From the NCBI GenBank assembly GCA_002803225.1, contig NXFV01000306.1:16179-80178 (forward strand): DNA of 64,000 nt. Reading direction: 5' to 3'. This document shows, one piece after another, positions 1 through 64,000 of this stretch. Position 1 is the first letter of the stretch, and the number at the start of each line of letters is the position of its first letter. Made by a program: the position numbers and the translations under genes. The notes beneath the pieces were generated by a model. That model searched no databases and was not told the DNA's origin. It saw nothing but the letters and a program-made list of their open reading frames with translations. This DNA comes from Gamarada debralockiae (lineage: Eukaryota; Ascomycota; Leotiomycetes; Helotiales; Hyphodiscaceae).

Positions 1-1086
1 ACAGGATACCAGTCCTTCAGACCGCTAAGGAGGACTGGACAACTCAGATTGTGACGATATTTCTTGAAATATCCATCCCTAACTGTACGGTAGTTGAAGC
101 ATTTAGGCAGTGAAATCCTCTAGAGCTAACTCGTCCATCGTTCCCGGTGTCTGAGCGTTCTGAGATCTTCTATTCCGATTAATCCAGTAGCACATATTTA
201 GGTTATTTGGGCTTGATCTAGGTAAGAGGGTCTTCGCGCCAGGCAATCAACGTCCAAAATACCAGCGGGGCTGAATTATCTTTCGTGGTCGTCTAGTATC
301 TTGGTGATATTTTTCTATCCCAGCCTCTTGGAACTGCCTTGAGTCTCCAAGTAATCTGGCACATGATGAGGGGGGGGGGAAGAGAACCTCAACATCTACA
401 GTAGGCACAAAAGATGAATCTTTGTGCAACAGCAGCCAATTTTCTCCTGTAAGAATTGATGAAGCCTTGAGGCTCTTCAGAATTTTGAAAGTCTAGAATG
501 GCCATAAGCGCCCAGAGGCTTTGCACAGCCTCAACTACGGTGGCCGGATCAAGTCGTTGCCCCGCGCCATGACACGATTGACAAGCAGCGCCAAACGAGG
601 GGACTTTCGCCTCATTCTAGCACCTTATCCACCCGGTCCACCTACATTCATTGAATCCAAACTTGAATCTCCACGACCCAGACGACGCAGCCTGCACGGC
701 CAAGTGAATCTCGTTGTTTTATTAAGGAGCTCAGCCTTCTACGTAACCCCGACATTGATTGCGCAAATAGCTGCTGAGATCCGCATAAGCCACGACGACC
801 GCCGCTTGCCTGCGCTGTGTACCTGCATACCATCGATCAACACCCAGCACGAGACATCGCCAGTTAAGATTGATACCTGCGACCCTGCGTGAAGAGAGAA
901 CGGCATTGTCTGTATATCATCATCCGCTCTGAACATGTCCCGGATGGAGCTGACAGCCTTTGTGTTTTGCAGAATCACCACAGCCTCCTGACAGTCCGGC
1001 GCTTTTGATCGTACTTCACGTCCGCGAATCGCTTCGAAATCGCATATCTGTGGTGGTTGAGGAAGGTCAATAAGTGATTAGATAAA
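1..1086. other. gene-free left edge upstream of NCS-1
   Basis: Only short overlapping open frames on both strands are seen here. None shows a recognisable domain, a splice pattern or protein-like composition. The right part is presumably promoter and 5' leader of the NCS-1 gene. The left part may belong to a gene outside the window. Confidence 0.5.
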
Positions 1087-2550
1087 ATGGGTAAATCGTA
1101 AGTAGACGAATTTTATGGTTATCTACACATCCCCGCATGCTGCATGGCATCTTCACCACACCAAGCGGGCGACCTCAAGGGAAAGCTAAACACACTCTTG
1201 ACCTTCGAGGTGCTCGAGAAGGTTACCCTCAACGATTCGAATTGGCTGGTTCGCTCCAGATGTCGCGCAACTCTGAGTCCTCGACCAAGGTCTTCCACCT
1301 CCCTGATCTGATGAAGCTGGAGGACAAGGCTTTTGCGACGCAAAACTTGTCAGATACGGTCACAGTTTGGGCAATTCCATATTACGCGCAGCGCAAGTAC
1401 TGGTTCAAGATATTTATCGGATTCAACTATGGCCTCTTTGCTTCCCTCCTCACTCACTGGACTCTGCATGGCATCCCAGACCCAACCTTCAGCGACGAGA
1501 ATGTCAGAATCTACCAATACCTCGCAGGAGATGCTGGCTTTCAACCCATGGAGGAGATATTTGGCGACCTGAAAATCAAACCTGCTCGCAAACTAAAGCC
1601 CAAGACTTCCCTTGACACAATCTCTCACACCCGCAAACGCAACTCAGATCTGGCCCCTGCTGAAGTTTCCCCGCCGCGATCTCCTTCCATCATGTCTCTG
1701 AAGTCAAAGCTATCATTCGATAGTTTCAAATTTGGACTCCGCCGAACCTCCAACAAGCTGGACATTGGAAACATCGCTGCGCAAGCTGTTGAAGGTGAAG
1801 ATGAACTAACTGGAGACCTTAGGCAATCCAAGCTCTCCCAGGAGCAGCTCAGTGAACTTCAGAGATCCACCCACTTCGACAAGAAGGAGTTGCAGCAATG
1901 GTACAAAGGTGAGTTCACCGTACACCTCTCCAATATGCTCTTGCTAATATGTCTCCAGGTTTCTTGAAAGACTGTCCCTCTGGCATGCTCACCAAGGAGG
2001 AATTCCAGAAGATTTACCGACAATTCTTCCCCTTCGGCGACCCTTCTTCCTTCGCGGATTATGTGTTCAACGTCTTCGATAGCGATAAGTCTGGTTCGAT
2101 CGATTTCAAGGAGTTCATCTGCGCTCTCAGTGTCACAAGCAGAGGAAAGATGGAGGATAAGCTCGATTGGGCATTCCAGCTCTATGATATTGACGGCGAT
2201 GGAAAGATCAGTTATGATGAGATGCTGGCGATCGTTGAGGCAATCTACAAGATGGTAAGTCTGCAACCAATAACCCTTGTTTGAGGTCACGTGGACACGA
2301 TTGTGTCCGCATGAGACCAGTCCTTCGTCAATGTAGTGAGTTTGAACGATGTGCTAATTGCCCGAAACAGGTCGGTTCCATGGTGAAGCTCCCCGCAGAC
2401 GAAGATACCCCTGAGAAGCGAGTGAAGAAGATCTTCCGCATGATGGACAAAGACGAGAACGGCAGTCTGGATATGGAGGAATTCAAGGAGGGCAGCAAGC
2501 GCGATGAGACGATTGTATCAGCCTTGTCACTCTACGACGGTCTCGTTTGA
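1087..2550 (+). CDS. NCS1: neuronal calcium sensor 1 (frequenin), EF-hand protein
   Basis: Four exons (1087-1097, 1823-1908, 1959-2254, 2371-2550) join in phase to give 190 residues, exactly the NCS-1 family length. The protein starts MGKS, which gives the N-myristoylation glycine typical of the family; this decides the start even though exon 1 is only 11 nt. Canonical EF-hand loops are visible ([36 protein letters not shown]), and the first EF hand near [10 protein letters not shown] is degenerate, as in other NCS-1 proteins. The C-terminus ends SLYDGLV. By family knowledge the protein is a membrane-associated calcium sensor acting on phosphatidylinositol 4-kinase and calcium tolerance. Intron 1 is 725 nt, very long for this genome. 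It ends with a CTAAC branch site and TAG, and it contains an open frame continuous with exon 2 (see findings). Identification is secure. Confidence 0.96.
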
Positions 2551-3011
2551 TTGTTCTGTTTTGGATGCGAGCGATTTCGATGTTGGCAGGTTAGACGGAG
2601 GGCGGTCTCCACGACTCCTAGGGTACTTTCTCCACTTTTGTATGCCCTGCGAAGATATGAATCATGGATGGATGGTCGATGTGGTCTTATATGGGAATGG
2701 GGAACGGCAGAGTGGTATTATTGCATGTTTTCAGCGTGGCCTGGCAAGTTTCCTGGGCTAGATACCGTGGCATGACTGATGATCGACATGCAATGAAAAA
2801 AGGATTCATGAATTGGGTTTTCAGATTGGTGATTAATTCGGTTCTTTGATCTCTACTCCATACACCGTCAAGTGATGCCTCCACTCTCGTACGTCATGTT
2901 TCATTATACCAACACTCTTAATCCAACACGCATTCGTATATCCATAATCATACTCTCAACAAACCTTCCCCGGCCCGTATCTCATTCAATCAAACTAAAT
3001 GAACGAACGAT

Positions 3012-5660
3012 TTACTTCTTATGTTTGCGGCTTCCTCCCTTACCCTTCTTCTGCGACTTCTTTGACTGCTTACCACTCACACCATCCCCAGCACCAGCTT
3101 CTTTCGCAAGCGCCCTCTCAGCAATAACCCTCGCCCGCCCCGCCTCCTGCTTCTCCCTCACCTCCATCCGTCTACGAATCTGCGCCTCAACAGCATCATT
3201 AACCGGCACCTGCTTCTTCGCATCCACCACCTTCGCCGCCTTCTTAGCAGCAACGCTCTGTCCCATCCCCGCTGCGACTCCAGCCTCATATTCAGCAGCC
3301 AGTTCGGCCTCATAAGCTTCGAAATCCGCACCGTCTTCGGGGGAGAACATGAACGCATGCATCTCGGCTGCTGTGAATCCTTGACTGTCGAGAATATGTT
3401 GATGGTGGGGATTGGTGCTGGCTTTGGCGTAGTATTCTTCGCGGATTTTCCGCGCTTCGCCGGCTCGTCGGATCTGTTCAGCTTCGTCGCAGTCCATGAA
3501 ATTTAGGTTCTTTTGGGCTTCCTGTCCGAGGCCGGGAAGACTAAAATATCCGGGGTTGGCAATTGTTCAATTGAGGTGAGTGATTAGAATAATGCTGATT
3601 TCTTTGATATCCGGTGGTAGCTCAACAAATGTGAGAGATTAGTAATCGACTTACTTCGTTTCTCCTTTCTCCCACTTCCTACCAGCAATGAGCATAGCAC
3701 GGTACTGTTCAGCTCTAAGATTGATCTCAACCTCCAACCTAGCCTCTCTCTTCTTCCACTTCTCGTGAGCTACGGAAGGAAAGCCCTTGGAGAGCTGAGC
3801 TTCGGCACCCTGTGCGAGTCGCACCTTACGAGAGCCCATAGTTCTCTTAAAGCACTCCACATCTTGCTCGATCTCGGCTGCGTCTTCTTCGTCGGTTTTG
3901 TTGGGCTTGCTAGGATGCTGAGAAGGAACGAGTCCTCTTTGAGGGGGATACATGCCGTCGAAGGGATGGAATCCCGCGAAAGAACCTCCTCCTTGATAGG
4001 GGTTGGCTGATGAAGCTGCTGTCACACTGTTTAGGTTCGTTCGGTTAGTTTAGAGGATTGAAAGGTGGAAGCATTGGTTTTTAGAAGAGACTTACTGTGT
4101 GCCTTCTCCTTGAGAAAGAATCCACGCTTCAGACGAAGCCCGTCCTTGAGAAGCAATCTCTCCCTGAGAGTCAAACTCTCCTAGATAAGGGACCAATCTC
4201 GGAGAACTCGCTCTCTGCCTAATACTCGCTGTGTTAGTTGGAGTGATTCAAAGGCGGAAAGGGATTGGGTGTTGCTTACCGTGCGCCAGCTCCATGAGAA
4301 GGAACTGCACTTAGAGAGGCAACCACTCCTTGAGATGCAACTACTCCTTGAGATGCAACCACTCCTTGAGATGCAACCACTCCTTGAGAAATACCAACAT
4401 TCTGAGAAGTACCAACATCTTCAGTAGTACCAACGTAGTGAGTAGTAATAACATCCTGATCAGTACCGACACGTTGTGATGGGGCAACTTCAGGTCGAGG
4501 TCCGAGTACCTTCTCACGCTCAGCCCTGTATAGGTGCCCGAGACGTCTCTTTCGATATTCCATCACTGCGAAACGCCGCGCATCCTCGTTCTTGTTCACG
4601 GCTTTTAGTTCATTCGCGATCGAACTTGAAGAGGCTGGAAATTGGGTATTGCCGTCCTGACTCGAACTGAGTGAGACTTGACTGCTGTCGGTCCTACTCG
4701 AACCCGCTGGAGCTTGCGTACTGGCGGGGTTACTCAAAGTCGCTGCAGCCTGTGTATTAATCGCTTTACTCGGGCTTGCTGGACATTGGCTATTAGCGAC
4801 CTTTGCGGAACTGAGAGCTTTCCGTGCAGCTATGCGTTCTTCTTTCGACATGACCATCCAGGTTTGCAAGTTTTTGACCTCATCATTCGTCCAATGATCG
4901 AGCTTCAAGTACTTTCTGAAGTCCTCAATGGGGGAATTGACGATAGCTTGGACCTGTGCGTCGGTGTCGATTTCCTGTAGAAGATCCGGGTCAGTAATCC
5001 CTCGGTATGGTCAGCGATCCCAATTACTGACCTGCTGGGTTTTGCCTTTATCCTTTCCGCCACTTTCAACCTTCTCAGTACCAACGAATACTAGAGAGAC
5101 AGGGACGTTAGTAATAGCTCATCTTATTTGGGTGATTCTGGGTATCTGCTCACGAACCTTTCATTGGGCATTTAATCTTGGCTTCCCCTTGAATCACTTC
5201 CTCTTCTGTTTTGTCCTCTTCCTCTCCCTCGGAGTCCGTCAGAAAGTCCTCTCCCGTCTCCGTATTCCACGTAATCTCTCCACCCTCGCTTTCGAATTGT
5301 GCTTCATCGAGAGCCAGGTTGAACTCCTATGTGGAAATTAGCAATCGTTCAGTTTATTGCAACGAGTCTGAGCATACTGACCTTCAAATACAACACGACC
5401 CGATTCCAATGTAGCCAGTTGATTTGCACTTTATGCATGACCTCTTCGATTTGGACATTCATACCCCACGTCAAGCCCTTTGCTTGCTCCAAGGTCAAGC
5501 CTGGGTGAACAAGTGACAACAGGGGGTCACCTGAAGGAGCATGATGAGAGGAGGAGGCGCGGTAGGGTTGCTTGTGCCGGAGTTTGTGGGGATGAGGGAT
5601 CGAACTCGTTCTTATGCGTTGAGACATGATGAGCAATTGGGCTTGCGGATAGGTAGTCAT
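3012..5660 (-). CDS. lysine-tailed protein of unknown function, with an apparent 1-nt frameshift in exon 2
   Basis: Seven minus-strand exons can be joined by good splice sites: 5660-5382, 5327-5158, 5090-5032, 4974-4280, 4218-4096, 4026-3655 and 3540-3012. All phases fit except inside exon 2. There the reading frame changes near the CCC run at about 5280-5282; with one base fewer the total is 742 codons. The predicted protein of about 741 residues has an acidic stretch (residues about 110-145), a Ser/Thr/Gln-rich middle with four perfect six-residue repeats of the type SQGVVA (about 4318-4390), a charged helical C-terminal part, and a Lys-rich tail ending KKGKGGSRKHKK that looks like a nuclear or nucleolar signal. 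I recognise no named domain. The gene converges on NCS-1 with about 460 nt between. It is either an intact gene with a sequencing error or a recently broken one. Confidence 0.7.
4318..4392 (-). repeat. coding minisatellite, 18-bp unit
   Basis: An 18-bp unit (plus strand CTCCTTGAGATGCAACCA with slight variation) is repeated about four times in tandem inside the unknown lysine-tailed gene, followed by a degenerate copy. Because the unit is a multiple of three, copy number can change without breaking the frame. Confidence 0.85.
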
Positions 5661-6467
5661 GATGCGGCGCCCAATTTTTCAGCGCAAGTCAGCGATTATC
5701 TGTTGTGTGTGGTTTCGAGGTCGCGGCAACTGAGCGATTGTGTTTCCAAGCAGGCGAGGCTATGATGGCGAGTCTTCGGCGGCTAACGCAAATGAAAAGC
5801 AAACTTCGGGCTTTGGACTGGAGAACATTCACCAAAGTCACGAGTTCAGAGTAGACGAGGAATAGCGCCGAGCTTCGAGGAGTACAAAAGAGCTTCCAGC
5901 GGTCAACAACTTGGCAACAACATATCATGACATCACCCGTCCCGCACGTGCGGCCTCCAACCTCACTTTCCCGACAAAGAACAATTAGAAGTAAGTCAAA
6001 ACATTGTCTTTCCTTTCAGTTGTTGTGTGTATATTTGTTTCGCTTTAACGGCTATTTGCCTCTTGCAATGTTTGTTTGATTTGAGTTGCATTGAGGAGAT
6101 TCTGGGAGGAGAGACTTGTGTCGCAACCACTTCACTTTCAGAACTTCGTGGCAGAAGTCAAGGGCGCAAGTCTCTTTGAGCAACATGACTTTGTGCGTTT
6201 CCAAAGATTGTAATTTCCAACAAAGGGTCTCGTTCCTAACAAATTCACCTGTTCATGGTGTCGAGAAGATTCAAGATGCTTCCATGACGCCATGGATCAG
6301 TCGCTGCCTTCTCTGGTTCGTCCTCACATGCTCACTTTGTTCGAGTAATTGAATACTTGGGTTCCGTGAATACTTGACTGCTTCTTCCTTCACTTCCTAT
6401 GTCAATTGTTCATCAAAAATGAGCGCGTCCACTTGTGAATAGTACTCTTGCTAACTGGTTCTCAGAG
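5661..6467. promoter_or_regulatory. divergent intergenic region, possible 5' leader intron
   Basis: This 0.8-kb gap separates two divergent genes. The last 20 bases before the plus-strand ATG at 6468 read as a strong 3' splice site (a CTAAC branch site followed by TTCTCAG). This suggests a 5' leader intron or an upstream exon of the next gene. I could not find a convincing coding upstream exon; the small frame at 6116-6352 looks non-coding. Confidence 0.4.
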
Positions 6468-7219
6468 ATGGCGCCGTTTTACAGCGGCCGTTTGCTTGCA
6501 GCCCCAATGAAACAACAATCATCTGTGACATCAAGAACGGCGCCTAAGAAGACCGGTGAGTTCTCCCTTATACAGCCCTTTATTTCAATTACTAACTTCA
6601 ACTAAAAGCTGCAGTTCTCAAAGCTGAGGAGCCACTCCCTAAACCCAAGATTACTGTTACCATTGAGATCACCCAGATATACGAAACCAAGACCTTCAAG
6701 AATAACAATCCTTTAGCTTGGTCCTGCATTACTGTCGACAAGTCAAAGCCTGTTGCGGTTACGAAGGAGGACGTGAGCGAGGAAACCGGTTTGGGTAGTG
6801 TTCAAGCTGAGGTCAACGATTCGGAGAAAGACAGACAAGCTACTGCGGGCACCATTATGAACGTGATCGAAGAAGCTGCTGTCACTGAGGAGGCTACTGC
6901 CGCTGAGGAACTGGATGTTACGGAAGGAAATGGTCTTGAGGAAGTAAATGGCGTTGCGGAAAGAAAGGATGTTGAGGAAGGAAATGGTGTTGTGAAGGGA
7001 GTCGGTGCTGTGGGCGAGGTTGCTAAGAGGGGTACCATCACAGAGGTGGTTACTGTTGAGGGTGCGGAAGTCGTGAAACCACAGTACAACCAGGGCCAAG
7101 GTCGTAGCTGGGCTTATGGTCAGAGTCAGTTTCACAGCGATGGTCGGCGTCGCAGCTGGGCTTATGGTTTGGAGAGAGACACCGAGCGACACATCCCCGC
7201 GGTCCGCCCGGAGTGGTAG
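6468..7219 (+). CDS. small protein of unknown function with C-terminal SWAYG repeats
   Basis: Two exons (6468-6555 and 6609-7219) around a 53-nt intron, which has an ACTAAC-like branch site and an AAAG acceptor, give 232 residues. The N-terminus is basic and Ser/Thr rich. The middle is highly acidic, with a run of low-complexity repeats rich in Glu, Val and Gly (residues about 95-180). The C-terminus contains two copies of a motif of the form GR-SWAYG separated by about 17 residues. No domain family is recognised. The gene converges on its right neighbour with only 133 nt between stop codons. It is probably a real gene because splice phase and composition agree; the start could lie in an upstream exon. 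Confidence 0.6.
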
Positions 7220-7352
7220 AGAAGGCTCTTGCTGAGTGGTGCCGATGAGAGATTGGAAACGAGGTTTCTTGTCTAGAATCATGCATGGCACAGCAGAATT
7301 TATCATCTCCACACTCGCTTTCAATCTCCCAATTCCATCCGTGACTTTTATT

Positions 7353-8317
7353 TCAATCTTTGGGTCTCAATCCCAAAGCTTCAATCCGCCTCTTCTTCTC
7401 CTCCAGCCATGGTCCTTCAGTCTCTTTCGTTCCCATTCTCCTTTGTGCTTCCTCAACCATCTCCTCATGCATCTCGACAGTAGAGCAAACCGAGAATTTA
7501 GCCACCATATCATCACCCCTCGCAATCATCTCCTCAACGTGCTTCCAACCCCTCTCATCCTTCTTCTTTGGTATCCGAAAATTACTCCCCACCCTCACAA
7601 CACTATCTCCACAAGAAGGACATCTCTTTAAATGATCTTCAGACAACTGATAATGTCTCGGAATAGTAATCACTTTCCGCCACCACAGATTCGGCTCATA
7701 CTTCTTCAACCTCTCATATTCCTCCTTATTCAAATCATTCTTCTCGTTCGTTTGATACCGCTTCCACAGCGCGTCGACGCTTCTCTTCTCCTGACTCTTT
7801 TCATTTGCGCGACTGTGCAGGCGAGCCTGATTTTCAAACGCAGCCTTCAATCTCGGCTCCCTCTCAGGCTTAGGTCGCACTTCCCAATCACCATACTCCG
7901 AGATGCGATAATCATTTCTGTCGGGATCATAAGCTGGTTTGATGCCCCTCCTGCATTGGGGTTTGGCGCAGATAAATTTCGGGCGCCACGAAGTCTGGCA
8001 GGCGACGTAATTGAGTCCTGTCCGACCGGGCGGAGAGGTCATCCAGTTGTAAGGGTAATATGGCTCAGGATTGCTGAGCAGATGGTGGCGGGTGTTTTCC
8101 GATATCTTTTGACAGAATTCAACCACTTTTCGGCCTGATTAATCAAGAGAACACACACCTGGTCATCGCCGTAAGGACAACATCCTCTTGAGCAGCCACG
8201 GATAGCTACATCTCCGATTCGGCACCCTACGAGGTTGGTGATGTCTGATCTGAGGAGTGTTAGTTTGTACTTGAGAGATGGGAAGGGGATGGATTTTTGG
8301 TACCTTTTGCAGGACAT
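7353..8317 (-). CDS. cysteine-containing protein of unknown function
   Basis: Three exons (8317-8304, 8249-8159, 8105-7353) with 54-nt and 53-nt introns join in phase to 285 residues. The 14-nt first exon encodes MSCKR. The N-terminal third has paired cysteines (CSRGCC, a PYGDDQ stretch, then CQTSW, ICAKPQCRRG), and a CPSCG motif lies near residue 200, so a zinc-binding fold is plausible. The central and C-terminal parts are highly charged and probably helical. No named domain was recognised. The start is chosen because it is the only ATG giving an open spliced frame; intron 2 removes the region where two frames compete. Confidence 0.65.
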
Positions 8318-8943
8318 CTTGATTTGTGGTTCGAATGTCGTTGGGGTGCTATTTTTAGAATTCAGGGGCTTCGGCAACGGGTATGGCAGATAAAGCCTTT
8401 GGATTGACGGGTCGTATCCTTTCTCGAATCGTCAGACTGTCAACCAATTTATTGTAATCAATTGAAAACGAGGAGAGAGTAATTGCATTCATTTAAAGGG
8501 GTTTGGAGGGACTTTGTATGAAAAATTTTGGCTTTTCAAGTGAGTCAGAAGCTGCGCCTCGATACGAGATAATCCGGGGAAACACGAGCTTCACGTGCTT
8601 AGTGGCTAGTCGTCTTGGTGTACAAAGTCTTGGACATCAACTCCTTTTGTCGTAACCCATTTGTAGCTTTTTATCATCATCAGTTAAGTTTGTCTACATC
8701 AATCCAACTCGCCGGCTCGGGAAGTTGTAAGCCCTAAGGCATGAAATGAGGCGTGATTCGTAGTCGTTCCGAACCCGAAAAGTCTCTCCGATGTCATCCA
8801 ATACTGAGATTTGCGTTCTGAAGTCACTTGAAGCAGTATTTTGAGATGATACAGACGATGAAAAATCTCATTGCAATTTGAAGAACTATCAAATCCTGTA
8901 ATCCATCAGAACCGAATTCTCTCGTCATGTAGATATTGGACCA

Positions 8944-9725
8944 TCACTTTGCAGCCGCAGCCATCTTCGCAAGTCTCTCCTGAGCCCTCTCTGCAACAAC
9001 TTTCTCATTCCAAATGTAAGTGATGCTCTTCTCTTGAGTCACTGCGTTCGCCCACTTCCAGAAAGCAGGAGCCTTGGCTTCAAGAGTAGTCAGGACGCTG
9101 TGTGGAAGGAGACCGTCGTACTTCGGAGAGCTCAGGACTCGAAGAAGGAAGGAACCTGTTTGGACCTGAAGGAAGTTAGCATTCATTTCCTCATTCAAAT
9201 TTACGGTTTCAAAGGACGATATATTCTCACCTCAGCAAGAGTCAAACGACTAGCACCGCCGAAGAACGGAGCTGCATCCTGCAACAAGGGCTCGATCTCC
9301 TTAACAATGGCATCCACGAAAACACCAGCCTCCTTCTCCTTCTCCTCCTTAGTCGCCCTCAACGCAGCAAAGAACAACCCATTAACCTTGGTAAAATACG
9401 TATCAACAAAGAAGTTGATCTTAGCTCTCTGCAAAGCTCCTCCTTCCTCAGAGCTGCTCTTCTCGAGATGGGAGGGGTGGGAGTCGACAAGGAATTGACA
9501 CACAATCGCTGATTCGGTCAGAATGATTCCATTATAGTCCAAGGCTGGGACGAGACCGCGTGGGTTGATGGCGAGGTATTCGGGGGTCCGAGGGACGGAG
9601 AGGTCTATGATTACGGTTTCGAAATCGAGACCGAGTTCGCGAAGGGCAATCTGGGAGCGATGGGCCCAGGGGCAGGAGTGGGAGGTATAGAGGGTGATCT
9701 TGGGAGGATTAGCGTTGGAACCCAT
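8944..9725 (-). CDS. glutathione S-transferase, omega-like
   Basis: Exons 9725-9231 and 9165-8944, split by a 65-nt intron, encode 238 residues, a typical cytosolic GST length. The N-terminal thioredoxin-like domain has the active-site Cys motif SCPWAHR (Cys at about 18) and the glutathione-binding NPRGLVPAL and ESAIVCQFL segments. The C-terminal part is all-helical. A catalytic cysteine rather than Tyr or Ser points to the omega or related thiol-transferase group, so glutathione-dependent reduction or dehydroascorbate-type chemistry is likelier than classical conjugation; this is inference from the family. The gene is divergent from Cns1, with a 412-nt shared intergenic region. Confidence 0.9.
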
Positions 9726-10137
9726 ATTGAGTATTTGAGTAAGATTCCTAAACTGTTCGAAGCTTATGAAAGGTAGATGAGGATAAAAAGGGGTGGATCA
9801 CGTGAAGTATCAACAAATTGAGATTGAATGAGGTGGATTTGAAGTAGAATCAAAAGAGTGAACCTCGCGACTTCACGGGGCAATCGGCTCTTATATCTCA
9901 GTGCATTCAAGAATATGCAGCCAATTTAGCCTCCGTTTTGGATGTGAGGTGATCCGGAGCTGGGATTGCGTCTGTGCCCCTCATTTGGATTTCTAAAGCT
10001 CTTATCGCGATGGTGGGGAGCTGATAAAACTTCCGCTCCACTCCGCCGACCCCGCCCAGCAGAAACAAAAGTCCTCGGCATTTTCAAATTGCTCACACAA
10101 CACAACCTTTCCTCAATCCTTCAAATCAACCAACAAG
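9726..10137. promoter_or_regulatory. bidirectional promoter between GST and Cns1
   Basis: This 412-nt gap separates two divergent start codons, so both promoters must lie here or overlap the genes. It holds no supported gene. No specific factor site is claimed. Confidence 0.5.
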
Positions 10138-11406
10138 ATGAAAATAGAAGAGCTTGCAGACAATTTTGGCTCTTCGGCCAAGGTCTCTGCGCCTCCCAAA
10201 CCCGATGAACCGATTCCAGGATCTGATCTCTTAACGCAAGCTATGAATGCGTTTGCCTCATCGAACGAAGCTGCGACACAAGATGGCACGACGCCTTCCT
10301 TACCTCCTGCCACGGCTGCGATGCGCAACAAATCCGCGGACGAGATGCTCAAAGATCTCAACAAAGTCCCTCTCTTCATGACCGAATTAGAAGAGAACGA
10401 CGAGCTCGAAGCTATGAAAGCGCTGGCATACGAAGGCACACCGGCAGAAGTCGCGCAAGGTTTCAAGGAGCGCGGGAACGAGTCTTTTAAAGAGAAAGGA
10501 TGGAAGGATGCTAAGGAGTTTTATGGGAAGGCTATACAAGTACTGTTGACCGAGGTGCGAAAAAGGCAAAAGGGCGAGGAGACCGAAGCAGGAGATGATC
10601 TGGAGGAGGTGAAGAAGGAGATCGGGATCCTGGAAGCATGTTTGGTGAATCGTGCAGCTTGCCATTTGGAATTGAAAAATTTCAGGAGCTGTGCGCAAGA
10701 CTGTGCTAGTGCCTTGCGGATTAATGGGAAGAACGTGAAGGCGTATTATAGATCTGCGAAAGCCCTGCTGGCGTTGAGCAAGATTCCTGAGGCGGACGAT
10801 GCGTGCGCGAGAGGCTTGGCTGTGGATCCGGAGAATAAGGCGTTGCAAAGCGTTGCGAAGGAGATCATTAAGAAGAATGAAGAGGTTGCGGCTAAGAAGA
10901 AGAAAGAGCTGGAACGGGAGGCGAGGAGGAAACAGGAGGACGCTACGTTGAAGGCTGCGCTCAAGGCGAGGGGCATTAAGACAAGGAAGACGGCGCAACC
11001 ACCGGAGATGGAGGATGCGAAGATTGAACTTGTGCCGGATCCGATTGACCCTACTTCAACGCTTAGTTTCCCGACGGTGTTACTCTATCCGCTGCATTTG
11101 GAATCAGATTTCATCAAATCTTTCAACGAGACGGAACTACTTGGTGATCATTTGAGCTATATTTTGCCTGTTCCTTGGGATAAAGAGGGCCAGTATACAC
11201 CAAATAGTGTCGAGTGTTACATGGAGACTGTTACTGGTGGGCTGGTCAAGGTTGGGAGGAAGGTATCATTGCTGAAGGCGCTGAGTTCTGGGAATATCGA
11301 GGTCGTGGATGAGGTGGTGAAGATATTTGTAGTTCCGAAGGCGAAGGCGGATGAATGGGTGCAGGAGTTCAAGAAGAAGAAGGCTGCTGAGAAACCTGGA
11401 CCCTGA
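10138..11406 (+). CDS. CNS1: Hsp90 co-chaperone Cns1/TTC4, TPR protein
   Basis: A single uninterrupted exon encodes 422 residues. Tetratricopeptide repeats lie at about residues 105-225, with the pattern FKERGNESFKEKGWKDAKEFYGKAI, then NRAACHLELKNF and KAYYRSAKALLALSKIPEA, preceded by the DELEAMKALAYEGTP segment typical of Cns1/TTC4. A basic helix follows (about 225-280). A C-terminal globular domain (about 285-410) contains the FPTVLLYPLHLESDFIKSF stretch and matches the Cns1 wheel domain. By family knowledge the protein links Hsp90/Hsp70 with translation elongation factor 2 folding and is essential in yeast. Absence of introns and full family length support an intact gene. Confidence 0.93.
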   Translation: MKIEELADNFGSSAKVSAPPKPDEPIPGSDLLTQAMNAFASSNEAATQDGTTPSLPPATAAMRNKSADEMLKDLNKVPLFMTELEENDELEAMKALAYEGTPAEVAQGFKERGNESFKEKGWKDAKEFYGKAIQVLLTEVRKRQKGEETEAGDDLEEVKKEIGILEACLVNRAACHLELKNFRSCAQDCASALRINGKNVKAYYRSAKALLALSKIPEADDACARGLAVDPENKALQSVAKEIIKKNEEVAAKKKKELEREARRKQEDATLKAALKARGIKTRKTAQPPEMEDAKIELVPDPIDPTSTLSFPTVLLYPLHLESDFIKSFNETELLGDHLSYILPVPWDKEGQYTPNSVECYMETVTGGLVKVGRKVSLLKALSSGNIEVVDEVVKIFVVPKAKADEWVQEFKKKKAAEKPGP

Positions 11407-11866
11407 ACAACGAGTGGGACTTGTCAACAGATTTCTCAACGTAGTATCTAGCGGCTGGTTCGGATCCAGGGCTACAAATTCAGTGTGGTCGAAGTGGACA
11501 TGGCGGCAGCGATGGCCACGGCAACGATGTTGGCCAGGGAGCCAGCCTATGATGGTTGTGTGAGACAGAGATGTTAGACGACAGCCAGCTGTGGTAACAT
11601 GTGTCGTTCGTGCACGTTCAGAACATGGATGTAAGTATCATTGAATGGACAGCGATTAAAACCTATGAGTACAGAGGCCAGTGAAATGGCCATGAAATCC
11701 ATCAACAAGACCAGAAGCAAAACCCCAACATGCCGCATGGTCCAATCGTCCACAAAAGAAATCTGCACATCAGTCCCACAGCCCATCCAACTTGTCCGGC
11801 CATACCTCAAACTCCAGCCAGCCTACCCAAACCATACCATGTTTCCAATTCCAATTATGGAGCCAC
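11407..11866. other. convergent 3' intergenic region
   Basis: About 460 nt between the stop codons of Cns1 (+) and the Xbp1-like gene (-). Only short shadow frames are present; presumably 3' untranslated regions of both genes. Confidence 0.5.
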
Positions 11867-13485
11867 TCACATAGAAGTAGCTCTCCGTCTCTTGACTCTC
11901 GGACCCTCCAAAAGATCCCACTCCTCTTGGGCAACCTCCCTGGCAGACTCAGTGCCACTCTCTCCATCCTTAACACTCAACTTCATCAACAACCACGCAG
12001 CCTTCTTCTCCACTCCGCCAGCAAAGCCACCCATATCATCCATCTCCCGATCACTGCTCTTGTCCTCAACATCAACACTCGCCTTATCATCGGTAACGCT
12101 AGCGCTCTCCTCTCCATCATATTCATCATCAGCATCAACCTCATCTACTCGTCTCTTGCCGCGCCATGTGCCCGCCATAGGAATGTCTGCCAAGCCAGTG
12201 GAACGCGGGATAGCGCTGAGCCAGGGATTCGGACCGAGGGCTTTATTGGGAGAGATGTTGATAGACGAGTTGGCACTATGCGAAATCATGTTTCTCGGTC
12301 CCCAACTCTGCTGGCGAGAAAGGCTACCCGGTGTGCCAGGAGAGCAGAAATATCCATCCGCAGAGCTCGTCTCGCTTCCATTCTCCAGATCCGTATCGGT
12401 CGGCGTACCATACGAGTTCTCACCCCCATGTGCGCGCTTGAGTCGCAAACGTCTGCCGAGCGTAGGAGGCGTGGTGCACACATGCATATTCATACTCAAA
12501 GACTCGTTTTTGACGGAGTGTTGAGGGGAAGAGGGATTTCGCGGCGTGGGCGTGAAGGAAGTGTTTTGGAGGCGAAAGGCTTCGGCTTCTGCGGTGGCTT
12601 GTACGACGATTAATGGGTCGATTACCATGCGACCGTGTTCGGGGGCTTCGGGTGGGACACATTGCGAAGGGAAGGAAGGTCCGAAGATAGGGATTAAGGC
12701 GCCGGCTATGTGCGAGCAGAAGGTGGTGCATACGGCGATGGCGCAGGAGTAGGGCATCCAGTATCCTGTGCGGTCAGTTAGGGAGTCTCGTGAAAGGACT
12801 GGAACGGGAGGTACTTTACCTTGTGCTGCCAGAGCACCTCCTGTAATGCTATGGGTGATTCCTTTGAGACCAGGGTTCATGTTCAACATTTTGGCCGGTG
12901 TTGTCTGAAAAGTCGTCAATTGAAAATTCGAAATCATTTCCGCAGGAAATATTGACCTTGGAGTATTTGCAGCACTTGAAGAAAGGAGTGATGCGGACGA
13001 GTCCAATATTATAGTCCCACATCACGGTGTAATCCTTGTCGTCTCCAGGAACTTTGAATATGTACTGAAAGACTGCAATCAGAGTCAGCCAGAGTCGTCC
13101 TCCGTCGCAATCAACGCATCATCGTACCTTCAAAACTTTCACGACCTGTCTTCTCCAGGAAGTTCTTCTTCTCACTGTTGTAAGGAATGTGACGACAGTA
13201 TTCCTGAATCTTACCAAGTGGGTAGACTTCAAATTTTTGGACCTCGCGAGTTGTTTCCTCGTCGAATTGTTCAAACGGTGGAAACTTGACCTCGCCCTTA
13301 ATCTTACCCTTTGCAAAAACGGCACCATCCTTAGTCATCTTCTGCTTCTTGATTGAAGAGGAAGTCAAAAGTGGACTACCATGGGATGAAGATGCGGTGC
13401 AGAGCGACGACGAGGGGCTTGATGGCAGCCGTGTGCCTCGCGGTTCTGACTTGACAGGGTTGAGAAGTGATGCTACGGAGAGCAT
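11867..13485 (-). CDS. XBP1: Xbp1-like KilA-N/APSES transcription factor
   Basis: Four exons (13485-13128, 13072-12957, 12904-12820, 12765-11867) join in phase to 485 residues. I chose the ATG at 13485 ([10 protein letters not shown]), although the frame is open to an upstream ATG at 13620, because the protein resembles fungal homologues from this Met onward. The DNA-binding KilA-N/APSES domain spans about residues 50-205, with [51 protein letters not shown] and, just after, [17 protein letters not shown] and the [15 protein letters not shown] stretch. The rest is Ser/Pro rich and probably disordered, with acidic patches and a basic end (RVKRRR). In yeast Xbp1 is a stress- and starvation-induced repressor of cell-cycle genes; a similar role here is inference. 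Confidence 0.88.
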
Positions 13486-16396
13486 AGCGTTGGTTTTGGA
13501 GGGGTTGATGGAGTTGAAGCCTCTAAATTCCGCAAGCACGAAATTCTTCTCTTCGACGACGAACGAAATCTGATAAGGGTAAAGTACCCAAGCAGAGAAT
13601 GTGTCGGTACAGCGAAGCAAAGAGCTAATGTTTTGGGAGGCAAACGGACTTCCAAGTAATAGACCGTTCGGCGGTCTTTAACAGGAAATCGGCGAACAAC
13701 GAATTTGAAAATTCGTACTTCTTCGATGCCAACTAGCGGTGCAGGTTCCTGCAGTCCAAGGCTGTAATGCTAATGTCTCTGGTCACTGTCAGCGTTCTCG
13801 GTGTGGAAGGTCTTTGTTGGCTATGTCTAGGAACCGACCTGGGGTATGTTGATCGTCCGTTTGCGCGTCCACCGCTTATTCTAAAATCGAGGGCGAGATC
13901 ACTGCACAGCATGCAGCTCCTTGGAAAAACGAAATCTGAGCCCTTGAAGCCCTGGCTGGTTCAAGAGATATGACTGATCTTATGACCTCTATCTTGTGCG
14001 GTATGAATACTTTGAAGAAACAAGCTCCGATATGATGGGATCGTGATCCAAACGACTTTTCGAATGCTTCTTAGAAGATTCTCCGCTCCCGTGCCCGTCG
14101 ACACGGAGCCAACGGGCCCAGTGCTCAAACGTGCATACGCATTCAGAGTGCAAATATCGAGGAAAGGTGTTTCGCTAAACCCCAACACAGCAGAATTCTC
14201 CATATGGAGGACAGAGCATCCGGCTGCGTAACAGCAATGATGTCTCGCCAGACTTAGGATAGGAGTTTGACACCAACAAATATTGTGCTACTGCCCGATC
14301 GGGATCAAAGCTTGTTTGAAAGTGGATAGAAATGTTGCTGGGCACACATGCTGGCGAGGAGTCTTGGGACGGGAGGCTGCAGTAGTCGCGTGTGGGATAC
14401 TGTCATTGACTGCCATGCTCTGAAGATAGACAAAGAAACCGTAGTAATTAGCTTGACGCTTTAGAGACAGATTGCTTGACTCGATGCATGTGGACGACTG
14501 TATTCCAAGACCAATCGAAATTTGCAACTTGTAAGCTAGCGTTAAGGCCGGAGTATTGCTCATTGCTCACACCACACCTGAGCTTTCAGTCTCAGTAATA
14601 TCCTTCATGATTCAACGATCCGGAATCCCCTGGCAAGAAGCCTTATGCCTCTAACCGTTCTCATCACATTTTTCTCCGTCAACTTCTCAAAGAACTTCCA
14701 CGAGTCTTCGGGAAATTGACTAGAATATTCCCTAGCCTCAGCTAATGCTAAGGGCTGCAGCTGTCATTTGAAAAAGAATGGTAGAGCGCGGCGGGACAAA
14801 ATGCACACAGGCATGTGACGGGATGCTTTGGTTGGTCCCTTTAGTCTCAGAAGATGACAGTTACCATGCCAGTGAAATGGAGTTCAAAGAGATACTCAGA
14901 GTGGCCTGTTCATATAGTCCTGTAATGTCTGATATACACTTTGACTCTGGAATGAAAAGAAAATCATGAAGAAGCAAATTGCAGAGGCAAAGCAAGAGGC
15001 AAGAGACGTGTTGCGAATCAGAGAGATTTGGATGGAAACAAAACTTGAATATGGAGCATTCCGATGCTGCAACAATACACGAGAGGACGAAGGTATGTTG
15101 CTCGATACCTCGAGCCGTAGCCTGAAGACTCTGAAGCAAAAATAACTGAGATCAGTACAGCAACCGGTGTCGACCAGAAGCTGCAGTCGCCCGCCATGCC
15201 ATGAGGCACCTCATTTAGGCCAACCACATTGTCGCCTATGCATGTCGACAAACGAAGAAAGGGGCGAAATGGCTGATGGGCCAGATGATAGGCGGCCACG
15301 ACTGTTGACTCGAAGACCTGCATGCATACAAGAGAGTTGTGAGACTCTTCCTCCAACTTATGCAGCACTGTTATCTGAAGAACTATGCACGTCAAGGCAC
15401 ATCCAGGAATAGCATCGAATGGCGATATCGGAAGATATTAAACTTCAAGCTCTTCTCACATATTCAGGGCGAGTGGTGAGGTCGAATCTCTTGCTGATGC
15501 CTATCGTCTGCAAGAGCTTCTTGATCAGGAAATCGAGTGGTACAACTACGGCCATACAGAGTTACTCAATTCGTTTCACGGATCAAGGAAGGGACTCCTG
15601 ACATGACAGCCGTTGAAGTTTCAGATGTGAGGAACGTGTGGAGCACAAATATATTGTGATACTTTTCGAGCCTCTTCGGGCCACCTGGCTATGGGTATGG
15701 TATGGTATGACAGCACGGGAGGACGGCTCAATGCAGCGTCCTCATCGGAAGGATCTTTCCCACATGGCGAATTCTCTTTCGTTTCACAATGCCTGCATTA
15801 CCGTTGAAGTGTAACCTTGGGGTGCATCCAAACCAACAAAATCTGGGAGGAAATAGTGATGAGGCGAAAGTATTTCCTCAACTGTGGAGGGAAATAGGTT
15901 GCCATATCGCACGCACGGACCATGTCTGAAGCTAATGCCCCTGTTTGCGGGGAATATATATTTTTTAAAGGAATTACAATTCAAAAAGATATAATTGAGC
16001 GAACAAGGGAGTCTTTGGAAATTGTTCAAATAATTTGAACCACGTCCGTTATTGGGGTTTGAAATATTTCTTTCCACAAAGGTTCGTTTTCTAGTGTTTG
16101 TATTTCTTGTCATTGTCCAAGTCGTCGCTGCCTTAGGCAATCACAGACCACGCTAATCAGGCGAACATCCCTTAGCGCATTTCACCAGACGCGAAGAGCC
16201 TTGTTGTTTATTTACAACTTCCAAGGTGCACAACTTCAACCTCACCTTTTCACGTTACCCATTTCCTTTCAATTAATCAACATTATCCGACCTCAGTCGC
16301 TCATGCGCACCTGAACGAACGATATCTACTTGCGGGTGACACTGGCCGCCCACACCTGCAACAATCCAATCTCGAATTTCAACGCGTCGCGCGGCG
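13486..16396. promoter_or_regulatory. 2.9-kb gene-free interval between XBP1 and TOP2
   Basis: Divergent genes lie on both sides. Several open frames of 60-125 codons occur on both strands (for example 15018-15395 and 15784-16140 on minus, 14778-14969 on plus), but none has a domain, convincing splice sites or biased composition. The length suits a long regulated 5' leader or promoter of the transcription factor, or an unrecognised non-coding RNA. The region near 15690-15705 holds a short GGTAT-type simple repeat. Confidence 0.45.
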
Positions 16397-19300
16397 ATGG
16401 ATGATTCGGTCATGGAAGACTCAGTCTTCGATGACTATGGAGACTCTGATGCTTTCTCTCCCGTTGCTGTCCCCGTAAGTCGCTTTGTTGTACCCTTGGA
16501 GTCAACTGCCCAAAGTGTCACAGCCCATGCGAAGTTGCGACCTGTCAGTGTGCGCGAAGTTATCCCTTGCCCAATCTACAAGTGTGATTGTGATTACCCA
16601 GTTTGGACCATTGCCAGTGACCACGTCAGACGGAATACATTTATTTAGTCTTGTGCAATCGAAATCTATTCAATGCGAGAACGCAGATGACTTGCACACC
16701 AGCTGACAGTTACTCACACAGAAAGCCAAGGCCAAGGCGGCACCAAAGAAGGCCGCCGCACCGAAAGCCCCAAAGGCTGCACCGAAGAAGATGGTTCAGA
16801 CTACTCTCAAAACTACAAAGCCAGCCTCCAAGAAGCGTCCTAAGCCAGACAGCGACGAAGATGACGAACCCCCGTCCGACCTTGATTCCCTTGATGCCAC
16901 TGGGCTGTCAAATACCCCTCCGAGCTCGAAGAAGCAGAAAAAGGCGCCTGCTACGAAGGTCGAGGAATCTGATATTGAGAATGAGAGCATGATGTCTGCT
17001 CCCTCAAAGAAGGCTCCGACAAAGAAGAAGACTGTCACAGAACAATACCAAAAGTTGACCCAACTCGAGCATATCATCAAGCGTCCGGATACATATATTG
17101 GGTCGGTTGAGCGGACACAGGAGTCCATGTGGGTATTCAACTCTGAGACTTCGCAGATGGAAATGCGAAAAGTCTCCTTTGTTCCCGGTCTATACAAGAT
17201 TTTCGATGAAATCCTAGTGAACGCGGCCGACAACAAGCAACGTGATTCTACCATGAAGGTTATCAAGGTCGTGATAGACCGCGAGAAGGGAGAGATCAGC
17301 GTGGAAAACGATGGCAAGGGTATACCAGTCGAAATCCATGATGTAAGCCGAAGCCAACCTTCTTGTGAATGATAGTAAGTACTGATCGGTCAACTCTACA
17401 GAAAGAGAAGATCTACGTTCCGGAAATGATATTCGGCCACCTTCTGACTGGATCAAATTACGATGACGATGAGCAAAAGACAACGGGTGGTAGAAACGGT
17501 TACGGAGCCAAGCTTTGTAACATTTTCAGCACTGAGTTCACCGTGGAAACCCAAGACTCCAATACCGGCAAGCGATACAAGCAGACATGGACTGAAAACA
17601 TGGGCAAAATGGGCAAGGCAAAGATATCAGCCAGCAAGTCCTCTGACTTCACCAGAATCACGTTCACGCCCGACTACAAGCGATTCAAGATGACTGGCAT
17701 TGACGACGATTTCGAGGCCATGGTGAAACGCCGTGTCTATGATATGGCAGGAACAGTCAAGGGCGTGAAGGTGTTCCTCAATGGCAATCAGATCAAGCTT
17801 GATTTCAAGAAATACATTGAGATGTATGCCAAGTCTATCCAGAAGGAACGTGGTGTGGATGAAGACCCTCAGCCTGCTGCTGCGTCCGTCATCGTCGAAG
17901 ACCCCAAGGCTCATGCAAAGTGGGAGATTGGTTTTGCTGTCTCGGACGGCTCCTTTCAGCAGGTTTCTTTCGTCAACTCGATTGCAACTACCTCCGGCGG
18001 TACCCATGTCAACTATATTGCGGATCAGATTTGCGACAAGCTCATGGAAGTCGTCAAGAAGAAGAACAGCAAAGGTGCTACCTTGAAGACCAACCAGATT
18101 CGTAACCACATCTTCCTGTTCGTCAACTGCCTGATCACCAATCCCTCTTTCACCTCTCAGACCAAAGAACAACTCACGACCAAGATCAAGCAATTTGGCA
18201 GCAAATGTGTCCTTACTGATGGTTTCTTGAAGAAGATTGGGCAGACAGAAGCCGTGCAAAACATTCTCAATTTCGCACAAGCTAAGGCCGACCAAGTGTT
18301 GGCGAAGAGTGATGGAAACAGACGTTCTCGCATGAGCAATCCCAAGCTTGTCGATGCTAATTTGGCTGGTACCAAGCGTGGCCATGAGTGTACACTTATT
18401 CTGACTGAAGGCGACTCTGCCAAAGGTCTTGCTGTCGCTGGTCGAGCTATCTTGGATCCCGATCGCATTGGCGTATTCCCTCTTCGTGGTAAATTGCTCA
18501 ACGTCCGCGATGCCTCCATCGATCAGATTTCGAAGAATGCCGAAATCCAGAATATCAAGCAATTCCTTGGATTGAAGCACAAGCAGGTCTACAAAGATGC
18601 GACAGGTCTTCGGTATGGCCATCTTATGATCATGGCTGACCAGGATCATGATGGCAGTCATATCAAGGGTCTATTGATCAACTTCCTTCAAGTTCAATTC
18701 CCCAGCTTGCTCAAGATGCCCGATTTCTTCAGAGAATTCATCACACCCATTGTCAAAGTTTGGAAGGGACCGAATCCCAAGAAGCCTCTCAGCCAGAAGT
18801 CTTTCTTCACCATGCCTCAGTATGAAGAATGGAAAGAGCGACATCAAAACGATAAGGGATGGAAACACAAGTACTACAAGGGTCTGGGTACCAGTGCACC
18901 TGAAGATGCACAGATTTACTTCAGCAACCTTGATGATCACTTGAGAGAATTCGAGACTATGAAGCCGGAGGAAGAAGAGATGATTGATCTGGCCTTCTCA
19001 AAGAAGAAGGCTGATGCTCGCAAGCAATGGCTTGGAAACTTCGTCCCTGGAACTTACCTCGATCATTCGACAAAGACTCTGACCTACGACAATTTTGTCA
19101 ACAAGGAACTCATTCTTTTCAGTATGGCTGACAATCTTCGGTCTATTCCTTCCGTTATCGATGGACTCAAGCCTGGACAACGTAAGGTCATGTTCGCTTG
19201 CTTCAAGCGAAACCTCATTCGAGATATGAAGGTCGTTGAGCTGGCTGGTTACGTCTCAGAAAACACGGCATATCATCATGGTGAAACATCTATGCACCAA

Positions 19301-21999
19301 ACTATCATTGGTCTCGCGCAGAACTTTGTGGGATCGAACAACGTCAATTGCCTCGAGCCCAGTGGAAGTTTCGGTAGTAGACTCGCAGGTGGCAGCGATG
19401 CTGCGAGTCCTCGTTATATTTTCACTAGACTTTCCCCATTCGCAAGACGTGTCTTCTCAGCCGCCGACGAACCAAACTATGAGTACAACATCGATGATGG
19501 CCGTCCAATTGAGCCGACCGTCTATTGCCCTGTTGTCCCGATGGTTCTTATCAACGGTGCGGATGGTATCGGCACTGGTTGGAGTACCTCAATTCCCAAC
19601 TACCATCCAGTGGATGTCGTCAACAACTTGAAGCGCCGCATGGGCCGTCTGGAGGGCCAGAATGGAGAGGAGCAACCTTTCCAAACCATGGTACCTTGGT
19701 TCCGTGGATGGAAGGGCACACCTGAGGAAGCTGGAGCTAATCGCTTCAACTTTAATGGTATTATCCGTGAGGCCGGAAACAATGAGGTCGAAATCACTGA
19801 GTTGCCTATCCGTATGTGGACTGATGACTTCAAAGCTAAGCTTGAGGATATCATCAAGGCTGAGAAGGTTCCGTCATTCATCAAGGATTACAAGGAATTC
19901 AATGATCACAAGAGCGTTCACTTTGTCATTCAGTTGGATGAGAAGCACATGAAGGCAGCCCTCTCCGAGGGCCTTGCTGAGCGGTTCAAGCTCAACAAGA
20001 CCATTGCTACTTCCAACCTTGTCGCCTTCAACCACAGAGGTCAAATTCAGAAGTACGAGAAAGTTGAGGACATCTTGGAGGAGTTTTATACTTACCGTAT
20101 GAACATGTACACCAAGAGAAAGGTTTGTTGTATCTTTTCTTTAATTGGATAATGGCTTACTTTAAAAGGCATACTGGCTGGCGAAGATCAATACCGAGTA
20201 TCGAAAGCTCAAGAACCAAGCCAGATTCGTTATCGAAATCATCGAAAACAAGCTCATTGTTTCCAAGAAGAAGAAGCCGGCCCTCGTTGCGGAACTTCGT
20301 GAGCGCGAATACGAGCCTTTCCCGAAAGTCAAGGATGCCCAGAAAGCTGGAGAAACTGATGATGTTGTCGAGAATGATGACGAAGTTGCGGCTGATGAGG
20401 ATGGTGGAGCTAGAGACTTCGACTATCTACTTGGAGTGAGTACTTATTTTCGTATCTAATGGTACCTTTACTGACATAGAGCAGCTACCCATCTGGTCCT
20501 TGACACAAGAGCGTGTCGATAAATTGAAGCAACAGATGGTCAATAAGAAAGAAGAACACGACATTCTCCAAAATCGCAGCGAGAAGGATCTGTGGTGCCA
20601 AGACCTGGATGACTTCGTTCAAGAATGGGAGACCCAATTGAAGGAAGATGCTGATTACCAGAAGACAATTCGCAACACTAATCGTCGTGTATCTCGAAAG
20701 ATCGGAGCTGGCAAGAACGTCAAATCACGCAAGAACGATGATGATGATTTCGCTGCACCTAAGTCCAAGCCATCGAAGCCCAATCCAGCCAAGGGAGTGA
20801 CCAAGGTTGAGCATAAGACGCACAAGGGCTTCCTAGAGATGTTCAATGCTAAGCCAAAGCCAAAGCCTAGTAGTGGTATGGGATCAGATGGTGCTGAGGA
20901 CTCTTTGTCTGATGATGACTTTGCTGCCCTGGGAGCTGCAAAGTCTATCTCAGCTGAGGCATCCCGATCCACAAGCGAGCAACCGGCCAATGGTAGAAGC
21001 AAACGTGCCGCCGCAGCCGCTCCCAAGAAGTGGGTCATTGATGATGAAGAGTCGGAGGATGATGATAGCAAATACCTGGGAGATGTTGGCGATATGGTCA
21101 AGGGAATTGGTGGTGGCGATACAGCCAACGGCCGAGTCTCGCTTTTTGCCATGTCCCGCCCTGGTACCAGTCATGGTGACCGACCTACAAGCAGCAATGG
21201 CCTTCCAAAGGCAAAGTCCAAGGCCAGCAAGCCCTTTGACGTGTCAGATGGAGATGAGACAAACTACGAGATGCTAGCAAGATCTTCCCCTTACAAGGCA
21301 GCTCCGGCTCCAAAGGATACGCTTGACAGCTACCTGTCTGATGACGACGATCTCATTCCTGTTATCACTAAGAAAGCCCCTGTCAAGGCTGCTGCCAGAG
21401 CTCCCAGCGCCGCTCCTCTTGTCAAAGTTCCTGCCAAGCGCGGACCAAAGCCAAAGAAGGCACCTGCAAAGGAATCAACCCCTGAGCCTGAGCCCAAGCC
21501 AGTTGCTTTGTCTCCTGCTGCCAAAGCTTATGCTGCCAAGAAGAGCAAGATGGACCTTGGAGCCAAGAAGGATGTGTTCAGCGAAGATGAAGACGATGAC
21601 ATCGAGATGAACGATTCTCCCCCACCAAAGCCAGCCGCCAAAGCCGCCAAGGCCACCAAGGGAAAGGCACCAGCTAAGAGAGCTGTTCTCAGTGATGACG
21701 ATGATGATCTTGAGATGGACGACCTTCCACCAAAAAAACCTGCTACCAAGCCGGCCGCAAAGACCACAAAGGCAAAGGCACCTGCAAAGAAAGCTGCCCT
21801 CAGCGACGACGATATCGAGATGAACGATTCTCCCCCGCCCAAGCCAGCTGCTGGTCGCGGCCGCCCTCCACGCGCTGCTGTTGCGAAGGCAAAGGCAAAG
21901 CCTATCTATATTGACTCCGATGATGAAGATGAAGATGATTTCGAGGCGTCTGCGGTCGTTGAGGAGCAGAGCGAGGACGACTTTGATGATAGCGATTAA
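16397..21999 (+). CDS. TOP2: DNA topoisomerase II
   Basis: Five exons (16397-16474, 16722-17342, 17402-20122, 20169-20435, 20485-21999) join in phase to 1,733 residues. After a Lys/Ala-rich N-terminal tail come the GHKL ATPase (YQKLTQLEHIIKRPDTYIGS, DEILVNAADN, GRNGYGAKL), the Toprim domain (EGDSAKGLAV with Glu at about 569, and DQDHDGSHIKG), and the breakage-reunion domain with the ASPRY motif whose catalytic Tyr is at about 905. A C-terminal tail of about 450 residues, rich in Lys, Pro and acidic SDDD clusters, gives the usual nuclear and phosphorylation region. The enzyme passes one DNA duplex through another using ATP in replication and mitosis. Introns 1 and 4 are inferred from phase and acceptor sites; intron 1 of 247 nt sits early, which is common for this gene. 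Confidence 0.97.
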
Positions 22000-22955
22000 G
22001 GGAGGGATGGGTATTGGAAGGGATAGGGCGTTTATGGGACACTGTACACTAGTTATTGCGTAGATCCAAGCATGATTTTATATCTCTAAGTCGTTCATTC
22101 TGGCTGGGCAATTGAGTGCTTTTGAACCTGAATCATTCGAATCAAACGAGCGATTGCGTCTAATTATTCAGTCTGAAGAATTGATTCTATATTCATGAGG
22201 TCTGAAGATCAGCCACGCTAGTAATCTGAATCCTTCATCCTATTTGAAGCAAGTGAGAAATTGGATCTGGATTGAATGATGGAGACTGCGAATTTGAATT
22301 GTTCAAATCAAATGAATTAAAAGAATTGCTCAACTTAACCTAGCAATCTAATCCGAGTCTTTCTTTTGAGCTGAGCAACTGGATGTGAATCGTCCTTGAT
22401 TAAGCGGTCGAATCAGAGTTGTCCATTCTACTGGAAGGAATGGATGGTTCAAAAACAAAGAGAGACATTGTGTTCATTCAAATGAATGGCTGAACTTCCT
22501 ACAGCACACCATACTAAACACTCGGGTTAAATCATACTGTATTTTAGAAGACACTTGATATTGATGTTTACCCCAGAGAAATAATCCGAATTAGGGATCG
22601 CGCAGCGCACAGCCTCGCGAGGCTTGAGAAATAATCTTGATCCGGGATCGCGCCGCCGCGCGAGCAGGCCTGGCTAGACCCGCATCAGGGAAGACGGCCT
22701 GGCACGGGCCACCGCCACTGCCACACCGCCTGCCGTAAATGCACTTTCAGGTATACTAGCACTGTTATAGCTAGCTGAACTTTAGACCCCTGCTACCTGC
22801 GCCTCCCCTGCAACTATCCTCGGCTAGACCACTCGTTATTGCATCAAAAAACAGCATCAACTCGTATCCTGAACGCGGTTGTACTACGCAAAGTGCAAAC
22901 GCTTTCTTCGCCATCAGAGCCTTGTCCAGCTTCGTTTATTATTTGTTGTTTGAGA
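22000..22955. other. gene-free interval with a short imperfect direct repeat
   Basis: A mostly AT-rich spacer. At about 22577-22655 a motif of the form GAGAAATAATC followed by GGGATCGCGC occurs twice in direct orientation about 45 nt apart, set in an unusually GC-rich patch (CpG-rich, to about 22740). This looks like a fragment of an older repeat. No gene is supported. Confidence 0.4.
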
Positions 22956-24349
22956 ATGGAGGGAGTACGGAAATCAAAGCCTCGCCGGTCGCATTTTAAG
23001 ACCCGGACTGGATGTGTGCAGTGCAAGAAACGCAAGATCAAGGCATGCCAACCTCTTGTTTCTATTATCGCTCCTTGTCTCCGAGAGTCTACTTTCCCTA
23101 CAGATTATGCCCAGAATGAGCATTCTCGCTGATTCACGTACCAGTGCGATGAACAAAAGCCCACATGTCGGAAGTGTAAACAACATGGAGTGGCATGCCT
23201 TTATATTTCCAAACCCTCGTTCAGTGGCATCAGCACAAAATCCTCCTCGATGTCGTTGCCCCAGAACTCGGCACCGAATGCGTCCTTGCCCGCCTCATTA
23301 CCAGGCTCCAGCCAACCTAAAACTTTCACCATGCTGGACCTTGAACTCATCCACTCTTGGGTCAGCACATCAGGCCCGATAACCTTTCTAGAAAAGCCAT
23401 CCGCGTCATCAACCCTCCACCTAACTTTTGTCGAAATAGCCTTGCAACAGCCCTTCCTAATGCACGAAATTCTCTCACTTTCCGCTCTGTATCTTGCTCA
23501 GTCCAAACCACATTCAGCAACTCCCTACAGTCTCGCTTCTACCACACATCATGATTTAGCAGTACGTATTTCCGGAACAAAACCACCCTCAGGCAATCAT
23601 CTCACGACACCCACTGATAAAGCCACTACTCTGACAAGTTCAAAATCTAGCTCTCACTCTTTCAACCCGCTCTCGCCTCTCTCACCCCCTCGAACTCCGA
23701 TGCCTGCTTTGCCTTCAGCATGCTCCTGACAATCCACACCTGGGCCCAAGCCGCCTCCTCAACCCACGATTTCCACCTCTCATCGCAAACACGTCATGAC
23801 GCAGAATCTGTGTGCATCCAGTGGATCAAAATGCACCGCGGCAACAATGCCGTTCATGCCGCTGTCTGCCCGTGGTTGCAAGACGGCGTGTTCGCTGAAT
23901 TCCGGCCTTGGAAAGAGCTGCTTGAGATATCTACTCCGCAGCCACATCCGACTCTCGAACAGCAGCATCTAGACTCTGTGGCTGAGACGTGGAGTCTCTC
24001 CTCACATCTAGACTCCGTGAAACAGACTCTAAACAAAGCGTTAGAAGAACTCCGAAATATCTTCTCGCTGACAAACACAAGTGAGAATAGTATGAAGCAT
24101 GTAGGGGTGCTGGCGTGGTTCTCATTGATACCGGAGGAGTTTGTAAGGTTGGTGGAAGCGACCGTCCCGGAAGCAATGTTGATACTAGCAAGTTATGCAG
24201 TGGTGCTGAAGAGGATGGAGTATATGTGGTGGTGTAGAGGGGCAGCGGAGGGGTTATTAGCTATCGCTACAAATGCGTTGCGGGGGGAAGAGAGGTGGGA
24301 GGAGTATTTGAGGTGGCCGATTGAGAAGGTTCTAGGGCGGCAGGAATGA
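22956..24349 (+). CDS. Zn2Cys6 transcription factor with a GC-AG first intron
   Basis: Three exons (22956-23042, 23145-23561, 23651-24349) give 400 residues. The zinc cluster is formed only after splicing intron 1: GCVQCKKRKIK from exon 1 joins CDEQKPTCRKCKQHGVAC from exon 2, giving the full six-cysteine C6 pattern. The donor of that intron is GC (AAG|GCATGC), not GT; without splicing the finger is destroyed and the frame soon ends. Intron 2 has a perfect GTACGT donor. The middle region (MLDLELIHSW, FLMHEILSLSALYLA, FQPALASLTPSN, FAFSMLLTIHTWA) matches the small C6 regulators related to sterol-uptake control proteins. It is likely a pathway-specific activator, but the target is unknown. An RTA1-like relic and an FAD oxidase lie to its right. 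Confidence 0.85.
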
Positions 24350-25014
24350 AGAGATGCGAGACGCCGACAATAATGTAATCAAGACCTGGTGCTCGTGGGG
24401 CATATATAAAGGGGTGTTTATATTTATTTGTCGGTGAAGGCAACTACGGAGTGGAGGCGCTTTGCTGGTTGAATGATTGTTATACCTTGCACTTTCTAGA
24501 GTATTATTATCGTGCTCCACCCACGTCTTCCAGCTCTGCAACGAACGCAATGGTTTTCACTGATAACGCTATCACATTACAAGCCGATAGACCAATTTCA
24601 TCAAGGGTGTAGGATAACCAGTTTCTGAAGTCTCCACTCTTAAAAAGTCTAGGCTGATGCAATGCCCGCCTAATATTGTTGATAAAGCAGCTTTCTGATT
24701 CTACGCCACCCTCTATCCTGGAGGGGTGTTCCGATCAATGTCTAATAAACCCTGTTTTAAACAACGCCGAGAAGAGCATTCAAAGGAACGTCTAACTAAT
24801 ATATAGTCCTGGTACTTCACGAAGTAAATCTGCGCTTCGATTTACCTTTATCCACCCGCACAATCTCTAGCAGTTGATAAAGCAGCCGCAAGACCTCATT
24901 CATGACAAAGTCAGCTCTATACTCTTCCCCCTCTGATCCGTCCACGAACTTTATGCGCAGGTCTACCAGCTGCAAAAGTCCGCATCTTAGAGTCCGACAC
25001 GGCATCTGATGCTT
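24350..25014. other. gene-free interval, possible small relic on minus
   Basis: No supported gene. A 66-codon minus frame (24817-25017) has protein-like composition and borders the inverted repeat, so it may be a remnant of a duplicated sequence, but it lacks a recognisable family. Confidence 0.3.
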
Positions 25015-25302
25015 CACCAGGGGGTGTACTAATTGATGACGGATTTGTCAGCAGCCAGAACACCAAAAACAAAACGCGTAAATAAATGGTCTTTCTTACG
25101 TATCTAGTACTACAGTAGAAGTCCGTGCGCGTATTGGTGAGATGCTAGATTAGGTGTAAGAGAGTCGTAGAATCAAAGGGAGCACCAATTAAGAGTGATA
25201 TATGGTAGTATTGTAGAGAATTAAGAACACAGACTTTACAGCTCAATTTTTAGTGTTTTCGGCTGTTGACAAATCCGTCATCAATTAGTACACCCTCTGG
25301 TG
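25015..25302. repeat. inverted repeat with arms of about 55 nt
   Basis: The left arm (about 25015-25070) and the reverse complement of the right arm (about 25247-25302) share a sequence starting CACCAG, continuing through GGTGTACTAATTGATGACG, GGATTTGTCA and CAGCC, to a CAC-AAAAA end. The few mismatches are almost all transitions. The right arm lies on the 3' end of the RTA1-like pseudogene, so the left arm is an inverted partial copy of that gene end. The loop is about 175 nt. Confidence 0.8.
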
Positions 25303-26257
25303 CTTTAGCTGCCTTCAACCACCTGTTAATCTCGCTCGGGTGCCGCAAATTTACAGTACCCACGACAGTAACCATCAACGTCGCATCAAAAAGATACAAA
25401 AACAACTCCCTGCTCTGCAGATACCCTCCTCTCCCCTGGATGTACTCGACGACTCTATAAATCGACCGCACCACAATCAACGCATTCGCCGCATTCGCCG
25501 CATACAGCGCCCAGATATGTCTACGTCAGTTCATGTCGGATCGGGAGGAGAACTGGGTAGGCATTTTGTTGATCCGCGAGTGGAAGAGGATAGAAGTGAA
25601 GATGAAGACGCCGAAGAAGAAGATCTGGACAAAAAGGCCCGCCACAATGATTTTCTGGCCGAGGCTGGCTGAGGAGCTGTTGTTGCTGCCGCTCGCACTA
25701 GCTAGAATAGCGCCGCCTGGAATAGTCATCGGAGTTAGTATAGATGTTTGTTGAAGAGACGAAGTACGGGAGGAATTGCTGTACCTGCAGCTTGCGCTAA
25801 GAACGATATAACGTCGCCCGTTACGAAGACCTTGGTAAGCCAGCGACGTCGGATCGGCGAATGTGCCTCTCCATCTGTGAGAAGGATGATGCGACCGAGT
25901 ATCATGTATAAGGATGCTGCGAAGAACGCTGGTCCGAGCAGGATAAGTAGGGACTGGATGATGAAGGGCCCGCGTTTGTAGTTGGGGCTTTCCTTGACGG
26001 ACATCATGCGGGCAATGTAGCCAATGAGTCCAACTGGGATTGAAAGTGTTAGTCTGGGTGTAGGTTGATACTGAGGTAGAGAGATGGAAAGACTGAAGGA
26101 GCCTTACAGAAGCCTCCGATGAGGAAAGGGACAAGGAACCAGGTTTTCGTGCGGATCATTTGCCAGAGATGGATGAAGTATTTATGGCAAAGAGAAAGAT
26201 AAATATAATAGCAGCCGTGGCGGAAGGCTCATAGTCGTAGTACGCTGATTTTGGCAT
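25250..26257 (-). pseudogene. RTA1-like (lipid-translocating exporter family) membrane protein, broken
   Basis: Homology runs through the whole family length on minus: ATG at 26257 (MPKSAYYDYEPS), the AAIIFIFLF first membrane segment, HLWQMIRTKTWFLVPFLIGG, then after a 71-nt intron GYIARMM and the IIQSLLILLGPAFFAASLYM helix with GRIILLTDGE, a second intron near 25790-25730, the IIVAGLFVQIFFFGVFIF helix, and SIYRVVEYIQGRGGYL to HPSEINRWL. Seven membrane helices are expected. Two lesions are seen: a missing base near 26176 shifts the frame between the first helix and HLWQ, and the Trp codon of the conserved WRRH motif is TGA (25528-25526). A tripled GCGGCGAAT-like unit follows. RTA1-family proteins are linked to drug and lipid-stress resistance. 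It could be an assembly error, but two lesions make decay likelier. Confidence 0.82.
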
Positions 26258-27512
26258 CTTTGCCATTAACGAAGATAATAATCAAAATATAAGGTACTGG
26301 AGTCAAGGAGACAGCAGGATCAGACACAATAAGAAATGTGAGAAGACATTGCAGGAGAGCTGGAATTATCACTGGGAGGACAGACATATAAATAAAGACA
26401 AAGAGCCTCTCCAAGTCTGCATATTGCGTAGCAACTGCGAATACGACAAAACATTACTGGCTTAGACTGGATCTGCGGTTTATCTCAAGGCTAGTATACG
26501 GAGGTGGTAAATATACCTTCCTTCGCACTTCGCTCATTTCCCTTTCGAGTTTCGCTTCCCGCTACTGTCTGGGCAGTGCTGCGCCTGCTACCCAGCTCTT
26601 GTGCCCTGTGGGCTTCAATCCGGAAAAGGAAATTTGCGAGAGGTACGAGGAAGCTAACCCTAACCCGGACGAAGAACGTCATCACTTGTCAAAGCCCAGC
26701 ACGAACGCCCCTGGCGGCAATATTTGCCGTCTGATTTCGATGACCCTTCTAACAGCTACTGATTTTGAATCCGAAGCACCTCATCATCCTCATGGCCTTC
26801 TCCTGAGTCCTGGCCAGTGTTCGTATTCGCGAAGGGAATACCCGCTAAGTACCACCACTCCTGTGAGCCAGAGCACGGGCCTCTAGTCGAGGACAGCAAA
26901 AACAGACTCTTTTTAAAAAGTCTTAAGACTGTAACGAAAATAAAAATTCTAAAGACTGTTTATTAGTATATGTGCTTCGCACTTTAAATCTGCCTCTTTA
27001 GAGTTTTTAAATAATGTTATGGTTGAGTATGATAGATAAATTTGTCCGGAATGTTACAAGGGCTTTGATTTCTTAGAGCTCGCGAAAGCCTGAAGTGAGG
27101 CCCTGAAATGCATTAGAAAAATCCGTTTTGGTGTCCCATTCCGTTTTTGCTGTCCCCAACTAGGGCTGTGCTTTGCCCCTGAATAGGGAATGACGGAAGC
27201 CCAGGAATTAGTAGGGAAGGGAATAGCCTCAAAATTAATTTCGGATATTACTTTCTAGGAATGTAGAGAGGAAACTATTCAGGCAAAAAAGCTCGACCTT
27301 GTTGACTTGCTTCGGATAGTTTAATTGCCAATAATTTGAGGATAAAGATAGCTCTTCTGTGAAAGATCTTATTGGAATTGCACCTTTTCTAACCGAAGAG
27401 GAGCTCTGGAGAATACCTATATAAGACATGCTTTAGTGGCTTAGAGAATGAAATGTCTGTCCAACTCACACTCTTTCTACTTAACGGATTCAGCTGACTT
27501 TCTTTCACTACA
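26258..27512. other. intergenic, possible decayed exon near 26550-26700
   Basis: No intact gene. On plus, about 26550-26700 has a stretch with protein-like composition (LLCPVGFNPEKEICERYEEAN) that is open for about 95 codons but has no start context, partner exon or known family. The rest (26900-27500) is AT-rich with a short palindrome around 26908-26927. The last part is the promoter of the FAD oxidase. Confidence 0.35.
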
Positions 27513-29448
27513 ATGTTCTTCCAACCTTATCTACTCTCGTTTCTATCTTCATCGGTTATAGCTTTGAATGCTGTGAGGTCTGAGGATTCCCAATCGACAG
27601 GCGTAGCAGCAGCATGTCTTGCTTTCGAGCAGAACTGGATTAATATCACCTATTTCTCAAACGATACAGTGTACACAGAAATCAATGAAGGTCAGCAGCA
27701 ATTGAAAAGCACCCACGGTCTCAATTATTCCACGCAAGAGTCCTGCTGAAAAAGGGAATGAGGGCTTGACTCAAGTGAAATGCTTCACATCCAAGTGGTC
27801 AACATCCGCATTCTATGCTCTGTCAAGCTGAGAAGTCCAGAGGAGTATCAAACATGGCATATGGAGGCACTGTAAGCTTATGAGCTAATATATCCTTCCA
27901 GACTACTTCACCAGTGCTGCTTGGCTTGGCCCTGCCTGCATCTTCACCCCAGCAAGTGCTGAGGAGGTGTCCGACGCGATTAAGATCTTCAACAATACTC
28001 AAACCCCATTCGCGATCCGAGGAGGAGGACATATGCCCATCTCTAACGCCGCAAACATCAACTCATCTGGTGTTCTACTATCAAGCTCTAGCCTGAGCCA
28101 GCTAATCCTCTCTGAGAACGGATCGAGCATCGAGGTTGGGGCTGGCAATATCTGGTCGCAAGTTTATGAATATTTGGCTCCATTCGAACTCACAGTCGTT
28201 GGGGGCCGTGCAGGTACGTACATTTCTCGAATATTCTTTACGTTAAAATCTAACACATAGTCCAAGGCATAGTTGGTGTACCTGGCTTTGTTCTTGGTGG
28301 CGGCCTCTCCTTTTTCGGTAATCAGTATGGTTGGGCGTCAGCCAACGTCCTCCAGTTTGACGTAAGTATTCTCCCAATGGAATGCTGGATGGATTAGGTC
28401 AACAGCCAAAAGTGGTCAGGTTTTCATGTTGATTTAATCTGTCTGGGACTCCTTCGACCAGTCATCTAACTAAGAGGTGTGCTAGTGCGTTCTTGCGAAT
28501 GGAGATATTGTGTCGGCTACTCCGACGAATGAGTACTCCGACCTGTTCTGGGCTCTCCGCGGCGGCGGCAATTCCTTCGCTATTGTTACTGCTTTTCACC
28601 TGAGAACTTTTTCTCTTCCAGAAGTTACCCTGGGTCAGGCGACATATGGCAACGTTCTAAGCACTGATTATCTCGACTATGTCTACGGCTTCGCCCACAA
28701 CGGATCGCAGGACCATAAAGCAGGCATCGAACCGCTCGTGCAATGGACTCAAGGAGTAGAAAACCTCACATACCAATCTATAATGTTCTACGATGGAGAC
28801 AATGCCTCTCCTGCTGCGTTAATTAACTTCACGAATGTTATGAAGCCAACCAACTCTACCTTCGAAGTTCGGCCATCGATGTACAACTGGACCGAAGCAG
28901 CAGATCCCGCACGGGAGGCCCTCACTGGACTTCGAAGCCGGTTCAACGTGGTGTCCATCAAGGCCGACAGGCAGGCCATGCAAATCATCCACGATACCTT
29001 TTTTGAAACCATCCAGGTAGAACTCGCGGACGTAGTTGGCGCTATCGGGAGTGTTGTCTTCATTCCTATCATTGAGAATTACATTACTGCGTCGACCGTC
29101 AGTGGCGGTGACCCTATGGAAGTTGATCCTACGCAGGCTCCTTATATCTGGGCAGAGGAGACCGTGCTGTGGTCCGATGCCGCCGATGACGTGAAGATCA
29201 CAGACTTTCTGAGTGCCTTTAACACCAACGTCACGGCCCAGTTGAGTGTACTAGACAATGTGCAATCGCCTTTCCTCTATCTCAACTACGCAGACGACAC
29301 TCAGTTTGTCTTCGAAGGTTATCCAAAGAACAACACATTGAGGATGAAGTCGATCCGCGACAAGTATGATCCCGACATGATGTTTACTAATCTGATGCCC
29401 GGTGGATGGAAGGTAGAAAAAGCCTTGACTGGCGAATATGAAGCATAG
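27513..29448 (+). CDS. secreted FAD-linked oxidoreductase, berberine-bridge-enzyme type
   Basis: Four exons (27513-27690, 27902-28213, 28261-28361, 28486-29448) join in phase to 517 residues. The N-terminus is a signal peptide of about 20 residues ending near NAVRS. The FAD-binding PCMH domain has FAIRGGGHMPI, whose His is the expected covalent flavin attachment, then VVGGRAG, GFVLGGGLSFFGNQYGWA and FWALRGGGNSFAIVTAF. The BBE C-terminal segment is YLNYADDT to KYDPDMMFTNLMPGGW. Many N-glycosylation sites (NxS/T) fit secretion. The second flavin-linking Cys of bicovalent enzymes seems absent (the site reads VQGIVGVPG), so monocovalent FAD is likely. Substrates in this family include sugars, alkaloids and polyketides; none can be named here. 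Intron 1 is 211 nt. Confidence 0.9.
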
Positions 29449-29830
29449 GGTGTCGGAGGGACATTCCTAATAGGGTTAGATCAGGTGTGCCATGTAATGT
29501 GTTTCGTAGCTTTTAAGTTGCGAATTCTCCTCCTAAATTCTCTTTCTTCCTTAGATCTTAGATCAATTACAACTACAGCTTTTATGCCTTAACCTTCGTC
29601 CATATATCCGTGCAACTATATCCGTTGACAATAACTAACATCGCCTAGTAATTCCAACGACAAACGGCATAGGAAGAAATGAGAAAGACACCAGGACGAG
29701 ATGAGATATCAATCTTAGAAACAGTATGCCTCAGGGCAGTCAAAATCCTTACCAAAGCAGCCGTCAGCCCTGAAGAAACACACGATTTCCGTCACCTCGT
29801 CTCCGCAAGGAAACGGGACACCCGTGAGAA

Positions 29831-30310
29831 GATGCTCGGGAATGGCAGGAAGAATGGCAGTCGACAGACAAAGGCAAATACTTACGCCGGATTGATGAAC
29901 TCCCTTCAAAACGCACACAGAACCTGTACGGCCCACTCCAGAGGAACCGGGCATATCTGCTAGCACAGCTCAGAACAAGATATTCTTGGTTAGCGACCCA
30001 CGCCAAAATTTACGGCTTTAAGGAAGAGAACAAGTGTGAATGTGGGGCAAGAGAACCGTCGTACATGTCCTAGTAGACTGCCCAAAACCCAAAGAACTGA
30101 GAAAACAGCTCCGGGGTAAGATAAGAGAGGCATTCAACGACGTAGCAGGAATGATCGGGGGCCGCGGCAACTCAGTCTCCGAAGGTTTCTGGTAGAATGA
30201 TCAGTGATAGTGCGACGGCGAGGCAAATTCGAGACCGCGCGAAGCTGGCTCAGCTCGTATCTTGGCTAATGCGAGGCAGATTTGCGAAGGTGATGAGCGT
30301 CGCAGAGGGT
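29831..30310 (+). mobile_element. LINE (non-LTR retrotransposon) relic, C-terminal end
   Basis: The plus strand reads as the end of a fungal LINE polyprotein just after the RNase H region: WQEEWQSTDKGKYLRRID, then LYGPLQRNRAYLLAQLRTRYSWL, HAKIYGFKEENKCECGA, and after a frame change VVHVLVDCPK with a Cys-His knuckle-like arrangement. Several frameshifts and stops interrupt it (for example around 30057 and 30075). Upstream reverse-transcriptase sequence is missing, consistent with a truncated dead copy. The GC-rich tail to about 30580 may be part of the same insertion. Confidence 0.75.
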
Positions 30311-31132
30311 CCGCAGCATCGAAATTAGGAGGGACGATCGGACGGATTCCTGCTCGACGCATAAACCTCAGCTGCGGCGTGGCCTATCTGGTGAGCCTGG
30401 TGGGGAAGGGGGCCAAGCAGAAGGGCCGAATACGAGGCGTAGTTCAGAACGAAGCGTCGCGAGCGGGGCACTGTTGGGTGTTGAAAAGGAAGGATGGAGG
30501 AGAAGAGCGAGAGATGGGCAGGATGCGGCTCTTATACCCCGCGAAAGCGGCAGTGGGCCCGTGCACGCGCCTTGCCTGAAGCGGGGGGTCGCGGTTTCCT
30601 GATGCAGACTTGCCGTCTGGTATTTTACTACTTTTAATGACTAGACAGCAAACTAGCTGTTATTTTCGGAGGTTTTGGCCGCTGCTTTCAGTAGCCGACT
30701 TGCCAAAATCTCGCGCCGCCCTGATACTCGCGTACCTAGCGGCCAAGGCGGCACGACCCCAGCCGTCTGGAGGCCCATTTCTGCCACCTGACCCGACCCC
30801 CAACTGGCGACCTTTCGACCTGACATTGACGGTCGAAGGGATGTATCTTAGATATATATTTTCCTCTCCCCTCAAACCAATAAGATTTGGAAACATATTT
30901 AGAGCAATATAAATATTTTAAAGGGGAGTGGTGAAAGATAAGCGAGAAGGCGGTGGTATCCCTGAATTTCAGGTGCTCACGGATGGCATCCTCCATATTC
31001 TCCCCCGGAGGCCAGAACAACTTCCAACAATCGTTAACCGGTAATAAAGCATGAATCAAACGCAGAAGTGAATTGACTTTTGTTGGATGATTTGATTGAT
31101 TTTGGATCAAATCTTACAATAATAGGTCCAGT
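30311..31132. other. gene-free interval
   Basis: GC-rich sequence (to about 30830) passes into AT-rich sequence. A 105-codon plus frame and a 124-codon minus frame are present, but neither has splice support or a known family. Part may be repeat debris from the LINE insertion. Confidence 0.35.
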
Positions 31133-31572
31133 TCATGTGACTGCGGCCTTCTTCTTCGGCATTGACTCCTCCGGATTCAAAGGGCCTTTCCCATCTCCAG
31201 TCCATCCCTTCACACCATTACTTCCCTCGCCCGCGATGACACCTTCATATTCGGGACCAGCATCCGGTGCTGGTGCAGCTTTCGAGGACCGGTTGACTTG
31301 TGTACTCTGCTCACATTCAATCATCAGCATCACTCTTCAATGAAATGAAAAATAAATAAAAAGTTCGGACTAAAAGTGACTATTGAAGTAAAACTTACCG
31401 TTCCCTCACTTCCATGTACGAGATTTCCCAGACCTGGATCAGCTTTCCATTCCGCACCCGCGCGCTCGCTATCGATCCTTTGCGGCTCCTGAGTTACTCG
31501 AAATTTTCCGTCCATATCGACTATTTGAGACATGAGTTGAATGGGATTGCAGGCGGCGTTTGCTGACTCCAA
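31133..31572 (-). CDS. small hypothetical protein, 115 residues
   Basis: Exons 31572-31399 and 31306-31133, each 174 nt, join in phase across a 92-nt intron with a GTAAGT donor and a GAGCAG acceptor. The product is hydrophilic, with no signal peptide or membrane segment. It is rich in Gly, Glu, Pro and Lys, with the segment GAEWKADPGLGNLVHG and a Lys-rich end (MPKKKAAVT). Such small hydrophilic proteins in filamentous fungi are often stress- or conidiation-linked, but I cannot assign a family. Consistent phase makes a real gene likely. Confidence 0.55.
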
Positions 31573-32818
31573 ATTAGAGATGGCTTATGATATATACTTG
31601 AAAAGAGCTATCCGGACCTGGACGCTGCCGCCTCTGTACTTCCACACTCATGATGTAACGCCAACGAATACCTTGCATTGAACCCCACAAAATTGATGGA
31701 AGACGTCAGACAAGTAACTTCTAAGAGGGTGCATTCGCAAATGGTCGACAGTTTGTCAAGGGTTCTTTGTTGTGATTCGCATCTAGTGATGTGGAGTGAT
31801 TTCCGTGAACCTCCTCGTCATTGAATCAGGGTTCATTCGACCCACATTGGCCCCGCCGTTGCAAATTTCATGTGAAGGTGAAGTCATCCAAAGATAACCA
31901 AGGCGTGAGGCAGTTTAATACACTTGAAACCCCGATCCAACGAGCTAATTTAACCTATTAAGCTTGATCTGCCTCCAGAACATGAGGGCACTGAGTTGGG
32001 CGAAGGAAATATCAGAAAAGGGGCCAAGGCAAATGGAAGTGTTGCGATAGGACGGCTATGTCATACGCCGCTGCAGCCGTGGAGGAGCAACTGGCTATCA
32101 TCTACTTTGTACACTACTTTTGGGGAGGACTTTAGAATGGACGCTGCTATCTGACGCTAAAAGGATCTCACTGGAAGCAAGAAGGGTATCCTTCGTCATG
32201 CCCATGAATTCAGTGAAGAGAAAATACATTACTTCCGAACTTTCCTTAAGTAGAAAGCTATGCAGGGTTTAAATACCAATCAATCAATGCTTCAAGACAG
32301 TGCGTAATTGCTCCTTCCCTCAATTTTCCTTTTCTGCCATCGATCTGTTTGCAAGGCTCATCCGTCTACCGCTCTGAGCTCATAGCCCAAATATCATCCT
32401 TTGTGATCCTCCGACCAATTAGATGCACCGTTACGTCACAACGGTTTCAAGTTATCAGCCCCAACTAGGAACACCCGAAATCTCATCCTTGTAACTCCAA
32501 CAAAAACAATTTAAATTTCAAAATGGAACAATTCTTATCTATTTTCTGTCTCCACTTTAGATCTAGTACTTCTACACTCTTTAATCTACGTAACTACTTT
32601 TCCACAAAATTTAGTACGGTTAATTGATCACGCAGATATCTGAGGGGCGCGCGCGTGGCGGATCCGCCAATGACCCCGCTAATGCCGTAACCGGCCGTGG
32701 ATATCACCCCAACAAAATCCGCCGACCCTTCGCACTATACTATTAACGCGACCTTACGTCACACGACCTTAAGACTCAAGATGGTTCATAGTCACGTATA
32801 TTCGAGCCTGCTATACTA
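31573..32818. other. gene-free AT-rich interval left of the inverted-repeat element
   Basis: No open frame with support on either strand over 1.2 kb. It holds the promoter of the small gene to its left and the left insertion flank of the 5-kb element, including the TA at 32817-32818. Confidence 0.45.
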
Positions 32819-32945
32819 CAGTAAAAGGCGAATTGAGTGTCGCGAATTTTTTAGTTAAATCTTTTAAGCGGGCTCCACTTTTGGACTTTGTGGCTGTGCA
32901 CCCCTGCCGAGTCTGTAACTGAAAGTACCGTCGCTACCCACAGAG
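32819..32945 (+). repeat. left terminal inverted repeat of the NLR element
   Basis: Outer about 50 nt nearly identical to the inverted right end; inner part is more diverged. It starts CAGTAAAAGG after TA at 32817-32818. Confidence 0.85.
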
Positions 32946-33201
32946 TAGCGCGAGGGAGGAAAGGCGGCCGACCGTTTTGCCGCCATCAACCCTCTTATAT
33001 TATCCTCTACGATTTCATGAGAGACGCGAAACAGCGAGAATGTTTTAAGCTGAATAATATATATGTTGCTTGTAATACTGTACTATCCAGTAGTACTGTA
33101 ATTTAGCAATCTTAGTGTAGTAACTTATATAAACAACTGCTCCCCCAAGGCCCTCTCTATCAAAGTTATGAAAATTAATATAATTTAATTGAAAGGCCGT
33201 A

Positions 33202-36200
33202 TTACAGAAACAACTTTTGCAGCCCATAAAAGTCTTCTGGTTGAAGTGCCCCATGTATTCTTAAGAGCCGTTCTACCCTTTCATGTCCATAAAGCGATGC
33301 TAATTGTAAGGCGGTCCAGCCGCTGCTGTTCTCCGAGTTAATATTTACACTATTATTAAGTAGTAGCTGTACGACCTCGAGGTGCCCGCTCTGCGAGGCC
33401 CAGCAGAGTGACGTCCATCCGTCACTAGTAGTAGCATTAATATCGGCGCCCTTCTCGAGCAGTAGCTGCATGACCTTGAGGTGCCTGTTCTCTGAGGCCA
33501 AGTGGAGTAGTGTCCATCCGTTACGAGTAGTAGTATTCATATCGGCGCCCTTCTCGAGTAGTAGCTGCACGACCTCGAGGTGCCCGTTCTCTGAGGCCGA
33601 TTGGAGTGGCGTTAATCCGTAGCGAGCAGCATTGACATCGGCGCCCTTCTCGAGCAGCAGCTGCACGACCTTGAGGCGTCCGTTGTGTGAGGCCCAGTAG
33701 AGTGGCGTCGATCCGTAGCGAGCAGTATTCATATCGGCGCCCTTCTCGAGTAGTAGCTGCACGACCTCGAGGTGCCCGTTCTCTGAGGCCGATTGGAGTG
33801 GCGTTAATCCGTAGCGAGCAGCATTGACATCGGCGCCCTTCTCGAGCAGCAGCTGCACGACCTTGAGGCGTCCGTTGTGTGAGGCCCAGTAGAGTGGCGT
33901 CCGTCCGTTGCGAGCAGCATTGACATCGGCGCCCTTCTCGAGTAGCAGCTGCACGACCTCGAGGTGCCCGTTGTGTGAGGCCCAGTGGAGTGGCGTCGAT
34001 CGGTAGCGAGCGGTATTCGTATCGGCGCCCTTCTCGAGTAGCAGCTGCACGACCTCGAGGTGCCCGTTGTGTGAGGCCCAGTGGAGTGGCGTCATTCCGT
34101 AGCGAGCAGTATTCATATCGGCGCCCTTCTCGAGCAGTAGCTGCACGACCTCGAGGTGCCCGTTCTCTGAGGCCCGGTAGAGTGGCGTCGATTCGTCACT
34201 ATTAGTAGTGTTAATATCGGCGCCCTTCTCGAGCAGTAGCTGCACGGCCTCGAGGTGCCTGTTCCCTGAGGCCCAGTGGAGTGGCGTCCATCCGTCACTA
34301 GTAGCAGCATTGACATCGGCGCCCTTCTCGAGCAGTAGCTGCATGACCTCGAGGTGCCCGCTCTGCGAGGCCCAGTGGAGTGGCGTCCATCCGTCACTAG
34401 TAGCAGCATTGACATCGGCGCCCTTCTCGAGCAGTAGCTGCATGACCTCGAGGTGCCCGCTCTGCGAGGCCCATTGGAGTGGCGTCGATCCGTCACTAGT
34501 AGCAGTATTTATATCGGCGCCCTTCTCGAGCAGCAGCTGTACGATCTTGAGGTGCCCGTTCCCTGAGGCCCAGTGGAGTGGCGTCCATCCGACACTATCA
34601 GTAGCATTGACATCGGCGCCCTTCTCGAGCAGCAGCTGCACGACCTTGAGGTGCCCGTTCCGCGAGGCCCAGTAGAGTGGCGTCTGTCCGTCACTATCAG
34701 CAGCATTGACATCGGCGCCCTTCTCGAGCAGCAGCTGCACGACCTCAAGGTGCCCGTTCCGCGAGGCCCAGTGGAGTGGCGTCGATCCGTCACTAGCAGT
34801 AGCATTGACATCTGCGCCCTTCTCGAGTAGCTGCTGCACGACGGCCTGAATTCCAAAGAATGCTACCAAATACAGCCCTGTTATATTCTTTGGGAACCGT
34901 TGGCTGTACCCTGTATCTGATGAGTATAGCTTCTTGGCTAGGAGGCCCTGACTCGATGCCTCTAATTGGGCTTTTCTCTCAAGAAAATTATTGACTTCCG
35001 GGATTAGTATAAAAGCCTTCTGAGCGTGGTAGCCCCAATTATGTGCTGCATAGTCGTATAGCTTATTCGATTGAAGCCGTTGCTCAAACTCGTTATTATT
35101 CTGACAAATCCCATTCTCGAACTCATTAAATGAGAGGTATGTAACACAAGTTGCTGTGATCTCACTCTCAGCCTTTGGGGACCATTGGCTTTGTGTTCGC
35201 TCGAAGTACTCTTGTGTTGTGTAATGGACTAATCGAATGATACTACTCTCTTCGTCGATAGTAACTAACCCCGCACAAACAGAGACCATGTCTTCACTCT
35301 GTGGTAGATTCTCTTCATCAAGCTTAGAGTCGCCAATCTCTATAGCAAGGGCGTGCTGGAGTTCTAATATAGTTAATGGTCTCTTTGCACACGTGATCCA
35401 GGACAAGACTTGTTTTGCTAGCTCTTCTTGGTCGTGTAGCTGCCCTTCGATACGATCCATTGCGTCATTATATGCACAATCATATGTATTCGTTCCTATA
35501 TGTAGTTTTGCAATAGCGGCTCGGATAGCTTTAGCTGATCTCTTTCCAATTAGAGAATCGAGATGGAGCTGTGCAAGAAGAAACCTTTAAATAGGTTAGC
35601 ACTTAGTCTTCTATATAGAGAATATAAGGAACTTACATTCCCTTGACTAGTAGCACAATCCCAGTTTTGATTTCTTTTTGTAGGTCTGGGTTACGACCAA
35701 CAAAAGCTGGGAGTCGATACATACAACCATCGAGATATCGTCGGACATCTTCCTCACTCGCACGAATCTCTAGTGAAATGCTCTCTTCAAACCTCTCCGT
35801 AACCTCAGGCAAGAATCTTGAAGTCGCAAAGACATTTGCACTTGACTTAACCTGAGCTAAGAAGATCTCTGTTAAGAGTCTGGTTCGGCATCCATCAGTC
35901 ACTTGACACTCGTCGAGTGCGTCGATAATGATAAAGACCCTTGAAAACATTGTAGTGACAGACTGAAGCGTTTTTGATATTTCATCAAATAATGGCCGTG
36001 TTCGTTTGATCTTGTGTTTTTCATACAGAGCTTTCACACTCTCTGGTAAAGAAACCCTCTCCTGGCTCAGCTGCTTTAATAGGCTTGCAAGCAAGCTATC
36101 AGCCTTCTGTTCGTCTTGCCGCCGGAAGTTGCAATAGAGGTACGCAATGCCAATGTCTGCCTCCCTCCGGAAGCGCATGGCCAAATCATCAATGGTAATC

Positions 36201-36979
36201 GCAGTAAGAATTGTCTTCCCGGCTCCAGGCATCCCAGGACAAAACAGTGTCTTCTTTGGGGTTTGCACCCATGTCTGATATTCATCCGAATCAATAAGCC
36301 ATTGCCCAGTCCCCGCTTCTCGTCGACTAATGAAATCGCTTTGCTCTGGCGCATAATCGACAGTAGTGAGCCACTCGAGAATGGTCTGCCGCTCTTCGCG
36401 ATGCTCTCGGTCATCTTGGCGCTCATTCAAGCGATCCACAGCCACTTTCGTAGCTAGGGAGGTTTGGCTAAAGATATTCAGTCAGATTGAATTGTATATA
36501 AATGATAATGCGCAATTACCTGGCAAGTTTTCCTTGGAACGCATTTAACAGAGTAACGTTTGCCACGATACGGCTCCGTAGATCGCGTATATCATCCGGC
36601 TCCCACTTTAACCTCTTCCATACTCTCTTTATACTTCTACCAACGCCCTTTAATCCTGACTCAAGCTCGCGATACTTGTCAAGTGTAAGTTCTAGCTTCT
36701 CGAGGACGTTTCGACAGCCGCTTGCGATCTCGTGGAGCTCTTTCGTGTCTTCGTTGTTAAGCTCTCGTCCTGATAAGACTTCGAGGTCTTGAAGAACAAT
36801 TGAAAGGCTTCTGACTCTATTATTTGAAAATAAATTAGCGCTAGTCATTAACTTGACAGTATCCTATACTCATCGGAAATGTCCTTGAACTGGTCAGGGG
36901 CGTCGATGAATTCCTTCCGGATCCTGATTGCAAGCTCGATCACTGCGATAAAATCACCGACGCTAAAACCAAAACTCAT
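33202..36979 (-). CDS. NLR-type STAND NTPase: helical N-domain, NACHT, 16 ankyrin repeats
   Basis: Four exons (36979-36870, 36816-36520, 36467-35637, 35584-33202) with 46-53-nt introns join in phase to 1,206 residues. Residues 1-135 form a helical N-terminal domain (MSFGFSVGDFIAVIELA, DISDEVRSLSIVLQDLE) common at the front of fungal STAND proteins. The NACHT NTPase follows, with Walker A GMPGAGKT at 214-221 and Walker B FIIIDALDEC at 314-323. A winged-helix-like segment lies at about 455-545 (QVLSWITCAKRPLTILELQHALA). Sixteen ankyrin units span about 650-1190, of 32 or 33 residues and unusually alike. Such proteins are thought to sense ligands through the repeats and trigger heterokaryon incompatibility or immune-like cell death; the ligand here is unknown. 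The gene is intact and sits wholly inside the inverted-repeat element. Confidence 0.9.
33450..34850 (-). repeat. near-identical ankyrin-coding tandem repeats
   Basis: Units of 96 or 99 bp repeat with the conserved stretch CTCGAGCAG/CTCGAGTAG and GGCGCCCTT. Units 10-11 and 12-13 of the protein are almost identical over about 190 bp (about 33590-33780 against 33780-33910), showing a recent two-unit duplication. Confidence 0.9.
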
Positions 36980-37439
36980 TGTGATAGCAGGTACAGCCCT
37001 GTTATTAGCATAGGATAAGGCAGGCTAAATGGAGAGTAGATGGAGATGAAGCAGAGAATAAAGAAAAGTCGTTCTGCAGCTTCGCAAAGAAGATCGTCTG
37101 CACTCAGCCGCACGAGGCTGGATGCGCCGGTGAGGCAGACTCGGGCATGATGCGCTGGCCATGTTGGACTTGCATAGGAGACAGAGATTGTCCACTTAGG
37201 ACATATGAAGCCAAGCTGAGAAGCTAGAAGGGTTACCGACAACATTCGAAATGCTCTGGTCAGAGTAGTCCTATAGTAGCCTTGTGCATGGCCACCGCAC
37301 TCTACATGCAATCGTATAGAGATTGCAACGAAGGCTGAGCGGACACATTCTTGCCGCCGGTGCGAGTATCTGGGGTCTTACACAGCGTCTGCTATAAAAT
37401 CCGCCCATTCTCCATGTTCGAGAATAGTTCTAATAGGAA

Positions 37440-37730
37440 TTAAAGAAGGTCGAAGTTCTTGGATCGCGCAGTGGTCTTGGATATTATGTGAAACCCCGTA
37501 GAAACTCCGAGCCACGTGTCCTCTCCGTCGACAACCTCCTTGCTGCTTGCCTCGATACTTGTCAATTTAGAAGGCATCCCATCATGGAAAATACTACCTT
37601 TGATTGGCTCGACAATAATTAGCTGTGCAGCATTGATGTGCGACACCATGGTCGCTGACGCGAAACGCGCTGACTCTAGCGGAGTGGAAAAGGAGAATGA
37701 AAGGATAGGATTTGCCAATTCTGCCCTCAA
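37440..37730 (-). other. unassigned open frame inside the element
   Basis: A 96-codon minus frame lies between the NLR start and the right inverted repeat. Composition is protein-like (VDGEDTWLGVSTGFHIISK), and it might be an upstream exon or relic, but no family, start context or splice partner is clear. It does not resemble a transposase. Confidence 0.3.
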
Positions 37731-37744
37731 GTCCCTCGCTCCGC

Positions 37745-37872
37745 TCTACGGTTATTAGCGGCGGTACCTTGGGGTACAAACTGGGGTGGGTGCACAGCCA
37801 CGAGGTCCAAAAGTGGCGGCCCCTTAAAAGATTTAACTAAAAAATTCGCGACACTCAATTCGCCTTTTACTG
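37745..37872 (-). repeat. right terminal inverted repeat of the NLR element
   Basis: Reverse complement of the left terminal repeat. It ends CTTTTACTG before TA at 37873-37874. Confidence 0.85.
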
Positions 37873-37884
37873 TAGTTTGTCTTC

Positions 37885-38480
37885 CCCTAGTCTATAATAG
37901 TCACAGGCACTAGCTATTACCACGCCCCTCCTTCGGTAGTGGCATCAGGAAGAGGTCTAGTAGGACTAAAGCTCCTTGATAGCCAAAGATGTAGTTTCGT
38001 ACAGTATTATATATCAGGACAAGCTCTAAGTAGTCCTTGTCATCCTCACCTTCAACAATCGGGTGATTACTAGCCTCGACAGCCGCAGCTGCTTCCTTCT
38101 AGCGCTTACGCGGCTGCTCCTTTACTGCCGCTGCCGCTGCCTTCCTCTTCCTCACCTTCTCCTCATCTAGCCAGCTGCCCTGCGCAGAGCGCGCTAGGCA
38201 GCCTTCTCCTTGATAAAGAGTAGTAGCTTGCCCTCATCGACCTAGTCCCCTAGGAGGTACTTACCACCAGGAGGGAAGCTTTGCGCAGCGCACCAGGTCC
38301 TCCACTCCTTCTGCTTTGGAGCGTAGCTCCTAGCTGTATTAGGCGGCCAGTGCGTATAGTAGTACTCTAGTGTCTCGTCGCGTACTGCCTGGATCCTAGC
38401 CTCGAGCTCTAGGGTCAAAAAAGGGAAAGAGAGGGGGGGGGAGGGGGGCACGACTGTAGGAGCAGCAAGAGGAGCCAAGA
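37885..38480 (-). mobile_element. Crypton-like tyrosine-recombinase relic, heavily TAG-mutated
   Basis: The minus frame from 38478 reads YYYTHWPPNTARSYAPKQKEW followed by WCAAQSFPPGGKYLLGD, which resembles the N-terminal region of fungal Crypton proteins (tyrosine recombinase with GCR1_C-type DNA-binding domain). Beyond it the frame is cut by many TAG codons where Gln (CAG) would be expected. Downstream residues still read as Ala/Lys/Arg-rich linker and then an acidic segment with VEGEDDKDYLELVLIYNTVRNYIFGYQG. The pattern suggests CpA-to-TpA change, that is RIP. Only the N-terminal part remains. The family call rests on memory of the NTARSY-KQ-EW pattern. Confidence 0.6.
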
Positions 38481-39650
38481 GGTCTCTGGCAGTACAGGTG
38501 CCATGAATAGCGCGTCAGCTAGGATAGCTGCCATGATCAGTAACCCCAATAACTTTAATTGTAGCTTTATAAGTAGCATTAGCGTGATATACTTACGGCT
38601 TGACGTGAGAGTGTTGTAGGCGTACGAACTGGGTCGAAAGAGCTTCGACAGACAGTAATAGAGGGCGAGTGACCGCGGCACGCCATCACCGCCATCGCAG
38701 CCCTCATGATATCACGCCTAGCGCCGTCATCGAACCGTAATCTCTGCGAAATTAGCCCCTGGTCGTGAGGGCTTGGCAGTTACGGGCCTCGCGGATTTGC
38801 GTGGGAAAGTGGATGATTTCGCAGTGCTCGATGACCACCCGACCTCAGATACCATTGATTACTAAGTTGATTTTGAAGCGACCAGTTCCCTTTTCTCTCG
38901 CTTACAAGTCTCGAAAGCCCTCATCTCGAGTGACATCCCCACAGCGGTTATTTCCTTCCCCAAAGGACGTTCTCGAATTCAGCAATCCTGTCCGCAGCTT
39001 TCTTGATGTGCTCCGTCATCTGCCATTTCATCAGATGTATATAAATAGCTGTTCATTACATCGGATTGGATCGGCTTGTGACCACTTCTACCACTATGAA
39101 GTTAGTCGTGAATCCTATGCGCGCTAACAACTTCACGTAGGCGTCTTACCTTGAGCAGATACCAGAGCTCATAATTCTTGTATTGCATGACTTCGAGTGT
39201 TCGGAAGACATTGTGGAAAAATTATCTTTGCATGAACGGGCCGTGGGACTATAGGCTGAAGTATAATGTCAAGACATAAGTAGTAGTTTCCACCATGGAA
39301 GGCTCAGGGATGCTGATGATCTTTAAGTATGCTGAAGTGCGCGCCGGTCTCCTAGAAGATTGGCAACACCGCCTCACGGATGAACTTCCCCATTCAACCT
39401 TGAGGATGTGTCGGATGTGACCCTTCCTGCCAAACTTTCACGCTTATCAACCGTGATGACCTTGCATCTTCTTCGAAATCCACATATTTGAAGCTCAACA
39501 AAGCTTCTCGACGATTATCCAGCGATCTCTAGGCGGTTGCGTGCCCCGCTGATGCCTGAATATTGGCTCCCATTCAAATTTATGTCTCGAACTCCATCTG
39601 AATGAAGGCCATACCAGGATAAGGCTTGTTCTGCACACTCTCTGTACTTC
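38481..39650. other. decayed interval without intact gene
   Basis: The plus frame 38765-39127 (120 codons) lacks a recognisable family. Another plus frame at about 38900-39000 has protein-like stretches broken by stops, so old gene debris is possible. Nothing else is supported. Confidence 0.35.
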
Positions 39651-39659
39651 TTGGATCAA

Positions 39660-42555
39660 GTTAGCGCTTCTTCTGGAGCTCGCCCACCCGAGATTGATGC
39701 GCCGCGATGCGGAGAATCGTGGACTGTACCAATGGGTCTCCGGATCCGAGACCCGAGACGGGAGCTTCCCAAACATCCAGCTGTTATACCGTCGGACTGG
39801 ACACGCAGCACAAGTCGGCCAATTCTGACCGTAGTTGCTGACTCAGGCCAAAATGTGCAGATAGAACCATCGAAAAAGTTTCCAGCAAAACTAGAGCCTC
39901 TCGATGAGGAGTTTGGGAGAGACGCCTTCTCGCGAGAGGTGACTACACCTTTCAATGGACCCCTTCCGACGTGTGGAGGATCTAGCCTAAAGCCTCATCA
40001 GGGGAAGTGGGATGTGCAGAAAGAATCCCAGTATAGTCGCCAGTTCTCGATTTCTGACGCTCATATTGATGGTTTGCCTTATATCACAAGAGACGGTGAT
40101 TTCATGTTCGGAGCAGAGACAATGTCAGATGCGTCCTCGGCAGCTACGAGCTGAGCCAGAGGTAAATCTACTTGTTTCTCAAAGAGTGGAAGGTCTGCTT
40201 CTTCTGCATCGTCCTCTTGCTCCTCCACAGGTCACTACGATGGGAATTCCGAGAAACTTGAGAGACATCAACTTCCGACCTGGCATCAAGACAGTAAACC
40301 ACAGCAACCAAGCCAATATTCCGAAATACCCCGACCTTTCAAAAAGGAACGCATTGTATGTAAAGAAAGTCAGGACATATTAATCACCAAGCCCACACCA
40401 AGAAGAGAATACCTTGACAAACTGGAAACACCTGAGAAGTTCTTGTTGGTGCGCCATGATTTGGAAAAGGAGCAGAGGCAATCAGGAAAGAGAAGCAACG
40501 CAAAGCACATCTTCGAGCACTGAATCAGGCAAATTTACTGAATATGGACTCGGAAGATTCTGCTGACAGAAGTCAAGTCTTGGTAAACAACGACTTGCAA
40601 GCTTGTACGCTGGGAGCTTGTGGAAGGACGACGCCAGTACATCAAACCTTTGGTACTCCTACCTCTTCTAGTGCAAGTTCTGAAACTCTTCCTCTTCTTC
40701 ATCAAGAAGAAAGCATGAGTCCAACCCCGCTCCACATGCCTGGGTTCGAATCAGAAAGAGCTCCCCTAAGAGGCTCCCAGATTGACTCGACGTCTTCGGA
40801 GGATACTATCGATTGGGAAGAGGACAGTGATGCTCCCAGCTCTTCCCAATTTACGCGCCTACTCTTTGCTGGTTAGGATGAGGCAAAGCTGCAAATGGGA
40901 GCTTCTCTTCTTCGAAGCCATATGACGCCAGTGCAATCTAAATTTGTTGACAGATTAATGATAGAGTTCTGGACCATCTTTGACAACAACTGGCCGACAG
41001 GCACAGGTCAATATGAGGTGGGATCTGGCGAAGCACATCAACCAAGTAGTTCATCCGCATCTGATTCTGGAACGTTCTCTCTTCGTTGAGTGCACCGAAG
41101 CGCCGCAGAAATGATGACGGAGAAGAAGGTGAAACAGATGACCACTCTGGACGGGGGTGCAAGCGACTGGACAAGTTACCGGTGGTGGGAGAAGAGGACG
41201 TCCATATGAGGCTGTTTGCCTGCCCCTTTCGGAAACGCGACCCTCGGAAATACTCCGTCAAGGAGTGGCCCTCAATCCACAAAAGACAAACGCTCGACTG
41301 AAATAAGTTAACTGCCTTATGGAACCTCGTTAATGTTTCATTAACAATCGGCTGATAGAGCCCATCTCTGCCAATATCACCACATTCAACAGTGCGTACG
41401 GTGCAAAGTGGTTTTCGATTCTGAAGAAGACCTCGATGCGCACACCATGGCCATAGCTAGATGTGATGTCGAAGAGAGCGAACCTGTGGATGGTACGACC
41501 AGAAAGATGAAAGATCAGATACAATCGAGGAAGAAGTCCCATCCTGGACAGACGGAAGTCGAAAAGTGGGAACAGATATACAGAATATTGTTTCCAACTG
41601 CGGCAGTTCCGGATCCTTGTACGTGATATTTCATCTTTTCTCTTCTCTAACCGAAAATATAACCCTACTTTCCCATTGACACGCTGTCTACAGCTAATAA
41701 TTTTTCAGACTTCGAGCCAGTGTTAGACTATGACGCACAGAGGCCGCAGTCTCCAGATTCCGGCAGTCTGTCAGCATTTGAATCCTACCTCAGCCGAGTG
41801 TTTCCCGGCTTTGTGCGAAGAGTTTTTGAGTCAGCAATCAGTAATGAATTGCAACCCATCGAGACACAGCTACAAAGTCGAATGATCAAATTGATACAAG
41901 AAGCACAAAGGCAAGCTTTCTTAACCTTCCATGATATGAGAAGGACGAAATCTGAAGCTGGACCACCAATCGGACTCGATACGGAGATGGCCTCGTCTCT
42001 GGAGAGAGACCAACAGACAAGTATGGAGGCTTTTTTCCAGCCTCCCTCACCTACAGTTCAGACTGGACCTTTCTCCGACTTAGCTGAACTCGAAGTCACC
42101 CAGCAAGATACAGGGCATCATGCCTCATCGAACTCAGGCTATGCTTCTCACAACACTCTCTTCAAATCTTCGCCCGATGCCACGCTGAACAGAACGGAGA
42201 ACGGTGCCGCGTTCACTTCTGGAATCAATGTTCAAATAAACTCAGAAATAGGTAAAGAAACGGACTTTCCCGATTTTGATACTGCACATTTCGTAGATTT
42301 CAACGGGCCAGAAAGCGCTGCTCCATCTACATGGCTGGACATGCCACAGAACTAGTCAAACATTCCAAGCAGCGAACCACTTCCCGCTCCCTCCCGAAAG
42401 GGGCACTCAATCACGACGCCCTACCGATAGAAATTCCACAGACATCCACCGACGTATCGCTTGAGGAGCCATGGCCTTTAAGTATGGACTCATTGGGAAT
42501 AGACGTTGAGTTGGAGGATGACCTGGACATGCCGAGGAGACAGGACGTTGAATAG
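39660..42555 (+). pseudogene. decayed C2H2-type zinc-finger-family gene
   Basis: The plus strand carries one long gene homologous to the large fungal proteins with the FACPFRKRDPRKYSVKEW segment followed by a C2H2-like HHIQQCVRCKVVFDSEEDLDAH finger, then RKMKDQIQSRKKSHPGQTE and a C-terminal region (DYDAQRPQSPDSGSLSAF). It is interrupted repeatedly: a stop at 40152-40154, a TAG at 40874-40876 where Gln fits, a frame change near 41085, another after KEWP near 41270, an intron donor reduced to TAAGTT by loss of its G near 41308, and a TAG near 42353. One intact intron remains (41619-41708). Mixed frameshifts and CAG-to-TAG changes show a pseudogene with a RIP flavour. Confidence 0.75.
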
Positions 42556-42653
42556 CGATATACAACAATGCTTGTGAATGTAGTGGCATCAACTCCAATT
42601 CCAATTTGGGTATCATAACTAGCCTATCTAATTCATATGGCTTTCCTTTGACC

Positions 42654-44865
42654 TCAAGCCCGAGAACAAGTACTCCTACAGTTCCTCCAATCTCCCAAAC
42701 AGCTATAACACCATTCCGCGCCACAACGACAAGTCATATGCAAACATCCCTCCGTTCTTTCAAGAATCGCCCTACACCTCGGACATGTTTTCCAACCTTT
42801 ACTATTCGCGAGTGCGACGACAGCTGCTCCTTCCCGATCCTGTGCACACACACCAGCATGTTCAGCATTGTTGCAAGAAGAGCAAGTACGAGTGCTGCAA
42901 GTGGGACAGATAGCCACCGGCCCGTGGACCGAGTTGGGAGGTATGAAGAGCCGGCAGTTGCGGTTTGAGCAGTATCGCGGGTTAGGAGTAGTAAGTTCGA
43001 GGATCATCAGGTCGTACCGAGTCACGGTTTGGGCGGGAAGGAAGCGAGCTGCCAAGGAAGCAGGGATCGGGTTGCGAGTGCAACATGTAAAGGGTGCTCG
43101 TGAGGTAAGAGCGGTGTTGAATGCACCTGTTTCAACTGTCAGATTCATGACTTTGGTGAGATCCAGGGAAAAGAACTTACCGACTATGCAATTCCCGCAG
43201 TAGTAATGCTCGCAACTCAACAGGCACATATCGACTTTGTCTGAAGGCTCCATACACACCACACAATCTACCTGGCGTTCTCTTCTCTCCGCTTCTGCAG
43301 CTTCAGCGGCTAATCGTTGCCGTTCCTCTTCTTCCTGCCTTTCTAACTCCTCAGCAATCCACTTAGCTTCCTCAGCAGCAGCTCTTCTTCTTTCTCTCTC
43401 CTCTTCTTCCACCTTCTCAATTTCCTCAATCACTCTCCTAGCAGTATCCTCCGCTTCCCTCATCTCTTGCTCCCATTGCTCTTGTGCCGCCATGGCAGCC
43501 GCTTGGTCCCTCCTAATGGCTTCATCTCTCGCTTCCTCACTCCTTCTAATCGCATCCGCAAAGGCGGCTTGCTCTTCCAACATCCTATCTTCCCTCGCCC
43601 ACTTCTCCTGCAAGCATTCCAAGTTCTGCTCATTAATCCCATCTTGTTCTTCCCACTCGCTGGCCAGCCGTCTCGCAGCCTCCATCTCGGCATCGAGATT
43701 CAAGACCCTTGTTTTCTCTTCTTGTGCCAATTGTCGAGCGTAACTGTCAAAGCTAGAGGATTGACCTTGTTCATTGTCTAGTTGGGTTTGTAATTTTTGT
43801 GCTGCGAGACGGTCGAGGTCGTACTGACTGGGTGTCGTGGCATTCTCGAGTGAGAATGCAAACTGCAGCGTGTTCTCGAGCTGGTCATCTCCAAGCGCCC
43901 ATTCAGATTGTAAGTTCGCTACCCGCTGTCTCTCGTCTTCGAAGTCGAAGAATATGTCGTCAGGCTCGGGGTCTGTATCTCGAGGAGAGGTATTTGGAGT
44001 ATTGCTGCCAGGACTGGACGCGGGAGATTGGTGGTCGGGTATGGGGTCGGAGAAAGGATTTGTGGGAGGGGGCATGGAGCCTGGTATCAGGGCTTCGTAT
44101 GGTGGAGGAGAGTCATCGTCAAGATCTAGAAGGTTGGGGATCATGCTGGGCTGCGGCACAGGTGAGACGACTCCCTCAGGCTGGACTCGAAAATTCGTGT
44201 TTCTTTCCAAGTCAACGGGGATGTCTGGTATCGTTGTATTTCTCACTTCAACCGTCGGAGGGACCAAAAATCTAGGGCCCTTCAATATCGGCCACGAATT
44301 AGCTCCATTATTATAAGCAGGCGGGCACAGTTCTTACCTGCTGGCCGTAGTCAGAATTCGGCCCCTTCGGTCGTTCTTCATACAGTCCCCGAGTATTACT
44401 CGGTCCTGGACTCTTCGAAGTAACTGGAGTAATCCACTGTCCTGTGATCGGGTTGATATACGGCTCATCATCCTCATCCTCCCAAACAGTCTGAAAGCCA
44501 TAGTCCGGAAGAGACGGGAGCTCTCTATCCAAGTCAATCAGACTCTCATCTCGACCACCAACCTCAACCTCCTTTCCTTTTCCCTTACCACTTCCCACAT
44601 TCGCGTCCTCATAATCCCCACTCCCTGTGACCCATCTCCTCACATTCTCCGCAATTCTCTCAACAACCGACAAACAAGACTCCGTCGCAACAGACCGGGC
44701 GTGAAAATACTCCGTCCGGGCGAGATCAATGCTTGTCTCTACACCCTTCCCCCGACAAGGCTGCGTCCTCTCATGCAGCTCCTGCTCCACCTCCAGATAC
44801 TTCATGTACCTGCTCAGGGCATCAGTGAGTACGGACGTCACGACGGAGTCCTCGATATGCTCCAT
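42654..44865 (-). CDS. RBR (RING-IBR-RING) E3 ubiquitin ligase
   Basis: Exons 44865-44338 and 44279-42654 around a 58-nt intron give 717 residues, or 699 if an in-frame 54-nt segment (43180-43127) is spliced out as a second intron. The N-terminal third is unannotated with an acidic linker. The central part is a long Glu/Arg-rich coiled coil (about residues 330-460). RING1 follows (CVVCMEPSDKVDMCLLSCEHYYCGNC), then IBR (YCSNRNCRLFI to CPTCSTRTCSSC), then RING2 (CPRCRAILERTEGCLHMTC with the catalytic Cys expected in EGC). By family knowledge RBR ligases pass ubiquitin through this Cys. The substrate is unknown. The gene is intact, next to the decayed C2H2 gene with a 99-nt gap. Confidence 0.92.
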
Positions 44866-45437
44866 CTCGTGCGCAGTCTTAGACCAGCCATAAATAATGT
44901 CACCGACTACAAGCCTTCACACACACAGTTCGCAGTACCTGAGGTCGGAAGAGCAAGGGGAGGTGTGGGTGAGGTGTGACAGTGGAGCTTCCACGTGATG
45001 ATAAGAGACAGGGCCTTTCAGTGGCCGGATGAAACACATTGTTATACCACAATGCGAGAACCTGGAAGAGATTGGGCCTTCATGCAGCAGTGGCAGCTCT
45101 TTTCCTGGTAATTGTCTGAGCACGGTAGCTCTTGAGCGTATCATTTGGTGAGGCTGTCGTGGTGGCGTCGAGGGCTTGATTGCCTTGGTTGATTTGGGGG
45201 CGAGGGTTAAAGCGGCGGTGGTGTGCTTCCCATACAAGGCTGTGAAGTTTGGGGCACAGTATTATATCCGAATGAATGTATATATATATTTTTGGGCTGC
45301 TGAAGTGCCAGATGTGACAAAGGGTTAGTAGTGAGTGGTATATACCAAATATCGCTCTCAGAAAGTCAACGAAATTCCTCCTCTCATCTGATCACCCAAG
45401 CAGATGTATCGGTCTAAGAAGTAAGAGAATGCCAATC
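44866..45437. other. gene-free interval
   Basis: A 570-nt gap holding the promoter of the RBR gene and the 3' end of the DUF7932-type gene, both on minus. A 106-codon minus frame is present without support. An AT-repeat lies at about 45277-45287. Confidence 0.4.
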
Positions 45438-48400
45438 TCAACTCCCCTCTCCTTCGTTTCCTGCCATCTCACCAATCCTCTCCAATCTCAATGTACTCAT
45501 CTTCCCCCTCTTCGTCATCGCCCTCGTAACACTCCTCTTCAGCCCCACCCTCGTCTTCTCCAGTACTCTACACCTCGCATCCCACTCCGCCTCCGTACAC
45601 ATCTCCGTCCCCTCCACCAAATCCTCCGTCGTCAGCCTTCCTTTCTTATACTCATTCATCGGCACCTTCACAAACTGTCTGTTCCGCTCCTCAATCAATT
45701 TCCCCGTGTCTCTCTTGCTACTGCTGACGCGAGAATGCTTCGCTTGCGTTGTGATGCGGAATTCTTTGAGTGCAGGAGCAGTGTAGCCTTTGTTTCTAAG
45801 AATTTTCTCGATGCGCCGAGTGAGATATGACTTGAGTTGTGCGCGGCGCACGCCGATGGGGAGCATGATGGAGCGAGCAACTTGTCCTACGGTCTGTGGG
45901 TTCGTAGATGCAATAGCCATTCGTAGAATTTCTAGTACTCGAGCTGGTGTCCCGTCTGAGCCTTCAAACCATTCCAAGATCGTCTTTAGGCATGGGAAGT
46001 GGACTGCAAATTGGTTACCGGGATCTTGAGACTCGCCAAGAGAGATGTTGTTGAAAGCTGGGCTTTGGGCTAGGTAGTTCTGGATCTCGTGGCTGACGTC
46101 TTCCTCGAGCGAGAATTGCACCGCGTTCAAGATCTCATCTGAGTAGTTCGCTGAATCTTGGGATGTGACTGAGACGTGTCCGTCTTCTTTCTCTCCCACT
46201 TCCATTGCGGATCCTTTATCAAAGGAGCAAAGAAGACGGATACGAAGAGAGTATGGGAGCGAGCAAATGATGTTAAAGGAGTCGAACGGATGCAATTTTC
46301 TGGGTTTTCCTCGCTCCTCTAAAAGATTCTTTGACTCAGTGGCAAAGATGTTGCGATTCGAGGGAAGACCATGCCATATTGCGACACAGCCAGGTTGGAC
46401 GTGGCCACCCTCAATTCTTGGATATACTGGACACACCCAAAACCGTTCTTGTGGTAGCTTTGACCTGAGATGCTTTTGAGTCTGTTTAGCGTGCTGCTTG
46501 ACGCTCATCTTCGCACCTCCGTAGTACCACTTTGGCTTGCTCTCGACTTGATACGCTTGCGAGCTCGGCATGCCAGAGGTTCTCTGCTCAGAAATAGATT
46601 GCGTGAGGGCAACCTTGGTCTCGAAGGTCGCAGACTCTGTGACTTTGTTCGGGAGATCCGAGATTTTGTGAGTGACTGGAAATACCGAATGCTTCAACCA
46701 TGCATCTCGTTTATTCTTCTCAGCCGCAGAGCCGAGGAGAAGACAAGAAGATCCGGCAAAGCATTCATTTCCAACAACTTGGCTTTCGCAGAGGTTGATC
46801 ATAGTCTGCTCCTGCACCCCAAAATGCTCGAACTTATTTCCCAGGAAGATGATTGTGCGGCCGCGATACTCCTCAAGAATGTTTCTCGTGGCTTCATCGT
46901 CTTCCTCATTCTGCTCTTGTCGAATCAGTCCACCATACTGACTGACATTCCAGACATCCATTTTGAGACAGAGATCTTTGCGGATGAATTCTCCAATTGC
47001 CTCAAATCTCTCTGGCGGCGTCTTGACATTCGTAACCACTAGAATGCCTGCATCCTCATCGTAGATGTGAGCCGCAGAAATCTGAATCTTCAGGTCAAAG
47101 CTTTGCGTGAGTCGCATGGGAACTCCCAAATCACCTAAACTTCTTCCACTTGCAGGAGCTGGACCAGGACTCGAGATAAAGAACTGAACGTGTATGATAG
47201 TATAAGCGTGATCCTTCGCTCTATGAGAAATCCTAGATGTCTGAGAGATCTCGATGCTGGACGCAGCTGCAACCTTCCCTGTCTCCCGGAAAGCTTCTGG
47301 GCTCCAAGCCCCTGATGCTGCGAGGAGAGAGCCTGCTTCGGAAGGAATGGAAATTTTGACTTCCGCTCGGCGAGGCGACACTCGACCGACGCCAAATATC
47401 TTGTTGCTTTGGTTGTGTATTTGCATAGAGATTATGTTTTCTGAGCCTTGGGCTACAGATTGAAGATAGTCGATCTGTTGGAGTTCTAGCGGATACCTAA
47501 TTTCGATTGATTTGACAAAATCAAAGTTTTCCAGGCGACGATTGAGTCCCGGCATTGTTGCCTTCAAAGCGATGGTTGTAGCCATCTCGTAGGCTTGGCC
47601 GCCGTGAGCAAACATGTCGGGTTCTCGAATCAGAGCTTTGATAGAACCCGGCAAAGTCACCGTGTGACCTGCCGGAATGGAAGGGACGTAAGTCAGGCCA
47701 TCATTTCCAAGAAGTGGCTGAAGACATTCAGAAGGATCAATCTCCAGTCGAGTCTCGCGAGTTGGAGAGGGCATTCCGCCTGATCGATATTATCATAACA
47801 ATTCCTAACATGGGTTTTGAGGTTCTCACCAGAGTTCTTGACTCGTATACGACGGATAAACAGATGCTCGCCAGGCTCAAAAATCTCATCTTCGTTCTCA
47901 TCTTCCAGATCAAAGTCCACAAGCTCAAGTTGATACCTCGACCGATACTGCTTCTCGACCCCACCTGCAGTCTTCGGCTTCACAACGATCAAACCCTCAC
48001 CTGGTCTCCCATCTCTACCAGGAAACAGCGAATCATTCGGCTTTTCGCCTCTTTGGCCATCTATACCGTCATTTCCTTTCACTCTCGCTCTCTCTTGGAA
48101 GACTGGAAGAGCATCACATCCTGTACAATGCCCGTTGCCTCCACTACACTCGCAAAGCCCGGTGGTGTCCCGGACACTGTTGGCTCGGTACTGCGCAATT
48201 CTGGCAACGGCTGTCTGAAGATTCGAACCTGCTGAAACTTGCTGTCCGATTCCTTGAACTAGCAACATTCGGGGATCACGTTTTGCGAGGGCCTTGACGT
48301 TGGATTGCGGTTGAGTTGTCCTCCCGGCGCAATTTTCTGTACATTTGTATTGGTACCCATTCTGTTCTTGCCTGTCTTCTGTGAGTATCATTCGCAAGTA

Positions 48401-49469
48401 GGGTAGAAATAGACTCACCAGGTGACGCTTTGTCCACCTTTCCCGCCCTTTCCTCCTGGTCCTGGAGTCCCGTGCTCTCCAGCAAGGCCACCTTTGCCAC
48501 CGCTCACTTCCCAACTCGTTGCGAGCAGTAAATGAGTCTTATCTTCATCAACATAGATGCGAATCTGACCGCCGTTACCAGCATCTCCACCATCTGTCCC
48601 GGACCCAGCACTTAACCGGTCAGCACAAGTATCTCCCATCAGAAAATACGTTCACTTACTTGCCACCATTCCCACCAGGAGTTCCGGCCTAAAACCAAAA
48701 TCAACATTCAAACACGGCATGAAGACGATCGAAAACTCACAGTAGCATCCTGAACCCTCGTTGCATCCTCCCCGGGCGTCCCATTCATCCCACTCTGGCC
48801 ATCACAGCCTCTCCTACCCGCCTCTCCATCCCCGCCCACAGCCTCAAACACTACATCTTTCTGCGGTAAGATCTCTGTTGTTGCCGGATTCCGGTTCTCT
48901 GGTACTTGCATCCGGATCCTGACTACAAAGCCCTCAGGCCGAGTCGGAGACTCTGTCAATTCAACGTAAAGCGTGCCTGCAGGCTCGCCGCGCCGAGCGG
49001 GCGTTGCATCCGCGCCATGAGCGCCGTGGATCGAGGCTGCTGCTCTTCTCTAATGGACGCGTTAAAACAGAGCTCAACAAAATGGAACTCAGGTGAAAAA
49101 ATCTAGAAATACTGACAATGAGTTCGCGATTCTGCTCGGTCTGCCGATTATCAGGGCCATCCGACCCATTGCGCCCATTGACAGAGAGCACCACAGGCCT
49201 GGACATCGCTCTCAATTGCACGGCCTCGCAATACGTATATTCTCGCAATATAGACAAAACTTACGCACAAAAATCAGACGAAACGAAGCTCACAGCAGTA
49301 CTGGAGCTCTTGTCGTTTGCATGACGCGCAAGGAAAAGAAGTCAACAAAAGTAATGAAACATTACGCATCACCTCCCACGCAGGCGCCAGCCTTGCCCTC
49401 AAACCGCAAATCTGCCTCGCCGTTGTCTCCCGCATGCGATAAAGCAGCACGAGCGAAGCGAGCCAGCAT
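45438..49469 (-). CDS. large protein with collagen-like Gly repeats and DUF7932-type C-terminal region
   Basis: Seven exons (49469-49366, 49210-49117, 49049-48741, 48688-48660, 48610-48419, 48371-47830, 47779-45438) join in phase to 1,203 residues. The N-terminal 280 residues have Gly-rich collagen-like stretches (GRNGSDGPDN, GGDGEAGRRGCDGQSGMNG, GKGGLAGEHGTPGPGGKGG), then a Cys-rich short segment (CECSGGNGHCTGC) and GNDGIDGQRGEKP. The C-terminal 900 residues contain no catalytic motif I recognise but resemble the fungal DUF7932 proteins. No signal peptide is visible with this start. Because exon 1 begins in the middle of Gly-rich text, an upstream exon before 49469 (open frame to about 49969) is possible. 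Function is unknown; triple-helix-like assembly is inference from composition. Confidence 0.72.
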
Positions 49470-50316
49470 GTAGAGCAGAGCTCGATTCACTTTTGCGGCA
49501 TGAGGCTGAAAGGTACCCAGGTGATTGGTGCGGGGATCGCTCGTTCCCCGTGAAAGCCAGGAAAAGCAAAAGCTGCAGGCCCTGAACGCCTGGTTTTCAC
49601 AACGAATGAGAAGCTTCGGAGATCGGCATGCGTGCTGGAACGGGTGGTATTTTGATGCAAGCCGTAATTTTTATGATAAGAGCGGAAATTATGAAGACTA
49701 ATTGTGGAAAGAGAAGGCTGGGGATGAAAGGAAGCTCGAATCGAGGATCCCGAGGACGTGGGTGCCAGCGCAGAGCAGCCTAGGACGAGAGATAAGAAAG
49801 CCTGTCCAAAACTCTGATTGACCATCTCAAATAAGTTCTGAGGATCGTCTGCATCTGGTCTTTTTCTCCCACTGAGGTCCATGCCAGGTCTGTTGGCAAA
49901 ATGTGTTTGGGGCGAAGAAGGCGCGGGGAAATGAACTTGGCGTGAAGGCAGGGAACTAGCACAAGTCACCTGACACGAACAGTAACGACCCGGCTCAGCT
50001 GTTTACTGTACCTATTCAAATCTGGAAGACAGCCCATAGCACGCAATCAGACGGTAGAGCTTAGAAATCGGAGCGGTGAAGACATACGGAATCACATAGA
50101 TGGGACAAACTCACGGTCAGGACTCATGAACTCTCTTTACATGATCATGATTCATTCATAATTTTTATATACAAATATCAACTGCCGAATATTGGATGAT
50201 ATGTGAGCTTACTTTGCCTTTCCAGGGCTCTGCCACTGGGCCATCGCGCCCAACTTGAGGACCAGATGACGCAAGGGGCAGTCTCTCTCCCCCAGTGATT
50301 GTGCCTCCGGAAGCAC
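49470..50316. other. intergenic or upstream exon region of the Gly-repeat gene
   Basis: A minus open frame at 49487-49969 has no domain and no good junction to the next exon. It may contain the true first exon of the gene to its left. The rest shows nothing. Confidence 0.35.
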
Positions 50317-51574
50317 TTACACCGAACTTAGAATTTGTTTATTCCCCAGTCGTGCGTATGGACCGCAGGCTTTTCGTTGGCGTTGGCGCTGGGTGGGGAG
50401 ACTCAGCGGCGAATGGACAAACCGTTTAGCGGAGCGCATCTCGAAATGTTCGATTATTTTAGTCTCCGAAGTCAAGCTGGAAGGAGGGCTCTCCCGGTTG
50501 GGGCTGGTAGCGCTTGTAGGGCTCATGCTCACACCAAGCCCCAAGTCTCCGAGTTGGAAGGCTCTCGGGGTATCTGTTTTCGTGAATTCCTCCCAAAACT
50601 TAAGACAATCTATGTTGAGTAAGCATAGGATCGCGAGAAGCACAGAAGAAACAGTGGACGGTTGACTAGCAAAGAAGTGTACCTTTCTCGTCGAAGAAGT
50701 CGATCGTAAGTCCTCTCATGTCTCTTGCCTCGAAACTACCCGACCTCTCTCGCAGTTGCGCAAAGGCCCTTTCACCGTTCGAGTCGGATGAGCTGATAGT
50801 GGTAATGGTCCCTTGCGTATACCGTCGCGACAAAGAGTTTGTTCTCACTCGAGACAACGATCAGCCTTCTTTACACTCCAGTGTTATTTGTTTCTTCATT
50901 GGTTTTTTCGGTTCTTGGAACAAGTCCACTTTGGACAGAATTAGTCATTATACGCAAGAATTTATAAGTTATTACCTGGCATTCGACAAATCCTGGCTTT
51001 TGATCATTGGTATGTCGAAAGTAATGTATATATATATGCCCAGTATATGGCTCGAGTAGGATCCAGACAGTTCCGCAACGACATAAATAGGTGCTGTCAG
51101 ATTTCATGAAATTGGAGTCGGCAAAAACTTGACCTTTTTGTTAAGGAGGAGTTCTTGAAATTTCACAAAATCTGGACGAGGTGAGTATATGCGCATATCA
51201 GCAATCGGGTTATGCAAACCTTTTTCCTTGTGAGATTTGTATTTTGGCGCACACTGGGGTCTGGTAATCTCGTCGCCATTTTGAGTTTTTGTTGTAATCT
51301 TGAGGCAGTGGGATCCTTTGAACTGCACTCGAAGCTTGTGAGTCTCGTTGTTATCGATATGTCCGTTATCCAAGAAAGGCTTCATTGAAGTTTCTGTGTC
51401 GCTTGGCGTGCTTGGATCAAGTGAATGCCGAACCGTGATATTTCTATCAGCACTGATAGACGTTATTGATTTCACTTCGCCATCATCAGTTTTCGAGACG
51501 GACGTAATATATGCAGTGATAGCGTGATACTGCCACCAGTATCTATAGTCGGCTACAAGTATGATGATATTCAA
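50317..51574 (-). pseudogene. unassigned gene-like region, probably broken
   Basis: Minus frames of 60-156 codons (51574-51104, 51107-50871, 50857-50666, 50643-50317) have protein-like composition in overlapping order but cannot be joined by clean splice sites. The segment LTIDFFDEKG followed by a donor-like GTAC, and a hydrophobic SVLLAILCLL stretch further on, suggest a membrane protein end. No family was recognised. It may be an intact gene with introns I failed to place. Confidence 0.35.
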
Positions 51575-51779
51575 AACAGCTATTCACGACTTACAAATGT
51601 ACTAAAAAATATACTTCTTGGGAAGTCCCTGTTGATCCCGGTTGGGACGAGGTTGAATGACTTCTACTGTGAACTGGAGGCCTATGATTCGGAGATGATG
51701 GAAAAGACTCGCGTCGACTGCGAGGACGGCTGTGGAAGGGTGGAGGCCAATCGTCGTTAGAATACGTTCTTGGTGAAGG

Positions 51780-52980
51780 AGCGGAGACCGCAGTATACGC
51801 GGTGTCGGTATGTTAATTGGCTCAGAAGGTGGATCGAGGATGCCCGAACTCGACGAGCTGGGAATTGATTATGAAGCGACATTGGGACGGGGATGCAAGA
51901 TCTCTCGTTCGATGCGTTCCCCTAGTTTATCCCAGGCCTGGAGTTCCAATTTCAGTGCCGTTTCTGGTTCAGTAAAACCATCAGGCGAGCCACGCGAGGG
52001 AATTTTGCTGGTCATGACTCCACATCTGGAAGGACAGTGCTGTTGGGGTATTGAGTGAAGCCAGCTGACGTGATGAGCCCAGCGGAATAGTCGAGGTCGA
52101 GTTCGTCTGAGGCGCCGTAGTTGAGCACGTAGTAGTCACCAATTTGTTCGATCGCATTGCTGATGTGTGCGCACTTGGAGCACACTCCTAGACTGCTGAT
52201 ATGGGGCCAGGAGCAGTTGCCTGTAATGCAAGCAACTGGCAGCGACTCAGATTGAATATCGGACTCGGCGACGGTGTAATACATAGCGTAATCGAGGGCA
52301 GCCACCATGTCCAGTGCTGGACCTTGGTCTCCAATCGCAGTGCCTGTGGAGTATGCACTATAGCTGGTGTAGTTGTTTGCTTGAAGGGCTTTTGCCGGTC
52401 CGTCGAGGTCCTACAATTCTACGACTTCTGAGATCGCAGCTTGGACTAGGGTGTGGAAAGCGAAAAAGTAGGACTATGATGAGGGCACCTAGTGATGCAA
52501 GACTCCTTGGGCGTATTGTCAGTAGGTTGTGTGTTTCGAAAAATTCTCATGATCCGGAAAACTTCAGAAAACTTCTAGACTGACCAGAACTTGAGGCGGT
52601 AGAGAGACACGACAGATCCAAAAGGCCCTCGGCTGGCTTGATCGAACGTGTCGATGTCTTTGAGAGAATGATCATCCTTGAACCAGAGGCATTTCAATTG
52701 GCTGATCGTGCTGTGACCTGGTACATGATACCCAGTTGAGCAATCGTAGCAAAAATGCCAATTGTATGGAGTTGACAAGGGCCATTCGGCAACCGGAGTA
52801 TTGTTAATACGTTGAGGACGATGAACATGGCCATAGTGAAAATAAGGGAGACAAAGCTGCCGATACTCTCGAGTATCCACCATTTATTAGCAAAGTCCTC
52901 GAAGGCTTTCTTCCTTTGAGCAAGAGCAGGCCTATCAGCATCGACAGGTTTCACAGTAATAGGCAGCGTGAAATCAACCG
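51780..52980 (-). pseudogene. DUF3176-type membrane protein relic
   Basis: The minus strand holds the typical order of DUF3176 proteins: KWWILESIGSFVSLIF first membrane helix, TPVAEWPLSTPY, IGIFATIAQLGIMYQV helix, ISQLKCLWF with DDHSLKDIDTFDQASRGPFGS, and an outer segment with VACITGNCSWP and LGVCSKCAHIS. These pieces lie in different frames: at least two frame changes occur between 52640 and 52800, and further stops near 52420 and 52012. The C-terminal part is not recognisable. The family is fungal and of unknown function; this copy is not translatable as read. Confidence 0.7.
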
Positions 52981-53632
52981 TCTAGGTTATGAAAAGGGGG
53001 TCCTTATCATGGTACCTCCATTGTCCAGAGTTTGATGCATCTTTATAGAAGAAAATATCCAATTGTAGCTTCACATGCATAGATATCTCAAATTTAAAGA
53101 TCGTCGATGTTGAACCCCTTTTTATCGCGTCCGGGATCGCGTTGTTTTCCCCATTTCCCGCCAGCCAATCACTTATGATGCTTGATTTCGTTGGTCAGGG
53201 ACCCCTGAAATTAGATTGCGACCTTGTTCACTTCCCATTTCCTACCTTCAAGCGTAATCCTCCTCTTCTCCACCGCTCTCTCCTCCATTGTACATATCGT
53301 GCTCCTGCTTTTTGCTGTCTGATTTCGTGTTCAGCAGCTGACGCTCCTTAACAAACTTAATATTGGCTTTTGTGTTGTACATACACGAGTCGCATCCACT
53401 CATTCTTACCTTTTTCGATTATTCCACTCATTCGTGAAACATCTCCGTGCACGTTTGGCAACAACCTTCGACTCTCCTCTCCGAAACGGTGACAGATCCG
53501 GATCCTGACCGGCCAGTCGAGTGTTCAAAGCCGTCATTTTGGCACTGACTTCAACTGCACAGATCGGACCCTGGTGATTGGGAAGGTGGCATTCCTCAGT
53601 GTTGACCTTTCCAACCTGCCGATCTGCCATTC
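52981..53632. other. promoter region of the TBC gene
   Basis: 650 nt without a supported gene between the DUF3176 relic and the TBC gene; pyrimidine-rich stretches near 53230-53300 suit a fungal promoter or 5' leader. Confidence 0.4.
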
Positions 53633-56600
53633 ATGATGGGTTCAACCAACGATGATTCCCCAATCGAGTCGAATATGGATGGGCAATCGATGCCCCATGA
53701 TTCAATGGTGACTGTCCGGTTGTCAGAACCACCAACTCTGACTGTCAATACCAACGTCCTCGAACATGCGAATAGAGATACGCTTGAACATGCAAAGGGG
53801 CAAGAAAGGCCCGAAATAATGCAGGAGGAGGAAACCACACAAGAGGAATCGCCAAGGATTGCCATGGTAGATCCCAATGGGAATGAGGTTACCAGTCCTA
53901 CCGGTTCGGAATCTGCGGCATCAAGAGACGGCGAATCGAGGAGGGGAAGTGGTAGCTCCGAGGCCTTTGCAGAAGAAGTCAACTGGGAAGAGTTGGAGAA
54001 GACGGAGGAGCAAGAGCCTCGGGATGAGGGATCTGACGACGTGAGTTAAATGAACCCATCAATGCCCATTAGTACTTTGCTAACTTATGAGTCGACTGCT
54101 TTATTACTTGCAAGACTTGAGCAGGAAAACAACCTGCTAGCCACGAATCCAAAGTCAGGCATTACCAAAGCCCAAACAGTCGAGCAACGAACGAGAAGCA
54201 AATCACGACCGCCTTCGATCCAACACCTGAAAAGACTTGTGAACGGTCCTACCCCTTCTGCTCTCCGATATTCTATGATACCTGCCCCTCCGATGACTGA
54301 TCTCGAATTCTATGCTGCTCTGGTACAAGATTACACAAGGACAGCACAATGTCTACCTACGTTACTGTCGAAGAAGATCAGAAGCGGTGTGCCACCTCCA
54401 TTGCGAGGAGTAGTATGGCAGAGCATGTCAGGAGCAAGAGATAGGCTGCTGGAAGATCAATTCGACAGATTGTGCGGCGAGTCGAGTCCATACGAGGGAA
54501 TAATTGGGAAGGACTTGGGGCGAAGTTTTCCTGGTGTAGAGATGTTCCGTGACCCGGAGGGAGATGGACAACGTATGCTTGGGAGAGTGCTGAAATGCTT
54601 CAGTTTGTACGATCACAAGATTGGGTACTGTCAGGGACTTGGCTTCCTTGTTGGCCCTTTGCTTATGCACATGGGCGACAAGCAGGCCTTCTGTGTTTTA
54701 GTCCGGTACGCTCGTTGCAAAACTGAACATTAACTTTTGCTGACACTAATTAGACTCATGGAGCACTACGATCTTCGAAATTGTTTCTTGCCAGATCTGT
54801 CAGGTCTACATGTTCGAATCCATCAATTCCGCGAACTCCTTAAACAACATCTCCCAACCCTTTCGACACATCTTGATGTTCTGCAGATCGAACCCGCATA
54901 CGTTTCGCAATGGTTCCTATCCTTCTTCGCGGTTACATGTCCACTCCCGATGCTCTTCCGCATTTACGATGTGATATTTGCCGAAGGAGCATCTGAAACC
55001 ATCATGCGAGTCGCTTTGTCATTAATGAGAAAGAATGAAGAAAAGATCTTGGCTTGCACAGAATTCGAAGATGTCATGCAGCTGCTTCTATCGAGAGGCC
55101 TCTGGGATTGTTACCACTACAACGCAGACGAATTCGTCAACGACTTTGTAAGCCTGACTGGGGTTGTCACACACGAGAGTCTTCAAGCGTTGGAACAAAG
55201 CTACAAGGAGTCACAGGCTGTAGATGCTGCAGCGACATCGGAAACCGTCGGATCAACAGCTGCACGATTCTTGGGTCGATTATGGGCTGGTTCGAATGCG
55301 AGCACGAAATCGACGAATTTGAGCCCAGGCCTCACTGCGCCATCACGACCAGTCAGCTTTCTGCGAAGGTCTCCCTCGAAACAGAGCATTGCATCCACAT
55401 TAAATTCGATGGAAGGTGGCGGGTCAGATAGCATGCTGAGCTCGACAACAGAGGCTACTTCAATATCGCGGGATTCTTCAAATACAGACGAGTCCTCGAT
55501 CCGAGGGCAGTCCGTTGTCTTCCCCGCACCGGCCGGTATTCCGAAGTCAAACAAGGACAAGAATTTGCATGGCCAGATTGAGGATTTGTTGACGGCATTG
55601 AGCGAGATGCAAAGAGATCATGCCATTCTTGCAACACAATTACAAAAGGAAAGAGAGGAGCGGGAGGAGGATCGTCATGCCGTGCGATCGTTACTGGATG
55701 GACTGAGAAAGAAGACCAGCTCGGAAACGGTCAAGACCTATGGTAGCGAGACCAGTCTTGAGACTGTCAAGCCTGTCGAACCAGAGACGGAAGAAAGGGG
55801 GGTCGAGGAGTCTAAGGAGGAAGCCAGCACCCCTGAACCAATCATGGTTGAAGAGCCAGAAGCTGGCCTTTTGGCCCCACCGGCATCGGTTACTGCAGAC
55901 GATCTCTCCTGCCTCCTAGACGTCGTCGAAGAACGATTCGCTCCCGTCAATAATCGTAGATCGTCAATGCTGCAATCGAAATCCCAACTCCGAGACGAAC
56001 TCGCTCGCTCGAAAGAGCAGCTCATCATCGAAGTCTCAAAATCCCAAGACTTCAGCAGACAACTATCCGAACAACAACAAGAAATCAACAACCTTAAAGA
56101 CCAGGTGAAGGAGGGCCATGTACATATTCGAAACGCCCACGCAGAGAAGCAACGATTAGAAAAACAAATCCATGATCTGCGAGCAAGGAAGAGTACCGCT
56201 ACGACGCCAGATGGAAGCAAAGACAACGAAAGCGAATGGTCGTCCAGACAATCTAGCCATAGCGGACTCCGAGAATTGAAACTCGGTCGCACGAATTCGA
56301 ATCGTTCTCAAGCTCCCACGTTCAGTAAACGAACATCGAGTCTCAATACCGCCGCCATCGCAGCAAAAGAGTACGAGACTCCAAGCCCAATCGCCACACC
56401 ACCGGAAACAAAACAAGAAACAGACGTCGATGCTCTTGTCTTAGAACTCGTGCAAGCAAAGACCGCAGAAGCAGTCGCGAAACAGGAGGCAGAGGAAGCG
56501 AAGTCCAAATTGGAGAGTCTACGGAAGATGCTTGGAATGTCGGCGGGGGATTCCCCTGGTGGCTTGGGACATAGACCGAGTCCTTCCCAGCCGATGATTG

Positions 56601-56749
56601 AGCGTAGTGCTATGATGAGTGGGTTTATGGGGAAACCGGCGCCCAAGGTGGAGGTTCAGACGCCCGTCAGTGCTGTTACCGGGAGCTTTTGGGGTGGGTG
56701 GGGGAAGAGGGCTGTAAGTAATGAGAAAGTTCTTCCTGCAGGGAGTTGA
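53633..56749 (+). CDS. TBC-domain Rab GTPase-activating protein, Gyp5/EVI5-like
   Basis: Exons 53633-54040, 54092-54705 and 54754-56749 join in phase (introns 51 and 48 nt) to 1,005 residues. The acidic Ser-rich N-terminus is followed by the TBC domain at about 234-440: IRSGVPPPLRGVVWQ, the arginine finger in IIGKDLGRSFP (Arg at about 280) and the glutamine finger in IGYCQGLGFL (Gln at about 317), so the catalytic pair is complete. A Ser-rich linker and long coiled coils follow (about 610-660, 740-810 and 880-915), the layout of Gyp5/EVI5 proteins, which act on Rab8/Sec4-type GTPases in polarised secretion. Two start Met codons are adjacent (MMGST). The gene appears intact. Confidence 0.92.
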
Positions 56750-58546
56750 TTTGTGGGTTTTGATGGATGCTGGGTGTATGAGAGAATTTGATGTTTATAG
56801 GTGAATGGCGAAGGAGTAGGAGTCGAGGAGTGAGGGAAGTAGAGCGCACTTAGATACCCGCTGGATTGATGGATACCTATGTACACGAGACTTTTAGGGT
56901 CAATAATTCTATAGGTTTGAAGGGCGACTTGATTTCGTTTTGTTTGTCCTGCTGTGCATTCTGTGAGTGTGGCCTAGCGATTGTAGTTCGAGTGTATTGT
57001 ATCCATCAGTACGAGGTATGCGTAAATTGAACTATGGAATTCATCAATTGAATGTCTAATTGGTCGGTGCAATGGCAATGCGAATCCCACTTATTGATTG
57101 GTTAATAGTAGTCTAGTTGATCATCGTCGGACTTAGCTCTATAGTGTTCGTAAACTAGGTTTCTGTCCTTCTATGCCGCGCACTAAATCCTAAATTCGGT
57201 ACTTAAAACTTTGATTTCCCTCTAGTCTTTAAGGTTCAACCACCTGCATAACGACGTCAAACTACTAAGCCTTCTCTAAGCACTAGCGCAGTAGCACGGT
57301 TAAGCGCACGAAGAAGGATCACTGCCGGAGAAAGGACCCTAATCGTAGGGACCTAGTCTACCTTAACTAACTCACTTCTAACCTTATGATAAGTAGGGCT
57401 ACGAGGGCTAAGAGGGCTAGAGAGTGGTGGTAGAAAACAGGATATCTTCTTTTACTTTATTTCTTTTGTGGTTAGTACTGTAGTAAGGATTTTCTAGTAA
57501 CTGTGATCAGGTATTCTAACGACACTACCTGTAAAAGTAATATATATGGTTTCCATAAGATTGACAGCTCCCATAGAGATATTACCGCTATAGTCCAATT
57601 GATGAATCCCATAGTCTAATTTACGAATGTCTCATATTGATGAGTATCATACAGCAGCTGGAAAACTTCTCGTCGCCGTCATAAAGATCAGCAGGATGAA
57701 AGTGGGCCCAGAATTGGCTTTTCTTCATCATGGCATCCCGTTTAATTATTTGCAGAATTTGGAATTAGTGGCAGTAAGAAGTGAGGAGGCTGCTTGCGTT
57801 GTGTTTCTTAATCGAGAAGAGTGCCTGATAGATAAGGAAGACTGCCGACGAGGATTGGTGCGGACTTTGTGAGCTCTAGTGCACTACAAGCCCGAAGACA
57901 ATGTCTCTTCTGCTCTTTTGTAAACAACTCTATTATGAGTATTCTTTGAGCTCCTACTATAGCCTTGTCTGATATCACCAGATACAGCCGCATTGTATCA
58001 ACTAAAGAAGTCAAGTATAATAGGCTCTTCACTGGATATAGCTGCACTTGAGGATCAAAAGCCTAGCTTGACTTTATTACCAATAAGAGCATAGCATTTA
58101 TAGCCCGCTATAAGCAACTAGAGAAGTCTCCAAAAAAACAAAAAAAAAAAAAAAAACTCTTTAATAGCGACATGGCAAATTTCTTTGAAGAATCATGTTT
58201 TTTTGGTCTTAAAACAGTTGCAATCGAGCTTGTACAACAATCGAATTAACGATCAATCAATACCACCAAGGCCCCGCCGGTATTAACTATTTGATCTTCT
58301 GATTAAAACCCGTGCGAAGTCTTCCGGCATTACCAATTTCTCGTGATTATGATATCAAATGTGAATATAAAGGGCCAGCCTCACAAGGCCATGTATTGGG
58401 GAAAGGTAGTCATAGGTTTCATCAACCTACGATTGGGAGAGGCCTCCGGGTGAAATAGTTTGTGATGTGCAACAAAACATGAAGTGATGCTTGTTCATTG
58501 TCGGGGAAAGTATGCCCTGCAGAGATATTGGCGGAGGGAGTTGGTA
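56750..58546. other. gene-free interval with repeat debris and a poly(A) run
   Basis: No intact gene over 1.8 kb. AT-rich sequence, a plus frame of 81 codons at 57627 and a minus frame of 79 codons at 58047 are without family. An A-rich run (about 58130-58157) follows sequence with scattered stops, as at the end of a retroposed fragment, but no retrotransposon domain was identified. Confidence 0.35.
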
Positions 58547-58993
58547 CAGTACAACCTCTATATAAGAATACTCTAAATAAGAATACCTGACCAATAAGAA
58601 TATGTCCTTTGGTCCCCTTTTTTTAAGGTGAGCTAATAAGAATAACCTCGTTTACTAGAATATTCTTATCAAATCAAGGTCCCGAACCTTGGAACCCACC
58701 TAATTTTACCTTAATATTCTTATAATATCATCACTACAACTACAAATATCATTAGAATGGAGAGAGCGATAGAGACGGTGAAGCTGTGGAAGTTGCAAAA
58801 GGGGACTGATCTTGATATTAAAGCTCTTGGTCGAGTGGAGAGAGATTGTACGACATAAGAGCAATCAGGCTCATCAAACAATAATATTACGATTTTTCGG
58901 GCCAAAATAATCAATTCCCTTTATATAAGAATACCTCCCTTATAAGAATATGCAGGTGATTCCAAACGATATTCTTATATAGAGGTTGTACTG
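58547..58993. mobile_element. 447-bp pogo/Tigger-type MITE
   Basis: Ends are perfect inverted repeats of about 24 bp (left CAGTACAACCTCTATATAAG, continued GAATA; right its reverse complement). TA flanks both ends (58545-58546 and 58994-58995). The inside holds more copies of an ATAAGAATA motif and a short open stretch beginning MERAIETVKLWKLQKG that ends at TAA. No transposase domain is present, so it is non-autonomous. The CAGT start and TA target match the larger NLR-carrying element, but the terminal sequences differ. Confidence 0.88.
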
Positions 58994-59870
58994 TATGGTG
59001 CAGTCAGAGGAGCAAGTGATTTAGGCGACGTCGACAAGTAAAGTTTGCCAACATAGGATCACTGCTGACCATGGCGTTCTACCAACCGTACATATTTTGT
59101 TGGGGGCCTGATAGGTGAGTGGTAGAAGTGCGTGGCGATTTGGATCCGGTTGGTCGGGATTGGGAACCCACGATGTACACTCAATTTGAGTCTAAAGAGT
59201 GTAAATAAAGAACTCCCAGAGTTCTATATTAAGACCTGATCCGGTAGACTTTACAGCCTCTAATCCAGATCTAAGTCTTGATCTAAGCCTTATCCTGATG
59301 AATAACTTCCGTAGTGTAGGTACGTAGTTTTCCAACAGTAGTAACAGATACCTCGTACTACGGGATTGTGACACTACTTCCCTTTACTTAAAACTGTTCT
59401 GGCCATGATCTAAGCTATCAGTTATTCTTCTCCCCTAGCTAAAACTATCCTCTAGAACCTGGTCGTCAGGCAAGGTCTAGCTGCCTCGATGTCAAACCTA
59501 GAAGGCTTATTAGATCGATATGTTCCTCTTGTCAGCGTTCACGTGGCCACGGTCAGGTAAATTAACCATTTGCCGCCTTTATTACAAGTTACTCAATGTA
59601 TTAATTTGTCAAGAAGTCCCGACTTAGGAGATAAGTTAATTTTTGAACGTATATAGTAGACAACCTCGGATACGTAGCCTGAGCTTGTGATAACTCTTCT
59701 GCTCACGACCAGTTCGTATAAAGGTCTTGTGGGTAGGCAACTACAAATAATCACCAGATGTGTTCAGCTCTAGTTCCGTGTTGTCAAGCTTTAGGTCAGA
59801 CAGGGGAACCCTTAGAAATGAACACTTCATTATTACTCAACCAACCAATCCTCTCATCCGTTCCTTCATC
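58994..59870. other. gene-free interval
   Basis: An AT-rich spacer left of the chitinase 3' end. A minus-strand segment of about 200 nt (59374-59172) begins TGTCACA and ends TGTACA, but without matching flanks; see rejected items. Confidence 0.4.
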
Positions 59871-61480
59871 TTAAAGAATACCAATGCATACATAATAGTC
59901 CAACCACAAGTTAGAACATGTGCTCCCCACACTTGGATTCCAAGCGTAGAAGTCAGCTAGAGATATACCTGCTCCAGCCGCAATAGCTCCGCAGTCATCT
60001 CCACTGACCACTAAGTGGAACAAATCGCAGTTAGTTGTTGTGCCCGGCTCGGTAGGTGTTGGAACCGCCGGGGGTGGAGACGACTTCGGTGACGGTGAGG
60101 AAGAGGACGAAGTAGAAGTAGTAAAGGAAGGCGCCGAGGGAGTCTGAGTGAGAGAAGTGGTTGTGTTTGCTGTAGTAGTAGGTTTGGTAATTGTGACGAG
60201 CGTGGTGACAGTTCTGGTTGCGGATAGACAGGTACTTGAGGCATTATTGCTGGGCGTAGAAGAATCGCAGCACAGCTCGGAGCCGGTTTCATATCCCAGT
60301 AGAACATTCTTAACAGCTTGGTAGAAAGTTCCGTTAGGCCCAACATTATTTTCAGCCGCAGTAGCTTCCCAAATCATAATTCCTCCAAAGTTCGCTTTAC
60401 AATAGTATGCTTTGACCAAACTCGTCATTTCAGTAATGTTAAGATAGAAGTCAGACCTAAGATCCGCGGTTGTTGGTGCTCCTGGGAGACCAATGTACAG
60501 CTGTGCATTAGCACTAGCTGTGCCGGAAATAAAATCCGCCCAAATATCGTAACTGAAGCCGCTGGCTGCTTCAATTCCCGTTGACAAGTAGTTCGGGTTA
60601 GTGTTAGTCCAGTTGCGTGCAGAACACTGAGGAGTGTTGTAGTATTGCACCCAGATGATATCGAATTGTGTGTTAGCGATCATGCTTCCCATGTTTGCGT
60701 CTGGGACGACGCATTGCGGAGCGCCGGTGATGAGGTATTGCTTATCAGCTCCGACAAAATAACTGCGGAGTCTTTGGACCATGGCAATATACCCGGCTTC
60801 ATTATCTGGTAGATGGACATCAGCACATGATTAAAGGATTGTTGGTCTTCTTACCTGTTGACGGAACTTCAATGTCAAAGTCAAAACCATCCACGGCAAC
60901 TGACTGATTGTTGGGTCCGTCAAACGGACGAGGAAGACCCTTATCTAGCCAATCTTGAGTTTGTGGCCCGAAAGCACCCCATAAGAAATCGGCGAAAGCT
61001 TCCCCGTTCGCAGCGCCAGCCAATTGATATCCAGCTGTCCCTCCTCCTAAAGACAGTAGAATTTTCTTCCCATAAACGGTTTGACAAACAGGGATGTCTG
61101 CCACAAGCTGCGGACATTCTGATTGGAGTTGGTTTAAGGCTGAATCATTTCCAGGACCCGCATAGACATAGCTCCCACCCCAGCACTGGTTCCCAAAGTT
61201 CGTCCCCGGGAAACCATTCCCTTGCTCTGGAAATATGTCGACAAAAGCAAGAGGTATTATGTCCACAGAAGACTGTTGACAGAAATGAAGAAGGTCTTGT
61301 TGGCCGGGCCCTTGACCCTGGAACCCACTGTGAGTGGAGAGTAAATATCACACTTCAAGTAGACGGACATACCCAGTACAATGCTACGTTCGATCTTGCC
61401 GTCGCGGTATAATTAGCTCCAGAGATATTGACAAAAAATGAGAGGATAGCGATAGCGACAGACGATTGAAACCGAGACAT
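59871..61480 (-). CDS. GH18 class III chitinase with C-terminal LysM
   Basis: Exons 61480-61373, 61317-60855 and 60805-59871 join in phase to 501 residues. A signal peptide (SSVAIAILSFFVNISGA) precedes the GH18 barrel: NVALYWGQGPGQQDL, DIIPLAFVDIF, KKILLSLGGGTAG, and catalytic DGFDFDIE at about 179-186 with the acid Glu. IWVQYYNTPQC and FGGIMIWEAT close the barrel near residue 355. A Thr/Ser/Pro-rich linker follows, then one LysM domain (DLFHLVVSGDDCGAIA to STCSNLWLDYYVCIGIL). The intron-2 acceptor is chosen at TTCCAG because it restores the canonical YWGQ. The enzyme is a secreted plant-type/fungal class III endochitinase; LysM adds chitin binding. The promoter has a tandem 22-bp repeat. Confidence 0.93.
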
Positions 61481-61506
61481 TCCGAAAAGACTGAAAGAGA
61501 TTGAGC

Positions 61507-61553
61507 TGAAAGACTGTGATAGTTCGGGATGAAAGACTGTGATAGTTCGGGAA
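61507..61553 (+). repeat. two tandem copies of a 22-bp unit in the chitinase 5' region
   Basis: The unit TGAAAGACTGTGATAGTTCGGG-like occurs twice head to tail just upstream of the chitinase ATG, in its leader or promoter. Confidence 0.85.
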
Positions 61554-62092
61554 CAAAGAGAGGGGGCTATGGACGCATACCTGGATATTTAAAAGAGACT
61601 TAGCAATGCGCCACATCCATAGTTGGAAGGACCAGATTTGCTAATTAAGACGACAACCCCGTGCTTACCTCTATAAGCCACTATCAGGCCTGGAGCCACA
61701 CCGGTTAATTGCCTATAATATAGCGTAGACCAACTAAACTACAGGGGGCGGTCGCTAATTCTCCGCGCATTGCGACGATCGGCAGTTGCATGGGAGCTTA
61801 GCTAACCTCATGAAATTCTGACCGCGTCTGAGCACTCACTCGAGCCGCAAAGGTTCAGAGTCAGATCTGAACAAGCTTCCCGGGGCGCCTGATGCTAATA
61901 AACCAAAGGATATTAAAAGGAAAGTAAGCTTCGCAGCTACTAAGCTAAGTAGGTTTACCTGTAAGGCTACATAGGGATACACTACTTTATTTCCCCTGTG
62001 AACTCTTGTCAGGTGGGGCAAGAAAATTTCTCACTACGGACCCTGCGATAATTGCACCTGCCTTGTTAGTTCCTCCGTCCGGGTCCTTGAAG

Positions 62093-62184
62093 TACTCTCC
62101 CCCCACCCGGAATGAAGGTTAAATTTTTGGCTGTGCCGCCCGCCAAAAATTTAACATTCATTTAGTAGGCCGGGGGGGAGGGTA
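62093..62184. repeat. hairpin with arms of about 38 nt
   Basis: The left arm (about 62093-62131) and right arm (about 62142-62184) are reverse complements: GGTTAAATTTTTGGC against GCCAAAAATTTAAC, extended by AATGAA/TTCATT and a C-run against a G-run. The spacer is 10 nt. It may be a cruciform, a small MITE or the end of an old element. Confidence 0.8.
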
Positions 62185-62259
62185 ACGTATCCTAAGACCC
62201 CGCCCCGCGCCTTGTCGAGATTGCACTCTGCAGAGCTTCCTTGCGCAAGTCGTAAAAAA

Positions 62260-62345
62260 AGTCACAACGCGAACCAATCTAGATCGGCGATCCTGTCAGA
62301 TGGATTAGTGCCTTAGGCCATTGCGCTAGGGCCCCACACCTCATT
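62260..62345 (-). tRNA. tRNA-like sequence, probably a relic or SINE head
   Basis: The minus strand has an A-box-like TAGCGCAATGG, a B-box-like GGTTCGCG about 60 nt later, and a T7 run (Pol III terminator) right after. The acceptor stem and T stem do not close well, and the B-box lacks the usual GGTTCGA, so this looks like a mutated tRNA or tRNA-derived repeat rather than a working tRNA. Confidence 0.3.
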
Positions 62346-63091
62346 TCCCCCTATAAATAGCTCTCTCTTTCTCCCTCGCCCTCTTTTAGAGCTCAATCGT
62401 GTCTTTACTCTTCTCCCGCATTCGACATATCTTTCAATGCTACGGATTAAGCTCCTTGATAATACCACGCCTCCATCGAAGGTTAGGACCTCGAAGCAAT
62501 TGGGAGATCGGGTGGGTAGTAGTCTTGCTTGTGTGAGCATCTTCAAATTATTTCAATTGAATGCACTGTCTTGACAGTCAGTCAATCTTCTTCAAACATT
62601 CTCTTTTGACATGATTGAGATGAGTTTTGCGAATTTCTGTCCAGTCAATACTCAGTGTTTGTGATCCGCTATGCTAGAATGTTCTGGCGCCGCCTTTTAT
62701 TACGCCCTCCGACCTCTTTACTTCCGAGGCAAAAGGTGGTATCTACGAAGGCTTTAGAATCCTTTAGCACTTAAGACGATTGGAGACCTCCTATGCGAGA
62801 GGCACATCTTCTCCAATACCACGGGAAGTTCAGCCTGTAAGACGACTGATGAGTCGAAAGAATAAAAGGAGTAGAATTTGCCTCTTAGCAAAGAGCTTCA
62901 TAAGCTTCTCTCACCTTCTTGATGTACAGCGTCTCTGCGTTCATACCCAATTTTCTTTGCATCCTTGCACCGTTTTTAAGAATTGTACAGTACATCTCTT
63001 CTCAATTGGATTACGTAACAAAATTTTTGGATACAACATCCATGCCGCATCTTCGTCAATAGACTCTCTTGCTCCTTACAAGATACCAATG

Positions 63092-63530
63092 CAAACATAA
63101 TATCCTAGCCGCAGCTGGCACAGGTGCTGCCCACTGCCGGATTCCATGAGTAGAACTCGTCAACTGTAATACCGGCCGCCGTGGCGATGTTACCGCACTG
63201 AAGTATCACAATTTGTGGTCATCCCGGTCTGGATAGGTGTCGGAGTCGCGACACCGTTGCCAGCCGAAGTAGTCGTTGGAACTGCCGTGCTTGTTGTGCC
63301 TTCAATCACATTGATGCACGCATAGTAACCGGCCTACAGCGAAGCGCATGTTGATCCAATGACAGGATTACAGAGATAGAAATTGGCAAGACTTACTCCA
63401 GCTGCTGTGGCAATAGTTCCGCATTCGTCGCCACTGACTACTAAGTGGAAGCCATCGTAGGATATTGTCATTCCTGCTTGATAAGGCGTCGGAGTTGAGA
63501 TGCCGTTTCCTGCTGTGGTGGTTGTTGCTA
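63092..63530 (-). pseudogene. two-LysM protein relic
   Basis: The minus strand reads YDGFHLVVSGDECGTIATAAG, an intron donor, then NFYLCNPVIGSTCASL followed by TAG where Trp is expected, [11 protein letters not shown], a Thr-rich linker, and a second LysM ([26 protein letters not shown]) that lost its beginning and changes frame before GYYVCIGIL. The last residues equal the end of the neighbouring chitinase LysM. The two breaks and the missing start mark it as decayed. It could derive from a LysM effector or from a tandem copy of the chitinase tail. Confidence 0.7.
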
Positions 63531-63573
63531 GAGAAAATATAACTGTAGATACAATAAATAAATCGCCCCCAGA

Positions 63574-64000
63574 TTAGAAGTCGATCAAACCAAGCTCGCG
63601 CTTCTTATGCTCTGGCATTGGGAGCTTCCTATCCTTTTTCGCCTCTTTCTCCCAGGCTCTTGCTAGTTTCGCGTCAGCCTTGTCCATTTCTATCTCCCGT
63701 CTCGATTTTGTAGGATTAAACGTCTCTGCTGCCTCGCAAGCTAGCTCGACTAGTTGGACCCCAGTCTCAATAAGCCACGCAAACTCCGGGAATATAGCGT
63801 CAAAAATAGCATCGAGCACTTGTTCTACTATGCCGACAGTACTAGTACAGTCAAAGTTGCCTAGTTCTCCTAAATCGAAACCGAACTACAAAGAACAGAG
63901 ATTTAGTTTCACTTCTTAAGAGAAAGATTTAATGGTTGTCTTACCTCGGTTTCAAACCACATCAGGGCTGATTCCTGCACTCCATCGTACCACTGTGTAT
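63574..64000 (-). CDS. partial gene of unknown function, runs off the right edge
   Basis: The last two exons of a minus-strand gene are visible: 64000-63945 and 63885-63574, with a 59-nt intron (GTAAGA donor, TTGTAG acceptor). The phase is continuous: QESALMWFETE joins FGFDLGELGNFDCTSTVGIVEQVLDA. The C-terminal part is helical, with a hydrophobic stretch (IFPEFAWLIETGVQLVELAC) and a basic Lys/Glu-rich end closing RELGLIDF. No family is assigned. Its place beside chitinase and LysM sequence could mean a chitin-related gene such as a class V chitinase, but this is only context. Confidence 0.6.

Follow-up and report, generated by a model that had tools for sequence, protein, structure and literature searches.

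A 5,054-bp inverted-repeat unit with TA on both sides, enclosing a predicted NACHT-ankyrin NLR gene, occupies positions 32819 to 37872 of the window, the 64,000-nucleotide stretch of Gamarada debralockiae DNA analyzed here. We consider it probable, at roughly 0.8, that this element moves or has moved by cut and paste with a Tc1/mariner-type DD34E transposase acting in trans, as one of a family of six complete elements. Judged from its sequence, it is best read as a nonautonomous Tc1/mariner-like element carrying an allorecognition-type gene in the place of the transposase. The left terminal inverted repeat (32819 to 32938, plus strand) and the right one (37753 to 37872, minus strand) are bordered by the two TA dinucleotides of the target-site duplication (32817 to 32818 and 37873 to 37874, no strand assigned). 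The ends are identical over their first 50 nt, the first mismatch falling at nt 51; the inverted arms (32815 to 32903 and 37788 to 37876) span 89 nt at about 94% complementarity, and likeness by profile extends about 120 nt on each side, weaker past about 90 nt. Beyond each TA the inverted match continues for 2 nt (AC/GT), which is within chance. The outer 30-mer (TA plus 28 nt) has exactly two copies in the window, in opposite orientations, where 100 shuffles gave an expectation of 0. An earlier note on this DNA had described TA on both sides and terminal repeats with some 50 near-identical nucleotides and a longer recognizable part, and both descriptions hold.

The same note had placed one long NACHT-ankyrin gene inside the unit, and the predicted gene does look intact. 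Pfam matches and GT-AG gene models, predicted from sequence, locate it at 33202 to 36979 on the minus strand and give a protein of 1,206 to 1,210 amino acids with three predicted introns (36857 to 36817 or 36869 to 36817, 36519 to 36468, and 35636 to 35585, all on the minus strand). One exon (35633 to 36445, minus strand) encodes the nucleotide-binding domain, scoring 7.1e-38 for NPHP3_N and 2.9e-7 for NACHT, and Pfam reports 15 Ank stretches within 33202 to 35460. The ankyrin-repeat array (33365 to 34842, minus strand) has a 99-bp period, 15.1 copies, and 86% matches between copies. The gene therefore combines the two features by which a fungal NLR is recognized, a NACHT or NB-ARC nucleotide-binding domain and C-terminal superstructure-forming repeats, here the Ank array. 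At the N terminus, PigL_N gave 1.2e-4, below the cut-off for that domain, and SesA gave 0.044. Genes around the unit are ordinary genes, with topoisomerase II to one side and IBR to the other, and neither HET, NACHT, nor NB-ARC domains were found in 10 scanned ORFs (of 23 with at least 200 amino acids) in the window. The contrast once drawn between an intact gene and RIP-damaged relics next to it is absent from the composition of 1-kb windows: the composite RIP index exceeds 0 in 2 of the 30 windows between 20 and 50 kb, at 33 to 34 kb and 38 to 39 kb, the former lying inside the ankyrin array.

The ends of the unit belong to a family dispersed through the genome. A search of the same genome for further copies, as the earlier note had proposed, found 26 ends with at most 3 mismatches in 54.3 Mb, and a reversed-pattern control found 0; viral contigs likewise gave 0 matches to the end pattern. 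With a query lacking the TA, 20 ends match from nt 1 onward; TA comes directly before 19 of them and TG before the remaining one. The genome has six complete pairs of ends, 2.8 to 6.4 kb apart, of which the window unit (C107) is one; the members have their ends, pairing, and inward orientation in common, with TA at both boundaries in all six and flanks that are all different. Against the family reading, when ends are paired by similarity the observed score is attained by 16 of 720 permutations, and C107 is the only element whose own partner is its best-matching end. Another 13 ends are unpaired; that of C848 matches over the first 25 nt only and may be chance.

Such solo-looking ends, together with the fact that TA-flanked MITEs are common in fungi, could suggest that two independent MITEs landed on either side of the NLR gene. 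We regard this as very improbable. A second end belonging to either window end alone was not found, which speaks against full independent MITEs at this locus; no short paired copy of the family was found, the shortest of the six pairs being 2.8 kb; all six pairs face inward; and the two window ends resemble each other (94% over 85 nt) more than they do any other end (at most about 86%). Nor is the unit as a whole a MITE, an identity excluded by its 5.05-kb size, its long gene, and the lack of second ends. Finally, two units of the family are wholly missing at homologous sites, as set out below.

Two members, C951 and C1084, have uninterrupted homologous counterparts elsewhere in the genome. 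The joined flanks of C951 are continuous across the junction in at least 32 other places at 83 to 94% identity (40 of 288 candidates scored), and a single TA stands at the junction in five of five aligned copies. Four other places match across the junction of the joined C1084 flanks; of the three that were aligned, the one on C952 shows a single TA, the one on C60 shows CA, and the one on C713, which aligns poorly, shows neither. Both C951 and C1084 sit within repeats, and other copies of these repeats run through the junction without a break, so these elements were inserted as units. The flanks of C634, C37, and C576 gave no empty site in their own genome, and a joined-flank search with the window flanks, again in its own genome, returned self matches only, so that the single-TA site anticipated at this locus did not appear there. 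The idea that the NLR is cargo of a nonautonomous, TA-inserting element thus gains a six-element family and two related empty sites, and lacks an empty site for the window copy.

What is left of a transposase points to the superfamily. Relics of one transposase N terminus adjoin the ends of several members (C1084, C576, C283, and C634); elsewhere in the genome the same N terminus was seen solely in the form of a 35% relative, on C433. C1084 also holds the only DDE_3 domain found between paired ends (E value of 5e-26), in which the second D and the E are 34 residues apart (DD34E). The characters of a Tc1/mariner element are distributed as follows: TA borders both sides of all six elements and stands singly in the five aligned C951 empty sites and in one of the three aligned C1084 sites, terminal inverted repeats are present, and a D34E-spaced DDE/D transposase is seen in C1084 alone, where it is interrupted, and is absent from the window copy, which has no transposase of its own. 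The earlier note had favored a pogo/Fot type; the C1084 fragment indicates a Tc1/mariner type instead, and a pogo/Fot1 (DDE_1) identity is rejected, as this sole transposase fragment of the family matches DDE_3 only. A stretch of 36 amino acids at 37621 to 37725 on the minus strand of the window (47% identity, E value of 0.006) may be a faint relic of the transposase N terminus; we keep it merely as possible because a profile built from the relics did not recover it. A further profile match, at 685 to 753 of L024, was disregarded, since it falls at the C284 end and beyond it on the outer side.

The DDE_3 domain of C1084 does not form one uninterrupted frame with the N terminus, so it demonstrates no working transposase, and none of the DDE_3 matches listed gave an unbroken transposase frame between ends of the family. 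It may be that the family is extinct, its movement old and its transposase lost, and that the window unit survives as a fixed fossil whose gene is useful; the similarity of ends between members, mostly 80 to 95%, would fit. We rate this a serious possibility, somewhat short of even. Against it, the identity of the window ends over 50 nt favors constraint or recent activity, and the assembly is a draft: of the 13 unpaired ends, 8 reach the edge of their contig within about 5 kb, so that it may lack a complete copy.

Most members carry HET, NLR, or similar domains. By Pfam, the window element contains NPHP3_N/NACHT and Ank; C634 contains DUF676, PNP_UDP, NB-ARC, and TPR (an esterase/PNP/NB-ARC/TPR arrangement); C951 contains HET; C37 contains ULD_2, a ubiquitin-like-domain protein; and C576 contains HET with a weak Ank match. 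Beside its transposase fragment, C1084 has a broken HET gene, whose two parts lie on opposite strands and share 63% and 58% identity with the HET of C576. Inside 6 of the 13 unpaired ends there are HET, NLR, HeLo, or matching repeat domains, two of these six being repeat domains only (WD40 at C112 and TPR at C1096). The other seven lack an immune-type domain within the sequence seen: the 5.7 kb at C160 hold an MFS transporter and a transcription factor, the 5.0 kb at C283 hold a FAD-binding protein, neither C62 nor C848 yielded a cargo domain, and C284, C297, and C785 offer just 0.7 to 1.5 kb. A HET gene recognized by eye near C62, with no Pfam match, was dropped as cargo because it is located outside the end.

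These could be ordinary Tc1-like transposons with incidental cargo, among which immune genes dominate merely since they are abundant and tolerant of moving. The genome is indeed very rich in such genes, with at least 150 HET (770 candidates), at least 88 NACHT, and at least 43 NB-ARC matches, and the genes at the C160 and C283 ends are ordinary. We nevertheless find this explanation rather unlikely. HET, NACHT, or NB-ARC exceeds the Pfam cut-off in four of the six complete elements, for which the chance is 6e-4 to 4e-3, or 2e-5 to 2e-4 for five of six with the broken C1084 HET included, under a uniform density of 1,026 candidates that is generous, although clustering of genes would raise these chances. 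Moreover, a second family with other ends likewise holds an NLR. This second TA/CAGT element type, C433, measures 5,247 bp, has ends unrelated to those of the window family, and contains an HTH_32 transposase N terminus as well as a paralog (61%) of the window NLR. At least 22 paralogs of the window NACHT exon are listed in the genome; of the four examined, those at C562, C646, and C458 (the last cut by a contig end) have no spanning inverted repeat. The sequences of the two end families are CAGTARAAGGCGAATTGRGTGTCGC and CAGTCGCYTGCAAAA. An 11-nt match to the end of the second family at window position 41159 is a chance one, because there is no TA and the longer pattern is unmatched.

Under the reading we prefer, transposition in trans, a transposase would bind the family ends, excise at TA, and insert at TA; cargo genes would have replaced the transposase, each in its own capture event; copies bearing cargo would be retained by selection on allorecognition or immunity; and the window copy itself would have moved by the same route.

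Known systems offer partial parallels. One is ToxTA (formerly ToxhAT), a 14-kb element of cereal-infecting Pleosporales, compared here by description: as the cited sections present it, ToxTA has a TA target duplication and long inverted ends (74 bp, about 92%), its empty site has one TA, it is regarded as a nonautonomous Tc1/Mariner element, and one of its genes encodes an NLR-family protein of patatin-TPR type (PMC12506042, PMC6737239). However, the same sections treat ToxTA as one element only, which is known for its effector gene and lies nested within a Starship (PMC12506042, PMC6737239), whereas here the six complete elements of one genome differ in their genes, most of which are of immune type, and the family bears relics of one transposase. 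Starships of filamentous ascomycetes also carry NLR and patatin-type cargo, but are described in the sections cited as tens to hundreds of kilobases long, moved by a tyrosine-recombinase captain and having direct repeats rather than TA and long inverted ends (PMC12134995, PMC12506042); the size and the TA/inverted ends of the window element speak against its being a Starship. ToxTA and the Starships are both precedents for cargo elements of this type. In Fusarium, the Tc1/mariner elements and MITEs impala/mimp and Fot5/mFot5 are portrayed, in the part of the source consulted, as sharing the TA target, nonautonomous copies mobilized in trans, and ends resembling those of the transposase-bearing element; mimp and mFot5 are short, noncoding, and beside genes (PMC3599309), whereas here the gene is inside the element. 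Pyrenochaeta lycopersici has a comparable large HET/NLR expansion, with 42 HET genes near repeats, but the cited portion of that report concerns proximity and describes no inverted-end cargo units (PMC6034849). In the literature searched, we found no many-member family of transposons with immune cargo.

In fungi, both the size and the content of NLR and HET repertoires vary strongly, and to our knowledge little is known of the route by which receptors arrive at new places. Receptor mobility becomes testable with a small element that has defined ends and a TA target, and a search for ends and empty sites can reveal mobile receptors in any genome. The finding would join two fields, the domestication of cargo by transposons and self-recognition in fungi. 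For ToxTA, it suggests that the patatin-TPR NLR inside may exemplify a wider habit and not be an accidental passenger. A broader proposal, which we hold at even odds, is that Tc1/mariner-like transposons in this genome are carriers of immune genes, the transposase having repeatedly given way, in at least two unrelated end families, to a gene of allorecognition or NLR type, with receptors spreading as units; if true, the self/non-self repertoire would be partly a transposon repertoire. The elements probably jump as transposons do, and fungi would thereby gain a means of reshuffling their immune repertoire.

The unit at 32819 to 37872 is bounded by inverted repeats that are 94% alike over 89 nt, with the first 50 nt of its two ends identical and a TA at both outer sides. 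Its interior holds a single long gene on the minus strand, modeled as a protein of 1,206 to 1,210 amino acids with three predicted introns, in which Pfam recognizes NPHP3_N/NACHT followed by ankyrin. The N-terminal part gives a weak PigL_N-like match, and the ankyrin array consists of about 15 copies of a 99-bp unit. The ends, the TA, and the single long NACHT-ankyrin gene model agree with the earlier note, which had described an intact NLR gene in a TA-flanked inverted-repeat element. HET, NACHT, and NB-ARC domains were absent from the surrounding open reading frames scanned (10 of the 23 of at least 200 amino acids), whose products include topoisomerase II, Cns1/TTC4, IBR, and RabGAP proteins. 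A MITE-like fold-back repeat, with arms of 55 nt (85%) and a center of 178 nt, lies at 25015 to 25302.

Further copies of the terminal repeats, for which the same note had proposed searching this genome, are indeed present in the 54.3-Mb, 1,112-contig assembly, whose contig C107 contains the window. HET, NACHT, and other genes in the assembly suggest a filamentous fungus as the source. With 142 nt of the left end as the query, 19 matches were obtained, all beginning at nucleotide 1 of the query, and the dinucleotide preceding the aligned ends on the matched contigs was TA in 19 of 20 cases and TG in the other. Across the whole genome, a search with a 27-nt pattern, allowing as many as 3 mismatches, yielded 26 ends, and the reversed pattern yielded none; TA, itself included in the pattern, is carried by 24 of them. 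The right end of the C37 element, used as a query, recovered no additional complete end in the genome, the sole extra hit being an inner match of 35 nt on C387. Six complete elements, each an inward-facing pair and named here by contig, account for 13 of the 26 ends: the window element (C107), C634 (5.8 kb), C951 (2.8 kb), C37 (3.7 kb), C1084 (6.4 kb), and C576 (4.05 kb). Each of the six is bordered by TA on both outer sides, and their flanks all differ. On C37 the left end occurs twice in tandem, at a spacing of 140 bp (1404 and 1544 of contig extract L022), with TA before each. An end subtype on C576, C283, and C62 (L025 2823, L031 1364, and L054 1522) has only its outer 50 nt or so in common with the others, and the C576 element has one end of each subtype. 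Thirteen ends are unpaired, and eight of these (C62, C112, C180, C283, C284, C848, C1096, and C1097) reach a contig end within about 5 kb.

For every complete element, a query made of both flanks with one TA between them was searched against the same genome. The joined C951 flanks matched continuously across the junction at 83 to 94% identity in at least 32 other places (40 of 288 candidates scored), and all five that were aligned have a single TA there. The C951 element therefore interrupts one copy of a dispersed repeat that is continuous in its other copies. This repeat is about 270 bp long, with at least 32 other copies on C941, C502, C243, C185, C349, and others (L062 to L066). The C1084 flanks matched across the junction in four places at 67 to 82%; in the three aligned (C414 was left out), the junction reads TA on C952 and CA on C60, and C713 aligns poorly, without TA. 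No junction-spanning match was found in this genome for the window, C634, C37, or C576 elements.

Most of the six elements carry immune-type domains. Besides the NPHP3_N/NACHT-ankyrin gene of the window element, C634 encodes DUF676 and PNP_UDP, then, past one in-frame TAG, NB-ARC and TPR; C951 encodes HET; C576 encodes HET with weak ankyrin; and C37 has ULD_2 only (E 1.7e-6). C1084 carries DDE_3 and a HET gene (L023 1864 to 4791) whose first part is inverted relative to the remainder. Because its two opposite-strand pieces resemble the C576 HET (63% identity over 165 amino acids and 58% over 79), this gene is judged to be broken by an inversion; taken alone, its HET falls under the Pfam cutoff. 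The genome itself has at least 88 NACHT (189 candidates), at least 150 HET (150 of 770 candidates scored), and at least 43 NB-ARC (67 candidates) domains. With all 1,026 candidates counted as real and spread uniformly, the chance that four of six elements would contain one of these domains above the cutoff is 6e-4 to 4e-3, and that of five of six, C1084 included, is 2e-5 to 2e-4, values that gene clustering would push up.

Inside the unpaired ends, 6 of 13 were positive for HET, NLR, HeLo, or matching repeat domains: C180 (C180:14000-19365, L027) with HET-NACHT-WD40, the same domain order as in the HET-D/HET-E proteins of Podospora; C1097 with patatin-NB-ARC-TPR; C604 (L030 6080 to 7828) with a HeLo-domain protein bearing a kinase-like domain, and no second end within 4.7 kb; C49 with HET; C112 with WD40 only; and C1096 with TPR only. 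The seven negatives are C160 (transcription factor and MFS in 5.7 kb seen), C283 (FAD-binding protein and transposase relic, 5.0 kb), C62 (no long frame, 3.8 kb), C848 (one scanned frame without family, 5.0 kb; the end itself is doubtful), C785 (one scanned frame without family, 1.5 kb), C297 (1.5 kb), and C284 (0.7 kb). C604 also contains a broken fragment akin to the window NLR (52%; C604:101530-101766), about 550 bp outside its family end, and a separate small element of 1.3 kb, which has inverted ends of 49 nt and fragments of Tc1-like transposase (L030 7943 to 9223).

Among 22 paralogs of the window NLR listed (54 to 67% identity), that on C433 (61% over the NACHT exon) sits in a 5,247-bp unit (C433:46504-51750; L074 1205 to 6451) with ends of another kind. 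These are 51 nt long, 84% complementary, start CAGTCGCTTGC, and are of the CAGT type with TA on both sides. NPHP3_N/NACHT and ankyrin frames lie in the interior, and an HTH_32 frame, slightly below the cutoff (E 1.1e-6) and representing a transposase N-terminus, adjoins the left end. No inverted pair of comparable length surrounds the paralogs on C562, C646, or C458, the last being cut by a contig end. Packaging is thus not general among NLRs of this type, yet it has occurred with two kinds of ends.

In the literature searched, where subscription journals are thinly covered, there was no description of a family of small elements with many members and HET or NLR cargo. The nearest known system is ToxTA, which likewise duplicates TA and holds, besides other genes, an NLR gene of the patatin-TPR kind between 74-bp ends (PMC6737239, PMC12506042). 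NLRs are also carried by Starships (PMC12134995), and 42 HET genes near repeats have been reported in P. lycopersici (PMC6034849).

Within the end family, a DDE_3 domain (E 5e-26) is seen in C1084 alone; by coordinates, C1084 41693-42118 is the single one of the 136 listed DDE_3 matches (from 150 scored of 189 candidates) to fall between paired family ends. Its catalytic part has 34 residues between the second D and the E, but the frame linking it to the N-terminus is interrupted. The N-terminal part recurs beside family ends in C576, C283, and C634; its only other counterpart in the genome is a relative at 35%, on C433. Close to the right end of the window element, a 36-amino-acid match to this N-terminal part (E 0.006), which a profile search did not recover, could possibly mark a transposase relic. 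Transposases of the Tc1/mariner superfamily pair the ends of an element, cut at TA, and insert at TA. Together with the TA empty sites, this behavior makes it likely that such a transposase, supplied in trans, brings the two ends together, cuts the unit out at TA, and places it at a different TA. The relics beside the ends suggest that cargo may have taken the place of the transposase body, of which several members keep the first codons next to one end. The simplest guess is that selection for receptor diversity favored immune cargo.
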